Below are positions 1 through 64,000 of a stretch of 64,000 nucleotides of DNA, piece after piece. The notes beneath the pieces are model-generated. The model worked only from the letters and a program-made list of their open reading frames with translations. It was not told the origin of the DNA and did no database searches. Each line of letters begins with the position of its first letter. Position 1 is the first letter of the stretch. The DNA comes from Lacrimispora sp. BS-2 (GTDB lineage: Bacteria > Bacillota > Clostridia > Lachnospirales > Lachnospiraceae): NCBI RefSeq assembly GCF_040207125.1, contig NZ_CP157940.1, positions 1,178,001-1,242,000 of the forward strand, given 5' to 3'. The translations under genes were made by a program, and so were the position numbers.

Positions 1-2
1 AT

Positions 3-1103
3 CTGCTGGTTGTAAAGCTGAAGCCGGCAAAGAACAATCTGAAAAAAATATTTTTTACTCCTGAAAACGCTATATGCTATCAGGAGTCGGATGTGATCAT
101 TGGGATCAGTTATGTGACTACCGTTGCCCGAAGGCTGAACCGGCCCGTTGCCATATGCCTTGCCTTGGGAACAAACCAGTCAAGCCATGACGGGCGGGGA
201 GCAACCAGTTTTTTTACCAATTACCTGGTACAGCAGCCCCATAACGGGATAACCATAAGTGCAGGCAATGAAGCGAACAAACGCAGACATTACTTTAACA
301 GCACCACTGCGGAACCCTTCGTAAATAATTTTGAATTAAGAGTTGGAGAAAATGACAAACTGTTTTCCGTTGAGCTATGGCCGTTTGCCCCGGCAAGGCT
401 GGCCATAGAGATAATCGCTCCAAACAGAGAGACAACAGGGCAGGTTTTTCCGGCTCTGGGGGAATGCAGAAGATTTGCCTTCGTATTTAATTCAAGCGTT
501 GTGTGGGTCAATAATTATATTTTTGAAGAGGAGAGCGGAGATCAGCTGGTATTGATGCGTTTTCAGGACCCCCTTCCCGGAATCTGGAACATTCGGGTTC
601 AAAACCTTGATAATGGACCATTTTCTTTTCATACCTGGCTGCCGTCAGGAGACCAGATCACAGAAGAAACCTTTTTTATAAATGCCAATCCGGACACTAC
701 CGTAACTTCTCCTGGAAATTCAACCAATCCTCTGACGGTTACCGCTTATAATCAGTATAATGACACGGTACTGCCTGAATCAGGAAGAGGATATACAAGA
801 ACCGGATTCGTAAAGCCGGACATAGCAGCACCGGGTTATGAGATTACCTGTGCGGTTCCGGGAAACCAGTATGGCAGTATAACAGGAAGCGGATCCGCGG
901 CAGCCCAGGCGGCGGGTGTTGTTGCAATGGTTTTTGAATGGGCCGTTTCAAGGGGAAATTATACCAATATGACCGGAAACGATGTGAACCGTCTGCTTAT
1001 ACGCGGAGCGCGGCGCAGTACCACGTATACTTATCCCAACAATATCTGGGGATATGGACAGATTGATATTAACTCGCTGTTTGAAAGGCTTACGAATATT
1101 TAA
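3..1103 (+). CDS. S8 (subtilisin-like) family protein, Csp-like, 5' end outside window
   Basis: The frame is open from base 3, so this is the C-terminal ~366 residues of a longer gene; a GTG at 93 is probably internal. The oxyanion-hole stretch (TISAGNEANKRRHY) and the C-terminal part of a subtilase fold are recognisable. In the block that normally reads TGTSMAxPHxAG the gene reads TGSGSAAAQAAG, so the catalytic Ser position (codon 891-893) is Gly, although a Ser follows directly. The Asp and His regions are upstream of the window. Family knowledge: clostridial Csp proteases act in spore germination, and C. difficile CspC is a pseudoprotease with Gly at the same position. I infer a Csp-like pseudoprotease; a housekeeping S8 peptidase with altered chemistry is the alternative. 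Confidence 0.8.
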   Translation: MLVVKLKPAKNNLKKIFFTPENAICYQESDVIIGISYVTTVARRLNRPVAICLALGTNQSSHDGRGATSFFTNYLVQQPHNGITISAGNEANKRRHYFNSTTAEPFVNNFELRVGENDKLFSVELWPFAPARLAIEIIAPNRETTGQVFPALGECRRFAFVFNSSVVWVNNYIFEEESGDQLVLMRFQDPLPGIWNIRVQNLDNGPFSFHTWLPSGDQITEETFFINANPDTTVTSPGNSTNPLTVTAYNQYNDTVLPESGRGYTRTGFVKPDIAAPGYEITCAVPGNQYGSITGSGSAAAQAAGVVAMVFEWAVSRGNYTNMTGNDVNRLLIRGARRSTTYTYPNNIWGYGQIDINSLFERLTNI

Positions 1104-1271
1104 CCGAATCTGCAGTCCGTTTTAATTTTATGATTGAGGTTATTGAAAACATTCTATATAATGAAAGAGCCGGCTTTTAGCCCTGCCCTGATGCTGATTT
1201 GGCCTGCTGGTTTATTTCAGCTTTCAGGAAAGGTAATGAAAAATGACAGGATACAGGAAAGAGGAGAAGGA

Positions 1272-1796
1272 ATGGAAGAAACGAAAAAGAGCGGATTGGA
1301 AGAGCTTGAAAAAGCGGCTGAAATCAGCGGATTCAAATGGTATATTTTTGATATCATTTATGAGGGGCTGGAACAGGACGGAATTGAAAAAAGTAAATTC
1401 AGCCTGGATAAAGAGGAAGCGGATGCCGTCTGTTTCATAATAAGGGATGGAAGTTTTACTGTTTGCGGCAGAGCCGGAAAAGATATGAGGCAGCACCATA
1501 GCATTTATCACGGGGTCTGTGATTTTTTTAACAGAATCTATGAGGGCGAGGAAAATACAGAGAAAGCGGTGACCCGTTTTCTTATAAGAACTCTTGATTT
1601 ACCGGCCCTGATGAAGAAACCAAGCCGTTCCATGCTGAGAGACCAGATCTGCACATGTCAAAAAGAGACCGAAGCTCTGAAGGAAAAAATAAAAAAGGAG
1701 CCGGGAAAAAAAGAAGAAACTATGCTTTCTCTTAACAGGATTTATTTAAAAGGATTAAAAGAGAAAATGGAAAAATATTATGGGGAGACAGTATAA
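1272..1796 (+). CDS. hypothetical protein, 174 aa
   Basis: The ATG at 1272 is preceded by AGGAGAAGGA at good spacing, which decided the start; the frame is open further up and an ATG at 1236 (with GGAAAGG only two bases away) is the alternative. The product is soluble and charged, with a mixed middle (FKWYIFDIIYEGLEQDG, then VCFIIRDGSFTVCGRAGKD) and a lysine/glutamate-rich C-terminal third that looks helical. No signal peptide or membrane segment is visible. I do not recognise a family. It follows the S8 gene on the same strand and precedes a strong hairpin and the left island boundary, so it is probably the last gene of the ancestral locus here. Confidence 0.6.
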   Translation: MEETKKSGLEELEKAAEISGFKWYIFDIIYEGLEQDGIEKSKFSLDKEEADAVCFIIRDGSFTVCGRAGKDMRQHHSIYHGVCDFFNRIYEGEENTEKAVTRFLIRTLDLPALMKKPSRSMLRDQICTCQKETEALKEKIKKEPGKKEETMLSLNRIYLKGLKEKMEKYYGETV

Positions 1797-1876
1797 GAAA
1801 AAAATCTTTGTTTTATGTGAATAAAACATCTGGATTAGGTCATAATAGGATTATACCAAAGATGAGTGAATACTTA

Positions 1877-1909
1877 TCCTCCCCTTTTTAGTGAGAGAAG
1901 TCCTGTAAA
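1877..1909. repeat. left copy of 33-bp direct repeat (candidate att site)
   Basis: The first 23 bases (1877-1899) are identical to 12579-12601. The next ten differ at two positions only (1900 and 1906). The two copies lie 10.7 kb apart in the same orientation and bracket the accessory genes and the remains of a recombinase and an IS, as expected for attL/attR of an integrated element. Confidence 0.6.
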
Positions 1910-1939
1910 CTAATGTTTATATGGCTTCTCTCATTTTTT
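1892..1939 (+). terminator. intrinsic terminator-like hairpin
   Basis: TGAGAGAAG at 1892-1900 pairs with CTTCTCTCA at 1925-1933, with an inner six-pair stem (GTAAAC with GTTTAT), followed by a T run to 1939. Its left arm is part of the direct repeat that recurs at 12579, so this hairpin is also the end structure of the putative island. Confidence 0.6.
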
Positions 1940-1958
1940 GTCTGACGCTTAAATGGGA

Positions 1959-1980
1959 AAACTGTTGCCAAACTGTTGCC
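1959..1980. repeat. tandem 11-bp repeat (AAACTGTTGCC twice)
   Basis: Two perfect head-to-tail copies of an 11-mer lie about 50 bp inside the left 33-bp repeat. Short tandem repeats next to an attachment site are typical of arm-type integrase binding sites, so this may be a leftover of the recombination site. That role is inferred from position alone. Confidence 0.45.
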
Positions 1981-2061
1981 CAAATGATTAACTTCAATAA
2001 TGTCGCTGAATCTAAATTATATTATTAAATTACAATCAAATTCAATATTTAGGAGGATCAA

Positions 2062-2184
2062 ATGAAGTCAGACAAAAACTGGGACTGGAAAAATAGCTTT
2101 CCTTTTATGTTTTGTACCATAATTGTAGTAGTCGGGTTTATTATTGCTACATTGATTATTGTAAACGTACATGCTTTATGTTAA
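2062..2184 (+). CDS. small membrane peptide, 40 aa
   Basis: A perfect AGGAGG lies 5 bases before the ATG. The 40-residue product has a polar, Trp-containing N terminus (MKSDKNWDWKN) and then one long hydrophobic helix (about residues 13-36: PFMFCTIIVVVGFIIATLII) ending NVHALC. It looks like a single-pass membrane peptide; a phage or island-encoded small protein is possible. The next genes (Cys-rich protein, RtcB) are on the same strand about 95 bases downstream. The family is unknown; the strong ribosome binding site and the clean helix are the reasons to call it. Confidence 0.5.
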   Translation: MKSDKNWDWKNSFPFMFCTIIVVVGFIIATLIIVNVHALC

Positions 2185-2278
2185 CGGTGAGGGAATATGG
2201 TCAGAAAAGATTGTTAACGTAGAAATATTAGATAAATGAAAGTGAAATTTCAATAGATTATAGAACTGAAGGTATAAA

Positions 2279-2464
2279 ATGGCTAAAGATAGAGAAACAC
2301 CCTGTAAATATTACATATGTGCAGGTAAATGCGAGAAGGGGCGAGAGGCCAATCATAAAGGATATTGCCAAAAATGTGATAAATATTTACCTCGCGCCAG
2401 GGTAAGGCATATAAATATAAAGAAGAAAAAATTGGACAAAATCAAGAGGGTTGAAAGGGAATAA
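2279..2464 (+). CDS. Cys-rich mini-protein, 61 aa, overlapping the RtcB-like gene
   Basis: The product has a CKYYICAGKCEKG segment followed by YCQKCDKY, that is five cysteines with a CxxC pair in the first ~35 residues, and a strongly basic tail (INIKKKKLDKIKRVERE). This looks like a small zinc-binding domain with a nucleic-acid-friendly basic extension. Its stop codon TAA shares its last A with the ATG of the RtcB-like gene, which indicates translational coupling and a shared function. I infer an RNA-binding or accessory partner of the ligase. No clear ribosome binding site precedes it apart from a weak GAAGG. Confidence 0.65.
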   Translation: MAKDRETPCKYYICAGKCEKGREANHKGYCQKCDKYLPRARVRHINIKKKKLDKIKRVERE

Positions 2465-3669
2465 TGATAGAAATAAAAGGAAAATGTAACGAAGCTAAAA
2501 TATTTACAGATGTTGTAGATGAAGCGTCAATATCACAGGTGATGCTTTTATTAAATCAAGAATTTATCACTGGAAGCAAAATAAGATTAATGCCAGACAT
2601 TCACGCAGGGGCTGGCTGTACCATTGGCACTACAATGACCATAACTGACAAAATTGTTCCTAACCTTGTTGGAGTAGACATTGGCTGTGGGATGGAATGT
2701 GTACAGATTAAAGAAAAACACATTGAATTGCAGAAGCTAGATAAGTTAATTTATGAAAGGATTCCATCTGGCTTTAATGTAAGAACAAAAACACATAGAT
2801 ATTTTGATAAATGTGATATTGAAGAATTACATTGTATAAACAAAGTTAATTTAGACAGGGCCGAAAAGAGCCTTGGAACGCTTGGTGGTGGAAATCACTT
2901 TATTGAATGTAATAAGGATGCTGACGGTAATATCTATATTGTTGTTCATTCCGGAAGTCGCCATTTAGGGCTAGAGGTAGCAAATTATTATCAAAATCAA
3001 GCATATGAAGTACTAAATGGTTCCTCTGTTTTTGATAGACAGGATTTAATCGATGAATTAAAGAAGCAAGGCAGAGAAAATGAAATCCAGAAAGCATTAT
3101 CAGATTTGAAGAATGTAAAAAGAACAAATATCCCAAAGCAGCTCGCATTTGTTAGCGGAGATCTATTTGAACAGTACATTCATGATATGAAAATAGTTCA
3201 GGAATTTGCGATGTATAATCGACAGGCAATGATGGATGAGATAATTAAAGGAATAGGAGTTCGTGTAATTCAGCAATTTACAACAATTCATAATTATATA
3301 GATATAAACAATATGATTCTCCGAAAAGGAGCTGTATCAGCCCAAATGGGAGAACGTTTGATTATTCCTATCAATATGAGAGATGGCAGTTTGGTGTGTA
3401 TCGGAAAGGGGAATGATGATTGGAATCAGTCTGCTCCGCATGGAGCTGGCAGATTGATGAGTAGATCAAAAGCAAAAGAGACGTTTACTGTATCAGAATT
3501 TAAGAAGCAAATGAATGGAATTTATACGACATCTGTAAATAAGGACACTTTAGATGAATGCCCTATGGCATATAAAGGTATGGAAGACATCGTAAATAAT
3601 ATTGGGGCCACTGTAGATATTGAAAGTGTCATCAAACCGATTTACAATTTCAAAGCCGGAGGAGAATAA
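2464..3669 (+). CDS. rtcB: RtcB-family RNA ligase
   Basis: RtcB joins RNA 2',3'-cyclic phosphate (or 3'-phosphate) ends to 5'-OH ends using GTP and Mn2+. The 401-residue length is close to E. coli RtcB. Visible family motifs are MPDIHAGAGCTIG, GVDIGCGM (metal-binding Asp and Cys), GTLGGGNHFIE, HSGSRHLG, KGAVSAQMGERLIIP and APHGAGRLMSR, the last carrying the His that is guanylylated in studied homologues. All expected catalytic residues seem present, so it should be active. It is translationally coupled to the Cys-rich gene upstream. The base composition is AT-rich compared with the core genes further right, which fits acquisition. No RtcA or archease gene is nearby. The role may be RNA repair after nuclease damage. 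Confidence 0.92.
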   Translation: MIEIKGKCNEAKIFTDVVDEASISQVMLLLNQEFITGSKIRLMPDIHAGAGCTIGTTMTITDKIVPNLVGVDIGCGMECVQIKEKHIELQKLDKLIYERIPSGFNVRTKTHRYFDKCDIEELHCINKVNLDRAEKSLGTLGGGNHFIECNKDADGNIYIVVHSGSRHLGLEVANYYQNQAYEVLNGSSVFDRQDLIDELKKQGRENEIQKALSDLKNVKRTNIPKQLAFVSGDLFEQYIHDMKIVQEFAMYNRQAMMDEIIKGIGVRVIQQFTTIHNYIDINNMILRKGAVSAQMGERLIIPINMRDGSLVCIGKGNDDWNQSAPHGAGRLMSRSKAKETFTVSEFKKQMNGIYTTSVNKDTLDECPMAYKGMEDIVNNIGATVDIESVIKPIYNFKAGGE

Positions 3670-3790
3670 AATAACTATTTTATATCGTCGTGATTGAGTC
3701 GACTATGTGTGGATTAAATGGATTGTTAAGTGAGATTATTGATATAAACAAATATTTATACCATAATGTTATGAACGGGTAATGGTAGCA

Positions 3791-3796
3791 TATAAT
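3791..3796 (+). promoter_or_regulatory. candidate -10 element for the LysM-GH18 gene
   Basis: A perfect TATAAT lies 30 bases before the ATG at 3826, with only a weak -35 (TTATGA at 3769-3774, 16-bp spacer). It fits a monocistronic promoter for the LysM protein. Confidence 0.4.
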
Positions 3797-3825
3797 AGAA
3801 TTAATAATATCATTTGAGGGAAGCC

Positions 3826-5118
3826 ATGGTCATACATGTTGTCCAGCCAGGTGAAACCATCTATTCAATATCAGAGTATTACGAAATTCCTGTTGATAGA
3901 TTAATATTAGAAAACGGAATCACAAACCCCGACAATCTTGCGATAGGCCAAACCATTGTGATTGTTCAACCGGAAATAGTCTATACAATCCAGGCCGGTG
4001 ATACTTTGGAGAGCATTGCAGAGCAGCACGGTACTACACCCATGGAATTATTAAGAAATAATCCCTATCTATCCGATAGAGAATATCTGTACGCTGGTGA
4101 AACCATAGTTATAAGCTATCAAACGGATAAAACAAGAACAGTTGCTACTATTGGCTATACATTTCCTTATATAGATAGATCTGTTTTGATAAAAACGCTC
4201 CCCTATTTAACTTATCTGACTATATTTAATTATAGGACTACAAGTGAAGGTGAAATTATCTCAAGTGCCAACGATAATGAAATTATACAACTAGCTAAAG
4301 CATATGGGGCTGCGCCCATGATGTTTGTTTCCACTATGACTGAAGAGGGAATCATTAGACGTGAAGTAACCTATAATATTTTAAATAATCCTTCTGTGCA
4401 GGATCGTTTTATTAATAATGCTCTTTACATTCTAAAAACGAAAGGTTTTTATGGTATAAATATATATGCAGAAAACGTAACCAATGACAACATAAATAGC
4501 ATTGCAGAATATTTGAAAAGAGCCTCTGCGATATTTCATTCAGACGGATATAAAGTACTGATTACCATAACACCAGCTACAAAAGATGCCCCCGGCGTCG
4601 CTTTTGAAAAATTAGACTATTCAATATTATCTGAATTTGTTGATGGAATCATATTTTCCTCATATGACTGGGCAAGGTCTTACAGCTATCCAAACGCAAT
4701 TTTTCCGGTTAATATCTTACGAGAATTGATAGATTATGTGGTTAGTATAATTCCCTCTGAAAAAATTTTTCTAGGAGTCACTGCTCTAGGTTATGATTGG
4801 ACGCTTCCATATGTCCCCGGTGCCACAGAAGCTATTATAATATCTAATGATAGGGCTGTGCAAATTGCAGCGGAAAACGATATACCAATACAATTTAATG
4901 AAGCAGCACAGTCGTCTTATTTCTATTATATTGATATCGATGGGATTTTGCATGTCGTATGGTTTAAAGATGCAAGAAGCTTTGATGCAAGAGCAGAGTT
5001 AGTAGCAGAATATAATCTCCAAGGTTTATCAATTTGGACTATTATGAGATTCATTACCCAATTGTGGCTTATTATCAATACTAAATATTACATAGAGAGG
5101 CTTATGGGTATTGACTAA
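3826..5118 (+). CDS. LysM x2 - GH18-type (SleL/YaaH-like) protein with altered active site
   Basis: The start at 3826 follows AGGGA; a TTG at 3814 is the alternative. Residues 2-48 and 51-97 are two LysM repeats (VQPGETIYSISEYYEIP; IQAGDTLESIAEQHGTT), which bind peptidoglycan. Residues ~105-430 resemble the GH18 domain of spore cortex-lytic and muramidase-like proteins (SleL, YaaH), ending in the family-like GLSIWTIMRF...QLWLIIN. The catalytic DGxxxDxE segment reads YGINIYAE at ~209-216: the Glu is kept but both Asp positions are Tyr. There is no signal peptide, as for many spore-coat-delivered enzymes. I infer a cell-wall or spore-associated protein that may bind rather than cleave. Confidence 0.8.
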   Translation: MVIHVVQPGETIYSISEYYEIPVDRLILENGITNPDNLAIGQTIVIVQPEIVYTIQAGDTLESIAEQHGTTPMELLRNNPYLSDREYLYAGETIVISYQTDKTRTVATIGYTFPYIDRSVLIKTLPYLTYLTIFNYRTTSEGEIISSANDNEIIQLAKAYGAAPMMFVSTMTEEGIIRREVTYNILNNPSVQDRFINNALYILKTKGFYGINIYAENVTNDNINSIAEYLKRASAIFHSDGYKVLITITPATKDAPGVAFEKLDYSILSEFVDGIIFSSYDWARSYSYPNAIFPVNILRELIDYVVSIIPSEKIFLGVTALGYDWTLPYVPGATEAIIISNDRAVQIAAENDIPIQFNEAAQSSYFYYIDIDGILHVVWFKDARSFDARAELVAEYNLQGLSIWTIMRFITQLWLIINTKYYIERLMGID

Positions 5119-5171
5119 AAATTACATGGGCTGATATGGTTGAGATATAAGAACTGTTTTATCAATAGAAG

Positions 5172-5208
5172 AGAAAGACGATAGAATTATTCGCTATCGT
5201 CTTTCTTT
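5172..5208. terminator. bidirectional intrinsic terminator
   Basis: A 13-bp perfect stem (AGAAAGACGATAG, 5172-5184, with its complement at 5194-5206) and a 9-base loop is followed by T residues. It ends the LysM gene and overlaps the C-terminal codons of the minus-strand fragment at 5187. Confidence 0.7.
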
Positions 5209-5402
5209 ATGCCTCGTTGCATTTTGTCTGCATATAAAAGTAACCGACTGACTGTAGGATCATCAGAAACGATTATGTCATTTGGGGTACATTCCAACTC
5301 ACGACAAATCGCCTCAAGGGTATCGAAGGAATATAATTGCGTTTGGTGTTCGTCAAAATGGTTGACCAAAACTTTTAATTCAGATGTCGGTACAGAACAC
5401 AA
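5187..5402 (-). pseudogene. XRE/Cro-type regulator C-terminal fragment fused to IS66 remnant
   Basis: The frame reads 71 codons from a TTG at 5402. Its second half, from about 5336 down (YSFDTLEAICRELECTPNDII), matches the end of small Cro/CI-type helix-turn-helix proteins, where a conserved FDTLE.IC..L.C.P.D segment closes the domain. The first half (ELCSVPTSELKVLVN) is instead the decayed C-terminal part of an IS66 TnpA lying upstream in the same frame. The helix-turn-helix itself is missing. I read this as a junction of two broken genes rather than a functional protein. Confidence 0.6.
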
Positions 5403-5647
5403 CTCTTCATGTATGAGTTGTGATGGAACCGGAACAATACTTTGTGAAACCGAATCCTGTGATATTTGTTTTAGACAGGCTTGCGCACTTGTCTTAAACG
5501 ATAGTAATAATTAGCCACAGTAATCTCATGCTGGTCGCATCATTCTTTAACGGAAACTTCAGGAGATTTGTTTTGACATTCCTGTATCTGCTCAGCCCAT
5601 TGCTGAAGCCGATATTGTCTGGCTGCTAAAGATGTTGTTAAGTTCAT
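5340..5647 (-). pseudogene. IS66-family tnpA remnant (stop and frameshift)
   Basis: Starting at the ATG at 5647, with AGGAGTG upstream, the reading is MNLTTSLAARQYRLQQWAEQ and on to NKSPEVSVKE, then a TGA at 5542-5540 where a Trp is expected. It continues CDQHEITVANYYYRLRQVRKP, stops again, and after a frameshift near 5480 resumes CLKQISQDSVSQSIVPVPSQL. This is the pattern of the IS66 accessory protein TnpA (Orf1), including the IVPVP motif. TnpB and TnpC are absent. The element is dead, and the decay suggests it has been in place a long time. Confidence 0.75.
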
Positions 5648-5808
5648 AGATGCATCACTCCTATAGATGTCAAAAAAAGTTGAGCCTCAAGTTTTTTGAC
5701 TTGGTGAGTCTATTATCTCAAATAACAAAAATAAAATCTACACACCTACTATGGAGCGTTTACCAAAGAGGTATCAGCGGTTGTAAATATCCCATTACCA
5801 GGTACCTG

Positions 5809-6294
5809 TTAAATTGAAAACTCAGCACTAACAAAATATTCTTTAGGCGTTTCCTGTTGTGGTTCGATTCTAAACCCCTTTATTATTCGATATTGGCCGG
5901 CAGATAATTTACCATATAATATCTCAAAATCAGTGGACCACGGGAAACTATTCCCCTTTTTTAATCCATACCCAATAGAAGTAAACATGATATCGTTCTT
6001 CACCGGTAAAGGATACCACTTTTGACCATTTTTTACTTCAAGGATATAATCTTCACCAAATATTGCTGGATCATCAGCAGAATAATTAATACACACTGCA
6101 ATTTTTGTATCAACTACACTTTCTACCGTCATGGTTACACCATTAAAATTATTTAAAACTAATGTGCTTTCAGACCTTTTTGGGATTATATTGTTATTAT
6201 CTTTGTAATTAATGTTGTCTCTATAAATTAATATTAAAAATAATGAAACAATGGAAGCAAAGATAAATACTTTTTTTTTCATTTTCTTATTCAT
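5809..6294 (-). CDS. exported or membrane-anchored protein with Big_14-like domain
   Basis: The chosen ATG (6294) gives 161 aa beginning MNKKMKKKVFIFASIVSLFLILIY, a positively charged N terminus and one hydrophobic segment (signal anchor or uncleaved signal). ATG 6282 is equally possible because AAAGGA sits awkwardly between them. The C-terminal ~100 residues (FGEDYILEVKNGQKWYPLP, SFPWSTDFEILYG, LSAGQYRIIKGF) resemble the bacterial Ig-like domain found in many small Firmicute lipoproteins. No lipobox Cys is visible. It is alone on the minus strand between wrecked mobile genes. The function is unknown. Confidence 0.65.
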   Translation of the reverse strand: MNKKMKKKVFIFASIVSLFLILIYRDNINYKDNNNIIPKRSESTLVLNNFNGVTMTVESVVDTKIAVCINYSADDPAIFGEDYILEVKNGQKWYPLPVKNDIMFTSIGYGLKKGNSFPWSTDFEILYGKLSAGQYRIIKGFRIEPQQETPKEYFVSAEFSI

Positions 6295-6656
6295 TCCTTT
6301 TACTTTGTGATGATTTTGCAATTTATTTTTATACTTTTATTTCCAGATAACCATTGGTACCACCTTCTTATGGTTAGATTCTTTTAGTTAAGTTACACCT
6401 TCTTTTTCATTACCGTACCATAATTATATAAAAATGTAAATCAAATACACAACATGGCACATTACGGGTGGGCCTGGAGACTGTATCCGGTATGTATTTT
6501 ATAATCCCTGGCAATACAGGTATAGCTAATGCTGCCCTCATTGGCCGTGAAATCGCAAGATTAGCATTACTTTTTTTTCAAGATATACTGTCCGCGCCTT
6601 TGCTTTATCATTCATATCCTTAACTGCTGTCATATTGCGTTCCTCCATTAAAAGAA
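6295..6656. other. 362-bp gap with decayed coding traces
   Basis: No intact gene is seen. On the plus strand about 6480-6590 can be read as ETVSGMYFIIPGNTG followed by ANAALIGREIARLAL, and on the minus strand 6655-6560 as NMTAVKDMNDKAKARTVYLE. Both look like gene fragments, but I cannot assign a family. The block lies directly upstream of a recombinase remnant, so it is probably leftover mobile DNA. Confidence 0.35.
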
Positions 6657-6791
6657 AGAGCCCAAGGCTTTAGGAAGGCGATGGCGCATCAGTATATTAA
6701 AAATTCTCTGGATAAAAGCCAGGCGCCGAAAGAAATATCGAGTCAGCTTGGTCATAGTAATATTCGAATCACGGAAAGATATGCCTGTTAA
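6657..6791 (+). pseudogene. tyrosine recombinase/integrase C-terminal remnant
   Basis: The frame reads RAQGFRKAMAHQYIKNSLDK, then APKEISSQLGHSNIRITERY and a short end AC before TAA. The LGHxxIxxTxxYA signature is the last conserved box of tyrosine recombinases, containing the second active-site His/Trp region and the Tyr nucleophile. Only ~45 codons remain; the core-binding domain and the first Arg box are missing. It is the only recombinase trace in the 10.7 kb bracketed by the direct repeats, and may be what once integrated the region. Confidence 0.75.
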
Positions 6792-7113
6792 AAAAGAAAA
6801 ACATTGTGGCTGGAAAAGAGAGAATGTCGTTTATCTATGATAAGTAATGTGGTAAAATGGAGGAAAGAATTATGGCAGAGTTGTTTGAAAAATCAGAAGA
6901 TAGTGATAAGGCTGAATTAATGGTATGTATTGATAGATAAATTAAATGGTTGAGACATGACTAAAAAAACAGATATTGAAATAAAAATCAGTTAAAAGAA
7001 AGTATTTATAAAAGATTATTAGGAAGAGATATTTCCAGAAAATGAAAAGGTAGCAGGATATCTAAAAGAATATGAAAATAATAAGTAGGATGAAAGGTTG
7101 GTTTTAATATAAA
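6792..7113. other. 322-bp AT-rich gap with one tiny ORF
   Basis: The only readable item is a 22-codon ORF at 6872-6940 (MAELFEKSEDSDKAELMVCI then DR) with GGAGGAAAGAA in front of its ATG. It may be a small peptide or the start of a broken gene. Nothing else is recognised. Confidence 0.3.
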
Positions 7114-7602
7114 ATGGAAATCAGAAAAGCAATTGAAGAAGATGTAATGGCAATTATGAAAATTTATGAATATGCCCGTAAGTTCATGATAGATAATGGA
7201 AATCCAACTCAGTGGAGTCCTGACTATCCAAATGCAGATGTAGTGGAAAGAGATATTGTAAACGGGAATTGTTACGTTTGTACTGAAAAAGAGACTATTG
7301 TTGGTACTTTCGCATTTATCATTGGGGAAGAACCTACTTACCATACGATTGAACAAGGAAACTGGCATTGTGATATTCCATACGGCGCCATTCACAGACT
7401 TGCCGGCAGTGGACAGGTAAAAGGGATATCGAAGGCTTGCTTTGAATTTTGTAAAAGTAAAATAGACTATCTTAGAATAGATACTCATGCAGACAACAAG
7501 CCTATGCAGGCCGCTATATTAAAAAATGGTTTTAAAAAATGTGGGATTATTCATGTAGCGAATGGTGATCCAAGGATTGCTTTTGATTATTTATTATCAT
7601 GA
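7114..7602 (+). CDS. GNAT-family N-acetyltransferase, 162 aa
   Basis: The length and layout match the GNAT fold: N-terminal MEIRKAIEEDVMAIMKIYE, a central strand CYVCTEKETIVGTFAFIIG, and late strands YLRIDTHADNKPMQAAILKNGF, where the ADN.PMQ..L.KNGF block is the usual end of the acetyl-CoA fold. The usual R/QxxGxG/A phosphate loop is weak here (HRLAGSGQVKGISK). The substrate cannot be predicted. The gene stands alone, is AT-rich and lies in the accessory region, so acquisition is likely. No good ribosome binding site is adjacent; GGATGAAAGG lies ~20 bases upstream. Confidence 0.85.
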   Translation: MEIRKAIEEDVMAIMKIYEYARKFMIDNGNPTQWSPDYPNADVVERDIVNGNCYVCTEKETIVGTFAFIIGEEPTYHTIEQGNWHCDIPYGAIHRLAGSGQVKGISKACFEFCKSKIDYLRIDTHADNKPMQAAILKNGFKKCGIIHVANGDPRIAFDYLLS

Positions 7603-7772
7603 TATTAGAAAAGTGGTGAGAGATATAGGCTTAAACAACGATTCACCAAATACATATTTAACATTTAGGGGTGCAGAGCTTCCGGCCTAACCGGGCAGGA
7701 GGGAGTTTAATCTCTTTGGCACTAAATTTGCATTGCAGACATCGTGAGCGGAGAGTAGAGTTTAAATTAACA
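7603..7772. other. intergenic, no gene seen
   Basis: No coding frame or RNA element is recognised between the GNAT gene and the minus-strand terminator at 7773. Confidence 0.4.
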
Positions 7773-7811
7773 TCAAAAAACAGTACCGGAAAACTACTAT
7801 CCAGTACTGTT
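7773..7811 (-). terminator. intrinsic terminator of the PadR/membrane-protein operon
   Basis: AACAGTAC at 7779-7786 pairs with GTACTGTT at 7804-7811, with two more pairs inside. Read on the minus strand it is followed by a T run (7773-7780), correctly placed downstream of the gene ending at 7872. Confidence 0.7.
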
Positions 7812-7871
7812 GTATTCCTTCTATTGGTAATGTTTTAAACATCATGTGTGCTGATGCCTCATTTCAATCCT

Positions 7872-9392
7872 TCAGCCAGGGATAACAGGCTTGTAATTAA
7901 CGGGTTCTTCTATTACACGGTCATAGCGATAGGATGAAAAAATTAGACCAAGAAGCAACATATTACAGATGATACTTAACCGTCCCTCTGAAATCAAAGG
8001 AAGATTGGGAAAGGTTGCATATTGAAGGCCGAAATTTCCCAACAGGTAAAATACTCCCTGCCAAAGCAAGCATTGACCACAGCAAAAAGCAAGAGATGAA
8101 GCCAGTTTCCCATGGATCCGTCTAATGTATGAAAAAAGGATCCAATAAAACAGGCATATGGTTCCTATCATTGCCAGTCCCGGAAGCCATCCAAACAGGA
8201 AGATACATACGGCAATCAAGTAATTATTATGATAATGCAGAGGAAGAATATCCCAGAGAGTCACATCATCTGCCTGATAGCGGATATATCGCGGTCTGCC
8301 TCCTTGATTTCTAATTGCCTCCACTTTATCCTGAAAGTCCTGCTGTTGTTTGTCGGTATGAATACCTGTGGCGTCTATGCCAATATGCCGTGAATCGTGG
8401 GAAGCAAAATACCATGCACCGGTACCGTAATCCATCATTTCCTCCGGGGAGAGTTCAAGACCATGAGTAAGAGGAGTTCTTGAAAGCAGTTCCTGAATCA
8501 ATATTCCATTGTAAGTATCATTCCAGGTAGTGTAAACCGCGGACTGTGGAGATAGAAAAGCTTCTGTTTTTTCACGGCCGGAAGGTGTTAAAAAAAGCGG
8601 ACTTCCGAGAAGAACAAGAAATGCCAGTGTACCGGAATAAAGATATTTTTTCTTACCGGAAAGAATCCCGCGGTGAATCATAAAACACACGGTTCCAAGT
8701 GTACTCAGAAGAAAAATGGCTCCTGCAGTATCACTATACGGGCCAAATGTATACATGAGAAGCATCCATACTCCTGCACACCTAAGAGCGGCTGTCAGGA
8801 ATTTCTTTCTGTTATGGCGGGAACAATACAGCAGCACTGTGATCACTGGAACTAACAGCAATGTGGCAAAATAGGCAGTACTGGCGATACCAAACCGTCT
8901 CCCGCTAAAGTGCGTCAGGAAAAATATCACTATTTGAGTCAGATACAGCAGGCATATAAATGATGCCAGTATCTTTCTGTGCCGGATTAAGAAGGGATAC
9001 CCCTTTAATACAGTAAATACAAGCAGAATTCCTCCTGGAATGTAGTAAAGATAGCCATTTGACATCTGCTCCGGTGTCCACCGTAAAAAGCAGGAGAGAA
9101 CAAAGCCTGTCAGAAGCAGCAAAGCGGTGATGAAGGCAAGTCTGGGGGATTTTTGAATCTTGTGGACTTCATTCAGCTCAGTACCGATGACGATTGCATC
9201 TCCCATGCCGTGAAGAGCCTGACGCTCTGCATCAGCATGAGAAAGTCCTTGGGATTCATACTCCTCAATCCGGTCTTGAATATGTGATTCCAGCTCCTGA
9301 TGAATGGAGGAACGTAACGGTTTATAAGAAATCTGGTCAGTTACCTCTTCTAGAAAATGGGAGACTGCAGAATCAGAGATTTTTTTATTCAA
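7872..9392 (-). CDS. permease-prefix-domain membrane protein, SEDS (FtsW/RodA)-like C terminus
   Basis: The best start is a TTG at 9392 with GGGAGG 7 bases before it; a GTG at 9401 is too close to that site. The product is ~506 aa. Residues ~10-75 (ISYKPLRSSIHQELESHIQDR, GLSHADAERQALHGMGDA) are the permease prefix domain that often accompanies PadR regulators. Around ten hydrophobic segments follow, with a large loop at ~270-370. The last segments (LGNFGLQYATFPNLPLISEGR, ICNMLLLGLIFSS) resemble the end of FtsW/RodA proteins. The start overlaps the PadR stop codon, so the pair is translationally coupled. The role is unknown; a PadR-controlled wall- or stress-related membrane protein is a reasonable reading. 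Confidence 0.7.
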   Translation of the reverse strand: MNKKISDSAVSHFLEEVTDQISYKPLRSSIHQELESHIQDRIEEYESQGLSHADAERQALHGMGDAIVIGTELNEVHKIQKSPRLAFITALLLLTGFVLSCFLRWTPEQMSNGYLYYIPGGILLVFTVLKGYPFLIRHRKILASFICLLYLTQIVIFFLTHFSGRRFGIASTAYFATLLLVPVITVLLYCSRHNRKKFLTAALRCAGVWMLLMYTFGPYSDTAGAIFLLSTLGTVCFMIHRGILSGKKKYLYSGTLAFLVLLGSPLFLTPSGREKTEAFLSPQSAVYTTWNDTYNGILIQELLSRTPLTHGLELSPEEMMDYGTGAWYFASHDSRHIGIDATGIHTDKQQQDFQDKVEAIRNQGGRPRYIRYQADDVTLWDILPLHYHNNYLIAVCIFLFGWLPGLAMIGTICLFYWILFSYIRRIHGKLASSLAFCCGQCLLWQGVFYLLGNFGLQYATFPNLPLISEGRLSIICNMLLLGLIFSSYRYDRVIEEPVNYKPVIPG

Positions 9393-9717
9393 ATAGAACA
9401 CCTCCCATCACCTGGTTGACGGCAGTCTGGTAGACCTTCCACTCTTTTGATTTTTCTTCCAGCATCTTCTGCCCATGAGAGGTAATTGCATAATATTTGC
9501 GGCGGCGGCCGTTGTCTGCAGTCTCATGATAACTTGTGACAGCTCCCTGTTGTTCCAGGGTGTGCAAAATTGGGTACAGTGTGCCTTCCTGGAGCTGAAA
9601 TACATTCTGGCTTTGCTGTTCCAGTATACGTATTATCTGGTATCCGTACATGCTTTGCTCTTTCAGAAGCTTAAGTACCAGCATAGAAGTGCCAAGGGCC
9701 ATATAGCGTTTGTCCAT
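9385..9717 (-). CDS. PadR-family transcriptional regulator
   Basis: The 110-residue product starts at the ATG at 9717 behind a strong GGAGGCAATTAT. It shows the PadR winged-helix signature: LKLLKEQSMYGYQIIRILEQ, then LQEGTLYPILHTLEQQGAVTS and GRRRKYYAITSHGQKMLEE. Family members are dimeric repressors, often autoregulated and released by small hydrophobic ligands. It is the first gene of a two-gene operon with the membrane protein, with an 8-bp overlap. A near-consensus promoter and a palindrome lie directly upstream and probably form its own operator. Confidence 0.93.
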   Translation of the reverse strand: MDKRYMALGTSMLVLKLLKEQSMYGYQIIRILEQQSQNVFQLQEGTLYPILHTLEQQGAVTSYHETADNGRRRKYYAITSHGQKMLEEKSKEWKVYQTAVNQVMGGVLFE

Positions 9718-9754
9718 ATAATTGCCTCCTTTTTTCAGTGCCTTTTTTATCAAC

Positions 9755-9775
9755 ATACCAAGATGTTCTAGGTAT
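9755..9775. promoter_or_regulatory. candidate PadR operator (ATACC-N11-GGTAT)
   Basis: An inverted repeat with 5-bp arms, ATACC at 9755-9759 and GGTAT at 9771-9775, sits just downstream of the -10 box, over the expected transcription start. This placement fits autorepression by PadR. A further GGTAT half-site occurs at 9801-9805 inside the promoter. Confidence 0.5.
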
Positions 9776-9781
9776 ATTGAT

Positions 9782-9810
9782 ATTATACATAGACAATCCA
9801 GGTATGTCAA
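9782..9810 (-). promoter_or_regulatory. sigma-A promoter of padR operon
   Basis: On the minus strand TTGACA (9810-9805), a 17-bp spacer and TATAAT (9787-9782) give a perfect consensus promoter about 65 bp before the padR start codon. Confidence 0.85.
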
Positions 9811-9983
9811 GCCAATAAAACCGCATTAAAATTTTGCTATTTTCTAATAGGTCCACCGATACACGAAGGGGATCCACCTGTCAGTTACAGTCCATGTTTT
9901 AGCAGTACTCTACTCTTTTGGCATCAAGTTTTTTCATGTTCTATCTTCCACATAATCAATTTGTTTTCAAATTACAGTTTTTA

Positions 9984-12125
9984 TTACGGCTCATAAATCT
10001 CTGTCAGTTCTGTAATGTTATTGCCGCTTTCGTCAGTATGGACAATTAATTTTGAAATTGTCGGTTCTGGGAAGTAACTGCCACCTTGATTCAAGTAGTT
10101 GATAAGCTTTTTGCCGTTTGTGCCATTGCTGCTATCATAATCAATGTAACTCACCAAAACGTCAGCAGGGAGCAGCAATTTCGTGTTTCTGACCACTTCA
10201 TATTTTGTCACGTCGCTATTTTCAGCCATTTTACCTGTAGGAGCAAGAACTTCGATATACAAAGAGCAACTATCCCCCATTTCAAAATCCACAATTCTGA
10301 TAACGCTCCCGTCCACAATATTCGGTTCTGTTACCATGCCCGGTTTATTACCTAAGTCTGTAAAATTTGAGGCGCTTCCAGAAGCAGACTCAGTATTGAC
10401 AGCAGAAGCAGGAGGTGTTTGTGTGATTTCATTAACCGATGCGAACATCGTTTCAACTGAACGGTTCCAGTTGTTCTGAAAATCCGCCCAACCAAGCCCG
10501 ATGTTTTTCAGATATTCGGTAATATCTTCCCGACTGTGCGTTACCCGGGAAATGTATTTCTCCTTGTCGAGTTCCCCGAAACTCGGTGTTTCACGAAAAG
10601 CAATATTCACTTCCTCAAGGTTATCAATTAGCACGAATAATAGTGCAGAGTTCTTGGGCGTAACCGTTATATTCCTCATATCGGTCGTTTCACCATTGCT
10701 AGGTTCATAGTAAATGGTGAGTGTATACGGCGCTCGGCCAGTTCCGTAATCGTCACCGATTGAAAAAAACTGTTGTGTATACCCTCTGTCAAGCCTTGGC
10801 AGGGCATATACAATTTTTCCAACCGCGCTGTTATTGCCAACATAAGGCGTCCGCATTGCGAAAAGCGCGTTTAAGTCATCCATGTTTGCATTCATATCAG
10901 GGCTTGTCAAAACAATCGCGTAAACGGTATTTACCTGCGCCGGATAGGACTCCGCGATTACACCGTTATAATAGACAATGACTTTATCACCTACATTAAA
11001 ATGGGTCATGCTATCTTTTAATTTCACATCGAGAGAAACACTCATCAAGTCGCTGCTCCTGCGCACCTCCTCGCCCTCATCGACGATTACAAGGATTGTA
11101 TTATCGTACACTTCGGTTACCGTTCCGGCGAAGTGGGGCTCTTTAGCGATATTGTTCATAGACATTGGCAGGATCGGATCTAAAATGCTTTCCTCCGCAG
11201 TGCGATTCACCGCGAACCCAAGGCTCAACACCGTCACAAGCATAATGGCAAGCGTAATAATTATCTTCGACGGCTTTTTGAAATTCAGCACGTTCTTTAT
11301 CCTTTCTTTCATACCGCCCTCCCCGAACGCAAGAGGACCTCCGTTCAATATTTTACGCTCCGCCGCCACACGGACGAGTGACAGCGAATAAGCGCTTTTA
11401 ATCTCTCCGCCAAGTTTGCGTATCACGGATTCATCGCAGGACATTTCCATGTCTGCGCTCATCAGAACAAACGCCGCCCATACCAACGGATTGAACCAAT
11501 GCAGGCAGAGCACAAGGTACGCGAACATTTTAACAGCATGATCGTGACGTCTGATGTGCGTCTGCTCATGCAGGACGATATAGCGCTGTTCCTCGTTGGT
11601 CAGTCCTGCAGGAATGTAAATCTTCGGTTTGAAAAGCCCGATCACAAGCGGTGTTTTGAGGTTGTCGGCTTCATAAAGATTGCCTTCGATAAGCGTCGCG
11701 CCGCAAAGACTGCGTTTTATTACAACGATTGATACAAAACTGTAAATAAGCATAACTGCAATGCCGAAAAGCCAAATGCAGGTACCGATAAAAATCCATA
11801 TCTGCAATGGGTTTATGCTTGTGACGGGAGTGGCGGCAGGCAATGCGGCGCTTATGGCATTGTCGATAACTGTTATCCCGCTGTCAATGCGCGGAACGGC
11901 TTGCGTTGCGATGTCCTGCGGGATAGGTTTGGAGTTGAATGGGAGCAAACTGAACACTCCCTCCAAAGTAAACGGGAACACCAGCCGAAATCCCGCAACC
12001 GCCCACAGCGCATAGGAGATAATCTTCGGTGCTTTTTTGAGCAGTAACCGCGCTAAGATAATTGCGGCGATAACAAAACTTGCTGTCAGGCTCATATTGA
12101 GGACTGACAGAAAAATCCTTTCCAT
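9984..12125 (-). CDS. M56-family (BlaR1-like) membrane metalloprotease with DUF3221-like and DUF4825-like sensor part
   Basis: The N-terminal ~300 residues have four membrane segments and the M56 zinc protease motif LHEQTHIRRHDH (HExxH), followed by ADMEMSCDESVIRKLG, as in BlaR1/MecR1. After the last membrane segment (~290-310) the extracytoplasmic part has no penicillin-binding SxxK domain. It contains an OB-like stretch ending GDKVIVYYNGVIAESYPAQV (DUF3221-like) and a stretch FAMRTPYVGNNSAVGKIV (DUF4825-like). It pairs with the BlaI gene 3 bp upstream. I infer a signal-sensing protease that cleaves the BlaI repressor; the stimulus need not be a beta-lactam. The GC content is higher than that of the island genes to its left. 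Confidence 0.85.
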   Translation of the reverse strand: MERIFLSVLNMSLTASFVIAAIILARLLLKKAPKIISYALWAVAGFRLVFPFTLEGVFSLLPFNSKPIPQDIATQAVPRIDSGITVIDNAISAALPAATPVTSINPLQIWIFIGTCIWLFGIAVMLIYSFVSIVVIKRSLCGATLIEGNLYEADNLKTPLVIGLFKPKIYIPAGLTNEEQRYIVLHEQTHIRRHDHAVKMFAYLVLCLHWFNPLVWAAFVLMSADMEMSCDESVIRKLGGEIKSAYSLSLVRVAAERKILNGGPLAFGEGGMKERIKNVLNFKKPSKIIITLAIMLVTVLSLGFAVNRTAEESILDPILPMSMNNIAKEPHFAGTVTEVYDNTILVIVDEGEEVRRSSDLMSVSLDVKLKDSMTHFNVGDKVIVYYNGVIAESYPAQVNTVYAIVLTSPDMNANMDDLNALFAMRTPYVGNNSAVGKIVYALPRLDRGYTQQFFSIGDDYGTGRAPYTLTIYYEPSNGETTDMRNITVTPKNSALLFVLIDNLEEVNIAFRETPSFGELDKEKYISRVTHSREDITEYLKNIGLGWADFQNNWNRSVETMFASVNEITQTPPASAVNTESASGSASNFTDLGNKPGMVTEPNIVDGSVIRIVDFEMGDSCSLYIEVLAPTGKMAENSDVTKYEVVRNTKLLLPADVLVSYIDYDSSNGTNGKKLINYLNQGGSYFPEPTISKLIVHTDESGNNITELTEIYEP

Positions 12126-12128
12126 ATC

Positions 12129-12491
12129 TCAGTCCTCCTTGTGTTCGTTAATCAGGCGAACAAGTTCCTCTGCCTGTTTGTCGGATAACTTTTTTCCGCC
12201 AATGAATGACGCGAGAAAACGTGGCAGACTACCGCCGAACGTATCCTCGATATAGCGGCGGCTCTGACCCGCGAAAAACTCTTCACGGCTTATAGCCGAC
12301 GTAACGACTGCACCCTCGTTTTTGAAAATTCCCCTGTCGCACAAACGCTTCAGGATGGTGTATGTGGTAGATTTTTTCCACTGCATAACTTCCTTTGACA
12401 GCCGGACAAGCTCTGTTGAGTTAATCGGCTCATTTTCCCAAATCAAGTCGGCGAATCTCAATTCCGTTTCCGCCAATCTATAGTCAATCAT
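12129..12491 (-). CDS. BlaI/MecI/CopY-family repressor
   Basis: This 120-residue winged-helix protein has the family pattern: LAETELRFADLIWENEPINS, WKKSTTYTILKRLCDRGIFKNEG (recognition helix and wing) and the C-terminal dimerisation helices with FIGGKKLSDKQAEELVRLI. It should repress its own operon and be inactivated by proteolysis through the adjacent M56 protease. An AGGAGG site precedes the ATG. The stop codon is 3 bases before the M56 start. Two matching palindromes sit in the promoter directly upstream. Confidence 0.93.
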   Translation of the reverse strand: MIDYRLAETELRFADLIWENEPINSTELVRLSKEVMQWKKSTTYTILKRLCDRGIFKNEGAVVTSAISREEFFAGQSRRYIEDTFGGSLPRFLASFIGGKKLSDKQAEELVRLINEHKED

Positions 12492-12512
12492 ATGACAATC
12501 CTCCTATTGCTC

Positions 12513-12564
12513 TACTATTAGTAAACCTTAGATAAAGTTTACTTCGAGTAGACCTGATTGTCAA
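12513..12564 (-). promoter_or_regulatory. blaI-M56 promoter with two BlaI-type operators
   Basis: On the minus strand TTGACA (12564-12559), 17 bp, then TAAACT (12541-12536). Two 11-bp palindromes of the form TACT-N3-AGTA occur at 12540-12550 (between the -35 and -10 boxes, touching the -10) and 12513-12523 (around +15). The spacing of 27 bp centre to centre puts them on nearly the same DNA face. This is what a BlaI/MecI dimer pair would use. Confidence 0.75.
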
Positions 12565-12578
12565 GAGGAATGTATTTG

Positions 12579-12611
12579 TCCTCCCCTTTTTAGTGAGAGA
12601 AATCCTGGAAA
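12579..12611. repeat. right copy of 33-bp direct repeat (candidate att site)
   Basis: Matches 1877-1909 with 31 of 33 bases, the first 23 identical. Unlike the left copy it lacks the complementary CTTCTCTCA arm, as if a terminator-like hairpin had been copied in part or split by integration. It lies directly upstream of the BlaI promoter and so marks the right end of the accessory block. Confidence 0.6.
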
Positions 12612-12634
12612 ATTCTATAAAAAAGAACATATGT

Positions 12635-12663
12635 TTGCATTTTTACCCTGCCTATGTTATAAT
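12635..12663 (+). promoter_or_regulatory. promoter of the putative leader RNA / 84-aa gene
   Basis: TTGCAT (12635-12640), a 17-bp spacer and TATAAT (12658-12663). Transcription would begin near 12670. Confidence 0.75.
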
Positions 12664-12668
12664 ATGAA

Positions 12669-12826
12669 TAGGATGACGGACGGAAGCCACACCTTCCTGA
12701 CCTTTAAGATATTAATGCAGTATTAACCAGGCAGCCGGAATACAGTGTTTCATAAACCGGCATGAATGTCCGGAATCGGAGATATGTGATTTTATTTGGA
12801 ACCACTATCATGTGGTTTTAATTTTT
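12669..12826 (+). ncRNA. putative structured leader or small RNA ending in a terminator
   Basis: About 155 nt lie between a good promoter and a hairpin followed by T residues (AACCAC 12800-12805 with GTGGTT 12812-12817). Inside, CGGAC (12677-12681) can pair with GTCCG (12768-12772), enclosing hairpins GGAAG/CTTCC (12682-12697) and GCCGG/CCGGC (12733-12761), the layout of a multibranch aptamer. I cannot match it to a known riboswitch class by eye, and a free-standing small RNA is equally possible. The downstream gene begins 46 nt after the terminator. Confidence 0.4.
12800..12826 (+). terminator. hairpin with T run at end of the leader
   Basis: A six-pair stem with a six-base loop is followed by TTTAATTTTT, located before the ribosome binding site of the 84-aa gene. 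It could act as an attenuator. Confidence 0.5.
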
Positions 12827-12871
12827 AACCATCAAACGAACATTTGTTCTATCATGAAAGGAGACTGGCGT

Positions 12872-13126
12872 ATGATGATCACAAGAAACAACTTAAATGA
12901 AATATTGTTTGAAAACCAGGATGCAAGGCTGTTAATAGAGCGGGTAGTTTCACGTACGCAAGCTACCTTATATTATTATCATGACGTTGAGATCACAGTA
13001 GAGAAGGCATTGGAGATATACAACCGTGCGGTAAGGGCGGAAGAGGAAGATGGGGCCTGCTGTGTATCATTCCTGGATTTTTCCAGAGAAAAAAACAAAT
13101 TTCTGTATTCAGGAAGTTCTTGCTGA
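12872..13126 (+). CDS. hypothetical protein, 84 aa
   Basis: The ATG at 12872 follows AAAGGAG with 8 bases between; an in-frame ATG at 12854 overlaps the ribosome site and was rejected. The sequence is soluble, with a helical N-terminal half (NNLNEILFENQDARLLIERV), a Tyr-rich patch TLYYYHDVEIT, an acidic stretch and a Cys pair (GACCVSFLDF) with a final Cys. I do not recognise a family. It stands between a structured leader and the oppA promoter. Confidence 0.6.
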   Translation: MMITRNNLNEILFENQDARLLIERVVSRTQATLYYYHDVEITVEKALEIYNRAVRAEEEDGACCVSFLDFSREKNKFLYSGSSC

Positions 13127-13201
13127 AACGGCTTTTGGACATGGACTAATTTCAATAAAGAAATCAAAACAATTCAAAACGGGATAAAATAATAAAAAAT
13201 A

Positions 13202-13230
13202 TTGACATAAATAATAAAATTATGTATAAT
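13202..13230 (+). promoter_or_regulatory. sigma-A promoter of the oligopeptide transporter operon
   Basis: TTGACA (13202-13207), 17-bp spacer and TATAAT (13225-13230), a perfect consensus in an AT-rich stretch 75 bp before the binding-protein gene. Confidence 0.85.
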
Positions 13231-13305
13231 TCATATAATTTCATGGGCAAAATGCCAATGAATTAAGACGAAACAAGAAAAACAATATTAAAAGGAGAGG
13301 GAAAA

Positions 13306-14982
13306 ATGAAAAAAAGAGTATTAACTTTAGGCACTGTAGCCTGTCTTGTTATTGGAACCCTGGCAGGTTGTGGTTTTACCGGATCCACCGACAGCTCCAC
13401 TACCGGAGGATCTTCCCAAAGTGCGGCATCAAGTGAAGCCACTTTTGACAAAACGGCGGATTCGTCAGCCGGCGATCAGGTGCTTAGCGTATATGCAAAT
13501 GCCGAGATCAAAACCCTGGTACAGTGGGCGGCCTCCGACAACCAGTCATCAAAGGTAAACAATAACGCATTTGAAGGTCTGCTTCGTCTGGATGAGAATC
13601 ATGAGGCGCAGCCTGCACTGGCGGAAAGCTATGATGTTTCCGATGATAAACTTACATATACCTTTCATTTGAGAGACGGCCTGCAATGGAGTGACGGAAC
13701 TCCTTTGACAGCAAAGGATTTTGTATTTGCCTGGTTAAAGCAGATGAGTGCGGAAGCCACCAATGGCTACAGCTTCATCATGACAGACTATATTGTAAAC
13801 GGGGCCGAGTATAACGAAGGCAAGGCCAGTGCGGAAGAAGTGGGAGTAAAGGCCCTTGATGACAAGACCTTTCAGGTGACTTTAAAAGCGCCTACCCCTT
13901 ATTTTGCCCGCTTGACTGTCCTTTGCCAGTTCTTCCCATTAAACGAGGAATATGTTACCTCAAAAGGCGACCAGTATGGTTTAAGTGCGGAGAATATGAT
14001 TTACTGCGGCCCATACGTTATCACCAGCTATGATCCGGCAGTAGGGGCTGCCTTGAAAAAGAATGATAAATACTGGGATGCTGCAAATGTAAAGGTTGGA
14101 AATGCTCAGGTAAGGGTAATGAAGGATGCATCCGCAGCCCTTAACGCTTATCTGGCCAATGAACTGAGCCAGGTGGCTCTTGATTCTTCCAACGTAGCCG
14201 CTTACCAGAATGATCCGGAATTCAGTTCTAAGAGCGAGTTCAGAACTGAATATCTGCAGTTCTCCTTAAGCAATCCGGTTATGGCAAACAAAAATATCCG
14301 CAGGGCTGTTTCCATGGCAATTGACCGTGAGACCCTGGTTAAGGCAATTCTTGCAGATGGCTCTGCTCCCAGTGAGGGTCTGGTTGCGGAAGGCATGTAT
14401 GGAGACGAAAGTAAAAGCTTCCGCGATTTAAACGGAAATATTTGTCAATTCGACCCGGAACAGGCTAAGAAATACTGGGAAGAGGGATGTAAGGAATTGG
14501 GACAGACACCGGCCCTGACCTTGCTGGTAAGAGATGATTCTGTGACAAAAGCAGTTGCAACCTATATACAGAGTGAATTAAATAAGAATTTAGGCATTGA
14601 TATTGTGATCGATACCAAGACGGTTCAGGCAAGAAATGAATTAATGGATAACGATAATTACATGTTTGCATCTACCGCATGGGGCGCTGATTATGACGAT
14701 GCCATGACATACCTTGATTTATGGACCAACGGTACTCCATACCGCGGCTCCTATCAAAATGAACAATATAATAAGCTGATTAACGGTGCAAGAGTTGAAA
14801 CCGATGACGCCAAGCGTCTGGATATGCTGCTGCAGGCGGAGAATCTTCTGGTTGACGAGGATGTGATTGTCGCACCTTTGTACCATAGAGGTTCTGCAAC
14901 CCTTACAAAATCCAATGTGAAAGGATTGATCAATCATCCTTTCGGGCCGGATGTGGAATTTAAATACGCTTATTTTAAGTAA
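13306..14982 (+). CDS. oppA: oligopeptide ABC transporter substrate-binding lipoprotein (SBP family 5)
   Basis: A signal peptide with lipobox LAGC (Cys at residue 22) is followed by a Ser/Thr-rich linker and then the family 5 binding fold: AEIKTLVQWAASDNQ, NAFEGLLRLDENHEAQPALAESYDV, YTFHLRDGLQWSDGTPLTAKDFVFAW and, late, NIRRAVSMAIDR. The protein captures peptides outside the membrane and delivers them to OppBC. The length of 558 aa is typical. The ribosome site AAAGGAGAGG is strong. It is the first gene of the operon and is separated from oppB by a strong terminator, which should give it more transcript than the downstream genes. The exact peptide specificity is unknown. Confidence 0.93.
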   Translation: MKKRVLTLGTVACLVIGTLAGCGFTGSTDSSTTGGSSQSAASSEATFDKTADSSAGDQVLSVYANAEIKTLVQWAASDNQSSKVNNNAFEGLLRLDENHEAQPALAESYDVSDDKLTYTFHLRDGLQWSDGTPLTAKDFVFAWLKQMSAEATNGYSFIMTDYIVNGAEYNEGKASAEEVGVKALDDKTFQVTLKAPTPYFARLTVLCQFFPLNEEYVTSKGDQYGLSAENMIYCGPYVITSYDPAVGAALKKNDKYWDAANVKVGNAQVRVMKDASAALNAYLANELSQVALDSSNVAAYQNDPEFSSKSEFRTEYLQFSLSNPVMANKNIRRAVSMAIDRETLVKAILADGSAPSEGLVAEGMYGDESKSFRDLNGNICQFDPEQAKKYWEEGCKELGQTPALTLLVRDDSVTKAVATYIQSELNKNLGIDIVIDTKTVQARNELMDNDNYMFASTAWGADYDDAMTYLDLWTNGTPYRGSYQNEQYNKLINGARVETDDAKRLDMLLQAENLLVDEDVIVAPLYHRGSATLTKSNVKGLINHPFGPDVEFKYAYFK

Positions 14983-15033
14983 GCCGCAGCGTATAGGGGA
15001 GTTGCCCTGACCAACGGAATGCGGAAAATGAGA

Positions 15034-15078
15034 AGAGCCGTCCTTCCTTTTTAAAATTGGAAAAGGGCGGCTCTTTTT
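15034..15078 (+). terminator. internal intrinsic terminator between oppA and oppB
   Basis: AGAGCCGTCC (15034-15043) pairs with GGGCGGCTCT (15065-15074) with one G-U, plus an inner TTCC/GGAA, followed by TTTTT. It lies in the 135-bp gap inside the operon; no second promoter is evident, so partial read-through probably sets the binding-protein to permease ratio. Confidence 0.8.
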
Positions 15079-15117
15079 AAAATCTCAGGAGAATATGAAT
15101 GCAAAGGAGGACACAGC

Positions 15118-16056
15118 ATGATAAAATATATCTGCAAGCGACTGATATATCTGGCGCTGACATTATGGGTCATTGTTACAGCTACTTTTTTTCTGATGAA
15201 GAAGCTGCCAGGCTCTCCTTTTGACGCGGAACGCTTTAATATGATGTCTGTTCAGCAGCAGCAGGCCATTTTAGAGCAGTATGGGCTGAATCAGTCCGTA
15301 CCCCGGCAATACATAAAGTATATGGGAAATATCCTGCATGGAGATTTCGGAACATCCTTTACCTACACCGGACAGAAGGTATCTGCCGTAATTGGAGGCA
15401 GGATCGGTCCCTCCGCTTTAATCGGCCTCCAGGCGGTGTTGATCGGGCTGGCAGTTGGACTGACATTGGGAATTATTGCGGCATGGAGGCATAACAGCGG
15501 GATCGACTATTTCACCATGATCGTGGCTGTCCTTGGAGTCTCTGTACCTAATTTTGTGGCTGCGGCACTTTTGCAGTATTATGTGGCCTTAAAATGGGGA
15601 ATCCTGCCAGTTGGTTTCTGGACCGAATGGAAATGCTCCGTTCTTCCGTCCATTGCTCTGTCCTTTTCTGCCACGGCCATGATCGCCCGGTTTATCAGGA
15701 CAGAGATGCTGGAAGTGCTGGAGCAGGATTACATCGTCACAGCCAAAGCCAAGGGACTTAGTCCGATGAAGGTGCTCATGCGCCATGCCGTAAGGAATTC
15801 GATCATCCCTGTGGTGACGATTCTGGGACCCATTGTTGTAAATTTGCTGACAGGCTCTCTGGCAGTAGAGAATATTTACACCATCCCGGGAATCGGCAGC
15901 TTATTTGTAGACAGTATAAAGGCCAATGACTATTCCACGATCATGGGAATCACGATTTTTTACAGCGCGTTCTATATTTTTGTGGTGCTGATCGTTGATA
16001 TCGCTTATTCTCTGATTGATCCCAGGATTCGTCTGGCAGCCGGCAGGGAGGGTTAA
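15118..16056 (+). CDS. oppB: oligopeptide ABC transporter permease
   Basis: The 312-residue inner-membrane subunit has the OppB layout: an N-terminal membrane segment (LIYLALTLWVIVTATFFLMK), a short extracytoplasmic part (LPGSPFDAERF, ILEQYGLNQSVPRQYIKYMGN) and five further membrane segments. The EAA-type coupling loop reads EQDYIVTAKAKGLSPMKVLM with the following HAVRNSIIP. AAAGGAGG precedes the ATG. The stop codon is 2 bases before oppC, so they are co-translated. It forms the channel together with OppC. Confidence 0.93.
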   Translation: MIKYICKRLIYLALTLWVIVTATFFLMKKLPGSPFDAERFNMMSVQQQQAILEQYGLNQSVPRQYIKYMGNILHGDFGTSFTYTGQKVSAVIGGRIGPSALIGLQAVLIGLAVGLTLGIIAAWRHNSGIDYFTMIVAVLGVSVPNFVAAALLQYYVALKWGILPVGFWTEWKCSVLPSIALSFSATAMIARFIRTEMLEVLEQDYIVTAKAKGLSPMKVLMRHAVRNSIIPVVTILGPIVVNLLTGSLAVENIYTIPGIGSLFVDSIKANDYSTIMGITIFYSAFYIFVVLIVDIAYSLIDPRIRLAAGREG

Positions 16057-16058
16057 GA

Positions 16059-16964
16059 ATGGATGAATTATTTGTAAAGGCAAATGTGGATGAATCGGAG
16101 AAAGAACATATTGCCCGACCCAATTTAACAGCCCTTCAGGATGGCTGGCTTCGTTTGAAGAAAAATAAAGCGGCAGTTGTCTGCTTGTTTACATTGATTG
16201 CAATCGGGCTTCTTGCAATACTGGCGCCGGTATTTTCAAGATATTCTTATAAAGAAACGAATTATGACATCATTTATCAGACGCCCTCCCTGGTACATCT
16301 CTTCGGTACGGACCAGTTCGGCCGAGACCTTTGGGTCAGAACGTGGATGGGGACCCGCATATCCCTGCTTATTGCCCTTGTTGCGGCTCTTTTGGATTTA
16401 ACACTGGGAGTGACCTATGGAGCGGTTTCCGCTTTGGCCGGCGGCAGAGTGGATGCCGTTATGCAGCGAATCATTGAAGTACTGGTGGGAATCCCCCATC
16501 TGATCATTGTCATCCTTTTGATGATGGTCATGCCGGCTGGGATCTGGACGATTGTAGTGGCTCTTTCCATTACCGGCTGGGTGAATATGGCCCGTCTGGT
16601 CCGCGGATCCATTTTAAAGCTTAAAAATCAGGAGTTTGTTCTAGCGGCACGGGTGTTGGGAACCAGTACTGCCGGAATCATATGGAAGCATCTGATCCCC
16701 AATACGGTAGGAGTTATTGTCATCAATGCCATGTTTACCATTCCGTCCGCCATATTTACGGAAGCATTTTTAAGCTTTATCGGCATTGGCATGCAGGAAC
16801 CAAAAGCATCTTTGGGAGTTTTAATTAACAACGGATACCAGGTGCTTCGTAATTTCCCCCATGTGTTGATTTTCCCGGCAATCGTGATCGTCCTGATTAT
16901 GGTATGCTTCAGCATTCTTGGAGACGGCCTGCGGGATGCTCTGGATCCAAGAATGAGAAAGTAG
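16059..16964 (+). CDS. oppC: oligopeptide ABC transporter permease
   Basis: 301 residues: a cytoplasmic N terminus (~40 aa), a first membrane segment (AAVVCLFTLIAIGLLAILAP), the OppC-type stretch HLFGTDQFGRDLWVRTWMGTRISL, and a coupling loop QEFVLAARVLGTSTAGIIWKHL. The C terminus GDGLRDALDPRMRK is typical of OppC/DppC. Its ribosome site AGGGAGGG lies within the end of oppB. It partners OppB in the membrane. Confidence 0.93.
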   Translation: MDELFVKANVDESEKEHIARPNLTALQDGWLRLKKNKAAVVCLFTLIAIGLLAILAPVFSRYSYKETNYDIIYQTPSLVHLFGTDQFGRDLWVRTWMGTRISLLIALVAALLDLTLGVTYGAVSALAGGRVDAVMQRIIEVLVGIPHLIIVILLMMVMPAGIWTIVVALSITGWVNMARLVRGSILKLKNQEFVLAARVLGTSTAGIIWKHLIPNTVGVIVINAMFTIPSAIFTEAFLSFIGIGMQEPKASLGVLINNGYQVLRNFPHVLIFPAIVIVLIMVCFSILGDGLRDALDPRMRK

Positions 16965-16974
16965 GTGAATCGAC

Positions 16975-17964
16975 GTGAGCAGATTATTGGAAGTCAATCA
17001 GTTACAGGTACATATAAAAACCCAGCATGGTGTAGTCCAGGCAGTGCGTGGGGTAAGTTTTTATCTGGATGAGCAGGAGACTTTGGCAATCGTTGGAGAG
17101 TCCGGCTCCGGCAAATCCATTTCCGTAAAAAGCATTATGGGCCTGCTTCCGAAAAACGGAAAAATCGTGGGAGGCAGTATTCTCTTAGACGGCAGGGACC
17201 TTGCAAAATACAGTGAGCGGCAGATGCAGGCGGTACGGGGTTCGGATATTTCCATGATATTCCAGGATCCCATGACCTCTTTAAACCCTACGATGACCAT
17301 TGGCAAGCAGATTGTGGAGGTGTTAAAAGAGCATCGGAAGGATATGACAAAAGCACAGATGAAGCAACGGGCTCTTGAGCTGATTTCCCTTGTTGGGATT
17401 TCCAATCCGGATACAAGGTTTGACCAGTACCCCCATCAGCTTTCCGGCGGCATGAGGCAAAGAGTCGTGATCGCGGTGGCCCTGGCCTGTGATCCCAAGA
17501 TTTTAATTGCCGATGAGCCGACGACGGCTCTGGATGTAACCATACAGGCACAGATCCTGGATCTTATGAAGGATCTGCAAAAGAAAATCAAAACCTCCAT
17601 TATTATTATTACCCATAATCTGGGGGTTGTGGCTAATGTTGCGGACCGGGTTGCCGTTATGTACGGAGGCCAGCTGGTGGAAAGCGCCGGTGTGCGGGAG
17701 CTGTTTTACCAGACAGAGCATCCTTATACAAAGGGGCTTCTGGCATCCATACCAAAGGCTTCTCATAAGGGAAGCGAGCTGACGGCCATTCCAGGGACTC
17801 CGCCGGATCTGATGGATCCGCCAAAAGGCTGTCCTTTTGCAGCCAGATGCAGGTCCACCATGGAGGTCTGCAGACAGTATCCGCCGGAGAATATGCTTTG
17901 CGGTGAAGGCCACCATGCGCGCTGCTGGCTTCTTGATGAGCGGGCAAAGGCTCTCAGGGAATAG
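16975..17964 (+). CDS. oppD: oligopeptide ABC transporter ATP-binding protein
   Basis: The start is a GTG preceded by TAGGTGA. Walker A is GESGSGKS, the Q-loop region is MIFQDPMTSLNP, the signature is LSGGMRQRVVIA, and Walker B is ILIADEPTTALD. The C-terminal extension has the Cys cluster GCPFAARCRSTMEVC, which in relatives can hold an iron-sulfur cluster. 329 residues is normal. It powers OppBC together with OppF, and all catalytic residues are intact. Confidence 0.94.
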   Translation: MSRLLEVNQLQVHIKTQHGVVQAVRGVSFYLDEQETLAIVGESGSGKSISVKSIMGLLPKNGKIVGGSILLDGRDLAKYSERQMQAVRGSDISMIFQDPMTSLNPTMTIGKQIVEVLKEHRKDMTKAQMKQRALELISLVGISNPDTRFDQYPHQLSGGMRQRVVIAVALACDPKILIADEPTTALDVTIQAQILDLMKDLQKKIKTSIIIITHNLGVVANVADRVAVMYGGQLVESAGVRELFYQTEHPYTKGLLASIPKASHKGSELTAIPGTPPDLMDPPKGCPFAARCRSTMEVCRQYPPENMLCGEGHHARCWLLDERAKALRE

Positions 17965-17973
17965 GAGGAAATT

Positions 17974-18945
17974 ATGATGTCGGCAGAAAAGAAACCATTA
18001 TTAGAGGTAAAGCATATAAAGAAATATTTCCAGGTGGGAAAAAATCAAATTTTAAAAGCAGTGGATGATGTCAGCCTGGATATTTATAAAGGAGAAACCC
18101 TTGGCCTGGTAGGGGAAAGCGGCTGCGGGAAGTCTACTTTCGGCCGTACCGTAATTCAGTTGTATGAGCCAACGGAAGGCAGGATAATATATGATGGACA
18201 GGAAATGAGCGGAAGTTTATCTGCGGTGGAGCGCCATGGGTTTACCAGAAAGATGCAGATGATTTTTCAGGATCCTTATGCATCCCTTAATCCGCGGATG
18301 AAGGTCATTGATATTGTTGCGGAAGGAATTGATGCTCATGGAATCTTAAGTGGGGAGGAACGGAGAAAGAAAGTGATGGAGCTTTTAGAAACGGTGGGAC
18401 TTTCCGAAGAGCATGCAAACCGTTTCCCCCACGAATTTTCCGGCGGACAGCGTCAGCGGGTGGGCATTGCCAGGGCATTGGCAGTGAATCCGGAGTTTGT
18501 GATCTGTGACGAGCCCATCTCCGCACTGGATGTTTCCATTCAGGCACAGGTGATCAACTTGTTAAAAGAGCTGCAGGAGAAGAGGGGGCTTACCTATCTG
18601 TTCATCGCTCATGATCTTTCCATGGTCAAGCACATCAGTGACCGGATCGGTGTCATGTATCTTGGGGCCATGGTGGAGTTAGGGGACAGTGAAAGCCTTT
18701 TTGAGACTCCGCTTCATCCCTATACCCAGGCATTGCTTTCCGCAATTCCCATCCCGGACCCTGATGTGGAAAAGAGCCGCAGTCGGATCATGCTGGAGGG
18801 AAGTCTTCCAAATCCTGTCAATTTGAAGGAAGGATGCCGGTTTGCTTCCCGCTGCCCTCATGCAGAGCAGCTTTGCCGGGAAAAAACACCAGAAATGAAA
18901 GAAGTCTTGCCAGGGCATTTTGCAGCCTGTCATAAGGCAGTGTAG
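17974..18945 (+). CDS. oppF: oligopeptide ABC transporter ATP-binding protein
   Basis: 323 residues with Walker A GESGCGKST, Q-loop IFQDPYASLNPRM, signature FSGGQRQRVGIARAL and Walker B FVICDEPISALD. The C terminus again carries a Cys cluster (GCRFASRCPHAEQLC). AGGAGG lies before two consecutive ATGs; the first is used here. It is the partner of OppD in the same operon, with a 9-bp gap between them. Confidence 0.94.
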   Translation: MMSAEKKPLLEVKHIKKYFQVGKNQILKAVDDVSLDIYKGETLGLVGESGCGKSTFGRTVIQLYEPTEGRIIYDGQEMSGSLSAVERHGFTRKMQMIFQDPYASLNPRMKVIDIVAEGIDAHGILSGEERRKKVMELLETVGLSEEHANRFPHEFSGGQRQRVGIARALAVNPEFVICDEPISALDVSIQAQVINLLKELQEKRGLTYLFIAHDLSMVKHISDRIGVMYLGAMVELGDSESLFETPLHPYTQALLSAIPIPDPDVEKSRSRIMLEGSLPNPVNLKEGCRFASRCPHAEQLCREKTPEMKEVLPGHFAACHKAV

Positions 18946-18983
18946 GATGCAGGCAAAAAAATATATATGGTTAGGAGAAAATA

Positions 18984-19751
18984 ATGAAGGACTATATCTT
19001 GGAGGTCTGTGTGGATTCTGTGGAATCTGCCAAAGCAGCAGTACAGGGAGGAGCCGGCAGGCTGGAGCTCTGTGCAAATCTGGTGATCGGGGGGACCACC
19101 CCTGGAGTGAGTCAGTTTAAGCAGATCCGCAAAGCCTGTGACGTTCCGATCAACGTGCTGATACGGCCCAGGTATGGAGATTTTTTGTATACAGAACATG
19201 AATTTCAGATGATTTCAGAGGATGCACAGATGTTTCGGGATCTTGGCGCAGATGGGGTTGTGGTGGGATTTTTAAAACCGGACGGGGATCTTGACATGGA
19301 ACGGCTGAACGTGCTCAGAGAAAAAGCGGGAACGGGAAACATGACCCTGCACAGAGCTTTTGATGTATGCCGGGATCCATACAGAAGCTTAAAAGAAGCC
19401 ATGGAGGCAGGGATAGATACCATACTGACATCAGGACAGCAGAATACCTGTATGGAAGGAAAGAAGCTTTTAGGGGAGCTGATCGGGCAGGCGGCCGGAC
19501 GGATCGATATTTTGGTAGGCAGCGGAGTCAATGTAGATGCCATTGCCAGCCTGATGGATGAGATAGATGCCCGGTGCTTTCATATGTCGGGAAAGACGAT
19601 CGTGGACAGCGGCATGATCTACCGGAAGGAAAATGTAAATATGGGCATACCGGGAATCGGGGAATATGACATTTTCCGTACAGAAGAGGAACAGATACGC
19701 CAGGCAAAAAGGCTGATGGAGGAGAAAGCATGTTTACGGAAGAGCGTTTAG
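18984..19751 (+). CDS. cutC: CutC-family protein
   Basis: The TIM-barrel protein opens with LEVCVDSVESAKAAVQGGAGRLELCANL and continues IGGTTPGVSQ, VLIRPRYGDFLYTEHE, GVVVGFLKPDG, LHRAFDVCRDPY and ILTSGQ, all hallmarks of the CutC family (255 aa, usual length). The family was named for copper homeostasis in E. coli, but that role is disputed and the enzyme activity is unknown. TTAGGAGAAAATA precedes the start. It lies 38 bp behind oppF, and the next gene overlaps it by 22 bp, so it belongs to the same transcript. Confidence 0.9.
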   Translation: MKDYILEVCVDSVESAKAAVQGGAGRLELCANLVIGGTTPGVSQFKQIRKACDVPINVLIRPRYGDFLYTEHEFQMISEDAQMFRDLGADGVVVGFLKPDGDLDMERLNVLREKAGTGNMTLHRAFDVCRDPYRSLKEAMEAGIDTILTSGQQNTCMEGKKLLGELIGQAAGRIDILVGSGVNVDAIASLMDEIDARCFHMSGKTIVDSGMIYRKENVNMGIPGIGEYDIFRTEEEQIRQAKRLMEEKACLRKSV

Positions 19752-20491
19752 ACAGGATTTTGCAAATCCTTCACGATCAGGGAATGGTGAAGGTAAAGGA
19801 TTTAAGCGCCCTTTTTCAGGTGACGGAAGACTGCATACGCAAGGACTTAAAAAATCTGGAAAATGCCGGAAAGCTGAAACGGACCTATGGCGGAGCCTTA
19901 TTATCCCAGGATTATCCTCTGAAACGGGATGTGATTGACCGGAGAGATACGAATATCGAGAAAAAGAAATTAATTGCCCAGAAGGCTTTTGAACTGATCA
20001 GGAGCAATGAAACCATATTTCTGGATATTTCCACTACAAATATCATGGTGGCGGAACAGCTTTCCAAGTCCCGCAAACGGTTGACCGTGGTTACGAACAT
20101 GATCGATATTATGCAGACTCTGGCAGTTAATCCAGATATCACTTCCATTGGGACAGGAGGAATCATGTACCGTACGGTAAACGGCTTTATGGGGGCGGCT
20201 GCCATTGAAATCATTAAACAGTACAGCTTTGACAGGGCCTTCATCGGAACCTGCGGCCTGGACCTCACGGACAATTCCATCACCACCTTAGGTGTGGAGG
20301 ATGGCTTGACAAAGAAGGCGGCAATAGCCAGCAGCAGGCATAAATATTTGGTAATGGAAAAAGATAAATTTTATTTTAATGATTCCTATAAATTTGCCCA
20401 TTTTGATGACATAGACGGAATTATTACGGACTCCATGCCGGATGAGGCCACAGCCAGGAAGCTTTACTCTGCAGGAGTTACTATTATGTAG
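19730..20491 (+). CDS. DeoR-family transcriptional regulator
   Basis: The N-terminal helix-turn-helix (EERLDRILQILHDQGMVKVK, LSALFQVTEDCIRKDLKNLE, KRTYGGALL) and the DeoR C-terminal sensor domain (IFLDISTTNIMVAEQL, VVTNMIDIMQTLA, GTGGIMYRTVNGFMG, ITTLGVEDGLTKKAAI) are both complete in 253 aa. Family members sense phosphorylated sugars. The gene overlaps cutC by 22 bp and so is translated together with it. I infer that it controls this operon or a linked sugar/peptide pathway; no operator could be identified. Confidence 0.9.
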   Translation: MFTEERLDRILQILHDQGMVKVKDLSALFQVTEDCIRKDLKNLENAGKLKRTYGGALLSQDYPLKRDVIDRRDTNIEKKKLIAQKAFELIRSNETIFLDISTTNIMVAEQLSKSRKRLTVVTNMIDIMQTLAVNPDITSIGTGGIMYRTVNGFMGAAAIEIIKQYSFDRAFIGTCGLDLTDNSITTLGVEDGLTKKAAIASSRHKYLVMEKDKFYFNDSYKFAHFDDIDGIITDSMPDEATARKLYSAGVTIM

Positions 20492-20552
20492 CTTCTGCCG
20501 GGCCGTCTTAGTCAGAAAATAATTATTTGATTTCGTAAAGGAGAATTTTGTG

Positions 20553-23150
20553 ATGTTTTCAGAACATTTGCAGCGATATGCCCAGGAAAAATATGAACTC
20601 AGACTTTCCTTTTTGGGAGGTCTTAAGGGAGAAATCGAGAAAGCCATGGAAAGCTGTTCTCCCAGGGAACAAGTGCTCATGAAATTTTTATATGGGACAA
20701 TGCCGGTACGGGATGCCGGAGAGTATGATTTTTCAGTGTTTCTTGGATTTGTAAGGCATTCCATCATGGTTTATGATCAGATGGAATGGTGTCAGGAAAT
20801 TCCGGAAGATATTTTTCTCCATCATATTTTATATTACAGGATCAATACGGAGAATATCGAAGACTGCCGCAGATTTTTTTATGACAAGCTGATCGAACGG
20901 ATCAAAGGGCTTTCAATAAGGGAGGCAGTGCTGGAAATCAATTACTGGTGTGCGGAGAACGGAACTTATGAAGCTTCCGACAACAGGACCATATCCCCTG
21001 TGACTGTGTATAAATCCGGAAAGGGCAGGTGCGGTGAGGAATCCACCTTTGCCGTAACAGCTTTTCGGAGTGTGGGCATCCCTGCCAGACAGGTGTATAC
21101 TCCAAGATGGGCTCATTGTGACGATAATCATGCATGGGTTGAAGTGTTTGTGGAAGGAAAGTGGCATTTTCTGGGAGCCTGTGAGCCGGAAGAAGTGCTG
21201 GATAAGGGTTGGTTTACCAATGCCTCCTCCAGGGCATTACTGGTACACACCAGAACTTTTTCCGATTATTCCGGCGATTCGGAGACGGAATGTCTGGGCC
21301 AGGAAGATTTATTGGTCTATTATAATGGGACCCCAACCTATGCCCTGACCAGATCTTATGAGATCCAGATTCTTGATGAGGATAAAAGACCGGCAGAGAA
21401 TGTCCGGGTTTCTTTTGAAATTCTCAATATGGCGGAATACTGCAGCGTGGTGAACTTATACACAGACAGGAATGGAAGGGTATCCATCACCATTGGTCTT
21501 GGAGATATCCGTGTCCGTGCCATGAAGGATGGGCTATGCTGTGAAGCGTGGATTTCTCCGGAAGATGGGGAGGAAACGGTTCTGGTGCTTAAGAAGGAAG
21601 TGGATAAATCCGGAAGGGATACCTGGGTGGATGTGGACGTCAAGGCTCCAAAGGATTACCCCGTGAATCCGGTGAAGCTTACAAAGGAACAAAAGGAAAG
21701 AAACCGGAAACGGATATATGAGGCGAACCAGAAGAGGGAAAGCAGAATCGCCGGATATTTTAAGGAAGAAGAGGCTTCCCATTATCCGGATGAAACAGAA
21801 CTCCTTCGGTTGTCTGCCGGTAACTTTGATGAAATCTATCAATTTCTTTCCAGGGATCAGAATCCGGACCGTAAAGCAATGCTTAACAGCCTGACCGTAA
21901 AGGATTATAAGGATGCCAGAGCAGAAATCCTGGAAAGCCATCTTGCAGGGGCCTCTCCATATCGTAAGGAATGGGAAGAGAATGGAAAACTGGATCTTTA
22001 TGTAAAATATATCCTCTGCCCAAGAATTTTGCTGGAGGAAATGACGGATTACCGGAGTTTTATTGAGGGATTTTTCCATGAGCAGGAAAAGGAAGGTTTC
22101 CGTAAAAATCCTGAAACTATTTGGGAATATGTGAAGCAGCACATTGGTTTTGAACCAAAACTGGACTATAAGACGATCTGTTCCACTCCGGCAGGAAGCC
22201 TTAAGCTTTTACAGGGCAATCCCCTTAGCCGGAAGATATTATTTGTCGCCATCTGCCGGACGCTTGGCATTCCGGCCCGGATGAACCTGGTAAATCTGGA
22301 GGCTGAAGTTTATGAGGCAGGCAGGTTCGTATCAGTATCAGGGGCTGATGAGTTATTAAAAAACAGGAACAAAGAGTCAGGAAAGCTGGTGCTTTATGGG
22401 GAAACAGACAGCCTGTGGACCTATTACCAGACATGGACAATTGGAAGGCTGAAAGAGGGACAGTTTGTGTCTCTGGATTACACTGGCGTGAAATTTTCCG
22501 GCGGTGTATTAAAGCTGGATCTGGAGCCTGGTATTTACCGGCTAATCACCTCTGCCCGCCTTCCCAGTGGAAACCAGAATGCCAGCGAGTATGTCTTTGA
22601 ATTAAATAAGGATGAAGAAAAGTCTGTAACCATGCGCTTAAGGGCTGGAAGTCTGGAAGATATGCTGGTCGACAACTTGCTGGATGATTTTGATGTGACC
22701 GTGAAAAAAGAAAATGAGAAAGAGCAGACGGTTCCGGCATCGGTCCTTATGGGAGGAAAGGCCAATATTCTGGCTATTATGTCCGAGGGTCAGGAACCTA
22801 CCGAGCATGTTCTTAACGAAATGCTGGAGCAAAAAGATGCCTTAAATGCCCTTGATGGCCAGATCATTTTTCTGCTTCAAAGTGAAATGTCATTGCAGAA
22901 CCGGACCATCAGCAAGGTTTTGGAAGCAATACCCCGGATTAAGGTGGGTTACATAAACTTTGATGATGGGGTGGAACCGCTGGCCAGGAGAATGTATGTG
23001 GATCCGGAAAAGCTTCCTCTTTTGATCGTCACGGATCCCGGATTAAAGGCAGTCTATGGATGCAGCGGCTACAATGTGGGGAGCGTAGACTTAATGATGA
23101 AGCTTCTGGGCTTAAGCAGGAACAGGCTGCAGAAAAATAAATGCCTATAG
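20553..23150 (+). CDS. large transglutaminase-like protein, two TGase-like units and thioredoxin-like end
   Basis: AAAGGAG precedes both a GTG (20550) and this ATG. The 865-residue product has no signal peptide. The transglutaminase core shows Cys ~160 in GRCGEESTF, His ~193 in DDNHAWVEV and, near 210, ACEPE. Residues ~255-340 look like a carboxypeptidase-regulatory beta sandwich (YEIQILDEDKRPAENVRVSF). A second TGase-like unit at ~520-590 (TPAGSLKLLQGNPLSRK, GIPARMNL) has Ser where Cys is expected, so it is probably inactive. The last ~120 residues resemble a thioredoxin fold without CxxC. It closes the operon with the peptide transporter, so a role in peptide or protein processing is plausible. 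The substrate is unknown. Confidence 0.75.
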   Translation: MFSEHLQRYAQEKYELRLSFLGGLKGEIEKAMESCSPREQVLMKFLYGTMPVRDAGEYDFSVFLGFVRHSIMVYDQMEWCQEIPEDIFLHHILYYRINTENIEDCRRFFYDKLIERIKGLSIREAVLEINYWCAENGTYEASDNRTISPVTVYKSGKGRCGEESTFAVTAFRSVGIPARQVYTPRWAHCDDNHAWVEVFVEGKWHFLGACEPEEVLDKGWFTNASSRALLVHTRTFSDYSGDSETECLGQEDLLVYYNGTPTYALTRSYEIQILDEDKRPAENVRVSFEILNMAEYCSVVNLYTDRNGRVSITIGLGDIRVRAMKDGLCCEAWISPEDGEETVLVLKKEVDKSGRDTWVDVDVKAPKDYPVNPVKLTKEQKERNRKRIYEANQKRESRIAGYFKEEEASHYPDETELLRLSAGNFDEIYQFLSRDQNPDRKAMLNSLTVKDYKDARAEILESHLAGASPYRKEWEENGKLDLYVKYILCPRILLEEMTDYRSFIEGFFHEQEKEGFRKNPETIWEYVKQHIGFEPKLDYKTICSTPAGSLKLLQGNPLSRKILFVAICRTLGIPARMNLVNLEAEVYEAGRFVSVSGADELLKNRNKESGKLVLYGETDSLWTYYQTWTIGRLKEGQFVSLDYTGVKFSGGVLKLDLEPGIYRLITSARLPSGNQNASEYVFELNKDEEKSVTMRLRAGSLEDMLVDNLLDDFDVTVKKENEKEQTVPASVLMGGKANILAIMSEGQEPTEHVLNEMLEQKDALNALDGQIIFLLQSEMSLQNRTISKVLEAIPRIKVGYINFDDGVEPLARRMYVDPEKLPLLIVTDPGLKAVYGCSGYNVGSVDLMMKLLGLSRNRLQKNKCL

Positions 23151-23256
23151 GAAGAGCCTTTCCTGTGATTTGACGGCAGAGAATTGTAAAATAAGAAAAA
23201 ACATTTTGCAAAATATATAAAGTTGTTATATACTGTTTGTTGGAGTACTATCAGAA

Positions 23257-23295
23257 GTCGAATACCCCGCAGCAGGCTAGGGGGCGGTATTTGAC
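23257..23295. repeat. GC-rich inverted repeat, possible dispersed element
   Basis: GTCGAATACC (23257-23266) pairs with GGTATTTGAC (23286-23295), one G-U, with a C/G-rich interior. There is no T run, so it is a poor terminator. Its form (long arms, G/C-rich loop, intergenic) resembles small dispersed palindromes. No second copy was noticed in this window. Confidence 0.4.
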
Positions 23296-23379
23296 TCCAT
23301 GGGCAGCCGCTAAAATCAAGATTACATAATTTTGATCCGCTGCCTTCATGAGAATAACAGACAAAAGGATGGTTTGAAC

Positions 23380-23889
23380 ATGGCTATTTTAGAAAATTGG
23401 AGAAACCTGGCATACGGCGATGAGCTGGATGATAAAGGAAAAGAAGAATTATGGACCGAGTATTTTAAAGTAGAAAAAGGAATCTATGAGCATATTCTTT
23501 CCAAGCCAGAGGAAGTGGTTGAGGGAACGGTAGAGGATCTGGCAAAGAGATATGGAACAGATGTCCAGACAATGACCGGTTTTTTAGATGGAATCAATGA
23601 AAGCTTAAAGGGATATGAGAATCCTATTGAGACTATGGACGAGCAGACCGTGGTAAAAATAGAGATCGATCCGGAAAAGCTTTATTATAATATGGTAGAA
23701 GCTAAAGCAGAGTGGCTGTATTCTCTTCCGGAGTGGGATACCATACTGCCGGAGGAGAAGAGAAAAGAGCTTTATAAAAAGCAGAAGGTTTCTGGAACCA
23801 TTGTTAAGGGAGCAAAGGTCGGAAGAAATGATCCATGTCCATGCGGCAGTGGCAAGAAGTATAAAAAGTGCTGCGGATCCAGCCTGTAA
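23380..23889 (+). CDS. SEC-C metal-binding domain protein, 169 aa
   Basis: The ATG at 23380 follows AAGGATGG. The C terminus carries the SEC-C zinc motif [20 protein letters not shown]. The N-terminal ~140 residues ([39 protein letters not shown]) are acidic and helical and recur in Firmicute proteins of unknown role. SEC-C motifs bind Zn and mediate protein contacts, as at the end of SecA. The gene is monocistronic, with a terminator directly after it. Confidence 0.85.
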
Positions 23890-23927
23890 TTAAATGCTGC
23901 CTGGCAGCAGGATGAAGAGACAGGAAG

Positions 23928-23963
23928 GCAGGTACCTCTTTATGAGTTACCTGCTTTGTTTTT
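23928..23963 (+). terminator. intrinsic terminator after the SEC-C gene
   Basis: GCAGGTA (23928-23934) pairs with TACCTGC (23948-23954), extended by CTC/GAG inside one mismatch, followed by TTTGTTTTT. Confidence 0.75.
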
Positions 23964-23977
23964 GAAGAATAAGAGGA

Positions 23978-24023
23978 GATACCCTGCGGGTATACCTAAA
24001 TGCCCATAGAGCATGGGCAGTAG
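23978..24023. repeat. two small hairpins before the methyltransferase gene
   Basis: ATACCC-TGC-GGGTAT and TGCCCAT-AGAGC-ATGGGCA follow each other in the 75 bp before the ribosome site. They may be leader structure; no known element is recognised. Confidence 0.35.
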
Positions 24024-24037
24024 AGAGGAATTTGTGA

Positions 24038-24796
24038 ATGGAAGCGTATACTAGCTTTGCAGAGGTCTATGACCGGTTTATGGACAATATTCCATATAAG
24101 GACTGGTGTGAATACGTAACCGGTCTGCTGAATGAATATGGGATAAAGGATGGCCTGATTCTTGACCTGGGCTGCGGAACAGGAAGTCTTACAGAACTTC
24201 TTGCGGACCGGGGATATGATATGATCGGAGTGGACAACTCTGAAGACATGCTGCAGATAGCCATGGAAAAGCGGGAAACGTCAGGAAAAGACATTCTTTA
24301 TCTTATGCAGGATATGAGGGAATTTGAACTTTACGGCACGGTGCGGGCCGTTTTAAGCATCTGTGACTGCATGAATTATATTCTGGAATATGAGGATATG
24401 ACGGAAGTTTTCCGGCTGGTCAACAATTATCTGGACCCGGGAGGAATTTTTATATTTGATCTGAACACCATATATAAATATGAAACCCTTATGGGAGATT
24501 CCACCATTGCCGAGGACCGGGAGGAATGCAGCTTTATTTGGGATAATTATTATGATAAGGAAACCAGGATCAATGAATATGATCTTTCTCTGTTTATCCG
24601 GCAGGAGGAAAACCTGTACCGGAAATATACGGAGAATCATTACCAGAGAGCATATTCTCTTGATGAGGTAAAAATGGCGATAAAAGAGGCTGGCATGGAT
24701 TTTGTGGCTGCCTTTGATGCTTTTTCCAAAACTCCCGTAAAAGATACCAGTGAAAGAATTTATATCATAGCAAGAGAACGCGGAAAGGAATTATAA
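24038..24796 (+). CDS. class I SAM-dependent methyltransferase
   Basis: The SAM-binding motif I reads LILDLGCGTGSLTELLADRG, followed by motif II MIGVDNSEDML and motif III near MQDMREFEL, then IFDLNTIYKYE. The 252 residues fit the small-molecule or unassigned Methyltransf_25-type family with a C-terminal beta extension. AGAGAGGAA precedes the ATG. The stop is 1 base before hslO, so the two are co-transcribed. The substrate is unknown. Confidence 0.88.
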   Translation: MEAYTSFAEVYDRFMDNIPYKDWCEYVTGLLNEYGIKDGLILDLGCGTGSLTELLADRGYDMIGVDNSEDMLQIAMEKRETSGKDILYLMQDMREFELYGTVRAVLSICDCMNYILEYEDMTEVFRLVNNYLDPGGIFIFDLNTIYKYETLMGDSTIAEDREECSFIWDNYYDKETRINEYDLSLFIRQEENLYRKYTENHYQRAYSLDEVKMAIKEAGMDFVAAFDAFSKTPVKDTSERIYIIARERGKEL

Positions 24797-24797
24797 T

Positions 24798-25673
24798 ATG
24801 GCTGATTATATTGTCAGAGCCACGGCAGGGGATCATCAGATCCGCGCCTTTGCGGCAACTACCAGAGAAATGGTAGAACAGGCAAGACAGGCTCATAATA
24901 CAAGCCCTGTGGCTACGGCTGCTTTAGGCAGGCTTTTGACTGCAGGGAGCATGATGGGCGTCATGATGAAGGGGAAAGATGATTTACTGACTTTAAAGAT
25001 TCAGGGAAGCGGCCCAATGGAAGGCCTTACGGTAACTGCAGATTCAAAGGGAAATGTAAAAGGCTATGTTTATAATCCCGGTGTCATGCTTCCACCCAAT
25101 CAGGCCGGAAAGCTGGATGTAGGCGGTGCGGTAGGAGAGGGAGTATTAAGTGTAATTATGGATATCGGCTTAAAGGAGCCTTATGTTGGACAGACCATAC
25201 TGGTAGGCGGTGAGATTGCTGAAGATCTGACGTATTACTATGCTGCTTCAGAGCAGACGCCGTCATCGGTGGCGCTGGGCGTTTTAATGAATAAGGATAA
25301 CACCGTTAAGCAGGCCGGCGGCTTTATTATCCAGCTCCTGCCGGGAGCCTCTGAGGAGGTCATTGGAAGCCTGGAGAAAAAGCTGGGGGAAATCACCTCG
25401 ATCACGGATCTGCTGGATCATGGAGATACACCGGAAATGATTCTCCAACACATCCTTGGAGACTTTGGCTTAGAGATGATGGAACAGGTACCTGCCCGCT
25501 TTTATTGCAATTGTGATAAAGCCAGGGTGGAAAAGGCCTTGATCAGCATCGGGAAGAAAGAGCTTCAGGAAATGATCGACGAAGGAAAGAGCATTGAAGT
25601 GAATTGTCATTTCTGCAATAAAAATTATGAATTTACAATAGAAGATTTAAAAAGGATGTGCGAGAAGTCGTAA
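24798..25673 (+). CDS. hslO: redox-regulated holdase chaperone Hsp33
   Basis: Hsp33 prevents protein aggregation under oxidative stress. The N-terminal domain begins DYIVRATAGDHQIRAFAATT with ARQAHNTSPVATAALGRLL, as in the family. The C-terminal redox switch has all four zinc cysteines in the pattern CxC (FYCNCDKARVEKAL) and CxxC (NCHFCNKNYEF). Length 291 aa is typical. Its start codon almost touches the methyltransferase stop codon. It is cytoplasmic and activated by oxidation and unfolding. Confidence 0.96.
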   Translation: MADYIVRATAGDHQIRAFAATTREMVEQARQAHNTSPVATAALGRLLTAGSMMGVMMKGKDDLLTLKIQGSGPMEGLTVTADSKGNVKGYVYNPGVMLPPNQAGKLDVGGAVGEGVLSVIMDIGLKEPYVGQTILVGGEIAEDLTYYYAASEQTPSSVALGVLMNKDNTVKQAGGFIIQLLPGASEEVIGSLEKKLGEITSITDLLDHGDTPEMILQHILGDFGLEMMEQVPARFYCNCDKARVEKALISIGKKELQEMIDEGKSIEVNCHFCNKNYEFTIEDLKRMCEKS

Positions 25674-25685
25674 GACAAGGACATC

Positions 25686-25712
25686 AAAAAGAGCCATCCA
25701 CTGGATGGCTCT
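25686..25712 (-). terminator. intrinsic terminator of cspA
   Basis: A 10-bp perfect stem AGAGCCATCC/GGATGGCTCT with a 3-base loop is followed on the minus strand by TTTTT. It can also help to stop transcription from hslO. Confidence 0.8.
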
Positions 25713-25781
25713 AATCGTAATCATGTGAAACAATATAACTTCTTCCTATATATTGAAAAAGGTACACTGATGAGTCAATGA

Positions 25782-25979
25782 TTATAATTTGGTAACGTTT
25801 GTAGCCTGTGGTCCCTTAGCTCCGTCTACAACATCGAACTCTACTGCAGCGCCTTCGTCTAATGACTTGAAGCCATCCATACTAAGACCTGAGTAGTGAA
25901 CAAATACATCGTTACCCTGTTCGTCGGAAATAAATCCGTAACCCTTTTGGTTGTTAAACCACTTAACTGTACCTTTCAT
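25782..25979 (-). CDS. cold shock protein (CspA family)
   Basis: This 65-residue single OB-fold protein has both RNA-binding motifs, KGYGFI (RNP1) and DVFVHY (RNP2), and the usual start [11 protein letters not shown]. It binds single-stranded RNA and DNA and acts as an RNA chaperone. GGAGGTATCAT precedes the ATG. The long 5' leader (~55-60 nt after the promoter) is typical for this class. Which csp paralogue it is cannot be told from the sequence. Confidence 0.95.
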
Positions 25980-26039
25980 TATGATACCTCCAAAATGAAT
26001 AAAAAGTTGTACTGTTACAGGATATCTGTAACCTCCCTA

Positions 26040-26068
26040 AGAATAGCATAAAAAGAGAAAGGTGTCAA
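26040..26068 (-). promoter_or_regulatory. promoter of the cold shock gene
   Basis: On the minus strand TTGACA (26068-26063), 17-bp spacer and TATTCT (26045-26040). Confidence 0.75.
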
Positions 26069-26193
26069 ACGTTTTCCGTCTTAAAAATCAAGAAATCTTT
26101 AGAATAAATTTAAAGGGAAATAAGTGGTAAAATCAGAGAAATTTGTGGTAAAATGAGAAAAGATTCTTTTGCAAGGATAAAAAGGTGAAAGCA

Positions 26194-26742
26194 ATGAAAT
26201 TTATGAATTTATGGGGTCATTTTTGCACGATCAATATACATAAGATCAGGGTCATGAAAAACTGTTTTCGTGTGGGCCTTATAAAACAGGGGCTGCTTCA
26301 CGATTTATCAAAATACAGTCTGGAAGAATTCATACCAGGCGTTCTTTATTATCAGGGGACCAGAAGCCCTAATGCTGCCGAAAGAGAGGACAAAGGTTTT
26401 TCAAGAGCCTGGCTCCATCATAAAGGCCGCAACAAGCATCACTACGAATACTGGATCGACTTTACCACTGATATGTCGGAGGGACTGGTAGGTCATAAGA
26501 TGCCTTTAAATTATGTCATTGAAATGATGATGGACCGGATCGCCGCATCGAAGACCTATAAGGGTAAGGATTACACCGACGCATCGCCGTGGGAATATTA
26601 CATGCACGCGAAACGCTATATGGTCATTGATCCTGAGACGAGAAGTTTGTTGGAGGAGCTTCTTGTGATGTTAAAAAACCAAGGGGAAGAAAGGACATTT
26701 GCCTACATCAGGTATTTGTTGAAAAAAGGAGATTATCCGTAA
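26194..26742 (+). CDS. DUF5662-family protein
   Basis: The ATG at 26194 follows AAGGTG; a GTG at 26185 is the alternative. The 182-residue protein shows GLLHDLSKYSLEEFIPGV, then SRAWLHHKGRNKHHYEYW and a C-terminal PWEYYMHAKRYMVIDPET. The HD, HH and HH groups look like an HD-type metal site on a helical fold, matching the DUF5662 family. The function of the family is unknown; a hydrolase is suggested only by the residue pattern. Confidence 0.8.
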   Translation: MKFMNLWGHFCTINIHKIRVMKNCFRVGLIKQGLLHDLSKYSLEEFIPGVLYYQGTRSPNAAEREDKGFSRAWLHHKGRNKHHYEYWIDFTTDMSEGLVGHKMPLNYVIEMMMDRIAASKTYKGKDYTDASPWEYYMHAKRYMVIDPETRSLLEELLVMLKNQGEERTFAYIRYLLKKGDYP

Positions 26743-26808
26743 AAGGCCAATTAAGGGAAGTCATGTGGCTTCCCTTAAAAACATCCGTATTCCCCACATT
26801 GTTTTAAA

Positions 26809-27936
26809 TTATCTGCACATAGTATCAAACAAATGACGGATGTAAAGGCGAAGCTTTTCGCCATCCTCAAAAAAGTCCGGTTCATAGGGAACATAAGTGA
26901 TTTTATCCTTGAATTCCATTTGCAGGCATGGCGTCCATAAAGGGGAAAACTGGGGAAGATAACAGCCGGCCCTGCGGGTGTAGCATGTCTTGGCCGTAGC
27001 TTTTGTCCGGGCTTCCTTATCCACGTACTCAGCCACGCTTTTGTGAATGGCTTTGTCTTCATAAATCAGATAATAGTAATTTTTATAATCAGGATAAAAG
27101 AATTTTAATTCGCCCTCATAGAGGTCAATGGTTGTGGTCAGGTATTCTCCTTCTGCCTCCATGGAAATCAGGGAATTGGATTTGGAAAATCCAACGGGAA
27201 TGGCAAAGCCATTTTTGCAGGTAAGCCTTAAGGAGGGGAACTCCCGGCCAAAAATATCTTTTTGGCATAAAATTTCCTGATGTTCAAGAAGAAAGCTGTG
27301 TTCTAAAAAGTCCGGGTAATTCAATATAGGGAGGATCAGGGGCATTCCCTTTAAATCGTCTTCATTATGTAATATTAAAAGGTCAAATAAAAATTTATCA
27401 TGAGAGATTAGATAATCTCTGTAAACTTCAATCAGCTGTCCGCCGGAATAAAGATCCTTCCGCTCCACTTTTAAAAATTCCTCAATGGCTTTCTGCTTCA
27501 TTGAGGGAAGCCCGAGAAGCCCTCTGTAAGGGCGTATTTTTTTGTAAATATCCAGGCTTTTCACACCGGAAAAATCATAAGGCATCCCATGGGCAAGGCA
27601 GCGCTTTAAAAGATAGGGAATATCAAAACCATCTCCGTTAAAATGTATGACTGTAGTAAAGTTTTCTAAAAATTTAAAAAAGGTTTCCAGCAGCTCTTTT
27701 TCTGAGTCCAGGGTGTCTGCGAACCACTGAACCAGGTTCCAGCAGCTGTTTTTATAATAAACACATCCGATCAGATAAAGGGTAGAATACGTCCCGGAAA
27801 AACCTGTGGTTTCTATATCAAAGAACAGCAGATCCTCTTTCCTGCCGATCCGGTCAAAGGGATATGTTTCATGAAATGCAATGGTTTTCTGTAAAGTGAT
27901 CACAAATGCTTCCGCCCTTTCTTTCGTACTGTCCAT
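26809..27936 (-). CDS. YprB-like RNase H-fold (DEDD) nuclease
   Basis: The ATG at 27936 is chosen because a promoter -10 box lies over the farther upstream ATG (28008). The 375-residue product has the DEDD exonuclease motifs LLFFDIETTGFSGTYS, VIHFNGDGFDIPYLLKRCL and LILHNEDDLKGMPLIL, as in the ribonuclease-H-like YprB family. The C-terminal ~130 residues have no recognised domain. It is divergently transcribed from ruvA with ~200 bp between them. The ribosome site is weak (GGTGGGGG). DNA or RNA processing is inferred. Confidence 0.82.
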   Translation of the reverse strand: MDSTKERAEAFVITLQKTIAFHETYPFDRIGRKEDLLFFDIETTGFSGTYSTLYLIGCVYYKNSCWNLVQWFADTLDSEKELLETFFKFLENFTTVIHFNGDGFDIPYLLKRCLAHGMPYDFSGVKSLDIYKKIRPYRGLLGLPSMKQKAIEEFLKVERKDLYSGGQLIEVYRDYLISHDKFLFDLLILHNEDDLKGMPLILPILNYPDFLEHSFLLEHQEILCQKDIFGREFPSLRLTCKNGFAIPVGFSKSNSLISMEAEGEYLTTTIDLYEGELKFFYPDYKNYYYLIYEDKAIHKSVAEYVDKEARTKATAKTCYTRRAGCYLPQFSPLWTPCLQMEFKDKITYVPYEPDFFEDGEKLRLYIRHLFDTMCR

Positions 27937-28006
27937 GTTTTTGGGCAGGCCCCCACCCGCTTTACCGGGTGTAAATGTATGCGCGCAGGGTGTTGCCTTC
28001 CTCAAC

Positions 28007-28035
28007 ATTATAGCGGAAAGACGCCGGTCCGTCAA
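28007..28035 (-). promoter_or_regulatory. promoter of the YprB-like gene
   Basis: On the minus strand TTGACG (28035-28030), 17-bp spacer, TATAAT (28012-28007). Confidence 0.75.
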
Positions 28036-28145
28036 CGGAAACAGAATATTTGTTCGACTATCCGCTTGCATAACAACAGGCTGTATGCTATGATAAATAG
28101 CAAAGGTGGGATTTCCTGCATAATAGTCAAAAGGAGACAGAGGTC

Positions 28146-28754
28146 GTGATTTCTTTCGTAAAAGGGCCATTGGTTGAAATATTTGAAGATACCGTTGTAA
28201 TAGAGAGCGGGAACGTGGGATTTGAGATACATGTTCCTGTATCCGTGCTTCAAAAACTGCCGGGAATCGGCGTAGAGACAAAATTGTATACATATTTTCA
28301 GGTGAGAGATGATGCCATGTGCCTCTACGGTTTCTTAAACCGTCAGGATCTGCAGATGTTTAAGCAGCTCATAAGCGTGAATGGGATTGGCCCCAAAGGA
28401 GCTTTGGGAATTCTTTCCGCCCTGGATCCGGAGGATTTAAGAAGGGCCATTGTCACAGGAGATGCCAAAGCCATATCCAAAGCGCCGGGGGTCGGAGCAA
28501 AGACGGCTCAGAGGATTATATTGGACTTAAAGGATAAAATTGATATGGCTGAACTTCTCCCTTCCGGGTTTGTGGAACCGGTGAACGGGCCTGCTTTATC
28601 CGGCGGAATAGCAGGAGAAGCAATGGATGCGCTGGCGGCTCTGGGATATTCCGCAGCCGAGGCAGGCAGGGCGGTTCGTCAGGTGGAAGTGACGGAGTCC
28701 ATGACAGTGGAAGATGTGCTTAAGGCCTCCTTAAAGCATTTGGCATTTATATAG
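28146..28754 (+). CDS. ruvA: Holliday junction branch migration protein RuvA
   Basis: RuvA binds four-way junctions and loads RuvB. The 202 residues start from a GTG behind AAAGGAG. The OB-fold N terminus MISFVKGPLVEIFEDTVVIE, the helix-hairpin-helix segments LISVNGIGPKGALGILSAL and SKAPGVGAKTAQRIILDLK, and the C-terminal RuvB-binding domain (ALAALGYSAAEAGRAVRQV) are all present. ruvB follows 20 bp later. Confidence 0.97.
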   Translation: MISFVKGPLVEIFEDTVVIESGNVGFEIHVPVSVLQKLPGIGVETKLYTYFQVRDDAMCLYGFLNRQDLQMFKQLISVNGIGPKGALGILSALDPEDLRRAIVTGDAKAISKAPGVGAKTAQRIILDLKDKIDMAELLPSGFVEPVNGPALSGGIAGEAMDALAALGYSAAEAGRAVRQVEVTESMTVEDVLKASLKHLAFI

Positions 28755-28774
28755 AATAACGGGTAAAAACAGAG

Positions 28775-29773
28775 ATGGAACGTAGAATCATAACCACAGA
28801 GATAACGGAAGAAGATAAAAGGATAGAGCCGAACTTAAGGCCCATGTGCCTTGATGAGTATATTGGACAGGAAAAGATACGTACTAATTTAAAAGTATAC
28901 ATTGATGCAGCCAAAGCCAGGGGGGAATCCCTGGATCATGTTTTGTTTTACGGGCCTCCCGGTCTGGGAAAGACTACTCTTTCAGGAATCATTGCCAATG
29001 AAATGGGAGTCAATATGAAGGTCACATCAGGGCCGGCAATTGAAAAACCGGGAGAGATGGCCGCCATACTGAACAATCTCCAGGAAGGAGATGTGCTGTT
29101 TGTGGATGAGATCCACCGCTTAAACCGTCAGGTAGAAGAGGTTTTGTATCCGGCCATGGAGGATTTTGCCATAGATATCATGCTGGGGAAGGATTCCTCT
29201 GCCAGATCCATAAGGCTGGATCTTCCTAAATTTACTCTGGTGGGAGCGACCACCAGAGCAGGGCTTTTAACAGCTCCATTAAGGGACAGGTTCGGTGTGG
29301 TGCAGAAGCTGGAATTTTACACGCCTCAGGAGCTTAAGATCATTGTCTGCCGTTCAGCCAGGGTCTTACAGGTGGAAATCGAGGAAGAAGGAGCGGCAGA
29401 GATTGCCAAGCGCTCCAGAGGAACTCCAAGGCTGGCAAACCGCTTATTAAAAAGAGTACGGGATTTCGCCCAGGTAAAATATGACGGTATCATTACAAAA
29501 GAAGTGGCGGATTTTGCCCTGGACATTCTGGACGTGGATAAGTTTGGCCTGGACTATAATGACCGGGCGATCCTGACCACAATGATTGAGAAGTTTGCCG
29601 GCGGTCCGGTAGGACTGGACACCCTGGCTGCTTCTTTAGGAGAGGATGCCGGGACGCTGGAAGATGTTTATGAGCCCTATCTTCTGATGAACGGTTTTAT
29701 AAACCGAACCTCCAGGGGGCGTGTTGCCACGGAACGGGCGTATGAACATCTTGGAATCTCCATGGGATCATGA
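28775..29773 (+). CDS. ruvB: Holliday junction branch migration ATPase RuvB
   Basis: The AAA+ motor has Walker [16 protein letters not shown], Walker [15 protein letters not shown] and sensor [21 protein letters not shown] with the arginine finger region. The C-terminal winged helix is also complete ([40 protein letters not shown]). 332 aa is normal. It works as a hexamer with RuvA in recombinational repair. The gap to the next gene (134 bp) contains possible hairpin structure. Confidence 0.97.
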
Positions 29774-29906
29774 CCTGCCTGAATTTTAGAATTTTCCTAA
29801 TTATTCAGCCATACTTTTTGGACATAAAGGTATGCAGGCAGGGCTTTTCTATCTGCAGAAAATATGTTATAGTAAAAAAGAGCAAATGAAACAGGGAGAA
29901 AACAGC

Positions 29907-30275
29907 ATGGATTCCAAACGCAGTACAGAAGTTTTAATAGATGGTAAGATTTATGCATTGGGCGGAAGAGAAGAGGAAAGTTATATTCACCGCCTGGCAA
30001 GCTACATCAATGAGATGATTATAACGCTGAAGCATCAGGAAGGGTTCACGAAGCAGAGCGCAGAATATCAGAATATCATGATCCAGCTGAATATGGCGGA
30101 TGATTACTTTAAGGCCAGAGAACAGTCCGCCGGACTGGAGCAGCAGAAGGCGGAGATGGAAAAGGAGATCTATAGCTTAAAGCATGAACTTGTGGCCACT
30201 CAGATGAAGCTTGAGTCGGCAAAGCTGGAACTGGCGGAAGCCAGGAAATCTGCGGATTCCGATAAGAAAGAATAA
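29907..30275 (+). CDS. zapA: cell division protein ZapA
   Basis: ZapA stabilises FtsZ filaments at mid-cell. The 122-residue product starts MDSKRSTEVLIDGKIYALGG, continues with EEESYIHRLASYINEMI, and ends in a long coiled coil (about residues 70-118, EQSAGLEQQKAEMEKEIYSL), as in Firmicute ZapA. CAGGGAGAAAACAGC precedes the ATG. It is followed by U32, FtsW/RodA and PBP genes, in keeping with a division and wall context. Confidence 0.9.
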   Translation: MDSKRSTEVLIDGKIYALGGREEESYIHRLASYINEMIITLKHQEGFTKQSAEYQNIMIQLNMADDYFKAREQSAGLEQQKAEMEKEIYSLKHELVATQMKLESAKLELAEARKSADSDKKE

Positions 30276-30280
30276 GTCAG

Positions 30281-30320
30281 GAGGGGATGTTGGGCGGCTG
30301 GGCCGTGACATCCTCTCTTT
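30281..30320 (+). terminator. hairpin between zapA and the U32 gene
   Basis: GAGGGGATGT (30281-30290) pairs with ACATCCTCTC (30308-30317), one G-U, followed by a weak T run. It may only attenuate. Confidence 0.45.
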
Positions 30321-30347
30321 CATCAATAAAGGAAAAAGGAGGAACTT

Positions 30348-32531
30348 GTGAAGAAAGCAGTCGAAATTCTTGCTCCGGCAGGATCATTTGAAAGTATGAG
30401 GGCAGCGGTGGCGGCAGGTGCCGATGCGGTCTATATGGGCGGCAGCCGGTTTGGAGCAAGGGCTTATGCGGAAAATCCCCAAGAGGACAAGCTGCTTGAA
30501 GCCATTGATTACGTCCATCTTCATGGGCGAAAGCTGTACATGACGGTTAATACGCTGATGAAGGAGCAGGAGATGTATGAGCTTTACGATTATCTTCTTC
30601 CTTATTACAGGCAGGGTCTGGATGCGGTTATTGTACAGGATATGGGAACCTTCCAATTCATCCGGGAGAGTTTTCCGGGACTTCCCATTCATGCCAGCAC
30701 GCAGATGACCATTACCGGCGCTTATGGAGCCGGGATTTTAAAAGACCTGGGTGCGGAACGGGTTGTTACTGCCAGGGAATTGTCCTTAAAGGAAATTGCG
30801 AAGATCCATGAACAGGTGGATGTGGAGATCGAAAGCTTTGTACACGGCGCATTGTGCTACTGCTATTCCGGTCAATGTTTATTCAGCAGCCTCATAGGAG
30901 GGCGAAGCGGAAACAGGGGAAGATGCGCCCAGACCTGCCGCCTTCCCTACGAAGTGAAACGGGAAGGACAGGCTCTTGGAGGAGGAGGAGACCGTTACTG
31001 CTTAAGCCTTAAGGATTTGAGCACCCTGGATATCATACCGGACCTGATAGAAGCCGGAGTCTATTCCATGAAAATTGAAGGAAGGATGAAGAGCCCCAGA
31101 TACACGGCAGGAGTCGTGAGCATTTACCGAAAGTATGTGGACCTTTATCTTGCTAAGGGGAGAGAAGGCTATGAGGTCGAAGTGCAGGATAAGAAAATAC
31201 TTCTGGACTTATTTGACCGGGGCGGACAGACCGATGGATACTATAAGCGCCAAAACGGACGGGATATGGTGGTCTGGAAAGAGAAGCCGGCTTTTCGGGA
31301 AGGCAATCAGCCGTTATTCGATTACCTGGATAAAAATTTTGTGGAAAAGCAGGTAAAGGAGCCGGTGGTTGGAACCGCGTTTCTGGAAGAGGGGCAAAAG
31401 GCCTCTTTGCTCCTAAGTGCCTGCGGTCATAATACCGCAGTCACCGGGGAGATCGTGCAGACAGCCCAAAATCAGCCTGTAACTGAGGAAAAGGTGAGAA
31501 AGCAGCTGGATAAGACGGGAAATACTCCTTTTTATTTTGAAAATCTTGATATTAACATAAAAGGAAACATATTTCTGCCGGTTCAGGCTCTCAATGACCT
31601 GCGAAGGCGGGGGCTGGAAGCCTTGGAATATGAGATTCTTAAGGATTACAAAGAGAACAGACAGGCAGAGCCGCCAAAAGCTGCCGGGGAGGCTGGTTAC
31701 AGACGGAAACCGGTTTCAGAAGGTCCCAAGCTTACGGTTTCTCTGGAGCGGCCGGATTGCTTTGAAGAAGCGGTGAACAGCCCTGATGTAAAAAGAATTT
31801 ATATCGATGCTGCAGAATTTAAGCCGGAACAGTGGAAAGCGTCTGTAGAAAGCTGCCACAGGGCCGGTAAGGAATGTATGCTTACCATGCCCCATATTTT
31901 CAGGACAAGGGCGGAACAGTTCTTTGATAAATATTTAACAGAACTGAAAACCGCAGCATTTGACGGATTCCTGATCCGTTCTCTGGAGGAAACCGGCTAT
32001 TTAAAAGAGAAGGGTATCAGAGGAAGCCTGATATTTGATTTTGGAATGTATGGAATGAACAATCCAGCCCAGGAGATGCTAATGGAACTGGGGGCGGATG
32101 AGCTGACCTGGCCGGTAGAATTAAACAACCGGGAATTGGGAAAACTAAAAGTTCCGGGAGAGCTTTTGGTATACGGCCGTCTGCCCATGATGGTGACTGC
32201 CCAGTGCCTTCATCAGGGAATGGAGCGGTGTGATAAGACACCGGTTGTTTTGACATTAAAAGACCGGATGGGAAAATCATTTCCCGTAAAAAACCATTGT
32301 GTTTTCTGCTACAATTCCATTTATAATTCGGCGGCCCTGTCCCTTCTTGGATTAGAGGATGCGGTAAAGGGATTATCCCCCTTAGGACTGCGGCTTCAGT
32401 TCACCACAGAGAACAAGGCACAGACAAAAGCGGTGATACAAAGCTTTTCTGATGGATTCCTTTATGGGAGAGAAGCAAAGCTGGCCTTTGAAGAATTCAC
32501 CAGAGGTCATTTCAAACGCGGCGTAGAGTAG
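30348..32531 (+). CDS. U32-family protein with DUF3656 (RlhA/TrhP-like RNA hydroxylation)
   Basis: A GTG start behind AGGAGG gives 727 residues. The U32 core is clear: EILAPAGSFESMRAAVAAGAD, AVYMGGSRFGARAYA, HASTQMTITGAYGA, SFVHGALCYCYSGQCLFSSL and GRCAQTCRLPYEV. The four cysteines of this block fit a metal or iron-sulfur site. The C-terminal half carries the DUF3656-type extension seen in E. coli YdcP/RlhA, which hydroxylates 23S rRNA; other U32 proteins (TrhP) modify tRNA. I infer RNA hydroxylation rather than peptidase activity. It is co-directional with zapA and ftsW. Confidence 0.88.
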   Translation: MKKAVEILAPAGSFESMRAAVAAGADAVYMGGSRFGARAYAENPQEDKLLEAIDYVHLHGRKLYMTVNTLMKEQEMYELYDYLLPYYRQGLDAVIVQDMGTFQFIRESFPGLPIHASTQMTITGAYGAGILKDLGAERVVTARELSLKEIAKIHEQVDVEIESFVHGALCYCYSGQCLFSSLIGGRSGNRGRCAQTCRLPYEVKREGQALGGGGDRYCLSLKDLSTLDIIPDLIEAGVYSMKIEGRMKSPRYTAGVVSIYRKYVDLYLAKGREGYEVEVQDKKILLDLFDRGGQTDGYYKRQNGRDMVVWKEKPAFREGNQPLFDYLDKNFVEKQVKEPVVGTAFLEEGQKASLLLSACGHNTAVTGEIVQTAQNQPVTEEKVRKQLDKTGNTPFYFENLDINIKGNIFLPVQALNDLRRRGLEALEYEILKDYKENRQAEPPKAAGEAGYRRKPVSEGPKLTVSLERPDCFEEAVNSPDVKRIYIDAAEFKPEQWKASVESCHRAGKECMLTMPHIFRTRAEQFFDKYLTELKTAAFDGFLIRSLEETGYLKEKGIRGSLIFDFGMYGMNNPAQEMLMELGADELTWPVELNNRELGKLKVPGELLVYGRLPMMVTAQCLHQGMERCDKTPVVLTLKDRMGKSFPVKNHCVFCYNSIYNSAALSLLGLEDAVKGLSPLGLRLQFTTENKAQTKAVIQSFSDGFLYGREAKLAFEEFTRGHFKRGVE

Positions 32532-32538
32532 GTGGCAT

Positions 32539-33864
32539 ATGATTAATCTGATTATTGATGTCTCTAGATATCTGATGATACTGTTGATTACATTATACAC
32601 ATATTTAAATTTTCGTTTTTTTTCCTTGCCGGATGAAATCAGGAAAAGGAAAATTTGCGGGCACCAGAATTTTGCCATGTTTCTCATTCACTTCCTTGCC
32701 TATGTGATCATCTGGCTGGAGACGGAGGATGAGAAGATGCTGGTGTTTTACGTGGCACAGGTAATCTTCTTTTTCTGTTACCTTTTCCTGTACCGGCTTA
32801 TTTACCGCAATGTATCCAGGCTGCTGGTCAACAATATGTGCATGCTCCTTACCATAGGATTTATTATGCTGACCAGGCTTTCTTTTGACCGGGCCATAAA
32901 GCAGTTTGTCATTGTGGCCGCTGCGGCCCTGGTGACCTTTGTCATCCCCTTTGTCATTGACAGGGTATGGCAGTTAAGCAGGATTCCATGGATCTATGGG
33001 ATAGGAGGACTTCTCCTCCTTGGTATCGTATGCATTGCCGGAACCAGCAGCTACGGCGCCCAGCTTTCCATTGGGTTCGGCGGCTATTCCTTCCAGCCCA
33101 CGGAATTTGTAAAGATCAGCTATGTCTTTTTTATAGCCACTATGTTTTACCGGTCTACCAGTTTAAAGACGATCCTTATTGTAACAGTAGCGGCAGCCCT
33201 TCATGTTCTCATTTTGGTGGCCTCCAGAGATCTTGGAAGCGCCCTGATTTTCTTTGTTACTTACATTTTCATGCTCTTTGTGGCAACGGGAAAATGGCTC
33301 TATCTTCTGGCAGGAGCAGGAGGCGGGACTCTTGCGGCTATGCTGGCCTATGAGTTATTCGGGCATGTAAGGACCAGAGTATCGGCATGGTTAAATCCCT
33401 GGTCAGATATTGCGGGAAAGGGATACCAGATCACCCAGTCTTTATTTGCCATTGGTACCGGAGGTTTATTTGGTATGGGACTGTACCGGGGGATGCCAGG
33501 AAGGATCCCGGTGGTAGAAAAGGATTTTATATTTTCAGCGATTTCGGAGGAGCTGGGAGGCATTTTTGCACTGTGTGTCCTTCTTATCTGTCTGGGATGC
33601 TTTTTACAGTTCATGATGATTGCCAGCCGGATGCAGGCAGTGTTCTATAAGCTGATTGCATTTGGCCTTGGAACTATTTATATTATTCAGGTATTTTTAA
33701 CCGTAGGAGGAGTGACCAAATTCATTCCCTCCACAGGAGTGACCCTTCCCCTGGTCAGTTATGGAGGAAGCTCTATTTTAAGCACCTTTATCATTTTTGG
33801 AATCATCCAGGGGCTTTATATACTCAAACGCAATGAAGAGGAAGAAGAAAAATATGAAGGCTAA
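32539..33864 (+). CDS. FtsW/RodA/SpoVE-family peptidoglycan polymerase
   Basis: SEDS glycosyltransferases polymerise lipid II together with a class B PBP. The 441-residue protein has about ten membrane segments and the family landmarks SYGAQLSIGFGGYSFQPTEF, ASRDLGSALIFFVTYIFMLF, PWSDIAGKGYQITQSLFAIG, RIPVVEKDFIFSAISEELGG and the end VTLPLVSYGGSSILSTF. The catalytic Asp of family members lies in the loop near VEKDFIFS. The following PBP gene overlaps its 3' end, so the pair forms a cognate SEDS-PBP unit. FtsW versus RodA cannot be decided here. Confidence 0.95.
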   Translation: MINLIIDVSRYLMILLITLYTYLNFRFFSLPDEIRKRKICGHQNFAMFLIHFLAYVIIWLETEDEKMLVFYVAQVIFFFCYLFLYRLIYRNVSRLLVNNMCMLLTIGFIMLTRLSFDRAIKQFVIVAAAALVTFVIPFVIDRVWQLSRIPWIYGIGGLLLLGIVCIAGTSSYGAQLSIGFGGYSFQPTEFVKISYVFFIATMFYRSTSLKTILIVTVAAALHVLILVASRDLGSALIFFVTYIFMLFVATGKWLYLLAGAGGGTLAAMLAYELFGHVRTRVSAWLNPWSDIAGKGYQITQSLFAIGTGGLFGMGLYRGMPGRIPVVEKDFIFSAISEELGGIFALCVLLICLGCFLQFMMIASRMQAVFYKLIAFGLGTIYIIQVFLTVGGVTKFIPSTGVTLPLVSYGGSSILSTFIIFGIIQGLYILKRNEEEEEKYEG

Positions 33865-35281
33865 CCCGAATCCAAAAGCAAATCACCATATTCTGATACT
33901 TACCTATGGGGTCGTACTACTTTTTGTAGGGCTTGCGGTTTATTTTGGCTATTTTCTGCTTGTGAAAAGCGACAGTGTGATCAATAATTCCTATAATGCC
34001 AGACTAGACAGCTTTGCAGACCGGGTGGTACGTGGGGAGATCTACAGCAATGACGGCAGGGCCCTTGCCAGGACAGAGGTGGATGGAGAGGGAAAGGAAA
34101 CAAGGGTTTATCCCTATGATTCGCTGTTTGCCCATGTGGTGGGATATTCTACCAATGGAAAAACCGGTCTGGAAGCCCTGGCCAATTTCTATCTCTTGAC
34201 CAGCCATGTAAATCTTGTGGAGCAGGTGGTAAATGAACTGTCATCTGTAAAGAATCAGGGGGACAGTGTTATCTCCACTCTTGATGTGGACTTACAGAAG
34301 ACAGCCTATGATGCCTTGGGCAAGCGAAAAGGAGCGGTGGTAGTGATGGAGCCGGATACCGGCAAGATCCTTGCCATGGTATCCAAGCCGGATTACAATC
34401 CAAACACCCTGGCTGCGGACTGGAGTCATCTGGTTGCGGAGGAAAATACGTCAGGACAGTTATTAAACCGGGCAACCCAGGGGCTTTATCCTCCTGGTTC
34501 CACCTTTAAGCTGGTGACGGCTTTGGAGTATATAAAGGAAAATCCGTCCAATTATAATGATTATACCTTTGACTGCAACGGGACTTATAAAAATGGGGAT
34601 TATACCATCCGGTGTTACCATGGGACAGCCCATGGACATCAAAATCTGCAGCAGGCATTTACAAACTCCTGCAACGGGGCTTTTTCCAATCTTGGTCTGC
34701 AACTGGATTTAAATGGATTAAAGAATACTGCGGACCAGCTTCTGTTTAATTCGGACCTGGCCCTGCCCATTGCCAGCAGTAAAAGCTCCTATTCCATGGG
34801 AAACGGGGCTGATACGTGGCAGATCCTTCAGACCTCCATCGGCCAGGGCCAGACTCAGATAACGCCCATTCATAATGCAATGATCGTGGCGGCCATTGCC
34901 AATGGCGGTACCCTTATGAAGCCTTATCTCATTGACCGGGTGGAAAATGCAGGGGGAGATGTCATTAAGAAATTTATGCCTCAGTCCTACATGAGTCTTA
35001 TGACCGCCGTGGAGGCTTCTGAATTGACCGAGTTTATGCGTTCTGTTGTAACAGAGGGAACCGGCTCCGCTCTTAGGACCGATGCCTATACGGTAGCCGG
35101 AAAGACCGGATCTGCGGAATTTGAAACAGGTAAGGAAACCCATGCCTGGTTTGTGGGATTTGCTCCGGCAGACCATCCAAAAGTAGTCATAAGCGTGATT
35201 GCAGAAGAAAGCGGCTCCGGCGGACAGATAGCAGCACCCATTGCCAGAGCGCTTTTTGATTTATATTTTTCCAAACAATAA
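33854..35281 (+). CDS. class B penicillin-binding protein (PbpA-like)
   Basis: The ATG at 33854 lies 11 bases inside the 3' end of the SEDS gene, with GAGGAAGAAG upstream; ATG 33833 is possible but has no ribosome site. The 475-residue product has one N-terminal membrane segment (ILILTYGVVLLFVGLAVYFG), a short pedestal domain (RLDSFADRVVRGEIYSNDGR) and a transpeptidase domain with STFK, SCN (TNSCNGAFSNLG) and KTG (AGKTGSAEF). It cross-links peptidoglycan made by the adjacent SEDS protein. The size is at the small end for the class. Confidence 0.94.
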   Translation: MKANPNPKANHHILILTYGVVLLFVGLAVYFGYFLLVKSDSVINNSYNARLDSFADRVVRGEIYSNDGRALARTEVDGEGKETRVYPYDSLFAHVVGYSTNGKTGLEALANFYLLTSHVNLVEQVVNELSSVKNQGDSVISTLDVDLQKTAYDALGKRKGAVVVMEPDTGKILAMVSKPDYNPNTLAADWSHLVAEENTSGQLLNRATQGLYPPGSTFKLVTALEYIKENPSNYNDYTFDCNGTYKNGDYTIRCYHGTAHGHQNLQQAFTNSCNGAFSNLGLQLDLNGLKNTADQLLFNSDLALPIASSKSSYSMGNGADTWQILQTSIGQGQTQITPIHNAMIVAAIANGGTLMKPYLIDRVENAGGDVIKKFMPQSYMSLMTAVEASELTEFMRSVVTEGTGSALRTDAYTVAGKTGSAEFETGKETHAWFVGFAPADHPKVVISVIAEESGSGGQIAAPIARALFDLYFSKQ

Positions 35282-35314
35282 AAAGAACGATATTTGCTTT
35301 CCATGATTACGCAC

Positions 35315-35343
35315 TTGCATATGAGTCCAAAAAGAGGTATACT
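35315..35343 (+). promoter_or_regulatory. promoter of the Nudix gene
   Basis: TTGCAT (35315-35320), 17-bp spacer, TATACT (35338-35343). Confidence 0.65.
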
Positions 35344-35415
35344 AGAGCCAGTCTGTGTGACACACCAAAACCGGACTTCCAAAGGAAGTTACGGTTTCAC
35401 TCTGGAGGAATTGCA

Positions 35416-35868
35416 ATGATTGAAGCAACGAGTTGTGGCGGTGTGGTTATTTTTCGAGGTAAAATTCTGGTTTTATATAAGAATTACAAAAATAAGTATG
35501 AAGGTTGGGTTTTGCCAAAGGGAACAGTAGAAGCGGGTGAAGAGTATAAAGAGACGGCTCTCCGGGAAGTAAAGGAAGAGACAGGCGTAAGTGCGTCCAT
35601 AATCAAATACATTGGTAAGAGCCAGTACTCCTTTAACACGCCTCAGGATATGGTGGAAAAAGATGTGCACTGGTATCTAATGATGGCCGACAGCTATTAC
35701 AGTAAACCACAGCGGGAAGAATATTTTATTGATTCAGGATATTACAAATTCCATGAAGCGTATCATCTTCTGAAGTTTTCAAATGAAAAGCAAATATTGG
35801 AAAAGGCCTACAATGAATATCTGGATTTAAAGAAGAGTAATTTGTGGGGCAATAAGAAGTATTTCTGA
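35416..35868 (+). CDS. Nudix hydrolase, 150 aa
   Basis: The Nudix box is complete (G-x5-E-x7-REVKEETGV, from GTVEAGEEYKETALREVKEE), preceded by YEGWVLPKG. It should hydrolyse a nucleoside diphosphate linked to another moiety with Mg2+. The context WVLPKGxVExGE resembles Ap4A/diphosphoinositol-type members. The ribosome site is CTGGAGG. The gene is monocistronic between its own promoter and a strong terminator. The substrate is unknown. Confidence 0.92.
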   Translation: MIEATSCGGVVIFRGKILVLYKNYKNKYEGWVLPKGTVEAGEEYKETALREVKEETGVSASIIKYIGKSQYSFNTPQDMVEKDVHWYLMMADSYYSKPQREEYFIDSGYYKFHEAYHLLKFSNEKQILEKAYNEYLDLKKSNLWGNKKYF

Positions 35869-35905
35869 AAGGTGAGCTCAGGGAAGTGCCTGGGCTTTCA
35901 CTGGA

Positions 35906-35946
35906 AGAGCCGGAAAGGTTGTGGTTAAACTTTTCCGGCTCTTTTT
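35906..35946. terminator. bidirectional intrinsic terminator
   Basis: AGAGCCGGAAA (35906-35916) pairs with TTTCCGGCTCT (35932-35942), with T runs on both strands; it serves the Nudix gene and the convergent CheW gene. Confidence 0.85.
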
Positions 35947-35972
35947 ACAGGAATCAATATGGAAAGACAGCT

Positions 35973-36794
35973 TTAAAAAGCAGCTTCCAGTTCTTTTAAT
36001 CTGGCGAATAAGGAATTTGTGTTCAGCTCAAAAATAAGACCTTCGATTTTTGGACTTTCCATCACCTGATTGATATAGGAGCAATGGTTTACCATGGGAT
36101 CCTGGTCCCTGCCTGCTATGACATCCAAGTCTTCCACTGCAACGATCTCGTCAACTACGATTCCCCATCCCATTTCATCCAGTATAAGAACCATTCCTTT
36201 GTAAATCGTTGAACGGAATAAATCCTTTGTCTGGTCCAGAAGATTTAAGATAGTTGGCATGGATTCTTCCTTTACCCGTTTTAAAATTTTAAAGAGGCAT
36301 TCTTCCCTCTGGCATTCTTCACAGTCTTTTTTGCAGCGTTCCGCTTCGTCGGCAGCCAGATGAAGCCTTGCATGCGGCTCCTCTATTTTACTGAGATGAC
36401 GGGCAATGGTAACGTTGTCGGTTTTAAAATTATCATACCACTTTCCTAAAGCGCACTGATGGGGATCTTTTGCCAGGCCGAAGGTTCCGCCCTCATGAAT
36501 GAAACGCTCCAGTTCCTTTACCCAATTGATGTGATCCTGCTTTCTGGCATCAATCATCTCTTCAAAATCCCTGCATTCATCGGAAATAGGTTTTAGTCCA
36601 AAGGTTACCCGTAAATCAAGCATTTGTATGACCTCATTGCGGTATTTGAACATTCCGGTCACATTGGCTGGGGCGGCCGGTATTGTGCTGTATTGGGGCA
36701 GCTGCACAATGGTTGATATGTATTTACTGTTAATGCAATAGAGGGAGCCGGCAATTTTAAATAAAATATACGGATATTTGATCTCTTTTTCCAT
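35973..36794 (-). CDS. CheW-like protein with inserted CZB zinc-binding domain
   Basis: The 273 residues are a CheW fold split in two: residues ~1-70 (YILFKIAGSLYCINSKYIST, VTGMFKYRNEVIQMLDLR) and ~195-265 (GMVLILDEMGWGIVVDEIVA). Between them sits a chemoreceptor zinc-binding (CZB) domain with its His and Cys ligands: DHINWV (His88), HQCALGKWY (His112, Cys114) and PHARLH (His141, His145). Cys-rich residues 154-166 follow. CheW couples receptors to CheA; CZB domains sense Zn2+ or oxidants such as HOCl. No other chemotaxis gene is near. I infer a metal- or redox-responsive signalling scaffold. Confidence 0.85.
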   Translation of the reverse strand: MEKEIKYPYILFKIAGSLYCINSKYISTIVQLPQYSTIPAAPANVTGMFKYRNEVIQMLDLRVTFGLKPISDECRDFEEMIDARKQDHINWVKELERFIHEGGTFGLAKDPHQCALGKWYDNFKTDNVTIARHLSKIEEPHARLHLAADEAERCKKDCEECQREECLFKILKRVKEESMPTILNLLDQTKDLFRSTIYKGMVLILDEMGWGIVVDEIVAVEDLDVIAGRDQDPMVNHCSYINQVMESPKIEGLIFELNTNSLFARLKELEAAF

Positions 36795-36984
36795 TTTTTG
36801 ATAGTACCTTCCCTTTTTATTCTTGATATCTGTATTATATAGCCTCTTGCTACATAGTTCAACGTCTTTTGAGGAAAATTATATTTTAAAACGAAATATT
36901 AGACTATGAATAAATGAAAAATCAGAGTATAATGGAAGGGAATATCTGATCGGGATAGCACATATTTATCAGGGAGGAAGGAAC

Positions 36985-37218
36985 ATGGTAAAAGTAAGCT
37001 CTTTAAGCCGCAGCATCAATGCGTTTTATGTGGAATGGAGTGCTCTCAATCACTACTTGTCATCCTATGAATGCGAGCGGAATGGAGTACCATATGTCGG
37101 TTTTGGGGACCCTCGCGTCCAAAAGCTATGGAAGGGATTATCTGCCCAGGAACGGAAAGAGGTTATGAAACGCTTGGGTGCAAGAAATGAAACAGAATTG
37201 CAGAATTATTTTACCTGA
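36985..37218 (+). CDS. hypothetical protein, 77 aa
   Basis: CAGGGAGGAAGGAAC precedes the ATG. The protein reads MVKVSSLSRSINAFYVEWSAL, then SSYECERNGVPYVGFGDPR, QKLWKGLSAQERKEVMKRLG and NETELQNYF. It looks soluble and helical. A TATAAT at 36928-36933 is a candidate -10. I do not recognise the family. Its 3' end lies 34 bases before the start of the exonuclease gene, so co-transcription is likely. Confidence 0.65.
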   Translation: MVKVSSLSRSINAFYVEWSALNHYLSSYECERNGVPYVGFGDPRVQKLWKGLSAQERKEVMKRLGARNETELQNYFT

Positions 37219-37252
37219 TTCTGCAAAGATATTTGAAGGAATGGAGAAATAC

Positions 37253-38329
37253 ATGTCTGAAAGAAAATTTGTAGTTGTTGACGGTTCTTCTATGCTGTCG
37301 ACATGCTATTATGCGGTTTTACCAAGGGAGATTATGTTTGCAAAGTCAGAGGAGGAAAAGCAGAAGCATTATGATAAGATCCTTCATGCAAAGGACGGCA
37401 CCTATACCAACGCAATTTTTGGAATGCTTAAGATGGTGGTCTCTCTGATGAAAAAACAGCAGCCGGATCACATTGCCTTTGTATTTGACAGAACCAGGGA
37501 TACATTTCGAAGAGAATTGTACCCGGATTATAAGGGAACCAGGGGAGCTACACCGGAGCCGTTAAAAAACCAGTTTATCCTGATGGAAGAGATCTTAAAA
37601 GACGTGGGCTTTCAGGTGCTTTTAAGTGAACAGTATGAAGCTGATGATTATGCCGGAAGCCTGGTCATGAAATTCAGGGACAAGATTTCCATGATCCTCC
37701 TCACAAAGGATCACGATTATCTCCAGCTTGTAAATGATGAATATAATGTCCGGGCGTGGATGGTTCAGTCCCGGCAGGAAAAAGCGGACGAGCTGTATAA
37801 AAAGTACTATTCTTTTTACGGTGTAAAAAAAGAAGAGGTCAACCTTCCGGAAAAAGTTTTTGAATATACCTCTGATACGGTGTTACATGAAGAGGGAGTA
37901 AGGCCGGAGCAGATTGCGGATTTAAAGGGGATCCAGGGAGATCCTTCTGATAATATCCCGGGAGTAAAGGGAGTAAGCAGCGCGGTTCCTCCGCTTCTTA
38001 GGGAATATGGTACTGTGGAAGAGATATACCGTTCCATTCATGAGGCCGAGTCTGATAAAAAGAGCTTAAAAGCGCTTCAGGATTTCTGGAAAAATGAACT
38101 TGGAATCACCCGTTCTCCTTATAAGGCATTGACTAAGACCAGTGATGAGGAATTATGCGGGGAAAAAGCAGCTCTGCTTTCCAAAACCCTGGCTACCATG
38201 AAAACGGATATTCCCATTGACATGGAGCTTGAGGATTTTTCAGCAAATGCATATCAGGAGGAAAAAGTCAAAAATTGGCTTAAAACCCTTGATATAAAAG
38301 AAGCTTCCATTTTTGGCTCCAGTAAGTGA
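37253..38329 (+). CDS. 5'-3' exonuclease (PolI N-terminal / FEN-like)
   Basis: The start at 37253 has GGAG 5-9 bases upstream (inside an earlier in-frame ATG at 37241). The 358-residue protein shows the PIN/FEN acidic motifs: FVVVDGSSMLSTCYYAVLPR, HIAFVFDRTRDTFRRELYPD, YEADDYAGSLV and LLTKDHDYLQL. The helix-three-turn-helix DNA-binding loop is also there, LKGIQGDPSDNIPGVKG. There is no polymerase part, so it is a stand-alone exonuclease as in many Firmicutes, likely removing flaps or primers. An insertion at ~30-45 (EIMFAKSEEEKQKHYDKIL) is unusual. Confidence 0.9.
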   Translation: MSERKFVVVDGSSMLSTCYYAVLPREIMFAKSEEEKQKHYDKILHAKDGTYTNAIFGMLKMVVSLMKKQQPDHIAFVFDRTRDTFRRELYPDYKGTRGATPEPLKNQFILMEEILKDVGFQVLLSEQYEADDYAGSLVMKFRDKISMILLTKDHDYLQLVNDEYNVRAWMVQSRQEKADELYKKYYSFYGVKKEEVNLPEKVFEYTSDTVLHEEGVRPEQIADLKGIQGDPSDNIPGVKGVSSAVPPLLREYGTVEEIYRSIHEAESDKKSLKALQDFWKNELGITRSPYKALTKTSDEELCGEKAALLSKTLATMKTDIPIDMELEDFSANAYQEEKVKNWLKTLDIKEASIFGSSK

Positions 38330-38510
38330 TATTTATAAAAGTATTTTTTTATTCCGCCTGGGGACACTCATACAGAGCGTCCCTGATTTTAAGCGAAATA
38401 CCAGCATAAATGCCAGGCCGTGTTTGAAGCTTGAAGCATTTGCCAGATGGAAGAATGCATGAATTCCCAAGTCTGGATTATTATTTGCAGAAATAAAGGA
38501 GAAACAGATT

Positions 38511-40007
38511 ATGAGCAAATTTTATGAAATTTTGTCCTCTTTACTGGAAAAGACCATGGCACTTCAAACCTCTCTTGTCCTTTTTGAATGGGATAATGAA
38601 ACTCTCGCTCCGGAAGGTGCCGGTTCCTATACTTCACGGGTGATCGGTGTGCTCTCAGAGGAATATTACAAGGTTATGACAGGGGAAGAGATGGGGAAAG
38701 CCATTGCCGGCTGCGAGGAAGATAATAGTCTGTCCGATGTGGAGCGGGCCATTGTCAAGGGAGCGAAGGAAGCCAGGGAAGAACTGGTGTGCATTCCATC
38801 AAAGGAGTACAGGGAGAATGCCCAGCTCATAGCGGAGGCAGCCAGAATCTGGTCAAAGGCAAAAAAAGAGGAAGATTTTGATTCCTTTGCGCCGACTCTT
38901 GAAAAAGTAATCGGTTTTAAAAAGAAGTTTGCTTCTTACCGGAAGAAGGAAGGCCAGAAGCTTTATGATATCATATTAGATGAGTTTGAAAAAGGGTTCA
39001 ATATGGAGCTCCTGGATGAATTCTTTAGCCGGCTTAAAGAAGAGATCGTACCTCTTTTAAAAGAGATTAAGGAAAATGGCAAGACCATTGATGATTCCTT
39101 TTTATCAGGCGGTTATTCTGAGGAAAAACAAAGGGAGATGGCACATTATCTTGCCGAATATGTTGGCTTTGACTTTACAAAGGGTGTTCTTTCAGAAAGC
39201 GCTCATCCATTTACCACAAATCTCCATAACCACGATGTCAGGATCACCACCAGTTATCGGGAGAAGGTGGATAACTCCATGTTCTCCGTGATTCATGAAG
39301 CCGGTCATGGACTTTATGAGCTGGGAATCAGTGATGAGATCACCCAGACTCCGGTTGGTCAGGGGACATCCATGGGAATGCACGAATCCCAGTCCCGCTT
39401 TTTTGAGAACATCATCGGCCGCAGCCAGGCCTTCTGGGTTCCTATTTATAAAAAGCTTCAGGAACTATATCCTGAACAATTAAAGGAAATTTCCATTGAA
39501 CAGTATATGGATGCAATTAATAAGGTGGAGCCAAGCTTTATCCGGACAGAGGCAGACGAACTCACCTACAATCTTCATATTATGATCCGCTATGAATTAG
39601 AGAAAATGATTATAGAAGAAGACGTGGACTTAAAGAAGCTTCCGGAAATCTGGGCGGATAAATATGAGGAATATCTTGGGGTGCGCCCGGAAAATCCATC
39701 AGAGGGAATCCTTCAGGATATTCACTGGTCCCAGGGACTGATCGGCTATTTTCCGTCTTATGCACTGGGAAATGCTTTTGGGGCTCAGCTTTATTACCAT
39801 ATGAGAAAAGAGATGGATTTTGACGAACTTCTTAAAGATGGAAAGCTTGACGTTATAAGAGAGTATTTAAGGGAACATGTCCACAAGTTTGGAAAGCTGA
39901 AAACCAGCCGTGAAATCTTAAAGGATGTTACGGGTGAGGATTTTACTCCGGATTATTTCATTCAGTACTTAAAGGAAAAGTATCGCAGCCTTTATGAGTT
40001 GTCATAA
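38511..40007 (+). CDS. M32-family metallocarboxypeptidase
   Basis: The 498-residue protein has the M32 zinc motif FSVIHEAGHGLYELGI (HExxH) and the family blocks GMHESQSRFFENIIG, HPFTTNLHNHDVRITTSY and NMHIMIRYELEK-like NLHIMIRYELEKMII, plus GDIHW-type LQDIHWSQGLIGYFPSYALGN. These enzymes remove C-terminal residues in the cytoplasm with Zn2+ or Co2+. AAAGGAG lies before the ATG. No partner gene is evident. Confidence 0.95.
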   Translation: MSKFYEILSSLLEKTMALQTSLVLFEWDNETLAPEGAGSYTSRVIGVLSEEYYKVMTGEEMGKAIAGCEEDNSLSDVERAIVKGAKEAREELVCIPSKEYRENAQLIAEAARIWSKAKKEEDFDSFAPTLEKVIGFKKKFASYRKKEGQKLYDIILDEFEKGFNMELLDEFFSRLKEEIVPLLKEIKENGKTIDDSFLSGGYSEEKQREMAHYLAEYVGFDFTKGVLSESAHPFTTNLHNHDVRITTSYREKVDNSMFSVIHEAGHGLYELGISDEITQTPVGQGTSMGMHESQSRFFENIIGRSQAFWVPIYKKLQELYPEQLKEISIEQYMDAINKVEPSFIRTEADELTYNLHIMIRYELEKMIIEEDVDLKKLPEIWADKYEEYLGVRPENPSEGILQDIHWSQGLIGYFPSYALGNAFGAQLYYHMRKEMDFDELLKDGKLDVIREYLREHVHKFGKLKTSREILKDVTGEDFTPDYFIQYLKEKYRSLYELS

Positions 40008-40110
40008 TGCCTCAGCCGGAACAGTTTACGAATATCCGCTTAATTCTGGTGAGGTTTGAATAAAAAGGGAACCTGTTTAAGAATATTTTTCGGTTGAAAA
40101 GAGGATGAAT

Positions 40111-41040
40111 ATGGAAAATATCAAAAAAAGCGCATCGGAACTGATCGGCCATACCCCCCTTGTGGAATTGTCTAATTATGGGAAACGGCACCATGCGGCA
40201 GCTGTCATTATAGGGAAGCTGGAATATTTTAATCCTGCAGGAAGCGTAAAGGACCGGGCGGCCCTCTATATGATTCAGGATGGAGAAAAGTCCGGCGTCT
40301 TAAAGCCAGGCGCCACGATCATAGAACCGACTTCCGGCAACACTGGAATCGGCATCGCAAGCATAGCTGCCATGAGGGGATATAAGGCCATTCTTACCAT
40401 GCCTGAGACCATGAGCGTGGAACGGCGCAATCTTTTAAAGGCCTATGGAGCGGAAATTGTATTAACAGAAGGAGCAAAAGGGATGTCAGGCGCCATTGCA
40501 AAGGCGAAAGAGCTGCAAGATGAAATAGCCGGTTCCGTCATTCTGGGGCAGTTTGACAATCCGTCCAATTCCAAAGCCCACTATGAAACCACCGGCCCTG
40601 AGATATGGGAGGATACCGATGGAAAGATCGATGTTTTTATAGCCGGCGTGGGAACCGGAGGCACCATTACCGGAGCAGGAGAATACTTAAAAAGTAAAAA
40701 ACCTGACATAAAGGTGATAGCAGTGGAACCTGCCGCTTCACCGGTTCTTTCCGGAGGAAAGCCGGGGCCACATGGAATTCAGGGAATCGGAGCGGGATTT
40801 GTCCCGTCGATTCTTAAAACCGATGTTTACGATGAAATTATAACAGTGGAAAATGGAGATGCTTACGAGACAGGAAAAGAACTGGCACAAACAGAGGGGA
40901 TTTTAGTGGGGATTTCCTCCTCCGCAGCCGTATGGGCGGCCAGGGAAGTGGCAAAGCGTCCGGAATATGCCGGGAAAAGGATCGTTGTAGTCCTTCCTGA
41001 TACCGGTGACAGATACTTATCCACTCCTTTGTTTACCTAA
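40111..41040 (+). CDS. cysK: cysteine synthase (O-acetylserine sulfhydrylase)
   Basis: The second ATG (40111) is chosen because AGAGG is 6 bases before it; ATG 40105 is too close. PLP-dependent synthesis of cysteine from O-acetylserine and sulfide is indicated by [14 protein letters not shown], the PLP lysine in [11 protein letters not shown], the [15 protein letters not shown] loop, [15 protein letters not shown] for phosphate binding and the end [16 protein letters not shown]. 310 aa is typical. The gene is followed by a bidirectional terminator. Confidence 0.95.
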
Positions 41041-41060
41041 ATTATAAAAATGCAAATATT

Positions 41061-41099
41061 AAAACCAGGGCAGCTGCGATTATGCAAGCCCTGGTTTTT
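41061..41099. terminator. bidirectional intrinsic terminator
   Basis: AAAACCAGGG (41061-41070) pairs with CCCTGGTTTT (41089-41098); it separates cysK from the convergent yihY-like gene. Confidence 0.8.
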
Positions 41100-41101
41100 G
41101 A

Positions 41102-41938
41102 TTAATAGCGCGTATGCTCTTTCCAGTTTATGGAATAATAATAATTAATTTCCGCTCCGAAAAACAGAATGCAGATACAGGCATAAATCCATAGCATTAA
41201 CAGCACAATGGCGGTAAGGCTTCCGTACATGACAGAGTAATTTCCGAAGTTATTAAAATAAATAGAAAACGCAAAGGAAGAACCGATCCAGCCCAATGTA
41301 CAAAAGGCGGCTCCGGGAAGCTGACTAATAAAGTGCTGCTTTTTTTCCGGTACATAGGTATAAAGGACAGCAAAGCAGATCGTCAGAATGAAAACGAGCA
41401 TGGTACGAAACGTAAGAACATGCTGGGTGATCTCGGCCAGCAGCGGAAAGTGGCGGTTCATAAAGCTCTGGATGGAGCCTCCAAGGACCAGCAGAACAAG
41501 GGTCAGGAGACAGATGGCCATAAAGATGATGGTATAGCCGGCACAGATGATCCGGGTCACAATATAGTTTCGCTTTTTCTCCTGGCCAAATACCCGGTTC
41601 AAGCCCCGCTCAATACTGAGCATCCCCTTGGAAGCAGACCATATGGCAGCCACTGCGGTCACGGAAAGGACAGCTACCGGAGAATTAGTATAAAGGTCAT
41701 CGATAACAGATACGATTAAGCTGTTTATTTCCAGTGTGCTTGGGATAATTGTGACCATAAGCTGGAGCAGATTGGCTTTCGTAATGGATGGGATGAGCTG
41801 TATCAATGCCAGTAAAAGCATCATAAAGGGAAATGCTGCAATGATGGAGAAAAAGGAGGCCTGGGCTGCATATACGGTCATCTCATCCCTGCTGTATTTG
41901 TCATAGATTTGCTTGCAGCGCAATAAGAATCGAATCAT
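41102..41938 (-). CDS. YihY/BrkB-family membrane protein
   Basis: The ATG at 41938 follows AAAAGGAGAGATT. The 278-residue protein has six or so membrane segments with the family pattern TVYAAQASFFSIIAAFPFMM, IWSASKGMLSIERGLNRVFG and GAAFCTLGWIGSSFAFSIYF, ending NYSVMYGSLTAIVLLMLWIY. The family was once called RNase BN by mistake; its function is not known. It ends in a convergent arrangement with cysK. Confidence 0.9.
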   Translation of the reverse strand: MIRFLLRCKQIYDKYSRDEMTVYAAQASFFSIIAAFPFMMLLLALIQLIPSITKANLLQLMVTIIPSTLEINSLIVSVIDDLYTNSPVAVLSVTAVAAIWSASKGMLSIERGLNRVFGQEKKRNYIVTRIICAGYTIIFMAICLLTLVLLVLGGSIQSFMNRHFPLLAEITQHVLTFRTMLVFILTICFAVLYTYVPEKKQHFISQLPGAAFCTLGWIGSSFAFSIYFNNFGNYSVMYGSLTAIVLLMLWIYACICILFFGAEINYYYSINWKEHTRY

Positions 41939-42113
41939 AATCTCTCCTTTTCCTGTCATAATTTTCCCCGCTAATATTAGAATATTATCATGGAACAAAA
42001 AAAATATCAAGGGATAGGTAAAAACACCCACAGGATTGACAGATCGGTTCATAAATCATAGAATGAAGCCAGTGAGTATGAAAATGGGCAGTGAGGAAAG
42101 GAACGAAAAACAG

Positions 42114-43004
42114 ATGGAAAATATTTCTGCAAAGACCATAGTGACCAGAACAAAAGGCTCCCAGTGGTTTGGTATTGACTATAATATGAATATCTATAAA
42201 GGGTGCTGCCATGGCTGTATTTATTGTGACAGCCGCTCAGACTGTTACCGGATTGCGGATTTTGATTCGGTGCGGGTCAAGGAGGATGCCCTGCGCATCA
42301 TCCGGGACGATTTAAGGCGCAAGGTGAGAACCGGTATTGTAGGGACAGGAGCCATGAGCGATCCCTACAATCCTTTTGAAAAAGAACTTGAATTAACAAG
42401 ACATGCCCTTGAGCTTATTGACGCATATGGCTTTGGAGCGGCAGTGGCTACGAAAAGCGCCCTTCTTAAACGGGACATGGATGTTCTTAAAGGAATCATG
42501 GAGCATTCCCCTGTCCTGTGCAAAGTGACGGTTACCACGACAGACGATGATCTGGCGAAAAAAATCGAACCTAATGTATCCCGCCCTTCCGAGCGGCTGG
42601 CTTTGATTGAGGCATTAAGGAAGAACGGGATATTTGCGGGGATATTATTGATGCCGGTTCTTCCGTTTCTGGAGGATAGCGAGGAAAATATCCTTTCAAT
42701 CGTAAAAGCTGCCCATGATACCGGAGCCAGCTTTATTTATCCAGCTTTTGGGGTGACCTTGAGGAATAATCAGAGAGAATGGTATTTTGACCGCCTCCGG
42801 GAACAGTTTCCCCAGCAGGATCTGGTTTCCGAATATATCAGGCGTTATGGAAACAGTTATGAATGTACAAGCCCGGGTGCAAAAAAGCTGTGGCAGATAT
42901 TTTCCAGAGAGTGTGAGCGGTATGGGATATTATACCGGATGAAAGATATCATTCATGGGTATAAAAAGAATTACGTGGTAACCCAGTTAAGCCTTTTTGA
43001 TTAG
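42114..43004 (+). CDS. SPL-family radical SAM protein
   Basis: The start at 42114 is supported by GAGGAAAGGAA upstream; ATGs at 42063 and 42078 are in frame. The radical SAM cluster motif is CCHGCIYC (CxxxCxxC) in NIYKGCCHGCIYCDSRSDCY. Further blocks GAMSDPYNPFEKELELTR, VATKSALLKRDMDVL and CKVTVTTTDDDLAKKIEPN follow the spore photoproduct lyase-like (SplB-related) family of 290-300 aa that lack the Cys-containing SPL end. Its real substrate is unknown. It converges with the LysR gene, with a 4-bp overlap of the stop codons. Confidence 0.88.
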   Translation: MENISAKTIVTRTKGSQWFGIDYNMNIYKGCCHGCIYCDSRSDCYRIADFDSVRVKEDALRIIRDDLRRKVRTGIVGTGAMSDPYNPFEKELELTRHALELIDAYGFGAAVATKSALLKRDMDVLKGIMEHSPVLCKVTVTTTDDDLAKKIEPNVSRPSERLALIEALRKNGIFAGILLMPVLPFLEDSEENILSIVKAAHDTGASFIYPAFGVTLRNNQREWYFDRLREQFPQQDLVSEYIRRYGNSYECTSPGAKKLWQIFSRECERYGILYRMKDIIHGYKKNYVVTQLSLFD

Positions 43005-43888
43005 GAAAGGGACATCAGTTCACCAAAATAGGAAACAAATTCTTTGGCTATGTTTGAAACATAGCCATTTTTTTTATATACGGCTGCCATCCTGGTAACA
43101 GTATCTTTAGAGTCGATCTCCCTGAAAACAAGACTGGTATGTTCCCCTGTTTTGCTGATGGATTCAGGCACCAGGGCGATCCCAAGGCCGATGGCCGCCC
43201 ATTGAAGACAGGTCCTGGCATCATCATTGCGGCAAAAAACATTGGGAACTATGCCGTTGTTTTGGAAGGCAAGAGAGATGATGGAATCAAACCGGCGGTA
43301 ATAGATCAAAGGCTTGCCTGAAAGGTCTGTCAGCCTGATTTTATTCATGGGAACGCCTGAAAAAAAGGAAGGGTTTCCAACCGCCATTAAAGGTTCTTCT
43401 TTTCCGTATTCGCATTCAAAACCCTCTGCATTAAATGGAGTACGGATAATGGAGCATTCTACAATCCCGTTTTTCATCTTTTCTAGAAGCTCGTAAGTAT
43501 TTCCTTCTGTGACCTCAAACCGTACCTTTGGATGGGTACAGCAGTATGCCTTTAAAAAGTCGTGGAGCATATTACCGGAAGAAGAGATGGTTCCCAGTTT
43601 TAAAACTCCATTGGAAGCAGCCTGGAAATGATGGAGTTCTTCCGCAATGGAATCCATCATGGACAGAATGTCTTTGGCTCTGGAATATAAAAAAGTTCCT
43701 GCTTCCGTCAGTTCCGTTTTTCTGGAACCGCGTTCAAAAAGCTTTACCCCAAGCTCCTCTTCCAGCAGAAAAATCTGCTTGCTTAAAGGCGGCTGGGATA
43801 ATCCCAGCTTTTTGGCTGCGGCTGTAAAGCCTCCGGTTTCTGCAATTGTAGTAAAATAGTAAAGCTGCTTTGAATTAATTGGATTCAT
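43001..43888 (-). CDS. LysR-family transcriptional regulator
   Basis: The N-terminal helix-turn-helix (QLYYFTTIAETGGFTAAAKK, LGLSQPPLSKQIFLLEEELG, KLFERGSRKTELTEAG) and the substrate-binding domain (VLKLGTISSSGNMLH, FEVTEGNTYELLEKMKNG, AIGLGIALVPESI) are complete in 295 aa. It is divergent from a two-gene ABC exporter with a perfect palindrome between them, so it very likely controls that exporter. The ligand is unknown. Confidence 0.93.
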   Translation of the reverse strand: MNPINSKQLYYFTTIAETGGFTAAAKKLGLSQPPLSKQIFLLEEELGVKLFERGSRKTELTEAGTFLYSRAKDILSMMDSIAEELHHFQAASNGVLKLGTISSSGNMLHDFLKAYCCTHPKVRFEVTEGNTYELLEKMKNGIVECSIIRTPFNAEGFECEYGKEEPLMAVGNPSFFSGVPMNKIRLTDLSGKPLIYYRRFDSIISLAFQNNGIVPNVFCRNDDARTCLQWAAIGLGIALVPESISKTGEHTSLVFREIDSKDTVTRMAAVYKKNGYVSNIAKEFVSYFGELMSLS

Positions 43889-43916
43889 TGGGATATCCTC
43901 TATTTCATATTTAGTA

Positions 43917-43944
43917 TTGTATTATTATACCAAACTGGTATAAT
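43917..43944. promoter_or_regulatory. divergent promoter with perfect palindrome (LysR operator)
   Basis: ATTATACC-AAACT-GGTATAAT (43924-43944) is an 8-bp perfect inverted repeat. Its right arm contains the TATAAT of the exporter promoter (TTGTAT at 43917-43922, 16-bp spacer), and its left arm is the TATAAT of the LysR promoter on the other strand. One bound dimer would therefore cover both -10 boxes. Confidence 0.7.
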
Positions 43945-44001
43945 GTTACAAGGTATTATTCCTAAAATATATTAAAATTTCAAAAGCGGAGGAATATTAG
44001 G

Positions 44002-45732
44002 ATGAAAAAGCTCCTGAAATATTTAAAGGACTATAAGCTGGAAAGCGTTATGGGGCCGTTATTTAAGCTTCTGGAAGCCTGCTTTGAATTATTGGTGCCT
44101 CTTGTAATGGCAAAGGTGATCGACGTGGGGATCAAGTCCCAGAACATGCCTTATATCCTTAAGATGGGCGGATTATTGGTGGTGCTTGGCATTATAGGCC
44201 TTGCCTGCTCTATTACGGCCCAGTATTTTGCGGCAAAAGCAGCGGCAGGCTTTGGAACTTCTCTGCGAAATGATTTGTTTGCCCATATAGGCAGGCTCTC
44301 GTACCAGGAAATAGACTCCATTGGGACCGCTACCCTGATTACCCGTATAACCAGCGATGCCAATCAGGTTCAGTCGGGAGTGAATTTATTCCTCCGTCTG
44401 TTCCTTCGCTCTCCGTTTGTGGTATGCGGCGCCATGATCATGGCATTTACCATTAATGTCAGGACAGCTGTTATTTTTGCGGTGCTTATCCCCATTCTTT
44501 CCTTTGTGGTATTCGGCATTATGCTGATCAGCATCCCACTGTATAAAAAGGTGCAGAAGCAATTGGACCAGGTGCTTTTGGCTGTCAGAGAGAATCTTGA
44601 AGGAGTCCGAGTTATCCGTGCCTTTGACCGTCAGAATGATGAAATGCGCCGGTTTGATGAGGGAAATGGCCTTTTGGTACGTTTCCAGGTTTTTGTAGGT
44701 AAAATTGCAGCTTTAATGAACCCTCTTACCTATGTGATGATCAACCTAGGGATCATTGTTCTTATCAATGCCGGTGCCGGACAGGTCCAGAGGGGCATCA
44801 TCACCCAGGGTGAAGTGATCGCGCTGGTAAATTACATGTCCCAGATTCTGGTGGAACTTGTAAAACTGGCAAATCTGATCATTACGATTTCAAAGTCCCT
44901 GGCCTGCGCCGGCCGGATAAGTGCTGTATTTGAACAGGAGCCTGCCATTACAGAAATCTCTCATGAGGCTGTGGAAGAGAAGCAGGGCGCGCCTAAAGTG
45001 GAATTTGACCGTATGACCTTTGCCTATGCAGGGGCCAAGGATGCGGCATTAAGCGGCTTGTCCTTTCGGGTCATGGAAGGGGAGACCATCGGAATCATCG
45101 GTGGAACAGGCTCCGGCAAGACCACTCTGGTAAATCTGATTCCCCGGTTTTATGAGGTTACAGAAGGTTACGTAAAGGTAGGGGGAGTTGATGTGAGACA
45201 ATATCCTTTGGGCCAGCTTCGGGAGCTGGTTGGGATTGTCCCTCAAAAGGCAGTGCTTTTTAAAGGAAGCCTTAGGGAAAACATGAAGTGGGGGAAAAAG
45301 GAGGCAACGGACAGGGAGATTTATCAGGCTCTTTCCATTGCCCAGGCAAAGGATTTTGTAGAGGAAAAAGGGCAAGGGCTGGAACTCATGATCCAGGCGG
45401 GAGGAAAGAATCTTTCCGGCGGACAGCGGCAGAGGCTTGCCATTGCAAGGGCTTTGGTAAAAGATCCCCGGATCCTCATTATGGATGACAGTGCTTCCGC
45501 CCTGGATTTTGCTACCGATGCAAGGCTTAGAAAGGCAATTAAGGAAAGTACCGGGAATATGACCGTATTCCTGGTGTCCCAGAGAGCTTCCACCATTAAA
45601 AATGCAGACAGGATCCTGGTCCTTGATGACGGACAAATGGCAGGCTGGGGAACCCATGAGGAGCTGTTAACTTCCTGCCAGGTTTACCGGGAAATCTGCT
45701 TATCTCAGCTGTCGAAAGAGGAGGTGCAATAG
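44002..45732 (+). CDS. ABC exporter half-transporter, degenerate catalytic site
   Basis: A six-helix exporter membrane domain (residues ~1-310) is followed by an ATPase domain with Walker A GGTGSGKTTLVN and signature LSGGQRQRLAIARAL. Walker B reads RILIMDDSASALD, so the catalytic Glu after Walker B is Asp. This asymmetry, with a canonical partner next door, is the mark of heterodimeric multidrug/lipid exporters such as BmrCD and TM287/288. The next gene starts 2 bases later. It is under the divergent LysR palindrome. The substrate is unknown. Confidence 0.92.
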   Translation: MKKLLKYLKDYKLESVMGPLFKLLEACFELLVPLVMAKVIDVGIKSQNMPYILKMGGLLVVLGIIGLACSITAQYFAAKAAAGFGTSLRNDLFAHIGRLSYQEIDSIGTATLITRITSDANQVQSGVNLFLRLFLRSPFVVCGAMIMAFTINVRTAVIFAVLIPILSFVVFGIMLISIPLYKKVQKQLDQVLLAVRENLEGVRVIRAFDRQNDEMRRFDEGNGLLVRFQVFVGKIAALMNPLTYVMINLGIIVLINAGAGQVQRGIITQGEVIALVNYMSQILVELVKLANLIITISKSLACAGRISAVFEQEPAITEISHEAVEEKQGAPKVEFDRMTFAYAGAKDAALSGLSFRVMEGETIGIIGGTGSGKTTLVNLIPRFYEVTEGYVKVGGVDVRQYPLGQLRELVGIVPQKAVLFKGSLRENMKWGKKEATDREIYQALSIAQAKDFVEEKGQGLELMIQAGGKNLSGGQRQRLAIARALVKDPRILIMDDSASALDFATDARLRKAIKESTGNMTVFLVSQRASTIKNADRILVLDDGQMAGWGTHEELLTSCQVYREICLSQLSKEEVQ

Positions 45733-45733
45733 C

Positions 45734-47479
45734 ATGGACATAAATAGATACAAATTCACTGTCAAACGGATCCTTGGCTCCATTGGCCGTTATAAATGGG
45801 GAGTTGCTGCCTCCCTGGCCTGTGCTTTTGTCACGGTCCTGCTGACCTTGTACGTTCCCATCCTCACAGGCAGGGCCATTGACTGTATTGTGGGAGCAGG
45901 AGCAGTTGATTTTGCCGGTATGTGGTTGATTTTAAAGCAAATCGGAGTCATCATAGCAATAACAGCGGCAGCCCAGTGGCTTATGAGCCATATCAACAAT
46001 CTGATTACCTACCGGGTGGTAAAGGATATCAGGACCCAGGCATTTAATAAGCTGGAGATCCTTCCTTTAAAATATATTGACTCCCATTCTCACGGAGATA
46101 TTATAAACAGGATCATTGCGGATATCGATCAGTTCTCCGACGGGTTGTTAATGGGCTTTACCCAGCTCTTCACCGGAGTCCTCACTATTTTGGGAACATT
46201 GTTTTTCATGTTTTCCATGAATTCTGCCATAACGGTTGTGGTAGTGCTGGTAACGCCGGTTTCCCTATTTGCAGCCAGTTTTATTGCAAGAAAGACCTTC
46301 CGCATGTTCAAGATGCAGTCACAGACCAGAGGAGAGCTGACTTCTCTTGTGGAAGAGATGCTGGGAAATCAGAAGGTGGTGCAGGCTTTTGCCCATGAAG
46401 CCGATGCACAGGAGAAATTTGAAGATATCAATGAGGATTTGCGTGTCTGGAGCCTGAAAGCCACTTTCTTTTCATCCATTACCAATCCGGCGACCCGCTT
46501 TGTGAACAGCCTTGTTTATGCCAGCGTTGGAATTGCCGGTGCCTTTGCGGCTGTAAAGGGGCTTTTATCCATAGGACAGCTTTCCTGCTTTTTAAGCTAT
46601 GCCAATCAATATACAAAGCCGTTTAATGAAATATCAGGAGTGATTACAGAGCTTCAAAACGCCCTTGCTTCTGCAACTCGTGTATTTGATCTGATCGACG
46701 AAGAGCCTCAAATCCCGGAGGAGCCTGACGCAGCAGTGCTCTGCAATGCAAAGGGAGAGGTATCCCTGGAGCATGTGTACTTTTCCTATAATCCGGATAT
46801 CCAATTAATTGAGAATATGAATCTAAAGGTGCGGCCGGGACAGAGAGTTGCCATTGTAGGCCCCACCGGCTGCGGAAAAAGTACGGTGATCAATCTCCTC
46901 ATGCGCTTTTATGATGTGGATTCCGGTTCTATCCGGGTGGATGGGACAGATGTGCGTCATATGACCAGACAAAGCTTAAGAACCAGTTACGGCATGGTGC
47001 TCCAGGAAACCTGGTTAAAGTCAGGGACAATTCGTGAAAATATCGCATACGGAAGGCCGGATGCGGCTGAGGAGGAGATCATTCTTGCAGCAAAGGAGGC
47101 TCATGCCCATGGCTTTATCAGGCGCATGCCGGAAGGATATGATACTGTCATAACGGAAGACGGAGGAAACTTATCCCAGGGCCAGAAGCAGCTTTTATGC
47201 ATTGCAAGAGTCATGCTGTGTCTTCCGCCCATGCTGATCCTTGATGAAGCCACTTCTTCCATTGATACCAGAACCGAGATAAAAATACAGAAGGCTTTTG
47301 GAAAAATGATGGAGGGGCGTACCAGCTTTATTGTCGCCCACCGGCTTTCAACCATAAAAGAAGCGGATGTGATACTGGTCATGCGGGATGGCCACATCAT
47401 TGAGCAGGGAACTCATGACAGTCTCATTTCCCAAAATGGATTTTATGCCCAGCTATATAACAGCCAATTTGCTGTGTAA
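45734..47479 (+). CDS. ABC exporter half-transporter, canonical catalytic site
   Basis: The 581-residue partner has its membrane domain (ASLACAFVTVLLTLYVPILTG and following) and an ATPase domain with Walker A GPTGCGKSTVINLL. Its signature LSQGQKQLLCIARVM deviates from LSGGQ, while Walker B MLILDEATSSIDTRTE keeps the Glu. The deviating signature faces the degenerate Walker B of the first subunit, giving one active and one inactive ATP site. AAAGAGGAGG precedes the ATG. It is followed by a strong terminator. Confidence 0.92.
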   Translation: MDINRYKFTVKRILGSIGRYKWGVAASLACAFVTVLLTLYVPILTGRAIDCIVGAGAVDFAGMWLILKQIGVIIAITAAAQWLMSHINNLITYRVVKDIRTQAFNKLEILPLKYIDSHSHGDIINRIIADIDQFSDGLLMGFTQLFTGVLTILGTLFFMFSMNSAITVVVVLVTPVSLFAASFIARKTFRMFKMQSQTRGELTSLVEEMLGNQKVVQAFAHEADAQEKFEDINEDLRVWSLKATFFSSITNPATRFVNSLVYASVGIAGAFAAVKGLLSIGQLSCFLSYANQYTKPFNEISGVITELQNALASATRVFDLIDEEPQIPEEPDAAVLCNAKGEVSLEHVYFSYNPDIQLIENMNLKVRPGQRVAIVGPTGCGKSTVINLLMRFYDVDSGSIRVDGTDVRHMTRQSLRTSYGMVLQETWLKSGTIRENIAYGRPDAAEEEIILAAKEAHAHGFIRRMPEGYDTVITEDGGNLSQGQKQLLCIARVMLCLPPMLILDEATSSIDTRTEIKIQKAFGKMMEGRTSFIVAHRLSTIKEADVILVMRDGHIIEQGTHDSLISQNGFYAQLYNSQFAV

Positions 47480-47498
47480 TTCCCATGAAAATGTAAAA

Positions 47499-47555
47499 AA
47501 TAGCGCCAGAAAGCGATTCAAATCATGCTTTTCTGGCGCTATTATTATTTTTTTG
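47499..47555 (+). terminator. strong intrinsic terminator of the ABC exporter operon
   Basis: AATAGCGCCAGAAA (47499-47512) pairs with TTTCTGGCGCTATT (47530-47543); a 7-base T run follows at 47548-47554. Confidence 0.85.
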
Positions 47556-47612
47556 TTATGAAACACTTTATAAATTTCGATATTCAATATAAAATAGCAT
47601 TATAAAGGCGGT

Positions 47613-47714
47613 ATGAATATGTCAGAGATTATTATGGAAGCTGGAAGGGCGGCCTCTTTCAGGCCCGTAAGAATTCCTTTGCAGTACACGGATAAAGGAA
47701 GGGGGTATGGATGA
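47613..47714 (+). CDS. possible small peptide, 33 aa
   Basis: AAAGGCGG precedes ATG 47613 and an in-frame ATG at 47619. The reading is MNMSEIIMEAGRAASF followed by a basic stretch with RIPLQYTDKGRGYG. A second tiny frame, starting at the ATG at 47707, gives MDDFYGRITGMD. No family is recognised and either could be chance. The surrounding 47556-47817 has no other content I can name. Confidence 0.25.
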   Translation: MNMSEIIMEAGRAASFRPVRIPLQYTDKGRGYG

Positions 47715-47817
47715 TTTTTACGGTCGTATTACAGGAATGGATTAAGTTATTGATTCTGTAAAAGATATTGTAAAAATCTTGGCCGTATTTTATGGTTTAA
47801 AAGAACAGGGGGAAAAG

Positions 47818-48057
47818 ATGAGTTTTTTAGATATTATATTGACGGGTGCACTGATAGCTGAGAGTGTACTTTTAATTTTGTTAGTCCATTTTTATAAAAC
47901 TGAAAAAGAAAAAGTTCAGATTGAGAAAACAAAAAGAGCCGAAGATAAGGAGTATATTGATATTTTCATAGAGCACCTGGAAAAACGGGCTGAAACTTAT
48001 GAAATACTCCTGGAATTTAAAAGAATTTTAGAAGAAGCTTATAAGGATGCTATTTAA
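47818..48057 (+). CDS. small membrane-anchored protein, 79 aa
   Basis: CAGGGGGAAAAG precedes the ATG. Residues ~3-24 (FLDIILTGALIAESVLLILLV) form one membrane helix, and the rest is a highly charged, probably coiled-coil tail (TEKEKVQIEKTKRAEDKEYI to FKRILEEAYKDAI). The general shape resembles small holin-like or anchor proteins, but I see no specific family. It lies between the exporter terminator and the Phe T-box. Confidence 0.55.
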   Translation: MSFLDIILTGALIAESVLLILLVHFYKTEKEKVQIEKTKRAEDKEYIDIFIEHLEKRAETYEILLEFKRILEEAYKDAI

Positions 48058-48120
48058 AAAAGGAAAAAGGGCAGATACCCGCCTTATTTCATTCAGGTAG
48101 GATCCATACAAAAATAATCC

Positions 48121-48149
48121 TTGACATTTTGAACATCCGTTATTACAAT
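48121..48149 (+). promoter_or_regulatory. promoter of the T-box-pheST transcript
   Basis: TTGACA (48121-48126), 17-bp spacer, TACAAT (48144-48149), ~35 bp upstream of the T-box leader. Confidence 0.75.
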
Positions 48150-48183
48150 GGTACGTAACGTTACAATTTAAAATATCAAATGC

Positions 48184-48440
48184 AATGAAGGTGTAAGTAA
48201 ATCCTTATTTTCTTCCAGAGAGAAGGGGCCATCGGCTGTAAGCCCTTTTAAGTTCAGCTAAGAGATTGAATTTCCCACCGAAGCAGCATGATTGAAACCA
48301 GCGGCAGTTTAGGCGGCCGGTCTGGCGGGTAAGTCATGACGTTAATACACGTTACGTATACCGAGTGCCTGTGTGATGCACAGGAATCAGGGTGGTACCG
48401 CGAATATAGCTTCGTCCCTTTTTGGGGCGGAGCTTTTTTT
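48184..48440 (+). promoter_or_regulatory. T-box riboswitch (phenylalanine)
   Basis: The T-box core AGGGTGGTACCGCG is at 48389-48402, followed by a terminator stem GCTTCGTCCC/GGGGCGGAGC (48409-48433) and seven Ts. The AGTAA of stem I is at 48196-48200. Two TTC triplets (48253-48255 and 48272-48274) are candidate Phe specifier codons; I could not decide between them by eye. The RNA binds uncharged tRNA-Phe and then prevents termination, raising pheST expression. Confidence 0.92.
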
Positions 48441-48501
48441 AGTTCATTTTACTGTTAAAGCAGTAAATATAAAATTTGATTATGGAAAGAAGGAGAGCAC
48501 G

Positions 48502-49521
48502 ATGAAGGACCAATTGGAGAAAATCAAACAGGAAGCATTAAGGCAGATTGAAGCTTCCGATGCGCTGGAAAAACTGAACGACATTAAGGTCGCCTATCTT
48601 GGAAAAAAGGGTGAGCTGACCAGTGTATTAAAGAGTATGAAGGATGTTGCTCCGGAAGACAGACCAAAGGTGGGGCAGATGGTAAATGATGCCCGGACCC
48701 TGATCGAGGGAAAATTAGAGGAGGCCATGTCCGCCCTGCAAAAAAAAGCCAGAGAAGAACAGCTGAAAAAAGAAGTGATTGATGTGACCCTTCCCGGCAG
48801 ACGAAATAAAGTAGGCCACACCCATCCCAATACCATTGCACTGGAAGAGGTTGAAAGAATTTTCATTGGCATGGGATATGAGGTCATTGAAGGACCGGAG
48901 GTGGAATACGACTCCTATAACTTTGAAAAATTAAATATACCCAAGAATCATCCGGCAAGAGATGAACAGGATACCTTTTATATCAGCGACAACATCGTAT
49001 TAAGAAGCCAGACCTCACCGGTTCAGGTAAGGACCATGGAAAAGGGCAAGCTGCCGATCCGCATGCTGGCTCCCGGCCGTGTATTCCGGTCAGATGAGGT
49101 GGATGCAACCCATTCTCCCTCCTTCCACCAGATTGAAGGACTTGTGATTGATAAAAATATCACATTTGCAGATTTAAAGGGAACCCTTGCAGAGTTTGCA
49201 AGAGAGCTTTTTGGCCTGGATACAAAGGTGAAATTCCGTCCACACCATTTTCCATTTACAGAACCAAGTGCGGAGATGGATGTTACCTGCTTTAAATGCG
49301 GAGGAAAAGGCTGCCGTTTCTGCAAAGGTTCTGGCTGGATTGAGATTCTTGGCTGCGGCATGGTCCATCCGAATGTGCTTACAATGAGCGGTATTGATCC
49401 AAATGAATATACCGGCTTTGCTTTTGGCGTTGGGTTGGAGCGGATTGCCCTGTTAAAATATGAAATTGATGACATGAGATTATTATATGAAAACGACATC
49501 AGATTCTTAAAGCAGTTTTAA
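48502..49521 (+). CDS. pheS: phenylalanyl-tRNA synthetase alpha subunit
   Basis: AAGGAGAGCACG precedes the ATG at 48502. The 339-residue class II subunit has a coiled-coil N terminus ([20 protein letters not shown]), then [20 protein letters not shown], motif 2 around [20 protein letters not shown] with [10 protein letters not shown], and motif 3 [16 protein letters not shown]. It pairs with PheT as an alpha2-beta2 enzyme charging tRNA-Phe. A Cys-rich loop [17 protein letters not shown] is present, a zinc-ribbon-like variation found in some clostridial enzymes. Confidence 0.97.
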
Positions 49522-49539
49522 GGAAAGGGAGATAGATCA

Positions 49540-51960
49540 ATGAATACACCATTATCATGGATTAAAGCATACGTTCCGGATTTAGACGTAATGGCCCAGG
49601 AATATACAGATGCAATGACGCTTACCGGAACAAAGGTTGAGGGCTATGTAGACCTGGATAAAAACTTAGAGAAAATTGTAGTTGGACAGATATTATCCAT
49701 AGAGCGTCATCCGGATGCGGATAAGTTAATCATCTGTCAGGTCAATGTTGGAGCGGAAACCGTACAGATCGTCACTGGCGCATCCAATGTAAAGACCGGA
49801 GATAAGATTCCTGTGGTATTAGATGGGGGAAAGGTGGCAGGAGGCCATGACGGCGGTCCTCTTCCGGAAGAAGGAATTAAGATCAAAAAGGGGAAGCTTA
49901 GAGGGATCGAATCCTGCGGAATGATGTGTTCCATTGAAGAACTGGGATTTTCCAGTGAAATGTATCCGGATGCTCCGGAAAGCGGAATTTACATTTTGCC
50001 TGAGGATACGGAAACAGGTGCTGATGCCATTGAGGTGCTGGGCCTCCGTGATTCCGTATTTGAATACGAAATCACCTCAAACCGTGTGGACTGCTACAGT
50101 GTAATAGGAATTGCAAGAGAAGCGGCTGCAACCTTTCATAAGACCTTTGTACCTCCGGTGGTAACGGCTACAGGCAACAGCGAGGATATCCATAACTATC
50201 TGAAGGTATCCGTAGAGGACAGCAGCCTTTGTCCCCGCTACTGCGCAAGAATGGTAAAAAATATCAAGCTCGCTCCTTCCCCGGTCTGGATGCAGAGACG
50301 CCTTGCCGCATGCGGAGTCCGCCCCATTAATAATATCGTGGACATTACAAATTATGTGATGGAAGAGTACGGACAGCCAATGCATGCCTTTGATTATGAC
50401 CTGCTTGCAAATTATGAGATCATTGTAAAACGCGCGAAAGAAGGCGACACCTTCCAGACCCTTGACGGACAGGAAAGAAAGCTGGACAGCACCATTCTCA
50501 TGATCAACGATGGGGAAAAGGCGGTAGGAATCGCCGGTATCATGGGAGGAGAGAACTCCAAGATCACCGATGAGGTGAATACCATGGTGTTTGAAAGTGC
50601 CTGCTTTGATGGAACCAATATCCGGCTTTCTTCCAAAAAAGTTGGATTAAGGACCGATGCTTCCGGCAAGTTTGAAAAAGGGCTTGACCCAAACAACGCC
50701 GAAGAAGCGATTAACCGCGCCTGTCAGCTGATTGAAGAGCTGGGAGCAGGAGAAGTCGTAGGCGGCATGATCGACATCTATCCGTCCAGGCGGGAAGGAA
50801 AAAGACTTCCCTTTGAGCCGGAAAAGATGAACAGACTTCTGGGAACTGAGATCGAACCGGAAACAATGCTTGGATACTTTAAAAAGCTGGATTTGGGATA
50901 TGATGAAGGGGCAGGTGAAATCCTCATTCCTACCTTCCGCCAGGATTTAGGCTGTATGGCAGATCTGGCTGAGGAAGTTGCCAGATTCTTTGGATATGAC
51001 AAGATCCCCGTATCCCTGCCCACAGGTGAGGCGACCACCGGCAAACTGTCCTATAAATTAAGAATAGAAGAGGCAGCCAGAGAAGTGGCGGAGTTCTGTG
51101 GATTTTCCCAGGGAATGACCTATTCCTTTGAAAGCCCCAAGGTATTTGACCGGCTGCTGATTCCGGATGACAGTCCTCTTCGTGTGACGGTGAATATATT
51201 AAATCCTTTGGGAGAGGATTTCAGCGTTATGAGGACCTCCCCTCTTCATGGAATGTTAAACTCTTTATCCACTAACTACAACCGCCGGAATAAGAATGTC
51301 CGCCTTTATGAGCTGGCCAATATTTATCTTCCAAAGGCGCTTCCATTAACAGAGCTTCCTGATGAAAGAATGCAGTTTACCCTGGGCTTTTATGGGGATG
51401 GGGATTTCTTTGATATGAAGGGCGTTGTTGAAGAATTCTTCGATAAGACGGGAATGCACAAAAAGCCTCATTATGATCCAAAGGGCGGAAAAACATTCCT
51501 TCATCCAGGGAGACAGGCAGATATTATTTATGATGGAGTGACCATCGGATATCTGGGAGAGGTTCATCCGGAGGTGGCTGACAACTATAAGATCGGGGAA
51601 CGGGCCTATGTGGCTGTGATCGATATGCCATCCATGATCCCGTTTACAAGTTTTGACCGGAAATACACCGGAATTGCAAAATATCCGGCTGTTACCAGGG
51701 ATATCAGCATGGTGGTTCCAAAGGAAATTCTGGTTGGACAGATCGAAGAGATCATCGATCAGCGTGGCGGAAAGATATTGGAAAGCTATGAGCTTTTCGA
51801 TATTTATGAAGGAACCCAGATTTTATCTGGATATAAGTCTGTTGCCTATTCCATCACCTTCCGCGCAGGTGATCATACCCTGGAGGAGCAGGAGGTTCTT
51901 GCTGTTATGAAAAAAATCCTTAACGGATTACAGGGACTGGGAATTGAACTTCGGGCATAA
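49540..51960 (+). CDS. pheT: phenylalanyl-tRNA synthetase beta subunit
   Basis: 806 residues, normal length. The N-terminal tRNA-binding OB domain (VVGQILSIERHPDADKLIIC, VTGASNVKTGDKIPVVLDGG) is followed by the B3/B4 editing domain (ITSNRVDCYSVIGIAREAAA). Next come B5 and the catalytic-like domain (QLIEELGAGEVVGG, ARFFGYDKIPVSLPTGEA). The C-terminal anticodon-binding FDX-ACB domain is AKYPAVTRDISMVVPKEI. It lies 18 bp behind pheS in the T-box-controlled operon, with a terminator 30 bp after the stop. Confidence 0.98.
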   Translation: MNTPLSWIKAYVPDLDVMAQEYTDAMTLTGTKVEGYVDLDKNLEKIVVGQILSIERHPDADKLIICQVNVGAETVQIVTGASNVKTGDKIPVVLDGGKVAGGHDGGPLPEEGIKIKKGKLRGIESCGMMCSIEELGFSSEMYPDAPESGIYILPEDTETGADAIEVLGLRDSVFEYEITSNRVDCYSVIGIAREAAATFHKTFVPPVVTATGNSEDIHNYLKVSVEDSSLCPRYCARMVKNIKLAPSPVWMQRRLAACGVRPINNIVDITNYVMEEYGQPMHAFDYDLLANYEIIVKRAKEGDTFQTLDGQERKLDSTILMINDGEKAVGIAGIMGGENSKITDEVNTMVFESACFDGTNIRLSSKKVGLRTDASGKFEKGLDPNNAEEAINRACQLIEELGAGEVVGGMIDIYPSRREGKRLPFEPEKMNRLLGTEIEPETMLGYFKKLDLGYDEGAGEILIPTFRQDLGCMADLAEEVARFFGYDKIPVSLPTGEATTGKLSYKLRIEEAAREVAEFCGFSQGMTYSFESPKVFDRLLIPDDSPLRVTVNILNPLGEDFSVMRTSPLHGMLNSLSTNYNRRNKNVRLYELANIYLPKALPLTELPDERMQFTLGFYGDGDFFDMKGVVEEFFDKTGMHKKPHYDPKGGKTFLHPGRQADIIYDGVTIGYLGEVHPEVADNYKIGERAYVAVIDMPSMIPFTSFDRKYTGIAKYPAVTRDISMVVPKEILVGQIEEIIDQRGGKILESYELFDIYEGTQILSGYKSVAYSITFRAGDHTLEEQEVLAVMKKILNGLQGLGIELRA

Positions 51961-51989
51961 AAGCCGTTTAACGTGTAAATTAATTAGGA

Positions 51990-52031
51990 AAGATGTCGGG
52001 ATGAAAGGAAAATCATCCTGGCATCTTTTTT
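51990..52031 (+). terminator. terminator of pheST
   Basis: AAGATG...GGATGA (51990-52004) pairs with TCATCC...CATCTT (52013-52027) around a small internal loop, followed by a T run. Confidence 0.75.
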
Positions 52032-52108
52032 CTTTCGTACCTGCATGGAACTGGTAAATTCCGTCAATCCTTACGGTAAGAATGTAAGAAAGGACAGGAG
52101 GCAAAAAG

Positions 52109-53311
52109 ATGTTAAACGGCCTTGATATTATAGAAATAACTGGAAGAAATGTTCGGGATTCCTGGGGATACCCGGGAGTAGAAGCTGAGGTGATCCTGGA
52201 AAACGGTGCCCATGGAAGGGCGGCGGTTTCCCTGGGAAACACCGGAAGGGCAGAGGAGCAGGCGAGGCTGGTCAATGACTGGCTTTCGGAGATCATATTG
52301 TTTGAGGATGCATCAGACCAGGGAAAAATAGACCGGATGCTTTCCCAGGCGGCAGAGGAAACAAGAGCAGAAGAAGACGGAAATCAGGGAGTTCTGGCTT
52401 TATCCATGGCAGTTGCAAGGGCAGCCGGTGCAGGACTTTGTCTTCCCCTTTACCGTTATCTGGGCGGAACCTCGGCTCCTGTGATGCCGGTTCCCATGAT
52501 GAGCATGATAAGCGGAGGAGACGGGGATAAGGGTCTGGATTTTCATGAGATCATGATCGTGCCTCAGGGAGCAAATTCCTATTCGGAAGGACTGCGCATG
52601 GGAGTGGAGATTTATCAGACATTAAAAAGGCTTTTATCCATGAGCGGCTTTAGCACCTCCACAGGAGATGGGGGCGGCTTTGAACCGAATATGAAAAATT
52701 CAGAGGAAGCACTGCATTATTTAATGGATGCCTTTATGCTTACCGGATATAAGCCGGGAGAAGATGTGCTGGTGGCCATCAATGCAGAAGCAGACCGGTT
52801 GTACGTAAAGGAGGACGGTACCTACTGTTTTTCAAAGGAAAGCAGGAAGGGCGGAATCACCATAAACAGGTCACAAAAGGATATGCTCGCCTATTATCTG
52901 AGGCTGGCGGACGGATTTCCCATCTGTGCGGTCATGAACGGTCTTTGGAAAGGAGATCTGGAGGGAAGGGAGCAAATGATGAAGCTCCTGGAGCACCGCA
53001 CCCTTCTGGTTTCCGATGATTTTGCTGCGTCCAACGCCACGGTCATTCGGATGGAACAGGCGGGGACCGTTACCGGGGCACTTGAAATGGTGGAAAAGGC
53101 AAGAAAAGCCGGACATAAGGTGATTATTGCCAGCGATGTGCAGGATACGGAAGAGTCTTTCCTTGCAGACATGGCGGCGGCTGTACATGCCGATTATGTA
53201 AAGAGCGGCGCACCGTGCAGAGGGGAATGCACAGCAAAATACAATGAACTTCTGCGCATTGAAGAATTTTACAGGAAAACCTGGCGGGCAGTCATGGAAT
53301 GTTCCGGCTGA
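52109..53311 (+). CDS. enolase paralogue lacking catalytic residues
   Basis: The 400-residue protein follows enolase from end to end: LALSMAVARAAGAGLCLPLYRYLGG, VPMMSMISGGDGDKGLDFHEIM, FSTSTGDGGGFEPNMKNSEE, LVSDDFAASN and VKSGAPCRGECTAKYNELLRIEE. Against the well-known enolase residues (E. coli numbering), the acid Glu208 is Gly (188), the base Lys341 is Arg (314), metal ligands Asp245 and Glu289 are Asn (225) and Met (276), and the SHRSGE loop reads SDVQDTEES. Glu167, Asp316 and Lys392 equivalents remain. It should not be a glycolytic enolase. AGGAGG precedes the ATG; the gene is alone after the pheST terminator. A regulatory, binding or new catalytic role is open. Confidence 0.85.
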   Translation: MLNGLDIIEITGRNVRDSWGYPGVEAEVILENGAHGRAAVSLGNTGRAEEQARLVNDWLSEIILFEDASDQGKIDRMLSQAAEETRAEEDGNQGVLALSMAVARAAGAGLCLPLYRYLGGTSAPVMPVPMMSMISGGDGDKGLDFHEIMIVPQGANSYSEGLRMGVEIYQTLKRLLSMSGFSTSTGDGGGFEPNMKNSEEALHYLMDAFMLTGYKPGEDVLVAINAEADRLYVKEDGTYCFSKESRKGGITINRSQKDMLAYYLRLADGFPICAVMNGLWKGDLEGREQMMKLLEHRTLLVSDDFAASNATVIRMEQAGTVTGALEMVEKARKAGHKVIIASDVQDTEESFLADMAAAVHADYVKSGAPCRGECTAKYNELLRIEEFYRKTWRAVMECSG

Positions 53312-53467
53312 CCGGTCAAAGAAAAAGAACCGAAATCCCCCCATTTACCGGTGAAGAATGATTATTTCCATGACTTAGGAATAAGTTGGATTCTTATGGA
53401 TATATGCCATGGGCAGGACCTGATGCCGGGGCACATCAAAGGACGAACATAAAAATATAAAAATATA

Positions 53468-53496
53468 TTGTATTTTCAGAAAAATTATGGTATGAT
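53468..53496 (+). promoter_or_regulatory. promoter of secG-rnr-smpB
   Basis: TTGTAT (53468-53473), 17-bp spacer, TATGAT (53491-53496). Confidence 0.6.
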
Positions 53497-53527
53497 ATCC
53501 TATGTTTGACTATAGGAGGTGGGAAAC

Positions 53528-53761
53528 GTGATCAGGATTATTTTATCAATCATATTTGTTATCATATGTGTTGCTTTATCAGCAATAGTCCTTTTACAGG
53601 AAGGAAAGAGTCAGGGCCTGGGTTCTATCGGCGGTATGGCAGATACCTACTGGGGCAGAAATAAAGGCCGTTCCATGGAAGGAAAACTGGAAAAATTCAC
53701 AAAATACGGAGCAGTCCTGTTTTTCATTCTGGCACTGGTACTGAATCTGAATATACTGTAA
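53528..53761 (+). CDS. secG: preprotein translocase subunit SecG
   Basis: The GTG at 53528 has AGGAGG 8 bases upstream; the GTG at 53519 overlaps that site and was rejected. The 77-residue protein has two membrane segments (IRIILSIIFVIICVALSAIVLL and AVLFFILALVLNLNIL) around the conserved loop LQEGKSQGLGSIGGMADTYW. SecG supports protein export through SecYEG. The order secG-rnr-smpB is widely conserved in Firmicutes. Confidence 0.95.
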   Translation: MIRIILSIIFVIICVALSAIVLLQEGKSQGLGSIGGMADTYWGRNKGRSMEGKLEKFTKYGAVLFFILALVLNLNIL

Positions 53762-53767
53762 AGATTA

Positions 53768-53802
53768 AACACTCTTGTGATATGGCAACAAGGGTGTTTT
53801 TT
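53768..53802 (+). terminator. terminator or attenuator between secG and rnr
   Basis: AACACTCTTGT pairs with ACAAGGGTGTT (one G-U) around a 9-base loop, followed by six Ts. Confidence 0.75.
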
Positions 53803-53906
53803 CGCATTATAGGGAAGTTTTGTAATACCTGCTGGTAAAGTGCAGATAATACTAGGAAAGAATGAAAAGAAAGATAGATAAAAATGATAGTTAAGAGAGG
53901 AAGACA

Positions 53907-56048
53907 ATGACAGAAGAACAGTTAACGCAAAGGAAAGCCATGCTTCTCCAGCTGATTCATGATCCTGCCTATGTGCCTATGAAATTAAAGGAATTAGCCA
54001 TTCTTTTTGACATTCCAAAGGAGCAGAGGGAAGATTTAAAAAAGGTACTTGATACACTTTTAGCAGAAGGAAAGATTGGCGTATCACAAAAAGGAAAATA
54101 CGGAAAGCCGGATGTCGGCTCCATTGCCGGAGTGTTTTCCGGACACTCCAAAGGCTTTGGTTTTGTATCGGTAGAAGGGCTTGATCAGGATATTTTTATT
54201 CCGGAAGATAAGACAGGCGGCGCACTTCACGGTGATACTGTGCTGATATCTGCCGAATCAAAGCCCGGTAACGGAAAAAGGGCTGAGGGCCATGTGATTA
54301 AGGTACTGGTCCATGCAAATGAGGAGATCATAGGTTATTACCAGAAAAATAAGAGTTTTGGTTTCGTCATTCCGGACAACCAGAAGGTTTCAAAGGATAT
54401 GTTCATTCCCCAGGGCAAGGACATGGGAGCTGTGACCGGTCACAAGGTGGTGGTTAAGGTTACGGATTTTGGCGGGCCGGAACGGAAACCGGAAGGGATC
54501 ATAACGGAAATCATTGGCCATGTCAATGACCCTGGCACGGATATTCTTTCTATTGTAAGAGCTTACGGACTTCCTGAGGAATTTCCGGACAGTGTGATGA
54601 AACAGGTAGGAGCAGTGCCGGATGCGGTTACCGGCAAAGACATGCAGGGACGCCTGGATTTAAGAAATTTACAGACAGTTACCATTGACGGAGAAGATGC
54701 AAAGGACCTTGACGATGCCATTACCATATCAAAAAAGGGCGGAGTCTATACCTTAGGTGTTCACATCGCTGATGTTACAAATTACGTAACAGAAAACAGT
54801 CCATTGGATGAGGAAGCTTTAAGGCGGGGCACCAGTGTTTATCTTGTGGACCGGGTAATCCCCATGCTGCCCCATAAGCTGTCAAATGGAATCTGCTCCT
54901 TAAACCAGGGAGAAGACCGGCTGGCTTTAAGCTGCATCATGGACATTGATGAAAACGGCAATGTAATGGGACACCGGATAGCGGAAACCATCATAAACGT
55001 GGACCGGAGAATGACCTATACGGCAGTCAATGCCATTATAACCGACCGGGATGAGGCGGTTATGAAGGAATACGAAGCGTTTGTTCCCATGTTTGAGCAA
55101 ATGAAGGAACTGGCTGATATTCTACGGGAAAAGAGAAAGAAGAGGGGCTCCATTGATTTTGATTTCCCGGAAACAAAGGTGATTCTTGATGAACGTGGAA
55201 AGCCTCTGGAAATCAAGCCCTATGAGAGAAATGCGGCAACAAAAATCATCGAGGATTTTATGCTGATGGCAAATGAGACGGTTGCGGAGGATTATTTCTG
55301 GCAGGAAATCCCCTTCTTATACCGTACTCATGACAATCCGGATCCGGAAAAGATGAAGAGCCTTGCAACTTTGATTAATAATTTTGGATATTCCATCCGT
55401 TTCCACAACGGTGAAGTTTACCCGAAGGAAGTCCAGAAGCTGCTTGCCAATGCAGAAGATACGCCGGAGGAGGCTCTGATCAGCCGTCTGGCCCTGCGTT
55501 CCATGAAGCAGGCCAAGTATACGGTTTCCAATACCGGGCACTTTGGTCTGGCTGCTAAATATTACACCCACTTTACCTCTCCAATCAGAAGATATCCGGA
55601 CTTACAGATCCACCGTATCATTAAGGAGAACTTAAGATCAGGCTTAGCTGAGAAGAGGATCAGCCATTACGATAAGATCCTTCAGCAGGTGTCAGTCCAG
55701 TCTTCTGCCATGGAGCGGAGGGCCGATGAAGCCGAGCGGGAGACCATTAAGCTTAAAAAGTGCGAATACATGTCCAGACACATTGGGGAAGAGTTTGACG
55801 GAGTGATTTCCGGTGTGACCAACTGGGGGCTTTATGTGGAGCTTCCTAATACCGTGGAGGGCTTGATTCATGTGAATCAGCTCCAGGATGATTATTATCA
55901 TTTTGATGAAGAGCATTATGAGCTGGTAGGAGAAATGACAAAAAAGACCTATAAACTTGGTCAGCCTATCAGGGTCATGGTGCTGGGTACGGATAAACTT
56001 TTGCGTACCATCGACTTTATTCCGGCGAAGAGTTTTGAAGAGGAATAA
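53907..56048 (+). CDS. rnr: ribonuclease R
   Basis: RNase R is a processive 3'-5' exoribonuclease that degrades structured and defective RNA. In 713 residues one sees the N-terminal winged helix, two cold-shock domains ([37 protein letters not shown]), the RNB catalytic core with [19 protein letters not shown] and [19 protein letters not shown], and the C-terminal S1 domain ([20 protein letters not shown]). It shares the transcript with smpB, its partner in trans-translation quality control. Confidence 0.97.
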
Positions 56049-56062
56049 CAGGAGGAACGAAA

Positions 56063-56527
56063 ATGGGGAAAGAGAGTTTCAAATTGATTGCCAATAACAA
56101 GAAGGCATATCACGATTATTTTATTGATGAAAAATACGAAGCCGGCATCGAACTGGCCGGAACAGAAGTAAAATCCATCCGCATGGGCAAATGCAGCGTA
56201 AAGGAATCCTTTGTCAAAATTGATAAAGGAGAGGTTTATGTTTGTGGCATGAACATCAGCCCTTATGAAAAAGGGAATATCTTTAACAAGGATCCGCTGA
56301 GAGTCAGAAAGCTGCTGCTTCACAAGGCTGAGATCGGAAAGCTGGATGCAAAGATCGCCCAGAAGGGATATACCCTGGTTCCTCTGCAGGTATATTTTAA
56401 AGGCAGCCTTGTGAAGGTGGAGATCGGCCTTGCCAGAGGTAAAAAGCTATACGATAAAAGAGATGACATTGCTAAAAAGGATCAGAAAAGAGAACTGGAA
56501 AGAGACTTTAAGGTGAGAAATCTTTAA
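56063..56527 (+). CDS. smpB: SsrA-binding protein SmpB
   Basis: The 154-residue OB-fold protein shows [43 protein letters not shown]-type [15 protein letters not shown] and the basic C-terminal tail ([20 protein letters not shown]) that enters the ribosome. SmpB delivers tmRNA to stalled ribosomes. CAGGAGG precedes the ATG. The tmRNA gene, often just downstream, was not recognised in this window. Confidence 0.97.
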
Positions 56528-56619
56528 CTGACTAACACTTTATCAGGCCTCCTGAATAATCTGTACAGAAAGCTGTTTTAATGCTAAAATAACCTTAGAA
56601 AATGTTGGAGGGAAAACGG

Positions 56620-58575
56620 ATGGCATTATACGATTACGTAGGGGCATTAAGGCGGGGCCGTAGGCAATATCAGGCTTCCGTATCAAAGGGAGAATATCCC
56701 TATCTGCCGGTCCTGGATGAGATACTGTCTTTTACGGATATTGTTTCGGAAGTGAACTTGGGGATTATGGATATTCCTCTGGAAAAAGTGGTAGGAACGA
56801 AAACGGAGGGGCGAACCAGCGCCTTTGCCAGTAATTTTATGCCCCTTTTGTCGGAAAGATCGGAATTTGGAGCGAAATGGGCGTATTTATATGACCACCA
56901 GATTGAAGAAGGAATCCATGATCCTATTGAAGCTTATGAATTTATGAACCAGTATTACGTTCAGGAGGGCAACAAGAGGGTCAGCGTTTTAAAATATGTA
57001 GGTGCTTTCAGCATCTCGGCCTCCGTCACCCGCCTGATTCCAAAGAGGACCGATGACTTAGATAACAAGCTTTATTATGAGTTTCTGGATTTTTACCAGG
57101 TCTCCTTTAACTGCGACATCTGGTTCAGCAAAGAGGGAAGCTATGACAAGCTGATAAAGGCCATGAATAAAAATCCGGGAGAGCCCTGGAGCGAGGATGA
57201 CAGGATTATCTTTAAGTCCGCCTATGACCGCTTTTCCAAAGCATTTCATGCCTTTGGCGGTGATGATTATGATATGACCTGTTCGGACGCGTTTCTGGTT
57301 TATGTGGAGCTGTTCGGATACCGGACGGTGAAGGACCGGATCGAGGGGCAGATAAAAAAAGATCTTGTGAGGATAAAGGATGAAATCCTTCTGGCTTCCA
57401 GAGGCAATAAGATTGCTTTGGTTGAACAGCCGGAAGAGATAGCAGAAGCATCGGATAGTCCACTTAAGCTCATCAACTGGCTGCGCCCGTTCCAGGCCAT
57501 TGAACCGCAGATGTTAAAAATTGCATTTATCCATGCGAAGACAGCGGAAAATTCAAGCTGGGCTTACGGGCATGAGCTGGGAAGGATGTATCTGGAGCAG
57601 GCGTTTAACGGTGCCATTCAAACGGTTGCATTTTTTAACGCAGATACGGAGCAGGAGATTGCCAGTGCCATTGAACTGGCAATTGCGGCCAGGTGCAACG
57701 TAATATTTACTACGAACTCCCAGATGATAAGTCTAAGTGTGAAAACTGCAATCGATCATCCGGAGATAAAGGTTTTCAACTGTTCCGTTAATATGTCTTA
57801 TTCTTCTATCTGTACCTATTATGGAAGAATGTATGAATCGAAATTCCTTATGGGAGCTTTGGCAGCGTCCATGTCCCGGAATGAGAAGATCGGATATATT
57901 GCCGATTATCCGATCTACGGCACCATTGCCAACATCAATGCATTTGCTCTGGGAGCCAGGATGATCAATCCATATGCCAAGGTGTACTTAGAATGGTCAA
58001 AGGTAAAGGACCGGGATGCTCATGCAGAGCTGGAAAAAGAGAAAGTTACCTTTATCTCAGGGGATGATATGATAACTCCTCAGACGCCCACCAGGGAATA
58101 CGGACTTTACCAGAAGAATCCCGATGGAAGCCTTAAAAATCTGGCGAGCCCGATCTGGCACTGGGGGAAATTTTACGAAAAAATTGTCAATATTATATGC
58201 CATGGAGATTCCGACAGGAAAGAAATGAAGGGGAAACAGGCCATCAATTACTGGTGGGGGATGTCGGCAGATGTGATTGATGTCATCTGCTCTCACAATC
58301 TGCCTCACGGAACAAGCCGGTTGATTACATTTTTGAGGAATTCCATACGGGCTGGAAGCTTTCAGCCTTTTGAAGGAACTATTTATTCTCAGGACGGACA
58401 AATCCAGTGTGGGGAAAACGAAAGTCTTACTCCGGAGGAAATAACCACCATGAACTGGCTGACAGAAAATGTGGTGGGACAGATTCCGGCATTTGATGAG
58501 CTTACACAAGAGGCTCGGTCTCTGGTACGTCTCCAGGGACAGACAATATACGAGAACACGGATATGGAGGAATAG
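56620..58575 (+). CDS. cytoplasmic BMP-type periplasmic-binding-fold protein with ParB-like N-terminal part
   Basis: The ATG at 56620 follows GGAGGG. The 651-residue product has no signal peptide. Residues ~45-130 contain DIPLEKVVGTKTEGR and YYVQEGNKRVSVLKYVGA, which resembles the ParB/Srx nucleotide-binding pattern (EGNHR-type). From ~305 on there is a basic-membrane-protein (BMP/Med-like) binding fold: LKIAFIHAKTAENSSWAYGH, GRMYLEQAFNGAI, FTTNSQMISLSVKTAIDHPE, GIADYPIYGTIANINAFALG-like IGYIADYPIYGTIA. BMP domains bind nucleosides. I infer an intracellular nucleoside-responsive protein. It is translationally linked to the phosphoesterase gene that follows. Confidence 0.8.
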   Translation: MALYDYVGALRRGRRQYQASVSKGEYPYLPVLDEILSFTDIVSEVNLGIMDIPLEKVVGTKTEGRTSAFASNFMPLLSERSEFGAKWAYLYDHQIEEGIHDPIEAYEFMNQYYVQEGNKRVSVLKYVGAFSISASVTRLIPKRTDDLDNKLYYEFLDFYQVSFNCDIWFSKEGSYDKLIKAMNKNPGEPWSEDDRIIFKSAYDRFSKAFHAFGGDDYDMTCSDAFLVYVELFGYRTVKDRIEGQIKKDLVRIKDEILLASRGNKIALVEQPEEIAEASDSPLKLINWLRPFQAIEPQMLKIAFIHAKTAENSSWAYGHELGRMYLEQAFNGAIQTVAFFNADTEQEIASAIELAIAARCNVIFTTNSQMISLSVKTAIDHPEIKVFNCSVNMSYSSICTYYGRMYESKFLMGALAASMSRNEKIGYIADYPIYGTIANINAFALGARMINPYAKVYLEWSKVKDRDAHAELEKEKVTFISGDDMITPQTPTREYGLYQKNPDGSLKNLASPIWHWGKFYEKIVNIICHGDSDRKEMKGKQAINYWWGMSADVIDVICSHNLPHGTSRLITFLRNSIRAGSFQPFEGTIYSQDGQIQCGENESLTPEEITTMNWLTENVVGQIPAFDELTQEARSLVRLQGQTIYENTDMEE

Positions 58576-58576
58576 T

Positions 58577-59182
58577 GTGAAGATCCTGGTACTGTCTGAC
58601 CATGAGTCAAAATCACTGTATGAATATTATTCACCGGAAAAATTAAAGGACATTGATTTAATTATTTCCTGCGGAGATTTAAGAGCGAATTATCTTACGT
58701 TTTTTGCAACATTTTCCCATGCCCCGGTCTTTTATGTCCGGGGAAATCACGATGGCAGGTATGAGGACTGTCCACCAGAGGGCTGCACCTGCATTGAAGA
58801 TGATATTATAACCTACCAGGGAATCCGGATTATGGGGCTGGGCGGTTCCATGGAGTACATTCCGGGTTCGCCGAACCAGTACACGGAACGGGGGATGGAG
58901 CGGAGAATCAAAAGAATGTGGTGGAAGCTTAAGAAGAACAAAGGCTTTGATATTCTTGTCACTCATGCTCCGGCATTTCAGCTCAATGACCTGCCGGACC
59001 TGCCTCATCAGGGTTTTTCCTGTTTTAAGGAACTGATGGACAAGTATTCTCCCAAGTATTTTCTTCACGGACATGTCCATGCCAATTATGGGAAGAGCTT
59101 TAAGAGGGAAGACCAGTATGGCGGCACAAGGGTCGTAAACGCCTATGAATATTATATTATTGATTATCCGGAAAAGCCGTAA
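58577..59182 (+). CDS. metallophosphoesterase, 201 aa
   Basis: The GTG start one base after the BMP stop codon has GGAGG upstream. Calcineurin-like motifs are ILVLSDHESKSL (D but H-E instead of the usual DxH), LIISCGDLRANY (GD), FYVRGNHDGRYED (GNHD), VTHAPAFQL (H) and FLHGHVHANYG (GHxH). All but the first motif are classical, so it should bind two metals and cleave a phosphoester. The tight coupling to the BMP/ParB-like protein suggests a nucleotide-type substrate, which is inference. Confidence 0.9.
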   Translation: MKILVLSDHESKSLYEYYSPEKLKDIDLIISCGDLRANYLTFFATFSHAPVFYVRGNHDGRYEDCPPEGCTCIEDDIITYQGIRIMGLGGSMEYIPGSPNQYTERGMERRIKRMWWKLKKNKGFDILVTHAPAFQLNDLPDLPHQGFSCFKELMDKYSPKYFLHGHVHANYGKSFKREDQYGGTRVVNAYEYYIIDYPEKP

Positions 59183-59454
59183 CAACCTGGGTATGAGTTA
59201 CATATAATATAAGAGAGGCCTGATAGATGAAACCTAAAAAAGAATATTGACAATCTGAACAGGCGATAGCTATCTTAAGCTATAGGGCCGGGTTGCCAAG
59301 TGCGACAATGGATGATTTCATTGCATCTGTGGGACAGTAGTTTGCTCAAATTGTTCCATAGGTGCATTTTTTGTATCACAAAATATGCAAATATATGGAT
59401 TGAGAGCTTGCCGCAGGTGCCGTAGGGCTATCTTATTCAATGGGAGGTACTGAT
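59183..59454 (+). other. gap with a decayed or interrupted small reading frame
   Basis: A 37-codon frame starts at ATG 59227 behind AGAGAGG: MKPKKEY, then TGA at 59248-59250, then QSEQAIAILSYRAGLPSATM and DDFIASVGQ before TAG at 59338. It looks like a broken gene rather than RNA, but no family is known. The stretch after 59341 contains nothing I recognise. Confidence 0.3.
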
Positions 59455-60393
59455 ATGGAACGGATTAAAAAAAGGAAAAAAGAAAGGGATTCCATAGGCA
59501 TTGCCATGCACGTATCAATGGTCACTATTGTGATCAATCTGCTCCTTTCAATATTTAAGATGGCTGCGGGTATTCTGGCACATTCAGGAGCCATGATTTC
59601 CGACGCGGTACATTCGGCATCCGATGTGTTAAGTACGGTTGCCGTCATGATAGGAGTGAACATAGCCGGTAAAAAGTCAGATAAGGAACATCCTTACGGC
59701 CATGACCGCATGGAATGTGTGGCTGCCATCATCCTGTCAGCCATGCTTATGGCTACGGGAATTGTAATTGGCGTAAGCGGAGCCAAAAAAATCATGGCAG
59801 GAAACGTGGAAGGAGCGGTGGTTCCCGGGTTGTTTGCATTGGTTGCTGCGGTTTTGTCCATTGCCGCAAAGGAGTGGATGTACTGGTATACAAGGGCGGC
59901 AGCAAAAAAGATACATTCAGGAGCAGTCATGGCAGATGCCTGGCATCACCGTTCTGATGCACTGTCTTCTGTAGGAGCTATGATCGGCATTGCCGGAGCA
60001 AGGCTTGGCTGTCCGGTTCTGGATTCGGTAGCCAGTGTGGTAATCTGTATTTTTATCGGTAAGGCGGCAGTTGACGTATTTCGGGATGCAATGGATAAGA
60101 TGGTAGATAAAGCCTGCGATGATGAAACAGTTCAGAAAATGAAAGAAGCCGCCATGGCGGTAATAGGAGTGAAGCAGATTGATGATATCAGAACCAGGAT
60201 GTTTGGAGCCAAGGTGTATGTGGACATTGAAATCGCGGCTAAAGGAAATCTGGTTCTTGTGGAATCCCATGAAATCGCGGAGAAAGTACATTTATCCATT
60301 GAGAAGAACTTCCCGGATGTAAAGCACTGCATGGTACATGTAAATCCATTGCCTGAACCTGAAAACCAAAGAGCTGACCAGGAATGCCCGTAG
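59455..60393 (+). CDS. cation diffusion facilitator (CDF) family efflux protein
   Basis: GGGAGG precedes the ATG at 59455. The 312-residue protein has six membrane segments with the two metal-site HxxxD motifs in AMISDAVHSASDVLSTVAVM and MADAWHHRSDALSSVGAM, and a cytoplasmic C-terminal domain (VKQIDDIRTRMFGAKVYVDI, LSIEKNFPDVKHCMVHVNP). CDF proteins export Zn2+, Fe2+, Mn2+ or Co2+ in exchange for protons; the metal cannot be named. A hairpin terminator follows. Confidence 0.94.
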   Translation: MERIKKRKKERDSIGIAMHVSMVTIVINLLLSIFKMAAGILAHSGAMISDAVHSASDVLSTVAVMIGVNIAGKKSDKEHPYGHDRMECVAAIILSAMLMATGIVIGVSGAKKIMAGNVEGAVVPGLFALVAAVLSIAAKEWMYWYTRAAAKKIHSGAVMADAWHHRSDALSSVGAMIGIAGARLGCPVLDSVASVVICIFIGKAAVDVFRDAMDKMVDKACDDETVQKMKEAAMAVIGVKQIDDIRTRMFGAKVYVDIEIAAKGNLVLVESHEIAEKVHLSIEKNFPDVKHCMVHVNPLPEPENQRADQECP

Positions 60394-60480
60394 GTTTTCC
60401 AGCTTGTGATCATATGGAATAACCTCAGGCCGGGCCGGGGAAAGAAAATGCAATGATATATAGAATAATAGTAACGGAAA

Positions 60481-60518
60481 AAAGAGGGCTGCGTATGGAA
60501 TGACGCAGCTCTTTGTTT
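60481..60518 (+). terminator. terminator of the CDF gene
   Basis: GCTGCGT (60488-60494) pairs with ACGCAGC (60503-60509), extended outward by AAGAGG/TCTTT-type pairs with G-U, followed by TTTGTTT. Confidence 0.6.
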
Positions 60519-60571
60519 AATCTGTATTTTAGGTATAACTTCACATTATAGTACACATTCCTATTATTTAG

Positions 60572-60600
60572 TTGACAAAAAGATGCTGGATTGCTATCAT
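60572..60600 (+). promoter_or_regulatory. promoter of ilvN-ilvC
   Basis: TTGACA (60572-60577), 17-bp spacer, TATCAT (60595-60600). The leader before ilvN is only ~25 nt, so there is no room for a T-box or peptide attenuator. Confidence 0.75.
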
Positions 60601-60632
60601 TTAAGTTACTATACAAAAAGGCGGGGATATGG

Positions 60633-61133
60633 ATGGAAAGAATCGTATTATCGTTGTTGGTTGATAACACCTCCGGTGTATTAAGCCGTGTGGCCGGACT
60701 GTTCAGCCGCCGTGGCTATAATATTGAAAGCCTTACGGTGGGTGTGACTGCGGATGAGAGATATTCCAGAATGACAGTGGTATCCACAGGTGATCAGGAG
60801 ATATTAGACCAGATTGAAAAACAGCTTAGAAAGCTGGAAGACGTAAGGGATATCAAGGAATTAAAGCCAGGCAATTCTGTTTACAGGGAACTTATTCTGG
60901 TCAAGGTACATGCCAATGCCAGCCAGCGTCAGGCAATCTGTGCTATTGCCGATATTTTCAGAGCCACCATTGTGGATGTTGGAAGGGATTCCGTAACCGT
61001 CATGCTGACAGGAGATCAGTCAAAGCTGGATGCAGTTCTTAACCTGCTTGAAGATTACGAGATTTTAGAGCTTGCCAGAACCGGCCTCACAGGACTTTCC
61101 AGAGGCTCCGATGACATTCGCTATCTGCCTTAG
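60633..61133 (+). CDS. ilvN: acetolactate synthase small (regulatory) subunit
   Basis: The ATG at 60633 (or 60630) follows GGCGGGG. The N-terminal ACT domain reads IVLSLLVDNTSGVLSRVAGLFSRR and GYNIESLTVGVTADERYSRM; the second half (YRELILVKVHANASQRQAIC, VDVGRDSVTVMLTGDQSKLD) is the ALS_ss C-terminal domain. 167 aa matches other single-ACT small subunits. It gives valine-type feedback control to the catalytic subunit IlvB, which is not in this window. ilvC follows in the same direction. Confidence 0.96.
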   Translation: MERIVLSLLVDNTSGVLSRVAGLFSRRGYNIESLTVGVTADERYSRMTVVSTGDQEILDQIEKQLRKLEDVRDIKELKPGNSVYRELILVKVHANASQRQAICAIADIFRATIVDVGRDSVTVMLTGDQSKLDAVLNLLEDYEILELARTGLTGLSRGSDDIRYLP

Positions 61134-61240
61134 GCAGTCTGGAATTGTAAGCTAGAGGTATTGTGGGAGGCGGACAGTGAGCCGTCAGCATGGTTCCTTT
61201 AACAAAATATATCAAGAGTCAGTATATGAGGAGGAAATAA

Positions 61241-62254
<1,014 letters not shown>

Positions 62255-62281
62255 GAATTATAACTGCAGGCAGTGGCCTGT

Positions 62282-62332
62282 CAAATTTAAAAGCCTGGAA
62301 AAAGCAAATCTTTTTCCAGGCTTTTAAATTTG
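62282..62332. terminator. very long perfect hairpin terminator
   Basis: 23-bp perfect arms (62282-62304 and 62310-62332) around the loop CAAAT, A/T-rich at the base and G/C-rich in the middle, so the inner 16 bp followed by TTTTAAATTT acts as a terminator in both directions between ilvC and the convergent LysR gene. Confidence 0.85.
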
Positions 62333-62422
62333 CACGGGCAATGAGTCGAACGAACATGCCTGTATATTCAACCGGCAAATGCCGCAGCAGCTAAAAAACC
62401 CGCAAAGCGCGTTTTTCTTAGT

Positions 62423-63322
62423 TCAAGTATGAATCCCGGCCCCTCTCATAGCATCAAAAAAGTTCTCCATAGCCGTGGATAAGCCGCTGGGATTATAAGC
62501 GAACCCAACAGTTCTCTTCCTGATTGCCGATTCCAATGGAATCTGGATCAAATCTCCCCGGTCCACTTCTTCCTGGACAAATTCTTTGATCACACATCCG
62601 ATCCCCAGTCCGATTTTAGCAAATTCGATCAGCAGATCCATGGTGGTGACCTCTAAAAGCTGATTTGGCACAATCTGATTTTCGTTCAGATATTCGTCGA
62701 TGTACTTTCTGGTCATGTTGTTCTTGTCCAAAAGAAGAATATTTCCTGTCTGGAAAAGGTCTGCATCCGGCCCTTCCCTCAGATAAAGGTTATCCAGATA
62801 AGGTTTCGTAGCCACAAAAACATCATGGATGTCCATAACCGGCCGAAACAAAAGGGGGCGCCGGTTGGCAGGTTCTGCAATCAGCCCTAAATCAATCCGC
62901 TGCTGTTCCAGCATGGTGATCGTATGGGAAGTGGACTGGCTTTCAATAGAAATCTTAATATGAGGATACTTCTCAATGAATCCCTTTAAATAAGGAAGAA
63001 GTATATACTTACAAAGAGTATTGCTGACACCGATTTTTAAGTGTCCGATATTAAAATCCTTCACCCGCTTCAGTTCCAGTTCCCCGCGGTTTAATTCTTC
63101 AAAGGCTGTTTTTGTATGATTATATAGAAGCTTTCCTTCTTCCGTAAGCTGGACGCCTCTGGAATTTCTCGTAAATAAGGCCACCTCCAGGCTGTCTTCC
63201 AGCTTGCTGATGGATTTGCTGATGGCTGGTTGGCTGATGTAAAGCTCTTTGGCGGCCTTTGAGATATTACCGGCTTTGGCAACTTCATAAAATATCTTAT
63301 AATGGGAAAGGTTATGATCCAT
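62423..63322 (-). CDS. LysR-family regulator, likely of the leu genes
   Basis: The ATG at 63322 follows GGAG with 9 bases between. The helix-turn-helix (YKIFYEVAKAGNISKAAKEL, YISQPAISKSISKLEDSLEV, FTRNSRGVQLTEEG) and effector domain (LKIGVSNTLCKYILLPYLKG, IDLGLIAEPANRRPLL, FAKIGLGIGCVIKEFV) are complete in 299 aa. It is divergent from leuC with ~210 bp between and just downstream of ilvC, so control of branched-chain amino-acid synthesis is the natural reading. Confidence 0.92.
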   Translation of the reverse strand: MDHNLSHYKIFYEVAKAGNISKAAKELYISQPAISKSISKLEDSLEVALFTRNSRGVQLTEEGKLLYNHTKTAFEELNRGELELKRVKDFNIGHLKIGVSNTLCKYILLPYLKGFIEKYPHIKISIESQSTSHTITMLEQQRIDLGLIAEPANRRPLLFRPVMDIHDVFVATKPYLDNLYLREGPDADLFQTGNILLLDKNNMTRKYIDEYLNENQIVPNQLLEVTTMDLLIEFAKIGLGIGCVIKEFVQEEVDRGDLIQIPLESAIRKRTVGFAYNPSGLSTAMENFFDAMRGAGIHT

Positions 63323-63533
63323 GTTAAGGTCTCCTCTCATTTTTCTTCCTATCTTATAACTGGCTATTATATTAAATATTCATATTATGTATTTCTATTA
63401 TATCAATAAGTATGTTAGAATGTAAAGCAAGAAAAAGATGTTACGGTTTGGCCAGGAAACGTGTTCTTTCCGCCAGATGGTGAATGGCATGGCTGAACTT
63501 TAATAGTGATAAACTAACAGGAGGACGCAGTCG
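63323..63533. promoter_or_regulatory. LysR-leuC divergent intergenic region
   Basis: A very AT-rich centre (63360-63420) with repeated TATTA/TAATA-type half-sites must hold both promoters and the LysR site. I could not fix a single -35/-10 pair or a clear T-N11-A box by eye. Confidence 0.4.
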
Positions 63534-64000
63534 ATGGGAATGACGATGACCCAGAAAATATTGGCAGCCCATGCAGGGCTTTCCCAGGTAAAGGCAGGAC
63601 AGTTGATTGAAGCGGAGCTGGATCTGGTATTGGGAAATGATATTACATCTCCGGTTGCCATTAAGGAAATGGAGAAGTTTAATAAGGAAACCATCTTTCA
63701 TAAAGATAAGATTGCCCTGGTTATGGACCATTTTATTCCTAATAAGGATATTAAATCCGCAGAAAATTGTAAATGCTGCCGTGATTTCGCCGGCAAACAC
63801 GAAATTACCAATTATTTCGACGTAGGGCAGATGGGTATCGAACATGCCCTTCTTCCGGAAAAGGGGTTGGTGGTTGCGGGAGATGCAGTCATTGGGGCGG
63901 ATTCTCATACATGCACTTATGGAGCACTGGGAGCTTTTTCTACCGGCGTGGGCAGCACGGATATGGCGGCAGGCATGGTGACTGGAAAAGCCTGGTTCAA
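63534..64000 (+). CDS. leuC: 3-isopropylmalate dehydratase large subunit, 3' end outside window
   Basis: The ATG at 63534 has GGAGG 9 bases before it; in-frame ATGs at 63540 and 63546 follow. The 155 visible codons read [70 protein letters not shown] and [20 protein letters not shown] with [15 protein letters not shown]. This is the aconitase-fold large subunit of the HacA/LeuC type 2 group, with the first iron-sulfur Cys region (DSHTCTYG). It isomerises 2- to 3-isopropylmalate in leucine synthesis with LeuD, presumably encoded beyond the window. Confidence 0.93.

Follow-up and report, generated by a model that had tools for sequence, protein, structure and literature searches.

A selectively maintained enolase without its catalytic residues occupies the ancestral enolase slot in Lacrimispora

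The window analyzed here, a stretch of 64,000 nucleotides from Lacrimispora sp. BS-2, contains the gene order pheS-pheT-enoP-secG-rnr-smpB on the forward strand. enoP (52109..53311), with its ATG at 52109 and its stop codon ending at 53311, encodes a protein of 400 amino acids that Pfam, alignment and an AF2 model assign to the enolases and that is probably a non-catalytic member of type B. A Shine-Dalgarno sequence, AGGAGG (52096..52101), stands 7 nt before the ATG, in agreement with the intact frame and perfect ribosome site reported in a preliminary description of this DNA. Upstream of the slot lies pheT (49540..51960), followed by a terminator-like hairpin with a T-run (51986..52031) that separates enoP from pheST; the hairpin was found by folding (dG -25.5, z -7.8), and a consensus terminator scan of the forward strand found none. 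Downstream of the slot lies secG (53519..53761), followed by two further members of the conserved eno neighbourhood, rnr (53907..56048), which encodes RNase R, and smpB (56063..56527). The codon usage of enoP is ordinary (0.640, against 0.606-0.715 for its other neighbours apart from ilvC, with ilvC and the type-A enolase gene of the same genome, enoA, as the reference). A T-box leader precedes pheS at 48176-48422 of the window (118 bits with RF00230) and recurs at L141, L146, L147 and L160 among the eight loci searched. In some genomes of the genus, rnr and smpB are about 1.3 kb apart (L061, 9753-11033; L178, 1024-2410), a stretch that the window does not have.

The enoP leader contains the word ATCCTTAC (52067..52074, forward strand), which is exact in 18 of the 19 enoP loci of the genus, with L023 differing in the last two bases, and which also precedes the degenerate eno of two other genera (genomes G057 and G070). 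The word is common to the leaders of some intact type-B eno genes as well, being found in 4 of the 35 intact type-B-side genes examined (L144, L145, L146 and L147), with a variant in L143. These four leaders could cover the ribosome site by folding, in the putative form AAAATGGCTATCCTTAC...AAGGAGGCCATTTT. An Rfam search returned no family covering the enoP leader or the word, and the predicted fold of the enoP leader was nothing unusual (z -0.38).

Pfam matches to Enolase_C (E=1.4e-57) and Enolase_N (E=6.9e-16), together with the AF2 model and a PDB match, identify the N-domain and beta-alpha barrel of enolase in enoP, and the predicted fold is intact. The protein scores 288.1 bits against TIGR01060 (eno), below the cut-off of 300 for a functional-enolase equivalog. 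Compared with functional enolases (phosphopyruvate hydratase, EC 4.2.1.11; TIGR01060; B. subtilis 4a3r; S. aureus 5boe), enoP lacks the acid, the base, two metal ligands and the phosphate loop, and its catalytic loop 1 is altered. The active-site columns were read from alignments with 4a3r and with the canonical enolase of the same genome (L002). For the equivalent residues we use what we take to be the yeast numbering. The former catalytic acid, E211, is Gly188 (codon 52670..52672), and the former base, K345, is Arg314 (53048..53050). One of the three carboxylate Mg ligands remains: D246 has become Asn225 (52781..52783) and E295 Met276 (52934..52936), and D320 is retained here as Asp303 (53015..53017), but not in every relative. 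Ser342-Asp343-Val344 (53132..53140) replaces H373/R374/S375 of the phosphate loop, so that IASDVQD stands where SHRSGE is expected; the SGASTGE catalytic loop is altered and 19 residues after it are lost. All these codons lie on the forward strand. The equivalents of E168 (E147) and K396 (K365) are retained. These alignments agree with the preliminary description, which had claimed the changes of the acid Glu to Gly, of the base Lys to Arg, of two Mg ligands (Asp to Asn and Glu to Met) and of the SHRSGE substrate loop. The neighbouring motifs GGF, NGL, SDD and GAP align plainly, and a check of three alignments found no catalytic residue at a displaced position. The sequence supports a non-catalytic protein, which probably performs a different, non-enzymatic job.

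The same description had asked whether a second, canonical eno exists in the genome. A search of the genome found two enolases, enoP and enoA (G000:C1:953557-954852); the latter carries all 12 catalytic residues and is about 37% identical to enoP. The type-A gene sits away from the ancestral enolase slot, and its counterparts in eight other genera read are 82-85% identical to enoA. Two genomes (G038 and G218) hold two type-A enolases each, 71-82% identical to L002, indicating that type A also duplicates.

Other Lachnospiraceae genera show the gene order of the window around an intact enolase (L145, L146 and L147). The shorter order eno-secG-rnr-smpB is found in additional genera and in genomes of the Bacillus type (L075, L080 and L101), and some type-B copies are located elsewhere (e.g., L151, L154 and L155). 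Because this order is common to genera with an intact eno, enoP occupies the ancestral enolase slot. The preliminary description had treated the gene as a paralogue beside pheST. The adjacency holds, but enoP is not an extra copy that landed there: it fills the slot pheT-eno-secG-rnr-smpB, and the canonical eno represents a separate lineage. Two other genera likewise carry the degenerate form in this slot (L141 of G057 and L160 of G070), and each also has a type-A enolase (85-86% identity).

Phylogenetic analysis agrees with the gene slot. A careful tree of 50 rows unites all its degenerate rows in a single clade within type B (100/100), apart from the type-A clade (100/100); a quick tree of 85 rows likewise places a single degenerate clade inside type B, away from type A. 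The rows left out of the careful tree include, among others, the probable chimera P0125 and the long branches P0126 and P0054. The AU test rejected a tree in which the degenerate clade joins type A (log-likelihood 49 lower, p-AU 3.0e-6), and still more strongly one in which it joins the type-A copies of its own genomes; an origin of enoP by local duplication of the type-A gene was rejected on this basis. By descent, enoP belongs to the type-B, ancestral-locus lineage, although the length of the degenerate branch leaves its precise sister group among the type-B enolases uncertain. P0125, considered as an intermediate with an intact last third, was dropped; it is near-identical to P0122 over about the first 289 residues and canonical beyond, and is therefore probably a chimera.

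A deletion of 19-23 residues right after catalytic loop 1 is common to all 60 degenerate rows. In the form of G057 (L032/P0055) all three metal ligands are kept, but Lys replaces the acid, His the base and Phe-Cys the His-Arg pair; the Lacrimispora forms additionally lack metal ligands as well as 14 loop and helix residues. The first-branching degenerate line is the G057 type in the careful tree and the G070 type in the quick tree. In 10 of the 60 rows a further 21-73 barrel residues are gone, and much of the fold may therefore not be needed. One of these rows, P0056 (Clostridium sp. E02, genome G011), had been reported in two pieces but, checked as DNA, proved to be one open frame with an in-frame deletion, so that a frameshifted pseudogene was rejected; its predicted model keeps the rest of the fold, with the lowest confidence around the deletion.

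Within the genus, enoP is present in 24 of 25 genomes, and all 24 also give at least one additional match resembling enoA, at 33-39% identity to enoP. The remaining genome, G010, is 67% complete and gives no enolase match at all. Identity to the enoP of the window falls to 57% within the genus. The frame is open in 23 of the 24 genomes, the exception being G024, where it is split. Here an assembly error is more likely than a pseudogene, since the breaks in this stretch (L178) also run through pheT, pheS and the gene that follows smpB; the genome is listed as 89% complete and 6% contaminated. Every one of the 26 genomes examined that carry the degenerate form (24 genus members plus G057 and G070) has a type-A-like match. 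Across the family, 243 of 299 genomes give an enolase match with a type-A query, and 109 of the 299 have a type-A enolase among the matches listed (threshold at least 640 bits). In 26 other type-A genomes read, each of a different genus, the second enolase carries all 12 residues without exception; 16 of these copies lie beside secG-rnr-smpB, one beside pheST only and nine elsewhere. This set excludes six two-match genomes (G033, G038, G058, G091, G218 and G222), and in G038 and G218 the listed second copy is itself type A.

The gene is under purifying selection as a protein. Among eight genomes of the genus, dN/dS by the Nei-Gojobori method was 0.044-0.169 for enoP (28 pairs), 0.022-0.082 for pheT (28 pairs) and 0.032-0.047 for enoA (4 usable pairs, without the rows of G006, G018, G019 and G020, where the query matched a paralogue). 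For the pair G000-G005, the values were 0.095, 0.048 and 0.032, respectively. Selection, which the preliminary description had deduced, is thus borne out, although the constraint on enoP is two- to three-fold weaker than that on pheT or enoA. Of the interpretation given there, the loss of catalysis (by sequence) and the selection stand, whereas the extra copy does not, nor does the binding of a phospho-acid or a new chemistry, discussed below. An enzyme homologue that has lost its catalytic residues and keeps an intact frame under purifying selection has the marks of a pseudoenzyme, and we call enoP a conserved pseudoenzyme descended from the resident gene copy for an enzyme of central metabolism.

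To describe what is conserved, 23 Lacrimispora-type degenerates were compared with 46 intact type-B enolases, each set non-redundant at 85%; the 23 came from 50 input rows that leave out shorter and more distant degenerates. The 11 active-site columns had a mean conservation of 0.37 in the degenerates versus 0.69 at sites matched for conservation in intact enolases (p 0.0002). The dimer elements beta1-3, alpha5 and alpha12 reached 0.73 versus 0.60 at matched sites (0 of 5000 draws as high), and in an unmatched test alpha12 carried most of the signal (p 0.009, compared with 0.089 for alpha5 and 0.27 for beta1-3). R13, E25, E167 and R383, which we take to be the equivalents of the inter-subunit charged residues R8, E20, E188 and R414 of yeast, are retained in 22-23 of the 23 degenerates. 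The dimer elements are those named as the subunit interface in passages of the S. aureus enolase paper (PMC4667285), and were assigned by secondary structure, not by coordinates. Derived changes fixed in 23 of 23 degenerates include G362D, Q363Y, C165G, A107G and S372G, and 38 derived positions have a conservation of at least 0.8. In these alignments the pocket is thus released and the pairing parts are held, and the degenerate family has fixed features of its own. The 21 octamer-interface positions taken from the same passages of PMC4667285 were somewhat better conserved than matched sites (p 0.028). The derived fixed sites were enriched neither at these positions (3/38, Fisher p 0.44) nor in the dimer elements (8/38, p 0.83), and we do not press the octamer interface as a new binding face.

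Overall, we propose that the type-B enolase of the slot became redundant for glycolysis owing to a second enolase in the genome, the catalytically complete type A, which would have taken over first. On this view, the resident copy lost its catalytic loop, acid and base, and in most lines the metal site too, in an ancestor shared by Lacrimispora with two neighbouring genera, and the gene stayed in its old place. enoP would still be made as a folded protein, most likely dimeric and able to bind partners, and most likely serves as a non-catalytic binding or scaffold protein that continues a non-glycolytic task of the old enolase. We lean towards this reading, if only modestly. A released pocket and held pairing parts are better explained by a non-catalytic dimer that binds proteins than by new chemistry. 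The task might be RNA decay, next to RNase R and SmpB, which is the most natural guess from the gene neighbourhood and by analogy with enolase in other bacteria.

In the parts of the literature that bear on this guess, E. coli RNase E binds the cleft of the enolase dimer (2fym/5ohg; PMC5758883), and PMC4667285 mentions enolase as part of the degradosome of B. subtilis and S. aureus. The dimer cleft is used for binding in E. coli, and the dimer elements are well kept in enoP; however, the E. coli protein is a normal enolase, whereas for enoP the likeness is drawn from the rnr neighbourhood and interface conservation. A parallel in gene place, fast evolution and proposed ancillary role comes from Methanococci and Thermococci (arCOG01169/01170). 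According to PMC4390880, the enolase gene that stayed in its ancestral neighbourhood evolves fast there and may have no more than an ancillary role left, whereas glycolysis is attributed to a second copy elsewhere. The archaeal in-place enolases described there lie in the ribosomal superoperon, whereas enoP lies in the bacterial pheT-secG-rnr-smpB slot. enoP is no member of the archaeal enolase-like model NF006223/PRK08350 (39.9 bits, cut-off 624), and a genome search with this model gave 37.3 bits for enoP and 61.7 for enoA.

Enolase is reported to act in RNA decay and in other non-glycolytic roles, and its central place in glycolysis hinders deletion studies. A lineage whose resident enolase is stripped of catalysis yet selected would offer a genetic handle on these roles. 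Tentatively, and with rather less confidence than in the binding role itself, we suggest a natural separation of functions, in which catalysis was removed and only the second, non-glycolytic task of the resident enolase was kept. If so, the enoP family would isolate what enolase does beside rnr and smpB, and deletion of enoP would expose that task with glycolysis untouched.

The main rival explanation is that enoP forms mixed dimers or octamers with the type-A enolase as a regulatory subunit, tuning its activity or stability. The four charged interface residues have identical counterparts in enoA, and the type-A-like match accompanies every degenerate-bearing genome examined. However, these residues are equally fixed in the 46 intact type-B enolases and therefore express no preference for mixed over own dimers. 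Moreover, the low identity between enoA and enoP speaks against pairing, as does the finding that, wherever type A and a second copy were read in other genera (26 of 26), both enolases are catalytic. We regard a regulatory subunit as unlikely, though worth keeping in view.

Alternatively, enoP may be a relic in slow decay that does little or nothing, as could be suspected from its faster evolution relative to its neighbours, the long stem branch of the degenerate clade and the repeated barrel deletions. Decay of this kind is at odds with a dN/dS of about 0.1, with the single open frame in all genus genomes but the one that points to an assembly error, with the 38 conserved derived positions and with the kept ribosome site and leader word, which together make it distinctly improbable.

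It had also been suggested in the preliminary description that the protein binds a phospho-acid or performs new chemistry in the old pocket. The barrel is kept in most members, and of the 23 degenerates 19 have K at the K396 position and all have E or D at the E168 position. Nevertheless, the substrate and metal positions vary by species: the commonest letters are G/S/D/C/F/A for the acid, E/R/K/Q/G/S for the base, and N/W/S/H/Y, M/I/V/F/L/T and D/Q/E/P/S/K for the three metal columns, and no new fixed constellation was found in the acid, base and metal columns of these 23 proteins. The Lacrimispora-type rows have lost R374 and S375, which bind phosphate, and several members delete the strands that would carry the site. 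We therefore set this suggestion aside as very unlikely. Finally, the conserved leader word could be explained if what is selected at this locus were features of its DNA or mRNA, such as spacing or the leader, instead of the protein, but low dN/dS across the whole open reading frame indicates selection on the enoP protein and makes this idea scarcely credible.

Public records label the degenerate proteins enolase, phosphopyruvate hydratase or hypothetical protein; P0013, P0014, P0018 and P0020, named enolase or phosphopyruvate hydratase, could mislead metabolic models. Among the open-access papers listed in a literature search, the titles and abstract openings showed nothing on a non-catalytic bacterial enolase of this lineage, and no paper in that open-access collection links Lacrimispora with enolase. 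P0053, P0151 and P0126 are strongly diverged relatives of the degenerate enolase with few catalytic residues left. Outside the degenerate clade, the type-B enolase of the Lachnospiraceae MAG C.10_6 (L104) reads PHEGDVEKHRSR at the 12 catalytic positions, with changes to the acid, two metal ligands and others, and perhaps represents an independent loss of catalytic positions.
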